A stretch of DNA of 38,845 bases, from assembly GCA_007122985.1 (NCBI GenBank), contig SKSM01000318.1:1-38845 (forward strand), given 5' to 3'. Under the pieces are notes generated by a model that did no database searches, was not told where the DNA came from, and saw only the letters and a list, made by a program, of their open reading frames with translations. Shown piece by piece: positions 1 through 38,845 of this stretch. A program made the position numbers and the translations under genes. Source of the DNA: Nitriliruptoraceae bacterium. GTDB taxonomy: Bacteria; Actinomycetota; Nitriliruptoria; Nitriliruptorales; Nitriliruptoraceae. How positions within the stretch are numbered: the stretch's first letter is position 1; the number at the start of each line of letters is the position of its first letter.

Positions 1-355
1 GACCCCTCACCGAGCTCGGGGACGATGCGGGCGAGCTCGCTGCGGCCGGGTCCGAACACCTCCGTCAGGCGGGCGTGCCCGAACTCGTCGGCAAGCCGGC
101 GCAGGATCTCCGCCAACGGTGCGAACGGCAGCTCGCTTCCCCCACCTCAACGCACCGGCCGACCACGGTCCGCATTCCGGCGTCCTCGCCCCGCCGCACG
201 ACCTCCTCCACGAGGCGGGACTTCCCGACACCGGCCTCACCGGAGACCACTGCCAGACGGAAGGCGGCCGATGCCACCTCACCAACGAGCCGATCCAGCT
301 CCTCGAGCTCACGATGGCGGCCGACCGACTCTGGACTGCTGACCCGTCGTCGCAT
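1..355 (-). pseudogene. LuxR-type AAA ATPase regulator, 5' part, frameshifted and window-truncated
   Basis: The reading frame opens at ATG 355 and encodes an N-terminal P-loop ATPase segment with Walker A GEAGVGKS (residues 39-46), preceded by SVGRHRELEELDRL. This start is typical of large LuxR-family regulators carrying an AAA/MalT-like ATPase. After residue 73 (GRCVEVGE) the frame degenerates and stops at position 65. A one-base shift near 132-139 restores the expected continuation (ELPFAPLAEILRRLADEFGH), which then stays open to the window edge. One base therefore appears to be missing: this is either a true frameshift or a sequencing error. The C-terminal TPR and HTH parts would lie outside the window. 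A -10-like TAGGCT lies at 389-394 on this strand. Confidence 0.6.
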
Positions 356-464
356 GCTCAGACCACGCCCCTCCCTGGGACGCGGGCGAGCCTACGCAAC
401 GCCCCCGTACCGAGGAAGGCCTGCAGTCGCTACCGACGGCAAGCCGCGCGCAAGCGTTCCGATG

Positions 465-539
<75 letters not shown>

Positions 540-591
540 CGGGCGACACGGCGGATCGCGTCGCGGCGGCGCAGCGTAGCGAGCGGTGCGT

Positions 592-608
592 CCGGGGGCG
601 AACCCCGG
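592..608 (-). terminator. Candidate hairpin after the DUF3566 gene
   Basis: A perfect 6-bp GC stem (CCGGGG/CCCCGG) with a 5-nt loop lies about 20 bases past the DUF3566 stop codon and before tRNA-Ile. There is no U-tract, which is common in high-GC actinobacteria. It may end the gyrB-to-DUF3566 transcript. The small stem keeps confidence low. Confidence 0.3.
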
Positions 609-625
609 CAGGGTCGTCGCCGACG

Positions 626-1147
626 TCAACGACCTTCGAACAGCGACTGGTCGGCGCCGTCGTCGTGTTCTGCCGGCGACCGGACCCGGGCTCCGCTCGC
701 TGGCGTCGCCTGGTCGCCGTGCGCGCGTGCGGGGGCACGTGGGCCGCTCGGTTGGGTGCCCGCGGTCACCGGACGAGCGGTCGCGGTCTTCGGCTGGGCT
801 CCCGAGCCGTCCTCGATGATGCCGATCACCAACCCGCCGGTCAGGTCGGCGATGAGGTTGTGCAGGAAGGCGAAGAACACCAGCACGGCGGTCTGCACGA
901 TCACCCACATGCCCCCGAGCAGCGCGAGCGCCTGGAACAGGTTGCCGGCATTGACCCCGCAACTGGTGAATCCGACGTCCAGGGCGATCTCGCAGACCTG
1001 GTCGACGATCTGCAGCCGGTCGATGATGAACCACACCACCGCCGCGACCAGCATGAAGATCACGAACAGCACGACGTTGGCCACGGCCCCGAACTTCAGG
1101 ACCGACCATGGATCGAGCCGCTTGATCGTCAACCGTCGTCGGACCAC
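626..1147 (-). CDS. DUF3566 family membrane protein
   Basis: About 173 residues. The N-terminus (RRRLTIKRLDPWSVLKFG) is the usual DUF3566 lead-in. It is followed by a strong transmembrane segment (VVLFVIFMLVAAVVWFII) and a second hydrophobic stretch (ALALLGGMWVIVQTAVLVFFAFL), then a polar Pro/Ala/Arg-rich tail. The family sits next to gyrA in actinobacteria (Rv0007 in M. tuberculosis), and it does so here. GTG 1147 is preferred because AGGAG lies five bases upstream. The track's GTG at 1153 would leave no room for the ribosome site. The molecular function is unknown; this is an integral membrane protein co-oriented with gyrase genes and probably their last operon member. Confidence 0.85.
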   Translation of the reverse strand: MVRRRLTIKRLDPWSVLKFGAVANVVLFVIFMLVAAVVWFIIDRLQIVDQVCEIALDVGFTSCGVNAGNLFQALALLGGMWVIVQTAVLVFFAFLHNLIADLTGGLVIGIIEDGSGAQPKTATARPVTAGTQPSGPRAPARAHGDQATPASGARVRSPAEHDDGADQSLFEGR

Positions 1148-1213
1148 GTGCACTCCTACCGCCCGCGGGGGATGCTACCTGCGGGATCGCCGCGAACCGC
1201 GACACCCCACGGT

Positions 1214-1645
1214 CTAGCGTTCCGCGCCGCGCATCGACCCGGTCAGGCGTCCGTCCGGGTCCGACAAGAAGCACACGACCTCCCGATCGTCCTGCTCCTG
1301 CCACGACTCCTCGGTCGGCCAGAAGGCAGCGGCCTGCAGATCGGAGTCGGCGTAGGCCGTGCCGACATACACCTCGAAGCGTGTCCGGCAACCGTCCTCG
1401 GCCTCGGCCCGCACCTCGTCGGATCCCGGCCAGGCACCGTCGTCGAGGTCGTAGGTCGCATAGACCTCGTGATCGTGCGGTTGGTCACAGTCGACCGAGG
1501 ACACCGACTGGACCGAGCCGTCGCCCGGCTGCACCTGGTCGAAGCAGTCTCCGGCGTCCAGGCTGAACACGTCGACCTCGTCCGTGCAGCCGACGGCGAC
1601 GGCTGCGACCACCACCAGCAGTCCGACGAGGTGGTGGCGTGGCAT
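1214..1645 (-). CDS. Putative lipoprotein, septum-formation family
   Basis: The ORF track starts at 1711, but ATG 1645 has AAGGA six bases upstream and opens a clean lipoprotein signal (MPRHHLVGLLVVVAAVAVGC) with the lipobox cysteine at residue 20. The mature part begins TDEVDVFSLDAGDCF and contains the signature DCDQPHDHEVYA and several paired cysteines, matching the actinobacterial extracytoplasmic domain named septum formation. The mature protein is about 120 residues and probably stays attached to the outer face of the membrane. It lies just downstream of gyrA on the same strand. The role is not established; the family name is historical and does not prove a division function. Confidence 0.7.
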   Translation of the reverse strand: MPRHHLVGLLVVVAAVAVGCTDEVDVFSLDAGDCFDQVQPGDGSVQSVSSVDCDQPHDHEVYATYDLDDGAWPGSDEVRAEAEDGCRTRFEVYVGTAYADSDLQAAAFWPTEESWQEQDDREVVCFLSDPDGRLTGSMRGAER

Positions 1646-1733
1646 CGAAGATCCTTGGGGTCGCAGCGGGGCAGCGGGGCAGCGGTGGATCGGCGCACAG
1701 GGACGCCACACACGGGACGTGGATCGGGGAATG

Positions 1734-4403
1734 CTACTGACCGGACGGGGCAGCCGGATCCTCCACCGCTTCCGCGTCCGACTCCTCCTCGACCACGAGC
1801 GCGACGGCCACGACGGCGGCGCCCGCGCCTGGCCGCATCAGCGACACGCCCTGGGTCGCCCGCCCCATCGGCCGTACGTCAGCGAGGTCCATGCGGATCA
1901 ACGTCCCGTTGTCGGTCACCAGCAGGATCTCGGCTTCGTAGGGGACGACCAACGCACCCGCCAGCCCGCCGCGCGACTCGGAGATCTTGACCGTCCTGAC
2001 CCCGAGCCCGCCACGTCGCTGCGTCGGGTAGCGCACGATCGGCGTGCGCTTGCCGTAGCCCTGCTCGGTGACGACCAGCAGGTAGGACCCATCGTCTTCG
2101 TCGCCGGCGACCGGCGACATGGCCAGCAGTTCGTCGCCGTCCACGAGGCGCATACCCCGGACGCCGGCGGCGTTGCGCCCCATGGCGCGGGCGTCATCCT
2201 CGTGGAACCTGATCGCATGGCCACCACGCGAGACCAGGATCAGGTCGCGCCGGCCGTCGGTCACCGCGACCTGGGTGAGCTCGTCGCCCTCGTGGAGGTT
2301 GATGGCGATCAGGACCGACCGGGGTGAGTCGAAGTCGGAGAGCCGGGTGCGCTTGATGGTTCCCTGCCGGGTCGCGAACACCAGGAAGCGGTCGTCGGTG
2401 AACTCGCGCAGCGCGAGCATCGCCGCGACGGTCTCACCGGGCTCGAGCGCGAGACCGGGCACGTTGGCGACGTACACGCCCTTGGACGACCGTGCCTTCT
2501 CAGGAACCTGGTAGGCCTTGATCCGGTAGACGCGCCCGCGGTTGGTGAAGAACAACAGGTGGTCGTGCGTGGAACACGTCAGGAGGCGCGAGACGATGTC
2601 GTCCTCCTTCATGTCGGTCCCACGGACACCCCGCCCACCACGGCGCTGAGTGCGGAAGGAGTCGACCGGCGTGCGCTTGATGTAGCCCGCCCGCGTCAGG
2701 GTGATGACCACGTCATCGACGGGGATGAGATCCTCGACCGTCATGGCGCCGTCATCGGGGACGATGCGGCTGCGGCGTTCGTCGGCGAAGCGGCCACGGA
2801 TCTCCGACAGCTCCTCCTTGATCACCTCGCGCACGCGTGTGGGGTCGTCCAGGATGGACCTGAGCTCGGAGATCAGCTGCTGGAGCTCGTCGTACTCCTC
2901 CTGGATGCGCTGACGCTCGAGCTGCGCGAGCCGGCGCAGCTGCATGTCGAGGATCGCCTGTGCCTGGATCTCCGAGAGCTCGAACCGGGTCATCAACTGC
3001 GACTTGGCCGCGTCGGCCGACTCGCTCCCACGGATCAGGGCGATGATCTCGTCGACGTTGTCGAGGGCGATCAGCAGCCCTTCGAGGACGTGGGCGCGCT
3101 CCTCGGCCTTGCGCAGGCGGTACCGGGTCCGCCGGGTGATGACGTCGACCTGGTGGGCGACGTAGTGCGACAACGCCTGGTCCAGCGTCAGGGTGCGGGG
3201 CACGCCGTCCACCAGTGCCAGCAGGTTCACACCGAAGCTGTCCTGGAGCTGGGTGTGCTTGTAGAGCTGGTTGAGCACCACCTGCGCGTTGGCGTCGCGC
3301 TTGAGGTCGATGACCATGCGCATGCCCTCACGCGAGGACTCGTCGTGGAGGTCGGCAATGCCGGTGATCACCTTGTTGTTGACCAGCTCGGCGATCTTCT
3401 GCAGCAGGTTCGCCTTGTTGACGAGGTAGGGGATCTCGGTCACCACGATGCGCTCACGGTCGCGGCCGCGCTCCGGCTCCTCGATGGTGCACACCGCCCG
3501 GACCTTGATCGAGCCGCGCCCGGTGGTGTAGGCGTCGTAGGCCCCCTGGTTGCCGAGGATGAGCCCGCCGGTGGGAAAGTCCGGGGCGGGCACGTAGTCC
3601 ATCAGCGCCCGTGCGTCGAGGCTCGGGTCGTCGATCAGTGCGATCGTGGCGTCGATGAGCTCGCCGAGGTTGTGCGGTGGGATGCTGGTCGCCATCCCGA
3701 CCGCGATGCCCGTGGCTCCGTTGGCCAACAGGTTGGGGAACCGGGAGGGCAGGACGATCGGCTCGTCCTCATAGCCGTCGTAGTTCGGGATGAAGTCGAC
3801 CGTCTCCTCGTCGATGTCACGCAGCTGCTCCATCGCGAGGCGCGACAGGCGTGACTCGGTGTAGCGCATCGCCGCCGGCGGATCGCCGTCGATCGAACCG
3901 AAGTTGCCGTGGCCGTCGATCAGTTCGTAGCGGATGGAGAAGTCCTGGCCCATCCGCACCAGCGCGTCGTAGATCGCCGAGTCACCGTGCGGGTGGTACT
4001 TCTTCATCACGTCGCCGACGGCGGAGGCGCACTTGCGGTACGGGCGATCCGGCCGCAGTCCGGTCTCGTCCATCGAGTACAGGATGCGTCGGTGCACGGG
4101 CTTGAGGCCGTCACGTACGTCCGGCAGCGCCCGCCCCACGATGACGCTCATGGCGTAGTCGAGGTACGAGGCGCGCATCTCGTCCTCGATCACCACCGGC
4201 TCGACGCGGGCGGCGAGCACCCCACCGGTCTCGTCCAGCGGCGTGCCGTCGTCGGCACGCGGCACGGGGTCACCGGGGATCGGCGCTACGGCACCGTCGG
4301 CCGGCGTCCCCGCGTCCGCGCCGAGCGCACCGCCGACGGCGGGCTCCTCGCCGGACGCCGGGTCGTCGGTCGGGTCGGTCGGGTCGGTCGGATCGTCGGC
4401 CAC
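1734..4403 (-). CDS. gyrA: DNA gyrase subunit A
   Basis: 889 residues. GyrA is the breakage-reunion subunit of the A2B2 gyrase that introduces negative supercoils. The catalytic tyrosine is Tyr181 in AAMRYTE. The quinolone-determining region reads [15 protein letters not shown], keeping the Ser (142) and Asp (146) that correspond to E. coli S83/D87. The GyrA-box QRRGGRG follows the coiled-coil/tower region, and a beta-pinwheel C-terminal domain and acidic tail finish the protein. GTG 4403 has GGAGG five to six bases upstream. It differs from most GyrA in an acidic, low-complexity N-terminal extension of about 70 residues before [10 protein letters not shown], which begins with tandem DPT repeats. 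It is the fourth gene of the apparent gyrB operon. Confidence 0.97.
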
Positions 4404-4456
4404 GGGGTCCTCCAGATGGGCCTGTTCCCGCTAGGCGCCGGACGGCGCCGACAGGA

Positions 4457-4777
4457 TCAGCGCTGGTCGTGTCGGTCGTCCGGCCCCGTCTCACGGCCGG
4501 GGTCTGGCTCGTGGTCGGGCCGGACTCCACCCGGGTCGGTGCCGGGGTCAGACGGCGGGCGGGCATCGTGATCGGTGAGGTGGGCGTTCGGATCGGTCGG
4601 GTGGAAGGTCTCGGCCCGTCGCCCGGCGGCATGCAGCAGCAGTCCGCTCAGCAGACCCGCGACGACGCCGACCCCCACCGATCCACCGGCCGGCAGGCCC
4701 AGGAAGATGCCGAGCGCAGCGATCGCCCCCGCGACGAGGACGGCCGCGGTCAACGCAGCGCGCAGGTTGCGATCCAT
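4457..4777 (-). CDS. Small two-helix membrane protein, unknown function
   Basis: 106 residues. Two hydrophobic helices (LTAAVLVAGAIAALGIFLGLP and VGVGVVAGLLSGLLLHAAG) are followed by a hydrophilic His/Asp/Pro-rich tail of about 50 residues. No catalytic motif is visible. The ATG at 4777 lies one base after the stop of the preceding gene (TGA-G-ATG), so translation is probably coupled, and gyrA follows 53 bases later. I do not recognise a named family. The position inside the gyrB-gyrA interval suggests co-expression with gyrase, not a gyrase function. Confidence 0.6.
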   Translation of the reverse strand: MDRNLRAALTAAVLVAGAIAALGIFLGLPAGGSVGVGVVAGLLSGLLLHAAGRRAETFHPTDPNAHLTDHDARPPSDPGTDPGGVRPDHEPDPGRETGPDDRHDQR

Positions 4778-4778
4778 C

Positions 4779-7465
<2,687 letters not shown>

Positions 7466-8170
7466 TCAGGTGCCGCTGACCTGGTCTGCGAGCGCCGACA
7501 TCTGGTCCTGTCCGATGATCCCGGTCAGCCGCGAGGCCACCTGACCGTCGCCGTCGACCGCGACCCAGTACGGCGTCGCGGTGAGCCCGTAGGCCCGGGC
7601 GACCGACGAGTCCGCGTCGTCGACGATGATCGGATCGGTGAATCCCACCTCGGCGTACCAGTCCTGTGGCGGCCAGTTCGGCCGCGTCCGGTCGTGGCTG
7701 GTCGCGACGGAGACGAGTTCGACGTCGTCGGGGAGGTTGCCGGCCTCGAGCCAGTCGACCACGTGCGGCAACTCCTCGCCACAGGCGGGGCACCAGGACG
7801 CCATGAACGCGATCAGCTGTGGCTGGCCCGGCTCACCGATCGTCACCGGTGTGTCGTCGAAGTCCTGGCCGTCGACAACCGGTGCCGGTGCGCCGATGTC
7901 CGGATCGTCTCCGGGGTCCTGCGGGGCCGGCGAGAGATCCTCGCCGTCGATGGTGGGATCGCCGGCGACCTCGTCGACGGTGGGGATGTCGGGCGCCTGC
8001 GAGGACTCACCGGCCGAGAGCACGCCGATCACGACCGCGAGCCCGAGTACGAGCACCCCGACGCCAGCCAGCAGCAGACGCTGTCGACGCTGCTGGGCGC
8101 GCTTCTCGGCTTCACGTGCCTCGCGGTCGGCTTTGGCGCGTGCCTTGCGGTTGGAGGCGTTGCTCGACAT
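7466..8170 (-). CDS. Membrane-anchored TlpA-like thioredoxin-fold protein
   Basis: 234 residues: a basic, charged cytoplasmic N-terminus, one transmembrane anchor (residues 31-52), an acidic Pro-rich linker to about 110, then a redoxin domain. The active site is WCPAC (126-130) and the cis-proline loop is ATPYW. The domain should face outside the membrane. The family reduces or exchanges thiols in exported proteins or cytochrome c maturation. The next gene upstream is a DsbB/BdbC-like quinone-linked oxidase, so this partner may instead act as a DsbA-like oxidant. ATG 8170 has GGAG seven bases upstream. Oxidase versus reductase function cannot be decided from sequence. Confidence 0.8.
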   Translation of the reverse strand: MSSNASNRKARAKADREAREAEKRAQQRRQRLLLAGVGVLVLGLAVVIGVLSAGESSQAPDIPTVDEVAGDPTIDGEDLSPAPQDPGDDPDIGAPAPVVDGQDFDDTPVTIGEPGQPQLIAFMASWCPACGEELPHVVDWLEAGNLPDDVELVSVATSHDRTRPNWPPQDWYAEVGFTDPIIVDDADSSVARAYGLTATPYWVAVDGDGQVASRLTGIIGQDQMSALADQVSGT

Positions 8171-8252
8171 GGTGGTGCTCCGTAGCTGCGGGAAGAGATC
8201 GCGTCTGCAGTGTGTCGGGCCGGTCGACGGCTGTGACCGGTGGGCGGCCCGC

Positions 8253-8753
8253 TCACCGTGTCCGGGCGGCGAGGCTCAGCACTGTGATGGCCAGAAAACC
8301 GATCAGCGCCATGGTCGGCAGGGTGAGGAAGCCGAACTCCTCGACCCAGATCAACGAACAGGGCGCGACCGGATCACAGGCACCCCCGAGTGCCGGGTTG
8401 TTCTCGATGGTGATGTGCCAGACGGCGATCACGCTACCGATTGCGGTCAGCGGCACCGTGATCCGCCATACCTCGCGGTCCCCGCGAGCCGCCGCGACAC
8501 CGAGCACGATCACCAGCGGGTACATCGCGATGCGTTGGTACCAGCACAGGGTGCACGGGGTGTAGCCGGCCACCTCCGACAGCAGCAGTGAGCCGCCCGT
8601 CGCGACCGCGGCGATGGCGGTGGCCGTTGGCAGTGCGGCGGCTTGCAGCCAGTCGGGGACCCGTCGACGAACCAGCGCCACCGTCGTCCCGACGGCGATG
8701 ACGATCGCGACCAACGCGAGGATCGCGAACGTTCGTTCGGCGACAGCGATCAC
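8253..8753 (-). CDS. Disulfide bond formation protein, DsbB/BdbC family
   Basis: About 166 residues from GTG 8753, which has GAGG nine bases upstream. The track extends to GTG 8867, but those extra 38 residues are Pro/Arg-rich without a ribosome site. Four to five membrane helices are visible. The first redox pair is CTLC (C67, C70) in the motif TPCTLCWYQR, and the second pair is C116 and C122 in GGACDPVAPCS, as in DsbB/BdbC, which passes electrons from DsbA-type thiols to quinone. The gene is followed 82 bases later by a TlpA-like thioredoxin protein, giving an oxidant/carrier pair. It lies downstream of dciA in the same orientation. Confidence 0.85.
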   Translation of the reverse strand: MIAVAERTFAILALVAIVIAVGTTVALVRRRVPDWLQAAALPTATAIAAVATGGSLLLSEVAGYTPCTLCWYQRIAMYPLVIVLGVAAARGDREVWRITVPLTAIGSVIAVWHITIENNPALGGACDPVAPCSLIWVEEFGFLTLPTMALIGFLAITVLSLAARTR

Positions 8754-8900
8754 AGGGGGTGGCCTCACGGTCAGTTCGGGAACCGGCGCTGCGACGGCGG
8801 ACAGGGACGATGCCTCGAGCCGAGCACGCACGCGAGGGTACGACCTGACCGCAACTGGTGGTGGCACGCGGAGCCGTCGTGCCGACCGACGACGACGCGC

Positions 8901-9422
8901 TCACGGCTGTTCGAGGTCGCCCACGGTGATCTTGATCTCTCGGACGGTCCCGGAGCCGAGCACCGTGGCGGCGTTCTCGAGCAGCTGCGGCATCAGGTAG
9001 CGCAGCTGTGTCGCCCACGCCGGTGTGGCGGCCCGGACCACCAGCGTCCCACCGGCCAGTCGCACCGGTTCGCAGCGTCCGGCGAGCTGCTCACCGACGA
9101 TCTCGGTCCACCGTGCCTGAGCCCGTGACGCCCCGAGCCGCTCGCCCCAGCCCCGCCGGTCGATCAGGTCGCTGAGCGTCTCCCCGAGCGGGGTCGGTGG
9201 TCCGACCCGCCGCAGCCCGTCGGTTCCCTCGTCTGGCACGGTCCAATCGTCGTCGTCCGGCGGAGCCGGGTCGAACTGGTCGTGCTCCTGCTTCGCGCGG
9301 CGACGGGCCTGCTGCCGCCGCCGCTGCTCGTAGACGTCGTGTCCGACGTCGATCCGCCCCGCCCGACGCACCGACTTGGCGTCGGACGGGCGGTCACCGG
9401 GGCGCTTGTCATCCGGGCTCAC
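8901..9422 (-). CDS. dciA: DciA-like DUF721 protein
   Basis: 173 residues. The N-terminal half is charged and low in complexity (YEQRRRQQARRRAKQEH). The C-terminal DUF721 domain begins about residue 77 (TPLGETLSDLIDRRGW), includes WTEIVGEQLAGRCEPVRL, and ends with VVRAATPAWATQLRYLMPQLL and REIKITV, the usual family pattern. DciA is regarded as the ancestral bacterial replicative-helicase operator or loader where DnaC/DnaI are absent. GTG 9422 overlaps the recF stop by four bases (GTGA), implying coupling. The position between recF and gyrB is standard in actinobacteria. Confidence 0.88.
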   Translation of the reverse strand: MSPDDKRPGDRPSDAKSVRRAGRIDVGHDVYEQRRRQQARRRAKQEHDQFDPAPPDDDDWTVPDEGTDGLRRVGPPTPLGETLSDLIDRRGWGERLGASRAQARWTEIVGEQLAGRCEPVRLAGGTLVVRAATPAWATQLRYLMPQLLENAATVLGSGTVREIKITVGDLEQP

Positions 9423-10618
9423 GCGGCACCCACCGTTCCGTCGGTCGACGCACCGGCAGCGTCGTCCCGGGGGCGCAACCGGCTCAGTCCGTCGTCGTTG
9501 ACCACCTCGATGCGGCGACCGCCCAGAGGTACGTCCGCCTCGACCGCAGCGGTGACGATCACCTGGTCGAAGCCGCCGCAGGCGACGGCGAGCTGGTGTC
9601 GCCGGGCCTCGTCGAGCTCGGAAAAGACGTCGTCGAGCAGGATCACCGGTCGGTCACCGACCTGGGCGAGCACCTGCGAGGTCGCAAGCTTCAGCGCCAG
9701 GGCCAGTGACCACGCCTCGCCCTGCGACGCGTAGCCCTTGGCCGCGAGCTGACCGATGGTCAGCTCCAGGTCGTCACGGTGGGGACCGACGAGCGTCAGC
9801 CCACGGTCGAGTTCGTCGTCTCGGGCTTCGTCGAGGGACCGACGAAACGCTGCGGCGATCGGTGCCGTGTCCGGCACACCACCGTCAGCCTGGTGCGCAC
9901 CGACCTGCTCACCCGCCGTGGAGCGGTACCGCAGCCCGACACGCTCCGGGCGGTCGGCGAGCTGGCGGTAGCCGGTGTCGGTCGGTGCCTGCAACGCGCG
10001 GACGACCGCCACCCTCGCCGCCAGCAGGTGCGTGCCGTGGGTCACCAGCTGCTCGGTCCAGACATCGATCGTGCTCGTCGCGGCGTCACGGGCGCTGCCC
10101 CGGAGGGAGCGAGCCTGTTTGAGCAGCTGGTTGCGCTGCTTGAGCGCCCGCTCGTACTCCGCACGCGCAGCCGCGAACGCCGGGCGGCGTTGCGCCAGCA
10201 CGTCGTCGAGGAAGCGGCGACGTTCTGCCGGATCGCCGCGCACGATGCTCAGGTCCTCAGGTGCGAACAGCACCGCGCGAAGCACGCCGAGTGCCTCCCC
10301 CGTGCGACGGACGTCCTGGCCGTCCACGCGGGTTCGGGTGCGACGTCCCGTGCCGACCTCCAGCTCGACCGAACGACGACGTCGCTCATCGGTGAGCAGG
10401 TGGCAACGGATCACGCCGACCTCTGCGTCGACGCGGACGAGCGGTCCGTCCGACGCGACGCGGTGGGAGCGACCGGACGCCGCCCGGAAGATCGCCTCGA
10501 GCAGGTTGGTCTTCCCGTGCCCGTTTGAACCGATCAGGACCGTCGAGCCAGGTGCGAAGGTGCAGCTCGCCCGGTCATAGGAGCGAACGTCGGTGAGGTC
10601 CAGGCGCTCGAGGAGCAC
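9419..10618 (-). CDS. recF: DNA replication and repair protein RecF
   Basis: 399 residues. RecF is an SMC-like ATPase that, with RecO and RecR, loads RecA at gapped DNA. Walker A is GSNGHGKT (30-37), the signature region is SQGEAWSLALALKLA, and Walker B/D-loop is VILLDDVFSELDEARR. GTG 10618 has GGAGG five bases upstream. dnaN ends 25 bases before it and dciA overlaps its stop. The C-terminal tail after LRPRDDAAG is short and variable. There is no gnd gene between dnaN and recF, unlike Streptomyces. Confidence 0.95.
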   Translation of the reverse strand: MLLERLDLTDVRSYDRASCTFAPGSTVLIGSNGHGKTNLLEAIFRAASGRSHRVASDGPLVRVDAEVGVIRCHLLTDERRRRSVELEVGTGRRTRTRVDGQDVRRTGEALGVLRAVLFAPEDLSIVRGDPAERRRFLDDVLAQRRPAFAAARAEYERALKQRNQLLKQARSLRGSARDAATSTIDVWTEQLVTHGTHLLAARVAVVRALQAPTDTGYRQLADRPERVGLRYRSTAGEQVGAHQADGGVPDTAPIAAAFRRSLDEARDDELDRGLTLVGPHRDDLELTIGQLAAKGYASQGEAWSLALALKLATSQVLAQVGDRPVILLDDVFSELDEARRHQLAVACGGFDQVIVTAAVEADVPLGGRRIEVVNDDGLSRLRPRDDAAGASTDGTVGAA

Positions 10619-10643
10619 GGAGGCCTCCGGCGCAGCGTGGTGG

Positions 10644-11756
10644 TCAACTGACCCGCATCGGCATCAGCAGGTAGGTGAGGTCGTCGACGTCACCGTCGGC
10701 GGCGTGTGGCTTGAGCACCGCCGGCTTGAGTCCGTCGCGCAGCTCGATGCGCACCGAGTCGGTGCCGGTCGCCTCCAGGCCGGAGAGCAGATAGGTCGGG
10801 TTGAAGGCGATCGACAGGCCCTCGCCATCGACCTCCGCAGGGACGGACTCGGCGGCGTCGCCCATCTCCTGGTTGGTGGCTTGCAGGTCGATCGACCCGT
10901 CGTCGAAGGTCAGGACCAATGGGGTGTTGGCCTGGCCCATGGCCACGATCGCGACACGCTGGAGCGCATCGGCGAGGGCTGTCCGATCCACGACCACCGA
11001 CGTCTCGTGCGCGTCGGGAAGCAGTGCACGGTAGTTCGGGAAGGAGCCTTCGATGAGCTTGGTCGTCAGGCGCCGGTCCCCGAACAAGAACGACACCTGG
11101 CCCTCCTCCAAGACCACGGTGACCGCTCCTCCGGCCTCGGCCGCACCCTTGGCTGCCTCCTGGAGCGATCGAGCCGGCACCAGCGCGCTGCCTTCGACCG
11201 CCTCCTCGAAGGGCACCGAGCGCACCGCAAGCCGGTAGCTGTCCGTCGCAGCGGCGGTCAGTCGTCCCTCGGCCGCCTCGAGCTGCACGCCGGTCAGCAC
11301 CGGCCGGCCCTCGTCGCTCGATGCTGCCCGTGCGACCTGGCCGACCAGGCGGGAGAAGGCATCGGCCTTGATGGTGCCCTGTGTCGCGCCTTCCGCCGGA
11401 GACGCCAGGCTCGGAAAGTCCTCCGCCTGCATCCCGCGGACCTTGAAGGTCGCCCGACCGCAGGTGATCTCCACACGGTCGCCGTCACCGTCGAGCTGGA
11501 CGGGTGCGTCGGGAAACCGTGCGACCAGCTGCGACAACAGCCGGCCTGGCAGCAGCACGGTGCCCGGACGATCGATCTGCACCGGAATCGAACTCTCGGC
11601 CGAGACCTCGAGGTCGGTGGCGCGACACACCAGCCGGCCGTCGACGGCCTCGAGCAGGATGCCCGAGAGAGCCGGGAGGGTCACCCGGGCACCAACGGTG
11701 CGGGTGGCCCATGACACGGCATCGGCGAACTCGGCACGCTCGGCACGCAGCTTCAC
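10644..11756 (-). CDS. dnaN: DNA polymerase III beta sliding clamp
   Basis: 370 residues from GTG 11756. This start has AGGAGG six bases upstream and gives the standard N-terminus (MKLRAERAEFADAVSW). The track's longer ORF to 11864 adds unrelated residues from the origin region. The protein has the three repeated clamp domains and ends DDLTYLLMPMRVS, the usual family terminus (LMPMRV). The clamp tethers DNA polymerase III and binds many partners. The gene lies about 510 bases downstream of dnaA, with the probable origin between them, and is followed by recF. Confidence 0.97.
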   Translation of the reverse strand: MKLRAERAEFADAVSWATRTVGARVTLPALSGILLEAVDGRLVCRATDLEVSAESSIPVQIDRPGTVLLPGRLLSQLVARFPDAPVQLDGDGDRVEITCGRATFKVRGMQAEDFPSLASPAEGATQGTIKADAFSRLVGQVARAASSDEGRPVLTGVQLEAAEGRLTAAATDSYRLAVRSVPFEEAVEGSALVPARSLQEAAKGAAEAGGAVTVVLEEGQVSFLFGDRRLTTKLIEGSFPNYRALLPDAHETSVVVDRTALADALQRVAIVAMGQANTPLVLTFDDGSIDLQATNQEMGDAAESVPAEVDGEGLSIAFNPTYLLSGLEATGTDSVRIELRDGLKPAVLKPHAADGDVDDLTYLLMPMRVS

Positions 11757-12264
11757 GGTGGTCCTCCTGGCCGGTCCAGTCCACAGCCGTGATGGAAATG
11801 GGGGTGTTCCTTGAAGGGATCCGTCACCGTAGTCGGGGCTGTGCACGCTGTGGACGAGGTGCATCGTCGCAGGTCAGATCCGGTCGAGGGGTGGTGGCGA
11901 GGTTGTGGGTGGACGGGCTGGTTGTCCACCGGGCCCAGAAGCACACGGATGTGCTTCCACGGAACGACGTGGGTGTCCACGGTTCGTCCCCCGGTCGTCC
12001 CCAGCGCCCGGCGGGAACTGGCCGCCAGCTGTCTCGGGCAGTGCACCGCCCGCCGGCCGACAGGGTCGCGCAGGGACGGCGGCAGGGGCGCGAAGCACCG
12101 GATCGAGGAGCGGCGTTGCCGGTCGTCCCGGGCGCGTCCACGGGCGTGCGGTACTTCTGCGCAGACGATCCACCGGGAATCCACAACCATGTCCACAAGA
12201 CGCTTGTGGAAACTGTGGACGGTGCAACTGCCCGGGTTGCTCGGCCCCGGAGGCGCCGGGCAGT
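11757..12264. other. oriC: Probable chromosomal replication origin (dnaA-dnaN intergenic)
   Basis: The 508-base gap between dnaA and dnaN is where actinobacterial oriC lies, and it holds several degenerate DnaA boxes related to TTGTCCACA. Forward copies: 11777-11785, 11922-11930 (TTGTCCACC), 11973-11981, 12134-12142, 12177-12185 and 12189-12197 (ATGTCCACA). Reverse copies: 11849-11857, 12205-12213 and 12214-12222. Four of them crowd into 12177-12222. No box is a perfect match and no strong AT-rich unwinding element stands out. No protein-coding ORF here looks real. Confidence 0.7.
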
Positions 12265-14019
12265 TCACCGCGTCCTCGCGCGGGTCTTGATCCGGTTGGT
12301 CAGTTCCTGGACCTGGTCGTAGATGACCCGCCGCTCCTGCATCAGCCCGGCGATCTTCGACTTGGCGTGCATCACGGTGGTGTGATCGCGCCCCCCGAAT
12401 GCCTTGCCGATGCGTGGCAGTGACATCTCGGTCAGTTCACGTGCCAGGTACATCGCGATCTGGCGGGCGGTGACCAGTGGACGGTTGCGTGAGCCGGAGC
12501 ACAACTCCTCCACGCTGAGCGAGAAGTAGTCCGCCACCTCCTCCATGATCAGCTGGATCGAGACCTCCTGGTCGCGTCCATCCGGGAAAAGGTCCTTGAG
12601 CACCGCTTCTGCCATGGGTGTGTCCGCGGGGGCCTGTTGGAGGCTTGCGAAGGCAGCGACGCGGATCAGTGCGCCCTCGAGCTCACGGATGTTGGACTCC
12701 ACCCGGGAGGCGATCAGTTCGAGCACCTCCGGGGTGACGCCGAGCTGATCGGTCTCGGCCTTCTTGCGCAGGATGGCGATCCGGGTCTCGAGGTCCGGGG
12801 GCTGGACATCGGTCATCAGCCCCCACTCGAATCGGCTGCGCAGCCGGTCCTCGAGATGGGCGATCTGCTTGGGTGGTCGGTCGCTGGAGATGACGATCTG
12901 CTTCTCCGCGTTGTGCAGCGCATTGAAGGTGTGGAAGAACTCCTCCTGGGTCCGCTCCTTCTGCTGGAGGAACTGGATGTCGTCCATCAGCAGCACGTCG
13001 GCCTGACGATAGGTCCGCTGGAACGTCGTGATGCGGTCGTCGCGGATGGCGTTGATGAACTCGTTGGTGAACTGCTCGGTCGTGACGTAGCGCACCGTCA
13101 GCCGGCTGTAGAGATTGCGTACGTAGTGGCCGATTGCGTGCAGCAGGTGGGTCTTTCCGAGCCCGGCACCGCCGTAGATGAACAACGGGTTGTAGGACTT
13201 GGCCGGAGCCTCGGCGACCGCCGTCGCCGCAGCATGGGCGAATCGGTTGGAGGAACCGATGACGAAGTCGTCGAAGGAGTACTTGGGATTGAGTTGGGTG
13301 TCCGATTCGACCTCGGTCGGCTGGTGCGACCGCCGTGTCGGCAGCTCGATGGTCGGGCCCGCCGGGCGCCCGGGTGCGTGAAGGGGTGCATCCGTGGAGG
13401 CTTCGTACCCGGCCGGCGCCGGACCGGCTGCCTGACGATGGTCGTCGGACCTGGTCGCTGCCGGTTGGCTCGCCGCAGTGCTGGCCCCGACGGGTGCACC
13501 GGGGGAGGCGACCGATTCGTCGTGGTCGCCGGGCGGATTGCTGGGACCGAGCTCCGAAGCAGGGTTGATGCCATTGGCTGCGTCATCGACCGCGGAGGTC
13601 ACGGGTCGCGGCTCCGGTGCTGGCGTCCCGCCAGTGTGCGTCAGCGGTCGCCCGTGCCGGTCGGCAGCGGTTGCTGCGCTCTGTTCGGGGGGACCGGCGG
13701 TCACCGACGCCGGGGAGTCATCGGTGGTCGGGGTGTGCAGGTCCGTCGGCTCGGCCCGCGGTGCGACGGTAAGGACAACCGACAGCGGGCGACCGGCCGC
13801 GTCCGAGAGGGCGGCGCGCAGCGCTTCGCCGCAGTTGCGCTCGAGCCACTCGCGGGCGAACGCGTTCGGACTCGCGAGCACGATGGTGTCATCGCTGAAG
13901 CCGACGGGTTGGGTCGCCGACAGCCACTGGCGTTGTGCCGGAGACCCGACGTCGCTCATGACCGCGGTGAGACTCTCGCTCCAAAGGGTCTCGAGATCGA
14001 GCGTCGACGGGTGTGACAC
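12265..14019 (-). CDS. dnaA: Chromosomal replication initiator DnaA
   Basis: 584 residues. Domain I spans about 1-90 ([12 protein letters not shown]...). A long Pro/Ser/Asp-rich domain II linker runs to about 245, as in Streptomyces-type DnaA. The AAA+ domain III begins [15 protein letters not shown] with Walker [10 protein letters not shown] and Walker [10 protein letters not shown]. Domain IV carries the DNA-binding signature [15 protein letters not shown] 14019 has GAGGAG five bases upstream. DnaA-ATP opens oriC. DnaA boxes at 14106-14154, just upstream, suggest autoregulation. Confidence 0.97.
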
Positions 14020-14105
14020 GCTGGCTCCTCACCGTGGCGGCACCGGGTGGTGCGGGACGTCCGGGGACGACGGTCGTCGCCGGGGTGCGGACGGTAACGG
14101 GGCGT

Positions 14106-14154
14106 CATGGACAAGGGCACAGGCGTCCACACCCTTATCCACAGGTGTGGAGAA
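14106..14154. promoter_or_regulatory. DnaA-box cluster upstream of dnaA
   Basis: A perfect TTATCCACA lies at 14135-14143. It is flanked by GCGTCCACA (14123-14131), reverse TGTGGAGAA (14146-14154) and reverse CATGGACAA (14106-14114). It sits about 90-130 bases before the dnaA start, so it probably serves DnaA autoregulation or forms a second part of a bipartite origin. This is the only perfect consensus box I noticed in the window. Confidence 0.75.
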
Positions 14155-14711
14155 CCCTGCCCTCGCACGGTGGCCCCGTGGGCCGAACCGCGGTGGGGAA
14201 GACCCGCCACGACGCCCGGGTCGGAACCTGGTCGTCGAATCGACACCGCCCCGGTGACGTGACGGCGTGCCGCACCTCGCTCCCGGGCCGCTGTCGATCC
14301 AGCGGGCGGTCATGGACCGTACACCGCTCGATCAGCGTCCCGCAACAGCCCGTTTGGGTCCGAGCTCGGTTCCGGGCGTGCGCAGCGGACCGCCCGTCGC
14401 CGCACGTGCGAACGCTACGCAGGTGGCAGGCGGCGTGTGCGGTCCGAATCGTCGACCGCGGCCGCTGCGCGAGGTCGGACGATGCCGGCGGTCCAAGCCC
14501 TCCGCGAGGTGCGCGGGCCGAGGCGGCGGTTGCCTGGCCGACGCGCGCACGGGTAGCCTCGCGCGGACCGCCCGCACCGGCTGTCGTCGTTCGATACCTC
14601 AGGACCGCCGCCTGTCAGTTGCGTCCTCGGCGTCCGAACCGCGGACCCTGAGCGACGTCCGGTCCGACGACCGTCCGCCGTGTGCCCCCAGACGCCCCGG
14701 GAGGGCCTGCC
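14155..14711. other. dnaA-rpmH divergent intergenic region
   Basis: About 560 bases between the DnaA-box cluster and rpmH. The six-frame ORFs crossing it are arginine/proline-rich shadows without domains. The only features I can support are the candidate rpmH promoter at 14530-14559 and a -10-like TAGCGT on the minus strand at 14412-14417. The rest holds nothing recognised. Confidence 0.5.
14530..14559 (+). promoter_or_regulatory. Candidate sigA-type promoter for rpmH operon
   Basis: TTGCCT at 14530-14535 and TAGCCT at 14554-14559 are separated by 18 bases, close to the housekeeping pattern (TTGACA, TANNNT). The start of transcription would lie about 145 bases before rpmH. This is the best-spaced pair I found in the divergent region. 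It has not been tested against background frequency. Confidence 0.45.
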
Positions 14712-14846
14712 GTGAAGCGCACCTTCCAGCCGAACAACCGCCGCCGAAACCGCAAGCACGGATTCCGCTCGCGGATGAGTACCCGCGCGGGTCGACGCAT
14801 CGTCAACCAGCGCCGTCGCCGTGGCCGTAGCAAGCTCTCGGCCTGA
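14712..14846 (+). CDS. rpmH: 50S ribosomal protein L34 (bL34)
   Basis: A 44-residue, very basic protein missing from the ORF track because of its length. It starts [20 protein letters not shown] after a GTG initiator and ends GRSKLSA, the hallmark sequence of bL34. GAGG lies seven bases upstream of GTG 14712. It opens the rpmH-rnpA-yidD-yidC-jag cluster that diverges from dnaA, the classic bacterial arrangement. The stop codon overlaps the GAGGG that serves as the ribosome site for rnpA. Confidence 0.97.
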
Positions 14847-14859
14847 GGGCGTGCGCCCG

Positions 14860-15291
14860 GTGTCACACCAACGGCTCCGGGACAGTCGCGACATCGTCGC
14901 GGCGCTCCGGGGAGGCCGGCAGCGCGCCGGCCGACTCGTCGTGCTCCACGCTCGACCTCAGGACGAGCCGTCGGAGCCGACGATGACCGCACCGGCACGC
15001 GTCGCGGTGCTCGCATCCCGCCGGGTCGGCCAGGCGACCGACCGCAATCGCGCCAAACGTCTGCTGCGGGAGGCGGCGCGGCACGTTGCCTTCGCCGGAG
15101 GGCAGGACCTGGTGCTCGTCGCCCGGGCCGCCTGCGCCGGTAGCACCTTCGCCGCGGTGCATCACGAGGTCGCTGAGCTCGCGACCGCGATGGGCCTGCT
15201 CGACGCGGCCGACGACGCTGGCGACCCGGAGGGCCAGCGCCGACCGCAGGCCGGCGGTGCGTCCGACCTCGAGGCCAGGAGGAGCGCGTGA
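14860..15291 (+). CDS. rnpA: Ribonuclease P protein component
   Basis: About 143 residues. RnpA binds the RNase P RNA and pre-tRNA leader to support 5' tRNA maturation. The family signature is [28 protein letters not shown], containing the RNR motif (DRNRAKR), followed by [10 protein letters not shown]. The N-terminus [20 protein letters not shown] matches the leader-binding region. GTG 14860 has GAGGG ten bases upstream. GTG 14851 is possible but too close to that site. The C-terminus has an extra acidic/Gly tail of about 35 residues. Its stop overlaps yidD by four bases. Confidence 0.93.
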
Positions 15292-15623
15292 CGAGTCGCC
15301 GGACCGTGGACGCGAACCGGCGCCGGTCGGTGCCGGCCTGGCTGTTGACCCTGCCGATCACGATGTACCGCTGGACGGGGCCGCTGCGTGCCTCGAGGTG
15401 CCGGTTCTACCCCTCCTGTTCCACTTACGCTGTCGAGGCGCTCCGTGAGCACGGCGCGCTTCGTGGCCTGTGGCTCGCAGTCCGCCGCGTGCTGCGGTGC
15501 CATCCGTGGAACCTCGGCGGCCTCGACCCGGTCCCGCCGCGAGGGCAGAGCCGCACGCACCAGGCAACATCGGATGCCGCCGAACCCGCGCCGCCGGTCT
15601 CCCGCTCCTCGACGAGGAAGTAG
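15288..15623 (+). CDS. yidD: Membrane protein insertion efficiency factor YidD
   Basis: 111 residues. The core reads [34 protein letters not shown] and ends [18 protein letters not shown], with the conserved cysteines of the YidD family (CRFYPSCS...RCHPW) intact. The family associates with YidC and helps membrane insertion. GTG 15288 overlaps the rnpA stop (GTGA), with AGGAGG upstream. The C-terminal 25 residues after VPP are a non-conserved Ser/Ala/Pro tail. Confidence 0.93.
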
Positions 15624-15629
15624 CTGCTC

Positions 15630-16799
15630 GTGTTCCAGTCCATCGCCGACGCGACGCTCTCGTTCTTCGAGAGCATCATCACCTTCTTGCACGGCGTCTT
15701 CCTGCCGGTGTTCGGTGTGCACAGCTGGGGCTGGGCGATCATCGGCCTGACGCTGATCGTGCGGGTCCTGCTGCTGCCGCTGGCGATCAAGCAGACGCGG
15801 TCCATGCGTGCGATGCAGGCGATCCAGCCCCAGGTCAAGGAGCTGCAGAAGAAGTACAAGGTCGACCGAGATCTGATGCGCAAGGATCCGGAGACCTACC
15901 GGGCACGCAAGCAGAAGCTCCAGCAGGAGCAGATGGCCCTGTTCCAGCGTGAGGGCGTCAATCCGGCGGCGAGCTGCCTCCCGCTGCTGGCGCAGGCGCC
16001 GGTCTTCATCGCGCTGTTCTGGACGATTCGCGGGATGAGCGAGCTGCACGGCCAGCCGTTCTACTTCTTTACCTCCTTCATCGCCGACGACGTCGATCCT
16101 GGCGGCATCGCTGCGCTCGTCAGCGAGACGAGCTGGCCCGGCTGGCTGCTGATCGTGGCGATGTCGGGGTCGTTGTTCATCTCGCAGAAGCAGATGATGG
16201 CGCGCAACGCCGCGACCGGCCAGGACAGCAATCCCATGGCACAACAGCAGAAGATCCTGCTGTACGTGATGCCGGTGTTCCTGGCGGTGATCTCGTTCCA
16301 GTTCCCGCTCGGGCTGCTGCTGTACTGGACGACCACCAACGTGTGGCAGATCGCCCAACAGGCGATCATCCTGCGCGAGGTCAAGGGCGAGGCCGACAGG
16401 GGGGAGCTCGGCGATCAGCCCGGCGGTGAGGCGGCGAAGCCGTCCAAGCGACGTGGCAAGCGCGGGAAGAAGGACGCCGAGGCATCGGGGGACGAGAGCA
16501 CCAACGGGGCCGGAGGACCGGAGCGGCTCTCGCCAGGGGCCTCGTCCGGACGCAAGCCGGTCGAGCCGACCAACGATCCCACTGAGTCGACCAACGGCTC
16601 GGGCCCGACCGACGCGGGCGGGTCGGCTGGTGATGACCAGGCCGGATCGAGCGACGCGCCGACGAACGAGCCGAGCGACACGCCCCGCGACGAGCCGGTG
16701 GACGGGACGGGCAGCGATGCCCGATCGTCCGACGAACCGTCGGCGAAGCCGCGCTCGCGCCGCGACCACCTGCCGCGCCGTGGTGGCGCGCGCGACTGA
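15630..16799 (+). CDS. yidC: Membrane protein insertase YidC (Oxa1 family)
   Basis: 389 residues. YidC/Oxa1 inserts and folds inner-membrane proteins with or without SecYEG. The insertase core (about 1-255) has a first helix with the hydrophilic-groove arginine (GLTLIVRVLLLPLAIKQT), a charged cytoplasmic hairpin (RSMRAMQAIQPQVKELQKKY), and helices including PAASCLPLLAQAPVFIALFW and FPLGLLLYWTTTNVWQIAQQ. It lacks the large periplasmic domain of Gram-negative YidC, as expected for an actinobacterium. The last ~130 residues are a low-complexity hydrophilic tail, first basic (KPSKRRGKRGKK) and then rich in Asp/Ser/Thr/Gly/Pro. GTG 15630 has GAGGAAG upstream. Confidence 0.95.
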   Translation: MFQSIADATLSFFESIITFLHGVFLPVFGVHSWGWAIIGLTLIVRVLLLPLAIKQTRSMRAMQAIQPQVKELQKKYKVDRDLMRKDPETYRARKQKLQQEQMALFQREGVNPAASCLPLLAQAPVFIALFWTIRGMSELHGQPFYFFTSFIADDVDPGGIAALVSETSWPGWLLIVAMSGSLFISQKQMMARNAATGQDSNPMAQQQKILLYVMPVFLAVISFQFPLGLLLYWTTTNVWQIAQQAIILREVKGEADRGELGDQPGGEAAKPSKRRGKRGKKDAEASGDESTNGAGGPERLSPGASSGRKPVEPTNDPTESTNGSGPTDAGGSAGDDQAGSSDAPTNEPSDTPRDEPVDGTGSDARSSDEPSAKPRSRRDHLPRRGGARD

Positions 16800-16812
16800 A
16801 AGGAACACCTCG

Positions 16813-17550
16813 ATGAGCCGCACCGTCAATGGACGAGGCGAGGATCTCGCTGCCGCACTCACGGATGCGATCGCAGCGGTGGTCGGCTCCGATCCTGAGA
16901 AGGTCGAGCTGTCAGTGGATGCGCCCGGCCTCGCCGAGGTCAACGGTGAGCTACGACTCGATCTGCGGATCGAGGCACAGCAGCCGGGTTCGCCGGAGCC
17001 GGTGGAGGACGACGCCGTTGCTGAGGTGGATGAGGACGGGTCTGCCGAGGGCGCCGCGGAAGAGTCCGAGCCTGGTGAGGTTGCGATCACCCCTGAGGAC
17101 CTGGACGAGGAGGCGGACGCCGCCGCAGACTTCATCGAGGGACTGCTCGACGCGATGGACCTGCCCGGTGATCTGCGGATCAAGGTTCACGGTGACCACG
17201 CGGAGCTCGAGGTGGTCGAGGTCGGCAGTGGTGCGCTGATCGGCCGGCGGGGCCAGACGCTCGAGGCGGTGCAGGAACTGGTGCGGTGCTCGCTGCAGCG
17301 TGAGTTCCAGCGCCGTGCACGCGTCAAGGTGGACATCGAGGGCTACCGGGCACGTCGGTTGGAGAAGCTGCTCGAGAAGGCGGAAGAGGCGATCGACGCG
17401 GTGCTCGATGGTGGTGAGCCCGAGCGGCTCGAGCCCATGGACGTGTTCGAGCGCAAGGCGGTCCACCAGGTGGTCGCCGATGTGGAGGGTGTCACCAGCC
17501 GGAGTCAGGGCCGGGAGCCGGCACGTCGTGTGGTGATCGAGCGGGTGTGA
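16813..17550 (+). CDS. jag: Jag/KhpB-like KH-R3H RNA-binding protein
   Basis: 245 residues from ATG 16813, which has AAAGGA eight bases upstream. The track's longer ORF reaches back into yidC out of frame and is not real. The first 60 residues resemble a Jag N-terminal domain, followed by an acidic linker. A KH domain follows with the GxxG loop in GALIGRRGQTLEAVQELV (about 138-155). An R3H-like segment ends the protein (FERKAVHQVVAD...EPARRVVIERV). Jag/KhpB binds RNA and affects division and envelope growth. Usually rsmG follows; here it is 2.4 kb away. A 6-bp hairpin (17537-17556) spans the stop codon and could be a weak terminator. Confidence 0.92.
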   Translation: MSRTVNGRGEDLAAALTDAIAAVVGSDPEKVELSVDAPGLAEVNGELRLDLRIEAQQPGSPEPVEDDAVAEVDEDGSAEGAAEESEPGEVAITPEDLDEEADAAADFIEGLLDAMDLPGDLRIKVHGDHAELEVVEVGSGALIGRRGQTLEAVQELVRCSLQREFQRRARVKVDIEGYRARRLEKLLEKAEEAIDAVLDGGEPERLEPMDVFERKAVHQVVADVEGVTSRSQGREPARRVVIERV

Positions 17551-17600
17551 GCTCGACGTGTGGTGCGTTCGTCAGCGGCCGTTGATGGGATCGGATCCGC

Positions 17601-17952
17601 TCAGGGTGCGCCACAATCGGGAATCGAGCCCAAGGTGGGTCCGGCGAGGTCTGCGATCAGTTGCTCGGGGACGACGCCGATGATCGCTGCGGGATCACGA
17701 CTGCGATCACCAGTGGCAGGGCCAGGCCACGCATGAGTGTAAAGGCGTAAGTGGCTGCCGTCTGAGCTTCGGTCCGAATGCCCGCCCACGGGTGGTCGTC
17801 GACGAAGGGTTGCCTGCCACCCGAAGAGCAGGAGCAGCAGGGGACCACGAGTCCGATGCCCAGGCCCGTCACGGTTCCCGACGTTCGGCTACCACCCAGC
17901 CAGTGCCAACACCGGGCGAGCCCCACGCGCCGGCTGATCGCGGGTTCGTCAT
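17601..17952 (-). pseudogene. Decayed membrane transport gene remnant next to arsR
   Basis: An ATG at 17952 overlaps the ArsR stop (ATGA), as a co-transcribed partner would, but that frame stops after 27 codons. Other minus-strand frames then show hydrophobic patches (TGLGIGLVVPCCSCS, then MRGLALPLVIAVVIP) and, after a further shift, AAIIGVVPEQLIADLAGPTLGSIPDCGAP, ending at 17601. The last piece is reminiscent of COG0701/ArsP-type permeases, which often pair with ArsR regulators and carry Cys motifs. The scattering over frames suggests a gene broken by indels and deletion. The assignment to that family is tentative; random hydrophobic coincidence is possible. Confidence 0.35.
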
Positions 17953-18290
17953 CCTGCGGTTCCCCGGGAGCCATCCAGCGCGCCCACAGGACCGTCGCTA
18001 CGCGCGGCGCCAACGATCGCACTGGCCGCATCTGGCAAGGCCGTGAGGCAGTCGGCGTTGATGGTCACATAGGTCGTGGGGCCGGCACGCTCGACGAAGA
18101 CGAACTCGGACTCGGCCAAGCGGCGCACGTGTCCGGACACCGAGGACTGGCCCACGTCCACCGCATCGACGAGCTGCCCAATGGTCATCGGCCCGGCGGC
18201 CTGCGCGAGGGTGCGCAGCAGCTGCAGACGGGTTGCGTCTGCCAAGCAGCGAAACCAACGCGCGTACGCCTCGGCCTGCGACCTGTTCAT
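17949..18290 (-). CDS. ArsR/SmtB-family winged-helix repressor
   Basis: 113 residues. The N-terminus WFRCLADATRLQLLRTLAQAAGPMTIGQLVDAV and the recognition helix VGQSSVSGHVRRLAESEFVFVERAGPTTYVTIN are typical of ArsR-type regulators that sense metals or other ligands. One cysteine lies near the N-terminus (RCLAD) and another further on (NADCLTAL). No full CXC metal site is visible, so the ligand is unknown. ATG 18290 has GAGG eight bases upstream. Palindromes at 18328-18351 just upstream are a likely operator. The only downstream partner is a decayed remnant, and the cassette interrupts the usual jag-rsmG adjacency. Confidence 0.85.
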   Translation of the reverse strand: MNRSQAEAYARWFRCLADATRLQLLRTLAQAAGPMTIGQLVDAVDVGQSSVSGHVRRLAESEFVFVERAGPTTYVTINADCLTALPDAASAIVGAARSDGPVGALDGSRGTAG

Positions 18291-18327
18291 CCATCGGCCT
18301 CACTCATCGGACCCTCCGACCAGTCCT

Positions 18328-18351
18328 ATGATATCGATCATCGCCGATGAT
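18328..18351. promoter_or_regulatory. Candidate ArsR operator (overlapping palindromes)
   Basis: ATCATCG-C-CGATGAT (18337-18351) is a perfect 7+1+7 palindrome. It overlaps a second inverted repeat, ATGAT-ATCG-ATCAT (18328-18341). This AT-rich patch in a GC-rich chromosome lies 38-61 bases before the ArsR start, where autorepression operators are found. Confidence 0.6.
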
Positions 18352-19118
18352 AGATGAAACCGTCGATTGCAGCAAGTGGCAGCGGGCGGGCTGCTCCGGC
18401 GCAGCCGTCAGCACGCATCCAGGTCGCCGTCGAATGGGGATCCGAACCGCGTCCTCGGCCGATCCGGTGACACCCGCTGCCGAGCTCGACGTGCGGAGGG
18501 CGGCCGTGGGGTCTGGCCACGCCGAACGCATCTGGCCGGTTCCCGGGGAGCACGACGCCCGGTGGCGCGGGCGACCAGGACGCGGTGGGGTGCGGGCCAG
18601 CCACCCGCTCGGCACCACCGGGGACAGGGGTGACGGATGGTGGGACCGCGAGGGCGCCGGAGCATGTTGGAGACGAGGTTGTGTGGGTGTCCGTCGGGCG
18701 GGTCCGGGAAGGGGGCTCCTGGTGGTTGCGCGGGCCGCGGGTGTCGGTGCTGTGGGGCGTGTGCCGCTCACGCGCTCCGCGGCGGTCTCGTCGCCCCGGC
18801 TGGTTCAGACGCTGTCGGCAGGGCGCCCCCGGCCGTCAGGCGGGTGGCTCCAGGCTGACAGCGCCGGCACGAGCACGACGAGGACGGCGGTGCGTTGAAA
18901 CGACAGGTGCCTGCGCAAGGATCGGTGCTGGCGGCGCCTGCCGTGACGGGTACGCGGCCACGCTCCTCACGGTGGTGGCTGCGCTCCCTGCGGCAGACAG
19001 GCCGGTGTAGGTCGCGGACCGCGCGGGATTGCCGGGCAGGGCTTCTTGACGAGGGGTCCGTTCTCGCCACCGTGGGCGTCGCGAGAGCAGCGACGGGGGT
19101 TGTCGGCGGGAGCGACGA

Positions 19119-19134
19119 CGTTCCACGTGGAACG
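19119..19134. other. parS: parS site 1
   Basis: CGTTCCACGTGGAACG is a perfect 16-bp palindrome and differs from the widely conserved parS consensus TGTTTCACGTGAAACA only at outer and inner symmetric positions, as in other actinobacteria. ParB encoded at 21592 should load here and spread using its CTP-dependent clamp. Confidence 0.93.
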
Positions 19135-19201
19135 CCGGTCGGCACGCAGGGCTCGGAGTTCGGCGGGGGTGTCGGTGGGGTCGCCGTCGGTGACGGTGAT
19201 A

Positions 19202-19215
19202 GTTCCACGTGGAAC
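19202..19215. other. parS: parS site 2
   Basis: GTTCCACGTGGAAC, a perfect 14-bp palindrome identical to the core of site 1, centred 82 bases from it. The outermost pair (A/G) is not symmetric, so it may bind ParB somewhat less tightly. Confidence 0.92.
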
Positions 19216-19911
19216 GTCTGCTGCAACGTCGACGGATGAACGGCGGCACCGTGGTAGTGACGGCTTCGATCGGTCCTCGAGCAGTCGGATCGGACGCCTC
19301 GGTCGCTCGGCTCGGGTCTGTGGCTCGGCCTCCCGGCCTCGGCTGGGCCGCAGTGAGCGGGGCGACGTGGTCGGTGTCGATGCGGCCGCACGACCACCGA
19401 CGCTGCACGCCGTGTGCGACGTGGTGCGCCGGACACCGCCCGTGCGCGGGTGCATGATTGCGACGACCCGGCTGTCACCGACGTCACCTGGACGCGCACG
19501 GGCCCGCGCGTGCAGGAGTGTGTGGTGAGCACGCCGTACGCAGCGCCGAGACGGTGGGCGCCTCGACAGCCGCCGGCGGAGCAGGACCTGGGCGGGGTCG
19601 ACCGCCGCCACGGCATCCGGCACGGCCGACCGCGCATGAGGGCCGTTGGTGTGCCTGCCAGGATCGCGCGCTGGTGGACGGGGGCGGTGCGCCCCGGGCG
19701 ACGGCGGGTGAACGCAGCAGCGGGGAGCCCGGTCTCGATGACCGGACACGGCGCGCCGGAGCCCGAGAGGGCCCCGCGTGACACCGCTGCGTCGACCATG
19801 CACGGCCCCGACGCCGGACATCGAGGTGCGCGCCCCCCGTCGACCACGGCAGGAACGAGCCGGGGGCGCCGGCCGGACAGGGCGGCTGCGTACATCGAGC
19901 CGACCCGGCTG

Positions 19912-19927
19912 CGTTCCACGTGGAACG
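19912..19927. other. parS: parS site 3
   Basis: CGTTCCACGTGGAACG, identical in all 16 bases to site 1, lying about 80 bases before rsmG and 0.75 kb before parA. Confidence 0.93.
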
Positions 19928-20008
19928 ACCGGAGGGTGCGAACACCAGGGAGCAGGCCGGCTGAACGCACGACACCGGCGCGCACGACGGGGTGGCTACG
20001 CTGCGGCC

Positions 20009-20626
20009 ATGCCTGTGACGGAGCAGCAACAAGCCATCCTCGAGCGTTTCGCCGCGGAGGTCGCCGCCTCACCGCACAACCTCGTCTCCAGGCGCGCCCG
20101 CGAGGAGCTGTGGACCCGGCACGTACCGGAGGCGGTGGCGGTGGCCGACTTGCTGCCGAGCGCAGCCAGCCGATTGCTCGACATCGGATCCGGTGGTGGC
20201 CTACCTGGATTCGTCATCGCGGTGGTCCGTCCCGACCTGGAGGTCCACCTGCTCGACAGCACCGCGAAGAAGACCCGATTCCTCCACCACGTGGCGGAGC
20301 GCTTGCAGGTTACGGTCAGCGTGCACACCGGACGGGCCGAGGAGCTGGCACGTGGACCGTTGGCGGCAGCGTTCGAGGTGGTGACCGCCCGGGCGGTCGC
20401 TCCACTGGATCGGCTGGCTGGACTGGCGGCGCCCTTCCTTGCTCCCGGTGGCGTGCTGTACGCGATCAAGGGGGCGAGGTGGCACGCGGAGCTCGAGGCA
20501 GCCGAGCGCGCGATCGCACGTGCCGGCCTGGCCGTGGCGGCGACACCGGACGACCTTCCCCCGTCGGTGGGCGGTGACGAAGCCGTCACGCCCCGGGTTG
20601 TTATGCTCAGCCGCGGGAGTCACTGA
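20009..20626 (+). CDS. rsmG: 16S rRNA (guanine-527-N7)-methyltransferase RsmG
   Basis: 205 residues from ATG 20009. The track ORF extends upstream through a parS site and is too long. The SAM-binding motif is RLLDIGSGGGLPGFVIAVVRPDLEVHLLD, with SPHNLVSRRAREELWTRHV before it and VVTARAVAPLDRL after it, all diagnostic for RsmG/GidB. The enzyme methylates N7 of G527 in 16S rRNA, and its loss gives low-level streptomycin resistance in other bacteria. No strong ribosome site is visible. It precedes parA by 48 bases, the usual rsmG-parA-parB order. Confidence 0.94.
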   Translation: MPVTEQQQAILERFAAEVAASPHNLVSRRAREELWTRHVPEAVAVADLLPSAASRLLDIGSGGGLPGFVIAVVRPDLEVHLLDSTAKKTRFLHHVAERLQVTVSVHTGRAEELARGPLAAAFEVVTARAVAPLDRLAGLAAPFLAPGGVLYAIKGARWHAELEAAERAIARAGLAVAATPDDLPPSVGGDEAVTPRVVMLSRGSH

Positions 20627-20674
20627 CCCTGTCGAGGTCGACCGACCGCCTGGATAGGCAAGAAAAGGATCGGG

Positions 20675-21595
20675 ATGATATCGGATGACTCGGAAGGGGC
20701 AGCGACGTCCCGTTCCGGCCTCGTGGTGAGCGTGGCGAATCAGAAGGGCGGGGTTGGCAAGACGACCACGGCCGTCTCGGTGGCCGCGGCCCTCGCCCAG
20801 CTCGGGATCCACGTGCTCCTGGTCGATCTTGACCCGCAGGGAAATGCGTCGACCGGACTCGGCTGTCGCCTGGCCGAGGGCGAGCCGTCGACCTACAGCG
20901 TGCTGGTCGACGGCAGCTCCGCCTCGGAGGCGGTGCGCGCGACCGACGTCGAAGGACTGTGGCTGCTGCCCGCCTCGCTCGACCTGGCAGGCGCAGAGGT
21001 CGAGCTGGTGCCGGCCTTCTCCCGCGAGCTGCGGCTGCGCCGCGCGCTCGAGGAGCTGCGACCCCGTTTCGACCTGGTGCTCGTCGACTGTCCGCCGTCG
21101 CTCGGCCTGCTGACGATCAATGCGCTGGTGGCCGCCAATCAGGTGCTGGTCCCGATCCAGTGCGAGTACTACGCCCTCGAGGGGCTCAGTCAGCTGCTGC
21201 GTACCGTGCAGCTGGTCGGAGACAACCTCAACACCGACCTTGAGCTCGGCGGGGTGGTGCTCACGATGTACGACGGCAGGACCAACCTCGCCCAACAGGT
21301 CGTCGACGAGGTGCGCGACTACTTCGGCGACCGTGCCTATCAGACGGTGATCCCGAGGACGGTGCGATTGTCGGAGGCGCCGAGCTTCGGCCAGCCCATC
21401 ACCAGCTTCGACCCGAATAGCCGCGGTGCACGCGCCTACGACCGGCTCGCGGGGGAGATCGCCCAGCGTCTGGGCTTCGACGTGGAGCTGCCCGAGCCAT
21501 CGCCGCTGGATCGACTGCTGGCCGCTGACGACGCCCGGCAGGGGGCGCCCGAGCCCGCAGCCGTCACGAGCACCGAGGAGGGGCTACAGCCGTGA
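20675..21595 (+). CDS. parA: Chromosome partitioning ATPase ParA (Soj)
   Basis: 306 residues. The deviant Walker A motif is KGGVGKTT within VVSVANQKGGVGKTTTAVS, Walker A' is VLLVDLDPQGNASTGLG, and Walker B is FDLVLVDCPPSLG. These mark ParA/Soj, which forms an ATP-dependent nucleoid gradient that moves ParB-parS complexes. The acidic C-terminal ~30 residues are not conserved. ATG 20675 has AAGGA seven bases upstream. The stop overlaps the parB start by four bases. Confidence 0.96.
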   Translation: MISDDSEGAATSRSGLVVSVANQKGGVGKTTTAVSVAAALAQLGIHVLLVDLDPQGNASTGLGCRLAEGEPSTYSVLVDGSSASEAVRATDVEGLWLLPASLDLAGAEVELVPAFSRELRLRRALEELRPRFDLVLVDCPPSLGLLTINALVAANQVLVPIQCEYYALEGLSQLLRTVQLVGDNLNTDLELGGVVLTMYDGRTNLAQQVVDEVRDYFGDRAYQTVIPRTVRLSEAPSFGQPITSFDPNSRGARAYDRLAGEIAQRLGFDVELPEPSPLDRLLAADDARQGAPEPAAVTSTEEGLQP

Positions 21596-22620
21596 GCCGC
21601 CCAACTGGACTCGGACGAGGGCTCGCTGCCCTCATCCCGCCCGCGCCGCAGACCTCGACGGAGACCGCACCGCCCGAGACCGACGGGCCGCCTCCACCCC
21701 CAGAGCAGCCGGCAGCACCCGCGTCGACAGCGACGCAGGAGACCGGCTCGGTGCCGGCCACCGCAGCCACGCTCATCGAGGTGGCGCCGGACCACATCGT
21801 CCCCAACCCGCGCCAGCCGCGGGAGGTGTTCGACCCCGAGGAGCTCGAAGGACTCGCGGTGTCGCTCCGGGATCTCGGGGTGCTCCAACCACTGGTGGTC
21901 CGACCGGTCGACCACGACCACTACGAGCTGATCGCCGGCGAACGACGCTGGCGTGCGGCACAGCTCGCCGAGCTGCCGTCCGTGCCGGTCGTGGTCCGGC
22001 ACACCGACGACATCAACCTGCTGAAGGAAGCGCTGGTCGAGAACATCCACCGGGTGCAGCTCAACCCGCTGGAGGAAGCCGCCGCCTACGAACAGCTGCT
22101 GCAGGAGTTCGGCGTCACCCAGGAGGAGCTCGCCGCTCGGCTCGGCCGCTCCCGCCCCTCGATCAGCAACTCGTTGCGGCTGCTCGCGCTGCCACCGGCC
22201 GTGCAGCGACGGGTCGCCGCGGGCGTGCTCACCGCCGGTCACGCGAAGGCGCTGCTGGCCATCGACGACGCCGATCAGCAGGCGGCCATCGCCGACCGCA
22301 TCGTCAACGAGGGTCTGTCGGTGCGCGCGACCGAGGAGATGATCCGCCTCAGACTGCTCGACGATCCGAAGCAACGCACACCGCAGCGCAAGCGCAGCCC
22401 CACGGCGCCCGGTCTCGTCGAGCTCCAGGACGATCTCTCCGAAGCGCTCGAAGCCCGGGTGCGGATCACCATGGGTGCCCGCAAGGGCAAGCTGGCGGTG
22501 GAGTTCGCGTCCGTCGACGACCTCGAGCGCATCGTCGGGGTCATCGCCGCCGGTCTCGGCCGGCACGCCGACGACGTCGCCTCGCGTGCACAGGCGGTAC
22601 GCGAGGACGACGCGCCCTGA
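21592..22620 (+). CDS. parB: Chromosome partitioning protein ParB (Spo0J)
   Basis: 342 residues, GTG start overlapping the parA stop (GTGA). The N-terminus RPTGLGRGLAALIP is the usual ParA-activating segment, followed by a Pro/Thr-rich linker of about 45 residues. The CTP-binding domain contains NPRQPREVFD, the GERRWRAAQ motif and ENIHRVQLNPLEEAAAY. The HTH reads TQEELAARLGRSRPSISNSLRLLALP, and a C-terminal dimerisation domain ends the protein. ParB binds parS, here probably the three sites at 19119-19927. Confidence 0.96.
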   Translation: MSRPTGLGRGLAALIPPAPQTSTETAPPETDGPPPPPEQPAAPASTATQETGSVPATAATLIEVAPDHIVPNPRQPREVFDPEELEGLAVSLRDLGVLQPLVVRPVDHDHYELIAGERRWRAAQLAELPSVPVVVRHTDDINLLKEALVENIHRVQLNPLEEAAAYEQLLQEFGVTQEELAARLGRSRPSISNSLRLLALPPAVQRRVAAGVLTAGHAKALLAIDDADQQAAIADRIVNEGLSVRATEEMIRLRLLDDPKQRTPQRKRSPTAPGLVELQDDLSEALEARVRITMGARKGKLAVEFASVDDLERIVGVIAAGLGRHADDVASRAQAVREDDAP

Positions 22621-22627
22621 GCCACCT

Positions 22628-22664
22628 GCTCCCGCCGGGTCCGACGCCCGGCCCCTGGGGGAGC
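22628..22664. terminator. Bidirectional terminator between parB and rpiA
   Basis: A two-part stem: outer GCTCCC (22628-22633) pairs with GGGAGC (22659-22664), inner GCCGGG (22634-22639) with CCCGGC (22647-22652), leaving a 7-base loop and a 6-base bulge. It lies between the stop codons of converging genes and can fold on either strand. Confidence 0.55.
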
Positions 22665-22695
22665 GTGTGTCTGGCCGCGCGTGGACCTCGTCGGG

Positions 22696-23400
22696 TCAGC
22701 CGGACAGCGGTGCCGCGTCGTCCGGAGTAGGTCGTGTGACCACCTCGACCTCGTCGCCGTCTGCGAGCAGGGCCTGCTCCGCGAGATCGACGAACAGCCC
22801 GCAGCAGGCAACGCCCGGCAGCACCGAGACCTGGACGTCGGTCACGGCCGGATCCTCGAGTCCGCCGGGACAGCGCGCGTCGAGGATCGCGTTGCCGTTG
22901 TCGGTCACGGTGGGGTCGCCGTCGGCCCCGCGGCGGCGGACAACCTCGAAGCCCAGCCGGTCGAGCTCACGCGAGACCGGCGCCACCGCGAACGGCACCA
23001 CCTCGATCGGCAGCGGGAAGGTGTCGGCCAGGCGATCGACGAGCTTGGTCCGGGTCGCGATCAGGACGAAGCGGCCGGCCATGGTGGCAACGACCTTCTC
23101 GCGCAGCAGGGCGCCACCGCCGCCCTTGGTCGCGGTGAGCTCCCGGTCGAGCTCGTCGGCTCCGTCGATGGCCAGATCGAGCTCATCGACCTCGTCGGGG
23201 GTGGTCAGCGCGATGCCCAGCTGCCGGCACCGCGTCGCGGTCGCCTCGGAGGTCGGCACGGCGACGACGTCCAGCCGGCGCTCAGCCAGTGTGACCAGCA
23301 GGTGCTCCACCGTCGAGCCCGTCCCGAGCCCGAGGCGCATGCCGTCCTCGACCAGCTCGGCGGCTGCCCGTCCGACCGTCTGCTTGCCGACATCGCTCAC
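22696..23400 (-). CDS. rpiA: Ribose-5-phosphate isomerase A
   Basis: 234 residues. RpiA interconverts ribose-5-phosphate and ribulose-5-phosphate in the pentose phosphate pathway. Diagnostic motifs are LGLGTGSTVEHLL (phosphate loop), DLAIDGADELD (catalytic Asp residues) and ATKGGGGALLREK (catalytic Lys and general base region). GTG 23400 overlaps the HAD stop by four bases (GTGA). The track ORF that reaches 24012 is a read-through of the wrong frame. It is the last gene of the aminotransferase-ddl-HAD-rpiA operon and converges on parB. Confidence 0.94.
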   Translation of the reverse strand: MSDVGKQTVGRAAAELVEDGMRLGLGTGSTVEHLLVTLAERRLDVVAVPTSEATATRCRQLGIALTTPDEVDELDLAIDGADELDRELTATKGGGGALLREKVVATMAGRFVLIATRTKLVDRLADTFPLPIEVVPFAVAPVSRELDRLGFEVVRRRGADGDPTVTDNGNAILDARCPGGLEDPAVTDVQVSVLPGVACCGLFVDLAEQALLADGDEVEVVTRPTPDDAAPLSG

Positions 23401-24176
23401 GCGGTGCCCTCCTGATCTTCGTCGGCGACCGCCCGCCAACCGGCCAGCAGCACGGCGAGCTCTCCGAGCCCCTCCAGGGTCAGGTCCGGCGTCACCTCGT
23501 CGGTGAGGTCCTGCAGGTGGCCGAACGGCCCCCGGCGCAGCCAGCATGTGCGCAGGCCGGCGGCTGCGGCAGGCAGGACGTCGTTGTCGACCCGGTCCCC
23601 GACGTAGAGCACCCGGGCGGGGTCCGCGGCGCGGGCCAGGTCGAGCACGGCGTCGAAGAAGTCCGGATCGGGTTTCTCCACCCCCAGCTCGGCGGACGTC
23701 GCCACCCGCTCGCAGGGCAGGCCGAGCTGCTCGAGCTCCTCGCGGCGGCTGGCCGGCTGGTTGCCGGCCAGGACGACGGTGACGCCCTGGGCGGCCAGCT
23801 CGTCCAGGCACGGACGCACGTCCGGGTAGAGGTCCTGCTCCTGGAACCCGCCGTAGCGCCGTTCGTGCTCGCTGGCGAGCTCGGCCCAGTCGATGTTCGG
23901 CGCGACGTGGGGGAAGACGGCCCGGTGGTCCTGTCCCTGCACGATCGCCGCCCCGAACACCGCCGCGAAGCTCAGGCGCGACACGCCGACCAGGTCGGCC
24001 CAGATGCCCCACACGCGGGTCTCATCGATCAGGACCTCGCCGATGTCGAACGCCACGGTCGTCGGTGCCGGCCCGGCCAGCCCGGTCACGTCCCGGGGGT
24101 CGTCGACGGACGGGTCCGCGTCGGCGCTGCCGGACGCGGCGCGTCCCCCGTGCGTGCCGTCACCACCGACGCTCAC
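23397..24176 (-). CDS. HAD-superfamily hydrolase
   Basis: About 259 residues from GTG 24176, which overlaps the ddl stop by four bases. The track start at 24839 lies inside ddl. After a 40-residue Gly/Asp-rich lead, motif I is AFDIGEVLIDET, with the nucleophile Asp and the Gly-containing variant seen in YihX-like enzymes. Motif II is VVLAGNQPASRREEL, motif III includes VEKPDPDFF, and motif IV is VLYVGDRVDNDVLPAAAAG. It is probably a phosphatase of the HAD-IA type. The substrate is unknown. Its coupling to ddl and rpiA is suggestive but not decisive. Confidence 0.85.
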   Translation of the reverse strand: MSVGGDGTHGGRAASGSADADPSVDDPRDVTGLAGPAPTTVAFDIGEVLIDETRVWGIWADLVGVSRLSFAAVFGAAIVQGQDHRAVFPHVAPNIDWAELASEHERRYGGFQEQDLYPDVRPCLDELAAQGVTVVLAGNQPASRREELEQLGLPCERVATSAELGVEKPDPDFFDAVLDLARAADPARVLYVGDRVDNDVLPAAAAGLRTCWLRRGPFGHLQDLTDEVTPDLTLEGLGELAVLLAGWRAVADEDQEGTA

Positions 24177-25126
24177 CCACCACTCCGGACGGTGTCGCGC
24201 AGGGCCAGCGACGCCAGGCGTTCGCACAGCTCGGTGAACCCGAGTTCGGCGGCGTCCGCAGCCAGCGGGGTCAGCGAGGTGTCGGTCAGCCCGGGGCAGG
24301 TGTCGAGCTCCAGCAGCCACGGTCGGCCGTCGGCATCGACGATCAGGTCGGCTCGTGAGACGTGGCGCGCACCGATGGCGTCCACGGCCGTCAACGCGGT
24401 CGCCTCGCAGGCGTCGCGGACCTGAGGGTCGAGCCGTGCCGGGGCGTGGAACTCCGTCGCCCCGGCGGTGTAGCGCGCGGCGAAGTCGTAGGCGCCCTCC
24501 TTGGGGTGGATCTCCACGGCCGGCAGCGGACGGCCGTCCAGCACCGTCACGGCGATCTCCGTGCCGTGGACGAACCGTTCGACCAGGACGGAGTCCGCGT
24601 AGCTGAACGCACCGACGATGGCCTCGGGCAGCCGGGCCGGATCGTGGACGATCGTCAGACCGAGCGCAGATCCGCCGGTGGCGGGCTTGACCACCAGCGG
24701 CGAGCCGAGCGCGTCGGCGACGTGCCCCACGGTGGCGGCCGCCCCCATCTCTCGGAACGCCAGCTGGCTGAGCGTGACGCGGTCGGGCACGTGCAGCCCG
24801 GCGCGGGCGTAGAGCCCCTGCGCGATCGGCTTGTTCCACGCCAGGGAGGACGCGAGCACGTCGGGCCCGGTGTAGGGCAGGCCGATCAGCTCGAGCAGCG
24901 ACTGCACCGTGCCGTCCTCACCCGCGGCGCCGTGCAGCGCGAGGAACGCCAGGTCGAAGCCGCCGCGCTCCAGGGTCGGCACCAGGTCGGCGTCGACGTC
25001 CAGCCGTGTGACCTGGTAGCCCACCTCGGTCAGCGCGTCGGCGACACGGCGCCCCGACCGCAGGCTCACTTCACGTTCGAGCGAGATGCCGCCGCTGAGG
25101 ACGGCGACGGACGTCGGCTGGGACAT
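24173..25126 (-). CDS. ddl: D-alanine-D-alanine ligase family protein
   Basis: 317 residues, ATP-grasp fold. It contains SGGISLEREVSLRSG, ALHGAAGEDGTVQSLLEL, PLVVKPATGGSALGL, VERFVHGTEIAVTVLDG, and RADLIVDADGRPWLLELDTCPGLTDTSLTP. These correspond to the D-Ala site, ATP-binding Lys and metal-binding loop of Ddl, which makes D-Ala-D-Ala for peptidoglycan in the cytoplasm. In the last loop the usual ExNT is ELDT, so one metal ligand is Asp instead of Asn. ATG 25126 has AGGAG six bases upstream. Coupled to the HAD gene. It may be a second or divergent Ddl. Confidence 0.88.
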   Translation of the reverse strand: MSQPTSVAVLSGGISLEREVSLRSGRRVADALTEVGYQVTRLDVDADLVPTLERGGFDLAFLALHGAAGEDGTVQSLLELIGLPYTGPDVLASSLAWNKPIAQGLYARAGLHVPDRVTLSQLAFREMGAAATVGHVADALGSPLVVKPATGGSALGLTIVHDPARLPEAIVGAFSYADSVLVERFVHGTEIAVTVLDGRPLPAVEIHPKEGAYDFAARYTAGATEFHAPARLDPQVRDACEATALTAVDAIGARHVSRADLIVDADGRPWLLELDTCPGLTDTSLTPLAADAAELGFTELCERLASLALRDTVRSGG

Positions 25127-25170
25127 CGGTGGCTCCTGGACGTCGAGGTGTCGGGTCGGGACGGCGGCGG

Positions 25171-26463
25171 TCAGCCGCCGCGGTTGCCGGTCGGGCCTTC
25201 GTGACGCCGCCGGGCGGGCGGGACGTCGTCGCCGAAGACGGCCCTGACCAGGTCGAGCTCCTCGTGCAGCAGCTCACCGAGCCGCGCCACGCCGTCGCCG
25301 ATGCGTGCCACCTCGGGGTAGCTGAAGCACAGCCGTGCCTGCTGCCCGCCGTTGCCGTCGGCGTAGAACCCGCGGCCGGGGACGTAGGCGACGCGGTGGT
25401 TGACCGCCTTGGCGAGCAGGTCGGAGGTGTCGATGCCCGCGGGCACGGTCAGCCAGACGTAGAAGGCTCCGGCGGGCACGGTCCAGTCGACACCGTCGGG
25501 CATGTGCTCCGAGAGCGAGCCGAGCATGGCCTCGGCCTTCTCGTGGTAGACGGTGGTGAACCGCTTGATCTGCTCGCGCCACGGCTGCGAGACGAGCCAG
25601 CGCTCCACGATCATCTGGGTCAGGTTCGAGGGGCAGAGGTCGGCGGCCTCCCGCAGCAGCACGAGCTTGTCGCGGATCGGTGCGGGTGCCGCGATCCAGC
25701 CGGTGCGCAGGCCCGGTGCGATGGTCTTGGAGACCGTGCCGACGTAGACCACCCGGTCGGGGATCAGCTCGCGCAGCGAGGGGTTGGTCCGACCGGCGAA
25801 GTCCAGCAGCCCGTACGGGTTGTCCTCGAGGATCAGCAGGTCATGCTGCTCGGCGAGCTCGGCGAGCCGGTGGCGGCGTTCCACCGTGAGCGACACACCC
25901 GCCGGGTTCTGGTGGTTGGGGATGGTGTAGAGCAGCTTGGGTCGCCGGCCGTCGGCGGCGATGCGCGCGAGCTCGTCTTCGAGCAGGTCGATCCGTAGGC
26001 CGTCTGCGTCCATGTCGATGTGGCGGACCTCGGCCTGGTGGCTGTTCAGCGCGCCGAGGCCACCGACGTAGGTGGGGCCCTCCGCCAGCACGATGTCACC
26101 GGGGTCGACGAAGCACTTGGCGATCAGCTCCAGTGCCTGCTGGCCGCCCACGGTGACGATCAGTTCGTCGGTGCGGCCGGGGACACCCTCGTGGCGCATC
26201 ACCTCGACGAGCAGTTCGCGGAGCTGTTCGCGGCCCTGGCCCCCGCCGTACTGCAGCGCCGTGGCGCCGTCCTCGCGGATCACCTGGGCGGTGACCGCCT
26301 CGACCGCTTCCATGTCCAGCACCGACGTGTCGGGCATGCCGCCGGCGAACGAGACGACCTCCGGGCGGGAGGCGACTGCGAAGAGGGCACGTATCTCCGA
26401 CGCGCGCATGCCACGCACCCGGGCGGCGTAGCGCTCGAGGTACGGATCGGTGTCGACGCGCAT
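25171..26463 (-). CDS. PLP-dependent aminotransferase, class I/II
   Basis: 430 residues, fold type I. The PLP lysine is K246 in GTVSKTIAPGLRTGW. The cofactor Asn and Asp are seen in PNHQNPAG (N186) and LILEDNPYG (D214, Y217), and the phosphate-contact region is TVGGQQALEL. It resembles the 2-aminoadipate/LysN-like group and the catalytic part of MocR regulators, but lacks an HTH domain. The amino donor and acceptor cannot be read from sequence. ATG 26463 has GGGAGG six bases upstream. It heads a four-gene operon with ddl 44 bases downstream. Confidence 0.88.
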   Translation of the reverse strand: MRVDTDPYLERYAARVRGMRASEIRALFAVASRPEVVSFAGGMPDTSVLDMEAVEAVTAQVIREDGATALQYGGGQGREQLRELLVEVMRHEGVPGRTDELIVTVGGQQALELIAKCFVDPGDIVLAEGPTYVGGLGALNSHQAEVRHIDMDADGLRIDLLEDELARIAADGRRPKLLYTIPNHQNPAGVSLTVERRHRLAELAEQHDLLILEDNPYGLLDFAGRTNPSLRELIPDRVVYVGTVSKTIAPGLRTGWIAAPAPIRDKLVLLREAADLCPSNLTQMIVERWLVSQPWREQIKRFTTVYHEKAEAMLGSLSEHMPDGVDWTVPAGAFYVWLTVPAGIDTSDLLAKAVNHRVAYVPGRGFYADGNGGQQARLCFSYPEVARIGDGVARLGELLHEELDLVRAVFGDDVPPARRRHEGPTGNRGG

Positions 26464-26668
26464 TCGTGGCCTCCCGTCCGCGCCCTGGGTGCTGCCGGCC
26501 CGGCTGGCCGAGCCGGACGGTCCACCGGGCCGGGGCCGTGCGGCCGTTCGGCGCGCACGGCTGTGGCGCTAGCATCGGAGCGTAGCGAGCGCCCCCGGGT
26601 GCTCCGGGCACCGTCTGTTGGCGACACGCCCGACCCGGTGCGGCACGGCCCCGATCGCAGGAGTGCCG

Positions 26669-26827
26669 GTGAGCGAACAGGTGGATGGGCACAGCACCGC
26701 GCCGGAGCGCCCGGTCGCGCCCGGCGGATGGAAGCGGGTCCTGATCGGGTTCGCGATCGGGCTGGCGGCCGGCGCCCTGGTTGCGCTGGTGCTGCCCCGC
26801 GACGACGGTCCGCGTCGGGTGAGCTGA
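26669..26827 (+). CDS. Small single-TM protein
   Basis: A 52-residue protein from GTG 26669, which has GGAG five to six bases upstream; the track's earlier ATG (26618) is less likely. It consists of a polar Pro-rich N-terminus and one C-terminal hydrophobic helix (VLIGFAIGLAAGALVALVLP) followed by a short basic tail. No family is recognised. A -10-like TAGCAT lies at 26570-26575. It ends four bases before the GNAT gene, so the two are probably co-transcribed. Confidence 0.55.
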   Translation: MSEQVDGHSTAPERPVAPGGWKRVLIGFAIGLAAGALVALVLPRDDGPRRVS

Positions 26828-26831
26828 GCCG

Positions 26832-27515
26832 ATGGCGCGCCAGGTGACCGCGCTGACCAGCGGCGACGTCGACCGGCTGCCGGCGCCGTGCCGGTGGTGT
26901 CTGTTCTGGGAGCTCGGGGCTGCCTGCCCCCAGCCGCGCACCGAGCCGGCGGTCCCGGGCCTGGCGCTCGAGCGGCCACCGGAGCGACCCCAGGAGCGCA
27001 AGCGCGCCTGGGTCTCCCAGCGTGTCGAGGAGGGCCACCCGCCGGGGCGCATCGTCACGGTGGACGACGAGGTGGTGGGCTTTGCGCTGTTCGGTCCCTC
27101 CCGCGCCTTCGCCCCCAGGGCGTCGCTGATCCCCGGTCCGAGTGCGGACGCGTTGCTGCTGGCCACGGTGTGGATCGCACCGACCCACCGTGAGCACGGG
27201 CTCGGACGGCTGCTGCTGCAGGCCGCGGTCAAGGAGGCGATCCGCCAGGACCGCACCGGCGTCGAGGTCCACGCCGATCGACGGTGGCGTGACCGCGCCT
27301 GTGTCCTGCCCGCGACCTGGCTGCTGCACGAGGGGTTCACCGTTCACCGCGAGCATCCCCGTACCCCGCTGCTGCGGCTGGACGTGCGCCGGACGGTGCG
27401 CTGGGCCGGCCCGCTCGAGCACGCCTGGGACGAGGTCCTCGCGCGGCTGCCGCGCCGCTCGCCGGGCACCGTGCGGGCCGGCGACCACGCCGCACCGCCC
27501 GGCCGCCGCGGGTAG
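26832..27515 (+). CDS. GNAT-family N-acetyltransferase
   Basis: 227 residues. The acetyl-CoA-binding segment is VWIAPTHREHGLGRLLLQAAVKEA, the Q/RxxGxG/A-type loop of GNAT enzymes, preceded by beta strands with IVTVDDEVVGFALFGP. The N-terminus carries a Cys-containing signature, PCRWCLFWELGAAC, which I recall from actinobacterial GNAT proteins encoded near parB. Three cysteines close together might bind a metal. The substrate is unknown. It follows the small membrane protein by four bases. Confidence 0.82.
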   Translation: MARQVTALTSGDVDRLPAPCRWCLFWELGAACPQPRTEPAVPGLALERPPERPQERKRAWVSQRVEEGHPPGRIVTVDDEVVGFALFGPSRAFAPRASLIPGPSADALLLATVWIAPTHREHGLGRLLLQAAVKEAIRQDRTGVEVHADRRWRDRACVLPATWLLHEGFTVHREHPRTPLLRLDVRRTVRWAGPLEHAWDEVLARLPRRSPGTVRAGDHAAPPGRRG

Positions 27516-27641
27516 GGGACGACCGGACCGATGCGTGCAGCCGGGGCGCGGTACCGTCCCAGGAGTCGTTCGACATCGAGAGACCGCCCATCCGCAGTCG
27601 GAGTGGACACCTCGGTGCCTCGGTCCGAGAGGTGATCACCC

Positions 27642-28862
27642 GTGCGCGCCTACCGTGAGCTGTTCGGCCACCGTGACGCGCGGTGGCCGCTGCTCACCTC
27701 CAGCATCGCACGGCTGACGCCGGGCATGATCCTGTTCGGGATCCTGCTGCTCATGCGCGACGTCGGCTACGACTACGCGGCGGTCGGGCTGGTCACCGCC
27801 GGCCACCAGATCGGGATCGGGCTCGGCTCACCGATCCAGGGGCGGCTCGCCGACCGGTTCGGGCAGGTCCGGGTGCTCGTGCCCGACGCCGGGCTCTACC
27901 TGTTGGGGACGCTGGCCATCGCCGGGCTCACGCTCGGCGAGGCGAGCCCCGTGGTCCTGCTGGCGGTCACGGTGCTGACCGGTGCGGTCTACCCCCCGGT
28001 CACCGCCTGCGCGCGCGTGTTGCTGTCACGGCTGTTTCCCACCGGGCAGGTGCGCGAGACCGCCTTCGCGGTGTCGACCATCGCGGTGGAGCTCGGGTTC
28101 GTGGTGGGGCCACTGGCCGCCGCCGGTGTCGCGGTCACCGCCGGACCGGCGTGGGCGGTGATCATCGCCGGGGTCGCGTCCACGCTCGGCGCCGGCAGCT
28201 ACAGCGCGACCGGTGCCGCGCGTGCGATGCCGCGGCGTGAGCTCGGCACGCGGCGCGTCGGTGCACTGCGTGCGGTTGGTGTGCGGGTGCTGGTGGTCTC
28301 GATCGGCTTCATCGCGGTCGCGATCGGGGTGGTCGAGATCGTGGTCCCCGCGGTGGCCGAGACCGCGGGCCACTCGGCGGCGGCCGGGAGCGTGCTGTTG
28401 GCAGCGATCGCCGCGGGAAGCCTGCTCGGGGGGCTGATCTACGGCGGACGAGCCTGGCCGGGCACGCTGGTACAGCGGGTGCGGGTGCTCGTCGCCGCCC
28501 TGGTGGGTGGCCTGGCACTGGTGGCGGTCGCCACCGACGACCTCGTGGTGTTCGGCGCGGCGCTGTTCGTCGGTGGGGTGTTCCTGGCGCCGACGATGAT
28601 CTGCACCTTCCAACTGCTCGACGACAACGCGATCAGGGGCACGCAGGTCGAGGCGCAGTCCTGGCTGCAGACCTCGGTCGTGCTCGGCATCGCTCTTGGA
28701 ACCGCGGCTGCCGGCCTGGTGGTCGACCGAGCCGGACCCCGATGGGCGTTCCTGGCCGGAGCGGCCGCGGTCGCGGTGGGCGCGGTGGTCGTCAACGCGT
28801 CGTCGCGGGCCATCACCCCGGCGCGGTCGGCCGAGCCGCGCACGGGCGTCCCGGTCGAGTGA
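27642..28862 (+). CDS. Major facilitator superfamily transporter
   Basis: 406 residues with about 12 predicted hydrophobic helices and the loop-2/3 motif GSPIQGRLADRFGQVRVL (MFS motif A-like). Further hydrophobic blocks include AVIIAGVASTLGAGSY and LGIALGTAAAGLVVDRAG. It is probably a drug or metabolite exporter; the substrate cannot be read. GTG 27642 is preceded by GAGAGGTGATC, an unusually long match to the 16S anti-Shine-Dalgarno, about four bases before the start. Its stop lies only four bases from the convergent cwlM-like gene, with no clear terminator between them. Confidence 0.88.
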   Translation: MRAYRELFGHRDARWPLLTSSIARLTPGMILFGILLLMRDVGYDYAAVGLVTAGHQIGIGLGSPIQGRLADRFGQVRVLVPDAGLYLLGTLAIAGLTLGEASPVVLLAVTVLTGAVYPPVTACARVLLSRLFPTGQVRETAFAVSTIAVELGFVVGPLAAAGVAVTAGPAWAVIIAGVASTLGAGSYSATGAARAMPRRELGTRRVGALRAVGVRVLVVSIGFIAVAIGVVEIVVPAVAETAGHSAAAGSVLLAAIAAGSLLGGLIYGGRAWPGTLVQRVRVLVAALVGGLALVAVATDDLVVFGAALFVGGVFLAPTMICTFQLLDDNAIRGTQVEAQSWLQTSVVLGIALGTAAAGLVVDRAGPRWAFLAGAAAVAVGAVVVNASSRAITPARSAEPRTGVPVE

Positions 28863-28866
28863 CCGG

Positions 28867-29946
28867 TCAGCCCACCGGGACCGGGCCGCCCACGAGGAAC
28901 CGGGCCAGCGCGTCGGTGAGGGCGCTTGCGATCCGCTGCTGGTGCTGGGGGTCGCACAGCTGACGGCCCTCGTCCGGGTGGGTCAGGAACCCCGGCTCGA
29001 GCACGACGGCTGGTGCGCGCGAGGCCCGCAGGATGGTCATGGTGCCCGGATGGGTGCGGCAGTCGGCGGTGCCGGTGACGTCGAGGACGGCCCCGAGGCA
29101 CAGCTCGCTGAGCCACCGGCCGCGGTCGGAGATCTGCGCGTCGGTGCCGAAGTAGGTCGCGGCCGCGCCGCGGGCGTTGGGCGACCGGTCGCCGTTGAGG
29201 TGGATCGAGAGGATCGCCTCGACGTCCTCGTCGTTGGCGTGGGCGGCGCGATCCTCGGGCGTCGGGGTCGTCGTGGGACCGCGGCTGAGCACAACGTGGG
29301 CCCCGAGCGCTGCCAGGCGGCCCTCGATCGCCGTCGCGATCCGCCAGGTCACCTCGTGCTCGCGGGTGCCGTCCGGGCCTGCGCGGCCGGGATCGTCGAC
29401 GCCGCGCGCCGGGTCGATCATCAGACGGGCGCCGGCGACGGTCAGGCGGGTGGGCTGGCGCAGGGACTCCCGCTCGCGCACCGCCGCCGCTGACGCCTCC
29501 TGGTGCTGCCGGTGGAAGCGGACCAGCACGTCGACGGTCGTCGGACCTGCGATACCGTCGACCAGGAGGCCGGCGTTGAGCTGGAACTCCCGTACGGCAT
29601 CGAAGGTCTGCGGGCCGTAGAGCCCGTCGTCGTGGCCGGCGTCGAAGCCGAGCCGGTTGAGCCGCCGCTGCAGGTCGCGCACGTCGTCGCCGCGTACCAA
29701 CGGTCGGGTCAGGTAGAGCATCCGGTCGCCCAGCCGGTAGGAGGCGCCGACCAGTTCGTGCCAGGTCTCCGGTCCGACGACGCCGTCGGCGCGCAGCCCC
29801 CGCTGCTGCTGGAAGGTCCTGACGGCGTCCTCGGTCGCCCGGTCGAACACACCGGGGTCGGCGTTCCATGCCAGGCCGATGTCGCCGAGGCGACGTTGGA
29901 CGTCGCTGACCTCGGCGCCCACCTGGCCGCGTCGGATCGTTTCCAC
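28867..29946 (-). CDS. cwlM: CwlM-like amidase-fold protein, probably inactive
   Basis: About 359 residues. Two peptidoglycan-binding-1 domains (about 5-60 and 80-140, e.g. DVQRRLGDIGL, VRTFQQQRGLRADGVVGPETW, DLQRRLNRLGFDAGHDDGLYG) precede an Amidase_3 domain (about 165-355). There is no signal peptide, so the protein is probably cytoplasmic, as is mycobacterial CwlM, which activates MurA when phosphorylated. The first zinc-ligand motif (IDPGHGG) reads IDPARGV, losing His. The other landmarks (TREHEVTW, ILSIHLN, VVLEPGFL) remain. GTG 29946 lies about eight bases after TACCCT (-10-like) and lacks a ribosome site, so a leaderless message is possible. GTG 29970 is the alternative start. Confidence 0.85.
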   Translation of the reverse strand: METIRRGQVGAEVSDVQRRLGDIGLAWNADPGVFDRATEDAVRTFQQQRGLRADGVVGPETWHELVGASYRLGDRMLYLTRPLVRGDDVRDLQRRLNRLGFDAGHDDGLYGPQTFDAVREFQLNAGLLVDGIAGPTTVDVLVRFHRQHQEASAAAVRERESLRQPTRLTVAGARLMIDPARGVDDPGRAGPDGTREHEVTWRIATAIEGRLAALGAHVVLSRGPTTTPTPEDRAAHANDEDVEAILSIHLNGDRSPNARGAAATYFGTDAQISDRGRWLSELCLGAVLDVTGTADCRTHPGTMTILRASRAPAVVLEPGFLTHPDEGRQLCDPQHQQRIASALTDALARFLVGGPVPVG

Positions 29947-29983
29947 CGACGCGCAGGGTAGGCGCCGCACGGCGCGGCGCGGA

Positions 29984-30631
29984 TCAGCCGACGGCCACGG
30001 CCTGGTCGCTTGCCACGTCCCGGACGTAGATGTCGCCCTCGAGATGGAAGCCGACCCGCTCGAGGTAGCGGCGGTGCTCCTTGGTCAGGGCCGTCGCCTC
30101 CAGGGTGCGGATCCCGTGGGCAGCGAAGATCTCGGTCTTCTCGAAGAACGCGCTGCCGGGGCGCATGTCACGGTGCGCCTTGGTGACGTAGTCGAGCTCG
30201 ATCCGCGAGACCTGGTTGACGGGGCGGGTGGCAAGGACCGCACCGACCGGCGTCTCGTCGCGGAGCACGAACCATGCCAGGTGGTCGTCGCGGGGCTCTG
30301 GAGCGTCGGGCTGGAACCGCCGGATGTAGTCGAGGCGAAAGCAGATGAAGCGGCGCAGCATCGGGCTGTCGGGTGGGACCTCGATCGCGTCGAAGTAGCC
30401 GCTGGCGCGCTCCCGGGCGATCCGGACCAGGTAGTAGATGTCGATCAGCACGATCGCGCCGTTGGTCAGCACCACCGGCATGGCGCCGATCAGGATCCCG
30501 TAGACGGTGAAGACGCTCGCTCCGACGAGGTTGACGATGCGCAGCTTGAGGACCGATGCCATCAGCAGGCTGAGCACGACGAGCGCCGAGCCGGTGTAGC
30601 CGATCAGTTCGTAGAAGGTGGCGGTGTCCAC
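29984..30631 (-). CDS. YgjV-like membrane domain fused to a GNAT-like domain
   Basis: 215 residues from GTG 30631, with GGAG five bases upstream. Residues 1-75 form about three membrane helices (LIGYTGSALVVLSLLMASVLKLRIVN, then AMPVVLTNGAIVLIDIYYLVRI), resembling the YgjV inner-membrane family. The remaining ~130 residues look soluble and GNAT-like (LAWFVLRDETPVGAVLATRP, LDYVTKAHRDMRPGSAFFE, ALTKEHRRYLERVGF). The canonical acyl-CoA loop is not obvious, so catalytic activity is uncertain. The gene lies between trxA and the cwlM-like gene on the same strand, behind a strong terminator-like hairpin. Function unknown. Confidence 0.65.
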   Translation of the reverse strand: MDTATFYELIGYTGSALVVLSLLMASVLKLRIVNLVGASVFTVYGILIGAMPVVLTNGAIVLIDIYYLVRIARERASGYFDAIEVPPDSPMLRRFICFRLDYIRRFQPDAPEPRDDHLAWFVLRDETPVGAVLATRPVNQVSRIELDYVTKAHRDMRPGSAFFEKTEIFAAHGIRTLEATALTKEHRRYLERVGFHLEGDIYVRDVASDQAVAVG

Positions 30632-30692
30632 GGGTTCTCCGGGTGCCCGCTGGGTCGGGCGGTCGTAGGGGTGTGCTGTGGGAACGACGTAG

Positions 30693-30725
30693 GACGCGCC
30701 CCGGGGGGGGCACCCGGGGCGCGTC
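30693..30725. terminator. Strong GC hairpin terminator after trxA
   Basis: A perfect 13-bp stem (GACGCGCCCCGGG with CCCGGGGCGCGTC) and a 7-base loop, 38 bases past the trxA stop codon. It lacks a U-tract, as many actinobacterial terminators do. It should separate the trxB-trxA transcript from the YgjV-like gene. Confidence 0.8.
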
Positions 30726-30762
30726 GCGGTGGGGCGTGCGCGCGTGGTTCGGGACCTGCGGG

Positions 30763-31086
30763 TCAGCTCAGGTAGTCCGACAGGTCGGCGAGCAGCTGCT
30801 GCTTGCCCTTCGCGCCGACGATGCGCTTGTCGGGCTCTCCGTCCTTGATGACGAGCAGGGTCGGGATCGACATGATGCCGTACTCACGGGCCGTGCCGGG
30901 ATTCTCGTCGACGTTGAGCTTGACGACCTTCAGCTCGTCGGGCCGTTCTGAGGCGATCTCGTCGACGATGGGCGAGACCATCTTGCAGGGACCGCACCAC
31001 TCGGCCCAGAAGTCGATGAGCACGGGCTTGTCGGACTCGAGGACTTCGGTGGCCCAGTCGCTGTCGGTCACAGGGGTCGCGGACAT
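30763..31086 (-). CDS. trxA: Thioredoxin
   Basis: 107 residues with the classic active site WAEWCGPCKM and the cis-proline loop IMSIPTLLVIKDG. It reduces protein disulfides in the cytoplasm using electrons from TrxB. ATG 31086 has GGAGG eight bases upstream. trxB ends 50 bases upstream, giving a trxB-trxA operon, the order also found in Streptomyces and Mycobacterium. The single-domain length is standard. Confidence 0.96.
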   Translation of the reverse strand: MSATPVTDSDWATEVLESDKPVLIDFWAEWCGPCKMVSPIVDEIASERPDELKVVKLNVDENPGTAREYGIMSIPTLLVIKDGEPDKRIVGAKGKQQLLADLSDYLS

Positions 31087-31136
31087 GTGGGTGGCCTCCG
31101 TTGGCGGTGTGGTCGGTGGGGTGGGCAGCTCTGCGG

Positions 31137-32177
31137 TCAGAGGTCGGCGGTCGCGGGCGTCGTCTGGGGCTCGCTGGCGACCTGGCCTCCGCCGCCGGCC
31201 AGCCAGCGCTCGGCGTCGATCGCCGCCTTGGAGCCGGTCCCGGCAGCCGTCACGGCCTGACGGTAGACGTGATCGATGACGTCACCACACGCGAAGACGC
31301 CGGGCAGGTCGGTCGCGGTGGAGGGTTCGTCGACGATGAGGTAGCCCTCCTCGTCGCGCTCGAGCTGCCCCTCGAACAGCCAGGTATTGGGGATGTGGCC
31401 GATCGCGAGGAACACCCCGTCGGTGGCGAGCTCGCGGGTCTCGCCGGTCTTGGTGTCCTGCAGGGTGACACCGGAGACCAGGCCCTGCTCGCCGTGGATC
31501 TCGGTGACCGTCGCGTCGAAGACGAACTCGATCTGGTCGTTCTTGAACGCGCGCTCCTGCATGATCGCCGAGGCACGCAGCTGGTCGCGACGGTGCACGA
31601 CCGTGACCTTCGAGGCGAACTTGGTGAGGAAGGTGGCCTCTTCCATCGCGGTGTCACCACCGCCGACGACCACGACGTGCCGGTCGCGGAAGAAGAAGCC
31701 GTCGCAGGTCGCGCAGGCCGAGACCCCTCCGCCCCACAGCTCGTCCTCGCCGGGGATCTCGAGCCGGCGCGGCTTTGCCCCGGTGGCGATGATCAGCGAG
31801 CGGGTCAGGATGGTCTTGCCGGACGCGGTCTGCAGCTGGATCGGGTTCGCGGTCAGGTCGGTGGACGTCACGTCCTCGGTGACGAAGGTGGTTCCGAAGC
31901 GCGCGGCCTGGTCGCGCATGTTCTGGATCAGCTCGGGGCCGGTGATGCCGTCGGGGAACCCCGGGTAGTTCTCCACGTCGGTGGTCAGGGTCAACTGCCC
32001 ACCGGTGGGGCCGCCGTCGACGACACCCTCGACGAGCAGCGGCTCGAGGTTCGCGCGCGCGGCGTACACCGCGGCGGTCAGTCCGGCCGGCCCGGAGCCG
32101 ATGATGACCACGTCGTGGGTGCGTGCGGTGGGGTCGACCTCGCCCGAGGGAGCGTCGGACACGGTGACGAACGACAT
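31137..32177 (-). CDS. trxB: Thioredoxin-disulfide reductase
   Basis: 346 residues from ATG 32177 (AGGAG six bases upstream); the longer track ORF is not needed. FAD binding: DVVIIGSGPAGLTAAVYAAR. Redox centre: SACATCDGFFF (CATC). NADPH binding: VVVVGGGDTAMEEA followed by VVHRRDQLRAS. C-terminal FAD site: GVFACGDVIDHVYRQAVTAAGTGSKAA. It passes NADPH electrons to TrxA. A SigR/SigH-type promoter (32299-32324) lies about 120 bases upstream, which suggests induction by thiol-oxidative stress. A short Gln/Pro/Thr tail follows the conserved end. Confidence 0.96.
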   Translation of the reverse strand: MSFVTVSDAPSGEVDPTARTHDVVIIGSGPAGLTAAVYAARANLEPLLVEGVVDGGPTGGQLTLTTDVENYPGFPDGITGPELIQNMRDQAARFGTTFVTEDVTSTDLTANPIQLQTASGKTILTRSLIIATGAKPRRLEIPGEDELWGGGVSACATCDGFFFRDRHVVVVGGGDTAMEEATFLTKFASKVTVVHRRDQLRASAIMQERAFKNDQIEFVFDATVTEIHGEQGLVSGVTLQDTKTGETRELATDGVFLAIGHIPNTWLFEGQLERDEEGYLIVDEPSTATDLPGVFACGDVIDHVYRQAVTAAGTGSKAAIDAERWLAGGGGQVASEPQTTPATADL

Positions 32178-32298
32178 GAATCGCTCCTGGAGGAAGTGGC
32201 CTGAAGGTACGGGAAGTACCGGCCTGGATGTACTGGGTCGCGGCGGGTCCGGAGGGATGCTTCGGTCCTGCGGTGCCCGGGTGCGTCTCAGCGAGCCT

Positions 32299-32324
32299 AA
32301 CGAGGGCGCGATCAGTGGTATTCC
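32299..32324 (-). promoter_or_regulatory. SigR/SigH-type promoter for trxBA
   Basis: On the minus strand GGAAT (32324-32320) and GTT (32301-32299) are separated by exactly 18 bases, matching the published actinobacterial SigR/SigH consensus GGAAT-N18-GTT used for trxBA in Streptomyces. The GTT also starts TTAGGCT, so a housekeeping -10 (TAGGCT) may overlap. The implied 5' leader is about 110 bases. Confidence 0.8.
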
Positions 32325-32355
32325 TCGGGCGTGCGCTGACCCGTATCCTGTCGCC

Positions 32356-32922
32356 ATGAGCTCACTGCCGACCTGCGCCCGCCACCCGGACGTCCAGACC
32401 CGGTTGGCCTGTTCCTCGTGCGACACGCCGATCTGCCCCGACTGCGGCCGCGAGGCGGCGGTCGGGTTCAAGTGCCCCGACTGTGCCGCGCACGCCGATG
32501 CGACCACCTCCGGTCGGGGCGCTGCCCGCAGCGCGCCGTCGCTGCGACTCGGTGGTCAGCGGTCCGCGGCCCGGACGACCTCGTCGGGGGACGGTGTCGG
32601 CGCCGGGGTGGGGGTGCGCGCCGGCGTGGTCGGGCTCGCAGCGGCGTTCGTCGGCGGCGTGGTCCTCTGGCCGGTCCTCCACGGCGGGATGTTCTTCCTG
32701 CTGTCGTCCGGTGTGGTCGGGTGGGGGGTCGCCCGGGCGGTCTACTGGGCGACCGAGGACCGCAACTCCCCGGGCGTCCGTGCCACCGCGCTCGCCCTTG
32801 CCGGGTTCTCGGTCGCGATCGCGATGGCATTGGCGGGCCTCGGCGCGGCTTCGGGAGGCATCGCGTTCCTGGCCTACCCCGCCGCCATCTACGGCGGCTG
32901 GATCGTGGTGCGTCAGCGCTGA
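32356..32922 (+). CDS. B-box zinc-finger-type membrane protein
   Basis: 188 residues from ATG 32356. The N-terminus has a Cys/His cluster (CARHPDVQTRLACSSCDTPICPDC then FKCPDC) like the B-box zinc finger found in actinobacterial membrane proteins and some rhomboids. A Ser/Gly/Arg-rich linker follows, then about four hydrophobic helices (VVGLAAAFVGGVVLWPVL, MFFLLSSGVVGWGVARAV, ALALAGFSVAIAMALAGL, IAFLAYPAAIYGGWIVV). The function is unknown. There is no ribosome site: TATCCT (32345-32350) lies five bases upstream, which suggests a leaderless message. It is divergent from trxB. The track ORF starting at 31981 is too long. Confidence 0.75.
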   Translation: MSSLPTCARHPDVQTRLACSSCDTPICPDCGREAAVGFKCPDCAAHADATTSGRGAARSAPSLRLGGQRSAARTTSSGDGVGAGVGVRAGVVGLAAAFVGGVVLWPVLHGGMFFLLSSGVVGWGVARAVYWATEDRNSPGVRATALALAGFSVAIAMALAGLGAASGGIAFLAYPAAIYGGWIVVRQR

Positions 32923-32942
32923 GCCGCAGGCGGCCCGCTCAG
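32919..32942. terminator. Inverted repeat spanning two convergent stop codons
   Basis: CTGAGC (32919-32924) and GCTCAG (32937-32942) contain the TGA stops of the B-box gene and the anti-sigma gene respectively, with GC-rich sequence between (inner GCCG/CGGC). A compact two-way terminator is plausible. Confidence 0.45.
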
Positions 32943-33898
32943 CCCTGCTCGAAGCGGAGGGGCTGACACGTCGCCCGTTCGACCACCCAGGCCTCGGTCC
33001 GGGTGAACGCCGCGGTCTCCGGATCGACGGTGACCAGTCCGAACAGCAGCGCCTCGACACCGTCTGCCTGTCCGAGCTCCACGTAGGCCGGGATGGCGGC
33101 GACACCTGGTTCCAGCAGCTCCTCGAGGCAGCGTGCGACCTCCCCCGCCGTCTGCGGTGCCAACTGCTCGCCGTCGCGCGTGGTCAGGGCCCGGCCGTCG
33201 TCGTCCGGTTCGTCGGGAGCGTCCTCGGGGGCCGCTTCGGGGGCCTCGTCCGGGGCGGGAGGCGTCGATGCGCCGAGTTCGGCCTGGAAGCGCTGGGCCA
33301 GCTCGGATCCGGGCTGGGTGTCGAATCCGCGGGTCGCGATCGCGTCCAAGTCGGCACCGGCGAGCACCTCGGTGATCACGGCGTCGTCGAGCTCCCGGTC
33401 GTCGTCGACGATCACCGGGCCGGGTGGCCCGGCGTCCAGCGACTCGGCCGCCTCGAGGTCCTCGACCTCGGGTTCGGCCTCCAGGGCGTCGTCGGCGGTG
33501 GTGAACGGCGCCTCGTCGTCAGCCGGGAGCAGGTCGGTGATGACGACGCCGCCGACGACCAGCGCGAGGACCCCGGCCGCCGCCGCGGCCAGGGCCGGGA
33601 CGCGTCGCCAGCGGCGACGGCGTGCGGCGAGCTCGTCCGCGGGTGACCTCGCGTCGCGTTCGGTGGGTGCGCCGACCTGCTCGGCGACGACCGGATCGAG
33701 GCGGGCCCGCAGCCGGGCCTCGAACCCGCTCGGCGGTTCCACCGCAGGCAGGTCGGCGAGCGCCTCGTCGGCACGCTGGATCGCGGCGAGCTCGGTGCGC
33801 AGCTCCGGGTCGCCGGCGAGCTCGGCCTCGAGGGCCGCACGCTCGTCGGCTGGGAGGTCGCCGGCGAGGTAGCTGGCGAGGCGCTCGGCGCGGTCCAC
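32939..33898 (-). CDS. Putative anti-sigma factor, single-pass membrane protein
   Basis: About 319 residues. The N-terminus (RAERLASYLAGDLPADERAALEAELAGDPELR) resembles the cytoplasmic sigma-binding domain of RsmA-like anti-sigma factors, without the HxxxCxxC zinc motif. A basic patch and one transmembrane helix (VPALAAAAAGVLALVVGGVVITDLL, about 98-122) follow, then a long acidic extracytoplasmic part with two cysteines (EVARCLEEL, ERATCQPL). GTG 33898 has GAGGAG five bases upstream; adjacent GTG 33901 is the alternative. It lies 137 bases downstream of the ECF sigma gene, a position like that of M. tuberculosis Rv3912. It probably restrains that sigma factor. Confidence 0.75.
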   Translation of the reverse strand: MDRAERLASYLAGDLPADERAALEAELAGDPELRTELAAIQRADEALADLPAVEPPSGFEARLRARLDPVVAEQVGAPTERDARSPADELAARRRRWRRVPALAAAAAGVLALVVGGVVITDLLPADDEAPFTTADDALEAEPEVEDLEAAESLDAGPPGPVIVDDDRELDDAVITEVLAGADLDAIATRGFDTQPGSELAQRFQAELGASTPPAPDEAPEAAPEDAPDEPDDDGRALTTRDGEQLAPQTAGEVARCLEELLEPGVAAIPAYVELGQADGVEALLFGLVTVDPETAAFTRTEAWVVERATCQPLRFEQG

Positions 33899-34035
33899 CA
33901 CGGCTCCTCGTGGGTGTCGGCGGTGTCGATGTCGGTGTCGGCGGCGGGGGCGCAGACCTGCGGTGCCGGGTGCGGTCGGCGGGGCGGAGGGGGTCGACGG
34001 TGGGACGTGTGCGCGCCCCGGTTGGTTCCTGACGG

Positions 34036-34716
34036 TCAGGGATCGGTGTGGCCGCCAGGAGGGCCGCGCGGTGCGTCGCCGCGTGTCCGGCGGCCGTCGT
34101 CGGTCACGTGGTCGTGCGCAGCGGTCGCCGGGGACCCGGTGGCAGCCCCCTCGGCGAGCAGCTCACCGAGCCGGACCCGCGCGCGCGACACGCGGCTCTT
34201 GACCGTGCCGACGGGCAGGTCGAAGGCGCTGCCGGCGTCTGCGTAGGACCAGCCGTCCACGCCCACCAGCAGGACCAGCTGCCGGCTGACGGGGTCGAGC
34301 TGTGCGAGTGCGCGTCCGATCTCGTCGCCGGCGTCGACGGCACCGGTGGGGTCGACGCCGGTGCGGTGATCTGCCTGCTCGATGTCCTCGACCGGGGTGC
34401 TCGGCCGGCGCGCGTCGCGGCGGACATGGTCGGTGCACACGTTGCGGGCGACCCGGAAGAGCCAGGTCGACAGCGCCGCGTCGCCGCGGAAGGTCGAGGC
34501 CGAGCGGGCCAGTTTGACGAAGGTCTCCTGGGTCGCTTCCTCGGCGTCCTCCGGTGAGCCGAGCACCCGGACACAGACGGCGAACACCCGGCGCTGGAAA
34601 CGGCGGACCAGCACCTCGAAGGCGGCCTGACGCTCGGCGGCCGGGGCGTGCGGGTCGGCGTAGGTCGCCAACAGCTGCTCGTCCGCGGTGTGGCCGGTCG
34701 GCCGGGTTGCGCTCAC
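34036..34716 (-). CDS. sigM: ECF sigma factor, SigM-like
   Basis: 226 residues. Region 2: [68 protein letters not shown]. Region 4: [51 protein letters not shown]. There is no sigma1.1 or region 3, so it is an extracytoplasmic-function sigma factor. By position (before trxBA, after a kinase/MviN-type gene) it matches SigM. GTG 34716 overlaps the kinase stop by four bases (GTGA). A C-terminal Asp/Arg/Gly tail of about 40 residues is not conserved. I did not find a clear SigM-type promoter in the intergenic region upstream of the kinase. Confidence 0.9.
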
Positions 34717-36464
34717 GACGGGCCGAGGAACTCGACGTCGGCGATCTCGGCGGTGTACTCACCGGCGCTGTCGGCCGACAGGCCGGTGATCCACACCAGC
34801 CAGTACCGCTCGGTCGTCGAGCTGAAGCGGAACGGGTGTTGGCTGAGGGTCGCCACCTGTGATGCGCGCGGCTCTCCCCAGGCCTCTGGGCCCGCGACCT
34901 CCGGCGGCGGCTCGCTGGACGCGTAGATCTCGATGTCCAGTCCTCCGCGGACCAGGTCGAGATTGATCCCCCGCACGTCCTGCTCGTCGCCGAGGTCGAA
35001 CACCAGCCCGATGCCGTCACGCTCGTCAGCGAAGTCGGGCTGCTCGTAGGCCTCCGAGCGCCACTGGGTCTGCGGGTCTCCGTCGGCGGCGTCGGGTGCG
35101 AGGTCGGCGTTGTCTCCCGTCCCCGGGTTGGTCGGGTCGAACACCGTGACCTCGTCGATGGGCCAGACCTGCTGCTGGGCGGTCGGCTCGGCGGGCTCCT
35201 CGGCGCTCATGGCGTCGTAGGCGAAGAAGGCGACCACGGCCAGCACGATCCCGCCCAGGAACGCCGCCACCAGGCGTCGGGCGTACTCGCGTCGGGTGGT
35301 GGGCATCGGGCCCGACGGAGCGCGCTCGTCGATCGACAGCTCCGGCAGCTGGTCCGGATCGTGGGCCTCGACGAGTGCAGCGGTGATCTCGCTCGGCTTG
35401 CTGGTGACCAGCGGCGCGAGGGCACCGGCCATCGCCCCGCCGTCAGCGAAGCGGTCGTTGCGGTGACGCTGCGTCGCCCGGACGACGACGTCGTCGAGCG
35501 CTCGGGGGACGTCGGCGCGCAGCTGGCGGGGCGGCAGCACGTCGTGGGTGAGCCGCATGGCGGCCGTCGCGGCCGGCGTGTCCCCGCTGAAGGCGGGACG
35601 CCCCGTCAGGCACTCGTGCAGGACGACCCCGAGCGCATAGATGTCCGCGCGGGCGTCGATGGCGCCGTCCTCGAGCTGTTCGGGGGCGACGTAGGCGGCG
35701 GTGCCCACGACGGTTCCGGGCGAGGTGAGTGTGGCGTCGGCGCCGGTGAGGGCCTTTGCGATGCCGAAGTCGGTCACCTTCACGGTGCCGTCGGAGCTGA
35801 TGAGGATGTTGGCCGGCTTGACGTCGCGGTGGACCAAGCCGTGCGCGTGGGCCTCGTCGAGCGCTGCGGCGACCTGTTCGCCCAGTGCCGCGACCGTCAC
35901 CGGGTCGAGCTGCCCGCGACCACGCATCACGTCGCGCAGGCTCGGCCCGTCCACGTGCTCCATCACCAGGAAGACGAGGTCGCCCTCGCGGCCGGTGTCG
36001 TAGATGCGCACGGCATTGGGGTGGTTGAGCTGGGCCGACGCACGTGCCTCTCGTTCGAAGCGCTCGACCACGGTCGCGTCGGTGGCGTGGTGCGGATGCA
36101 GCAGCTTGATCGCCACGGTGCGTGAGAGGTTCTCGTCGAAGGCTCGCCAGACGATGGCGGCGCCCCCGGAGGCGATCGGCTCCTGCAGCGCGTAGCGACC
36201 TGCGAGGTGTGAGCGGTCGGGCCACGGGCGAGGGCTGTCGCCGGGCCCGGACGGGTCGGGTGCGGACGTGGTCTCGGGATCCGCGGGCGGGTCGCCGTCT
36301 GCGGTGTCCGATGGGGCGTGCTCGGTCGGCGGGGTCGCCGCGTCGAACGACTCGGCTCCGGTCACGGTGGGGTCATCCCCACTGACGTGGGGTGGTTGGC
36401 GCGAGCCGACTCGCTCGTTCGGCCGTCGTTCCACCGTTCTCCCTACGGAGCCAGGGGCGTTCAC
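34713..36464 (-). CDS. Membrane Ser/Thr protein kinase with extracellular discoidin-like domain
   Basis: 583 residues. An acidic Pro/Asp/Thr-rich N-terminus (1-88) is followed by a Hanks-type kinase domain (about 91-360): glycine loop [14 protein letters not shown] (K120), HRDVKPAN (D214), TDFG (D232) and APEQ are all intact. After a linker there is one transmembrane helix ([18 protein letters not shown]) and an extracytoplasmic domain ([28 protein letters not shown]) that resembles the F5/8C-like C-terminus of actinobacterial MviN proteins. The start is uncertain: GTG 36464 or GTG 36434, the latter with GGGAG upstream. It is coupled to sigM by a GTGA overlap. In mycobacteria this unit is a pseudokinase fused to MurJ. 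Confidence 0.85.
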
Positions 36465-36660
36465 AGCACCTCGACACGCCGGTGGCGCCGTCGGCGCCTA
36501 CCGCACGTTGCGTACCACCACCGCACGTACTCACCGGGCCGCAGCGAGCCACAGCCCATGATCACGGTATTCGCAACCGGGGCGGAGTGCGACCACGTCG
36601 GTTGACGACAGGGTGCCCGGTCGCCGGACGGCTGACGCTGCGCCCGGGCGACGGCGGTGC

Positions 36661-38845
36661 TCAGGATCGGTCCACCGGGTCGGAGGCCGTGCCGGTGCGG
36701 TCGACCACCCGCAGCTGCGGGCGGGTCGGTGGCGTCGGCGGTGGTGCGGGCGGGTCGTCAGGTGGCTGTCGGCGGTGTGGACCGCCTGCGGGTGTGCGTC
36801 GCAGCACGCCCACGACGAGCAGGCCGAGGACGATCGCCGCGATCACCCCGAGCGCAGGACCGGAGATCGCGGTCGAGCGCACGCCGATGGTCCCGGTGGC
36901 CAGCTCCCGCTCACCCGTCGGGTCGCTGACCCGGACCGTGACGGGGAATGCGCCGGTCGACATCGCCTGCGTCGGGAAGGTGACCGTCCAGCTCTCGTCC
37001 GGCTCGAGCACCACGCCCTCGACCCTGCGGCCTTCCGGCCAGCGCAGGGTGCCCGGCGAGTTGAGCTCGACGTCGACGACGATCGGTCCGCCGCGACGTC
37101 GTTGCAGCGTGACGGGGATCTGCCCGGTGTCGGAGGTGAGGGTGATCTCGCCACCGGCGACCTCGATCTCCCCGAAGGTGCCGTCGACCGCCCGCTCGAC
37201 ATCGCGCAGCAGTGCTTCGGCTTCGTCGTCCGGTCCCTGATACCACGTCGAGGTGGTGCGCAGCACCGCGTCCTCGAGCTCCTCGACGGTGCGACCGCCG
37301 GCGAGCTCGGCGCCGTCCGGCAGCGCGGCGGCGGCCGCGTCCAGCCCGACGGCCACGTCGGCGATCCGGTCAGCGAGCCCGGTCGACAGCTCCGCCGCCG
37401 GGGCCGATCGCAGCTCCAGGCTGCGGCCGCTCGCAGGCACCTGCGAGATCATCTGCGTCGGTGTCGCCAGCCGCAGCCACGATGCGGAGGTCAGGCCGTC
37501 GAGCAGCCGGTCGACCACCTCCGGCGAGGGGTCCCAGGTCGCGGGTGGGAGCACGACGAGCGCGGGTTCGTCGGCGAGGTAGGCGGCGGCGGTCTCGGCG
37601 ATGGGGCGTTGTGCGCCGAGCACGGGGCCAGCCGGGTGGTCGGTCCTGCCGAGGGAGGCCTCCAGCGCGGGATCGGCCACCAACGTGCCGAGCAGGCGTC
37701 CCGACGGCGCCTGCACCTGGCCGACCGCCGGCGGACCGTCGGTGTCGTCGTCCGGCGTGGCCACCAGGTGGGAGGACAGCAGCAGCTGGTCGCCGGAGAG
37801 CAGGTCGAGCACGTCGTCGTTGATCGCACGGCGCATCAGGCTGGTGCTCGCGTCGACGTCGACCCCGAGCTGCAGCTGCACGCGACGTCGGCCCTCCGAG
37901 GCGGTGACTGCGGCGAGCTCGCGCAGCGTCGGGCCGCCGGCGAGCAGCCCAGGGAGGTCCGCCTCGGCGTACGGTCCGCTGATCGGCGCCGGAGTCAGGG
38001 TGGCCGCGAGCTCACGCACCCGGGTGAGCGTGTCGCTCGCCAGGGCCGGCGCCGCGGCGTTGGCAGGAACCCGTCGCGAGACGAGCTCGCCGTTGGGCGC
38101 CCGTTCGAGGGCCGTGAACCCGTCGGCACGGTCGCTGAGATCCTCCAGCAGGTGGGCCGCCGGCGCGAGGACGACCCGTTCCGAGTGGACGCTCTCCACC
38201 GCGCGGAGCAGGACGTCCAACCGGCCGCCGGGGGCGAGCTCGGCGTCGGCGTCGTAGTGGTAGGCGCCACGGGTGGTGCGCCACGGGTGGGCGTCGATCG
38301 GCCACACCAGCGAGGTGAGCGTCGGCGTCGACGGCAGTTCGTCGAGCCAGACGACGGCCGTGACCGCCTCGTCGAGGACCTCGACACCCCGGGTCACGGC
38401 CAGACGGACCGGGTGTACCCCGCCCGGGTCCTCGGCCCAGGCGACCTCGTCGGCGGGGAACTGGTCGCTGACCCCGCGCAGCTCGCCGGGCGCGAGCCCC
38501 GCGCCCTCGGCCACCTCGTGGGTGTGGATGTGCATGGGCGGGGCCTCGAAGCCGCCCTGGAACGCCGCCTGAAGCTCGCTGCGGGAGCCGACCGCGGGAT
38601 AGATCTCCACGATGACCGACAGCGCGTCGAGCGTGTCGTCGCCGACGTTCTCGACCAGCATGCGCAGGGCCAGCTCGTCGGTGGCGCCCGCCTGGTCGTC
38701 CGGGGCGTCGGGTGGCGGCAGCACCGCGCCGGGCCCGAGCACGCCCGTGAGGTTGGTGACGGTCAGCTGGATCTGCCGCTGTTCGTCCGCGTCCTGCGGG
38801 TCGTCCTGAGCGCTCGCCGGCACGGCGGGCCCGACCGTGGGCAGC
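36661..38845 (-). CDS. DUF6049-type envelope protein, 5' end outside window
   Basis: Partial: at least 727 residues. The track starts at GTG 38823, but the frame stays open to the window edge and reads LPTVGPAVPASAQDDP, which looks like the end of a signal peptide (ASA cleavage site), so the true start is outside. The large extracytoplasmic part has beta-rich segments and ends with a helix (GVIAAIVLGLLVVGVL) and a Pro-rich cytoplasmic tail. This arrangement and location match the Rv3909 family, which precedes mviN in mycobacteria. The function is unknown; a cell-wall role is inferred from context. It is 196 bases upstream of the kinase gene. Confidence 0.75.
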   Translation of the reverse strand, partial: LPTVGPAVPASAQDDPQDADEQRQIQLTVTNLTGVLGPGAVLPPPDAPDDQAGATDELALRMLVENVGDDTLDALSVIVEIYPAVGSRSELQAAFQGGFEAPPMHIHTHEVAEGAGLAPGELRGVSDQFPADEVAWAEDPGGVHPVRLAVTRGVEVLDEAVTAVVWLDELPSTPTLTSLVWPIDAHPWRTTRGAYHYDADAELAPGGRLDVLLRAVESVHSERVVLAPAAHLLEDLSDRADGFTALERAPNGELVSRRVPANAAAPALASDTLTRVRELAATLTPAPISGPYAEADLPGLLAGGPTLRELAAVTASEGRRRVQLQLGVDVDASTSLMRRAINDDVLDLLSGDQLLLSSHLVATPDDDTDGPPAVGQVQAPSGRLLGTLVADPALEASLGRTDHPAGPVLGAQRPIAETAAAYLADEPALVVLPPATWDPSPEVVDRLLDGLTSASWLRLATPTQMISQVPASGRSLELRSAPAAELSTGLADRIADVAVGLDAAAAALPDGAELAGGRTVEELEDAVLRTTSTWYQGPDDEAEALLRDVERAVDGTFGEIEVAGGEITLTSDTGQIPVTLQRRRGGPIVVDVELNSPGTLRWPEGRRVEGVVLEPDESWTVTFPTQAMSTGAFPVTVRVSDPTGERELATGTIGVRSTAISGPALGVIAAIVLGLLVVGVLRRTPAGGPHRRQPPDDPPAPPPTPPTRPQLRVVDRTGTASDPVDRS

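Follow-up and report, generated by a model that had tools for sequence, protein, structure and literature searches.

A predicted active-type ortholog of the MviN pseudokinase in the DUF6049–sigM locus of Nitriliruptoraceae

MviN (Rv3910) of Mycobacterium tuberculosis is a fusion of the flippase MurJ, a pseudokinase and an extracellular domain, and its gene is preceded by a DUF6049 gene and followed by sigM. FhaA binds the phosphorylated MviN domain in mycobacteria. In M. tuberculosis, CwlM switches between MurJ and FhaA by phosphorylation, the non-phosphorylated form binding the intracellular region of MviN and phospho-CwlM binding FhaA (PMC6180346). The pseudokinase domain, which recruits FhaA, is the M. 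tuberculosis member of the ActPs3 pseudokinase family, a family with degraded VAIK, HRD and DFG motifs and a deletion in the activation loop; its other members are said to be without the carbohydrate-binding domain (PMC12599244). The pseudokinase extension of MviN has been held to be limited to arabinogalactan-bearing organisms (PMC10166564).

The gene considered here lies in a 38,845-nucleotide stretch of DNA from a Nitriliruptoraceae bacterium (the window). Judging from its sequence, it encodes a transmembrane Hanks-type Ser/Thr kinase with every catalytic residue, and this kinase is predicted to be orthologous to the pseudokinase half of MviN in mycobacteria. Intact orthologs were described in no paper found in the literature search, which covered largely papers outside subscription access.

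The kinase gene, its product and its neighbours

The features of the locus are listed in Table 1. The initial annotation had proposed a kinase–transmembrane–discoidin layout for this ORF with the key kinase motifs intact, and the observation was borne out: the coordinates were confirmed, one transmembrane helix was predicted, the C-terminal domain showed discoidin/CBM32-like matches, and K120, D214 (HRD) and D232 (DFG) were found exactly at the claimed positions, along with E139, N219 and the APE motif.

Table 1. Coordinates of features around the kinase gene (positions in the window)
Feature	Positions	Strand	Basis and remarks
DUF6049 gene, runs off the window	36661..38844	-	PF19516, 2.9e-22
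Gap between DUF6049 gene and kinase gene, 196 bases, too short for murJ	36465..36660	.	Sequence
Membrane Ser/Thr kinase with C-terminal CBM32/discoidin-like domain	34713..36464	-	583 aa, GTG start; ORF read and profile matches
Kinase domain, about residues 84-350, full catalytic residue set	35415..36215	-	Pfam, PDB match, motifs, AlphaFold2
Single transmembrane helix, residues 391-419	35208..35294	-	Hydropathy maximum from residue 398; AlphaFold2 helix 391-419
Extracytoplasmic CBM32/discoidin-like domain, residues 423-583	34716..35198	-	Profile and structure comparisons
sigM-like ECF sigma factor; start overlaps kinase stop (GTGA)	34036..34716	-	PF04542, PF08281; sequence
Anti-sigma factor-like protein	32939..33901	-	Weak zf-HC2; NCBIfam antisigma 1.1e-16, below cut-off
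trxB-like thioredoxin reductase, start approximate	31137..32177	-	Translation read; conserved in relatives
trxA-like thioredoxin	30763..31086	-	TIGR01068, 1.5e-37
cwlM-like N-acetylmuramoyl-L-alanine amidase with peptidoglycan-binding repeats	28867..29970	-	Profile match; conserved synteny

Residues 1–77 of the protein were predicted to be disordered, and the Pfam Pkinase profile matched residues 91–306 (2e-46). The AIK, HRD, DFG and APE motifs start at residues 118, 212, 232 and 260, so that with the glycine loop and the alphaC Glu the complete residue set of an intact Hanks-type Ser/Thr kinase was present. The activation segment was full and contained threonines (13 residues, not shown), and the pLDDT of the kinase domain in the AlphaFold2 model was mostly above 90. 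The best PDB match, and hence the closest solved structure, was PknB (3.5e-61), far more than chance would give. PASTA repeats gave no Pfam match, and the NCBIfam PknB_PASTA_kin profile scored below its cut-off (355.5 of 450 bits).

In a first survey the motifs were intact in the window and in 14 of 14 further genomes of the family. The K, D, N and D residues were invariant in every family copy read, with kinase-domain identity to the window copy falling as low as 65%, which indicates selection for catalysis.

The gene occupies the position of mviN between DUF6049 and sigM, and was kept there throughout its family and class. In the phylum-wide survey, the conserved block in Actinomycetota read DUF6049–(murJ)–kinase–sigM–anti-sigma–trxB–trxA–cwlM.

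A profile made from 33 homologs of the outer domain matched chitosanase CBM32 modules in the PDB (4ZXE/4ZZ5) at 1.3e-4, with an identity of about 16%. The F5_F8_type_C profile was matched by 24 of the 33 homologs at E values up to 1 (best 8.7e-8), the window copy scoring 0.062, below the Pfam cut-off. The AlphaFold2 model of this domain, made from a single sequence, was weak (mean pLDDT 60.6), and its Foldseek matches were mainly to CBM32 and related domains. One profile was built per group, for this family, mycobacteria, a Streptomyces-like family and two others, and all of these matched one another with hhalign probabilities of 98.6–99.9, compared with 1.5 for a kinase-domain control. The match to the mycobacteria-like copies had a probability of 99.2 (E 3.6e-19). 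The outer domain and the extracellular domain of MviN are therefore homologous.

Intact, degenerate and fused copies across Actinomycetota

The phylum was searched with DUF6049 and the outer domain, and regions were taken from more than 100 genomes. Because the window's own family is over-represented in this sample, the figures are counts and not frequencies. Among 98 locus-linked copies, the K, D, N and D residues were intact in 59 (16 with murJ in the locus and 43 without) and not intact in the other 39. The degenerate copies comprised 25 with murJ adjacent, 9 fused to MurJ and 5 with no murJ found. All nine fused copies were pseudokinases. In a scan of named genomes, L189 was the only locus ortholog among the matches listed, and the remaining kinases served as outgroups.

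A MurJ fusion had been expected at this locus, which the survey did not support; nor was the fused form confined to mycobacteria. A separate kinase gene was the rule in most lineages sampled. Fusion was found only in mycobacteria-like genomes, including family f29 and Mycolicibacterium, and in a few others, with fused frames outside mycobacteria in one Propionibacteriaceae genome and one Bifidobacterium genome. Frames in which MurJ was joined to the outer domain, a degenerate kinase or both were located at L256 3145–6555, L261 3350–7555 and L262 5574–8723 (Propionibacteriaceae, Bifidobacterium and Actinomyces genomes). The assignment of f29 as mycobacteria-like and of f23 as Streptomyces-like was inferred, for example, from gene structure, and fits what was seen at the named Mycolicibacterium and Streptomyces loci. 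Separate copies were found in Kutzneria and, in degenerate form, in Streptomyces, Nocardioides, Demequina and Arthrobacter. The separate Streptomyces gene may already carry an annotation as a kinase-like protein in databases.

The extent of motif loss varied from complete (mycobacteria and Streptomyces) to slight (genus g112). Within g112 the catalytic loop read HGD in one of three genomes and HGN in the others (L112, L113 and L325, from G171, G153 and G233). Such a difference within one genus suggests a recent change, apparently the loss of the catalytic Asp from this kinase. Within the window's own class, a 2.1 Mb genome (G036, L078 6905–8347) carried a pseudokinase beside murJ, with HGA in place of HRD and a broken activation segment, and with no sigM detected in the locus. 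It is an independent case of a pseudokinase.

A rule by which pseudokinases occur only where murJ is in the locus was near perfect in the first sample, the lone exception there (L085) being a broken frame. The rule was dropped: correction for relatedness left it without support, and the wider sample contained five counter-examples.

Position of murJ and direction of change

No murJ was found between the DUF6049 gene and the kinase gene in the window, in agreement with the initial annotation, and the gap of 196 bases together with a murJ elsewhere in the genome ruled out a hidden or frameshifted copy upstream of the kinase. The MurJ domain is thus not part of the 583-aa ORF. A search of the whole genome (348 contigs, 75.6% complete) gave one murJ match, which has a 5'-3' exonuclease gene as its neighbour on contig C319. 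MurJ is thus encoded elsewhere, as the initial annotation had considered possible. Where the surroundings of murJ were read in other members of the family, nearly all showed the same exonuclease–murJ pair, as did the single genome of the sister family f2.

Elsewhere in the class, in families f3, f4 and part of f5, murJ either directly precedes the kinase gene or sits between it and DUF6049, and outside the class murJ was in the locus in many families. It was not in the locus in the copies read from f27, f40, f43, f62, f63 and f68. Because f3, f4, part of f5 and many other lineages keep murJ there, its absence is best read as derived, and as having occurred more than once.

In the MurJ tree, a very long branch lay between the class's proteins, encoded in and out of the locus alike (L001, L032–L060; in-locus L079, L086 and L092), and most other actinobacterial MurJ; the former grouped with copies from two named MAGs (L240 and L241) and look like a distinct or replaced lineage. 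In view of this branch, the class may carry a replaced MurJ lineage, and the tree is compatible both with in-place replacement and with relocation.

In a tree with 54 other bacterial Ser/Thr kinases, the intact locus kinases grouped as a single clade (SH-aLRT 99.7). The locus copies ceased to be strictly monophyletic once the tree also included some degenerate copies and the off-locus kinases that share the outer domain (AU p 0.037), an effect due at least in part to a class-specific duplicate nested among them. This second kinase (L326 3064–4890, L327 3021–5822 and L328 3011–4987, in G014, G025 and G009) has the same outer domain and intact motifs in another genomic context, and its position as sister to the family's locus kinase points to a class-specific duplication. 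Further intact kinases with a matching outer domain were found away from the DUF6049–sigM block in seven families (L269–L289, L301, L311 and L313; f18, f22, f32, f41, f45, f55 and f67). In the tree these grouped more closely with other Ser/Thr kinases than with those of the locus.

On a TrxB tree, which is independent in that kinase columns were not used, the intact or degenerate state changed about six times (bootstrap range 5–7), with at least three changes on well-supported branches. The trees are unrooted, and two arguments point to a change from active to dead: a regain of all motifs is implausible, and the locus kinases have an affinity to other active kinases. On this basis the intact, separate kinase was taken as ancestral and, on the sequences compared, is most likely the state from which the degenerate and fused forms derive. 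The suggestion in the initial annotation that the window gene preserves the ancestral state is therefore supported for the intact, separate kinase and not for the locus without murJ, which is best read as derived.

Proposed history, alternatives and known systems

Taken together, the results probably reflect an active-type ortholog of the MviN pseudokinase, with a separate active kinase as ancestor, repeated loss of catalysis, fusion of a dead kinase to MurJ, and glycan-controlled phosphorylation of MviN-pathway partners. In the ancestral actinobacterial form, the active kinase would have had a gene of its own, placed after murJ and before sigM, and its outer domain would have been CBM32/discoidin-like. 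Catalysis would later have been lost independently in several lineages, and in mycobacteria and a few others the dead kinase would have been joined to MurJ in one protein. The window's family would have gone the opposite way, murJ leaving the locus and the kinase staying intact. Binding of an envelope glycan, perhaps peptidoglycan or lipid II sugars, to the outer domain would change dimerisation, and the inner kinase would then phosphorylate CwlM, FhaA or MurJ, or alternatively the SigM/anti-sigma pair, sigM being taken as translationally coupled to the kinase gene. For the window kinase, activity as an enzyme, the ligand, the substrates and the direction of control are all proposed from sequence. 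FhaA_N was present in the window genome and, among relatives, in each of the 31 genera searched. Redundancy is possible, as the 75.6% complete genome contains four further kinase genes.

The choice of substrates admits an alternative in which the kinase is mainly a sensor of the SigM pathway, envelope damage leading to phosphorylation of the anti-sigma factor or SigM, and the link to MurJ is positional only. The four-base overlap of the kinase stop and the sigM start favours it, as does the wide conservation of the kinase–sigM–anti-sigma order even where murJ has gone. However, intact kinases without sigM detected beside them occur in L130, L135, L314 and L315, and mycobacterial MviN biology points to MurJ, CwlM and FhaA (PMC6180346); we therefore consider this reading unlikely, if a serious candidate. 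A role mainly as a scaffold, as in MviN, with the motifs intact and catalysis dispensable, appears less probable again. Degenerate orthologs persist at the same locus in many lineages, so the protein is useful without catalysis, and recruitment of FhaA by the MviN pseudokinase (PMC12599244) offers a precedent; the invariance of K, D, N and D in family copies with kinase-domain identity down to 65% argues the other way.

Later replacement in the class, by which a gene that had encoded a pseudokinase received an active PknB-like kinase domain, could account for PknB being the closest solved structure (3.5e-61) and for the NCBIfam PknB match, itself below cut-off (355.5 of 450 bits). It is disfavoured by the kinase tree: the intact locus kinases of many families are one clade apart from PknB-type and other kinases, with subgroups that follow family lines, and so are not recent replacements by PknB-type kinases. 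The outer domains, moreover, are homologous with those of degenerate copies, and a swap of this kind seems very improbable.

Under the preferred reading, of an ancestral active kinase that died repeatedly, the window gene shows the origin of a dead domain that regulates mycobacterial cell-wall synthesis. The same gene is a dead kinase in Streptomyces, and in mycobacteria it is both dead and fused to the flippase. Living active-type orthologs would allow one to ask what the enzyme phosphorylated before its death and whether the dead domain kept those partners, and the repeated losses offer a natural series for how kinases turn into scaffolds. As a wider and more tentative proposal, Actinomycetota may ancestrally have had an active glycan-sensing kinase, distinct from PknB, in a murJ–sigM–cwlM cell-wall locus. 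This kinase would repeatedly have lost its activity in separate lineages and become joined to MurJ in mycobacteria, and would still work in Nitriliruptoria and several other lineages, controlling lipid II export or the SigM response.

Compared with MviN, the window protein shares the locus, the kinase fold, a transmembrane helix and a homologous outer domain, but it has no MurJ part, its kinase motifs are intact and murJ lies on another contig. In contrast to the view that only arabinogalactan-bearing organisms have the extension (PMC10166564), this kinase and its outer domain occur across the phylum, often with intact catalytic residues. The likeness to ActPs3 lies in the actinobacterial origin and a transmembrane helix after the kinase domain, whereas the degraded motifs and shortened activation loop of that family were not found in the window kinase, in which all motifs are present. 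Unlike the ActPs3 members as described (PMC12599244), the separate degenerate copies surveyed do carry the outer domain. The likeness of that domain to CBM32 and F5_8 type C modules, at low identity, lies in the profile match to chitosanase modules and in the Foldseek matches of a low-confidence model, the window copy itself scoring below the Pfam cut-off. With PknB and other PASTA kinases the window kinase has in common an active-type kinase domain with the same motifs, one transmembrane helix and an outer sensor domain; it differs from them in having no PASTA repeats, in falling below the NCBIfam cut-off and in belonging to a separate clade.
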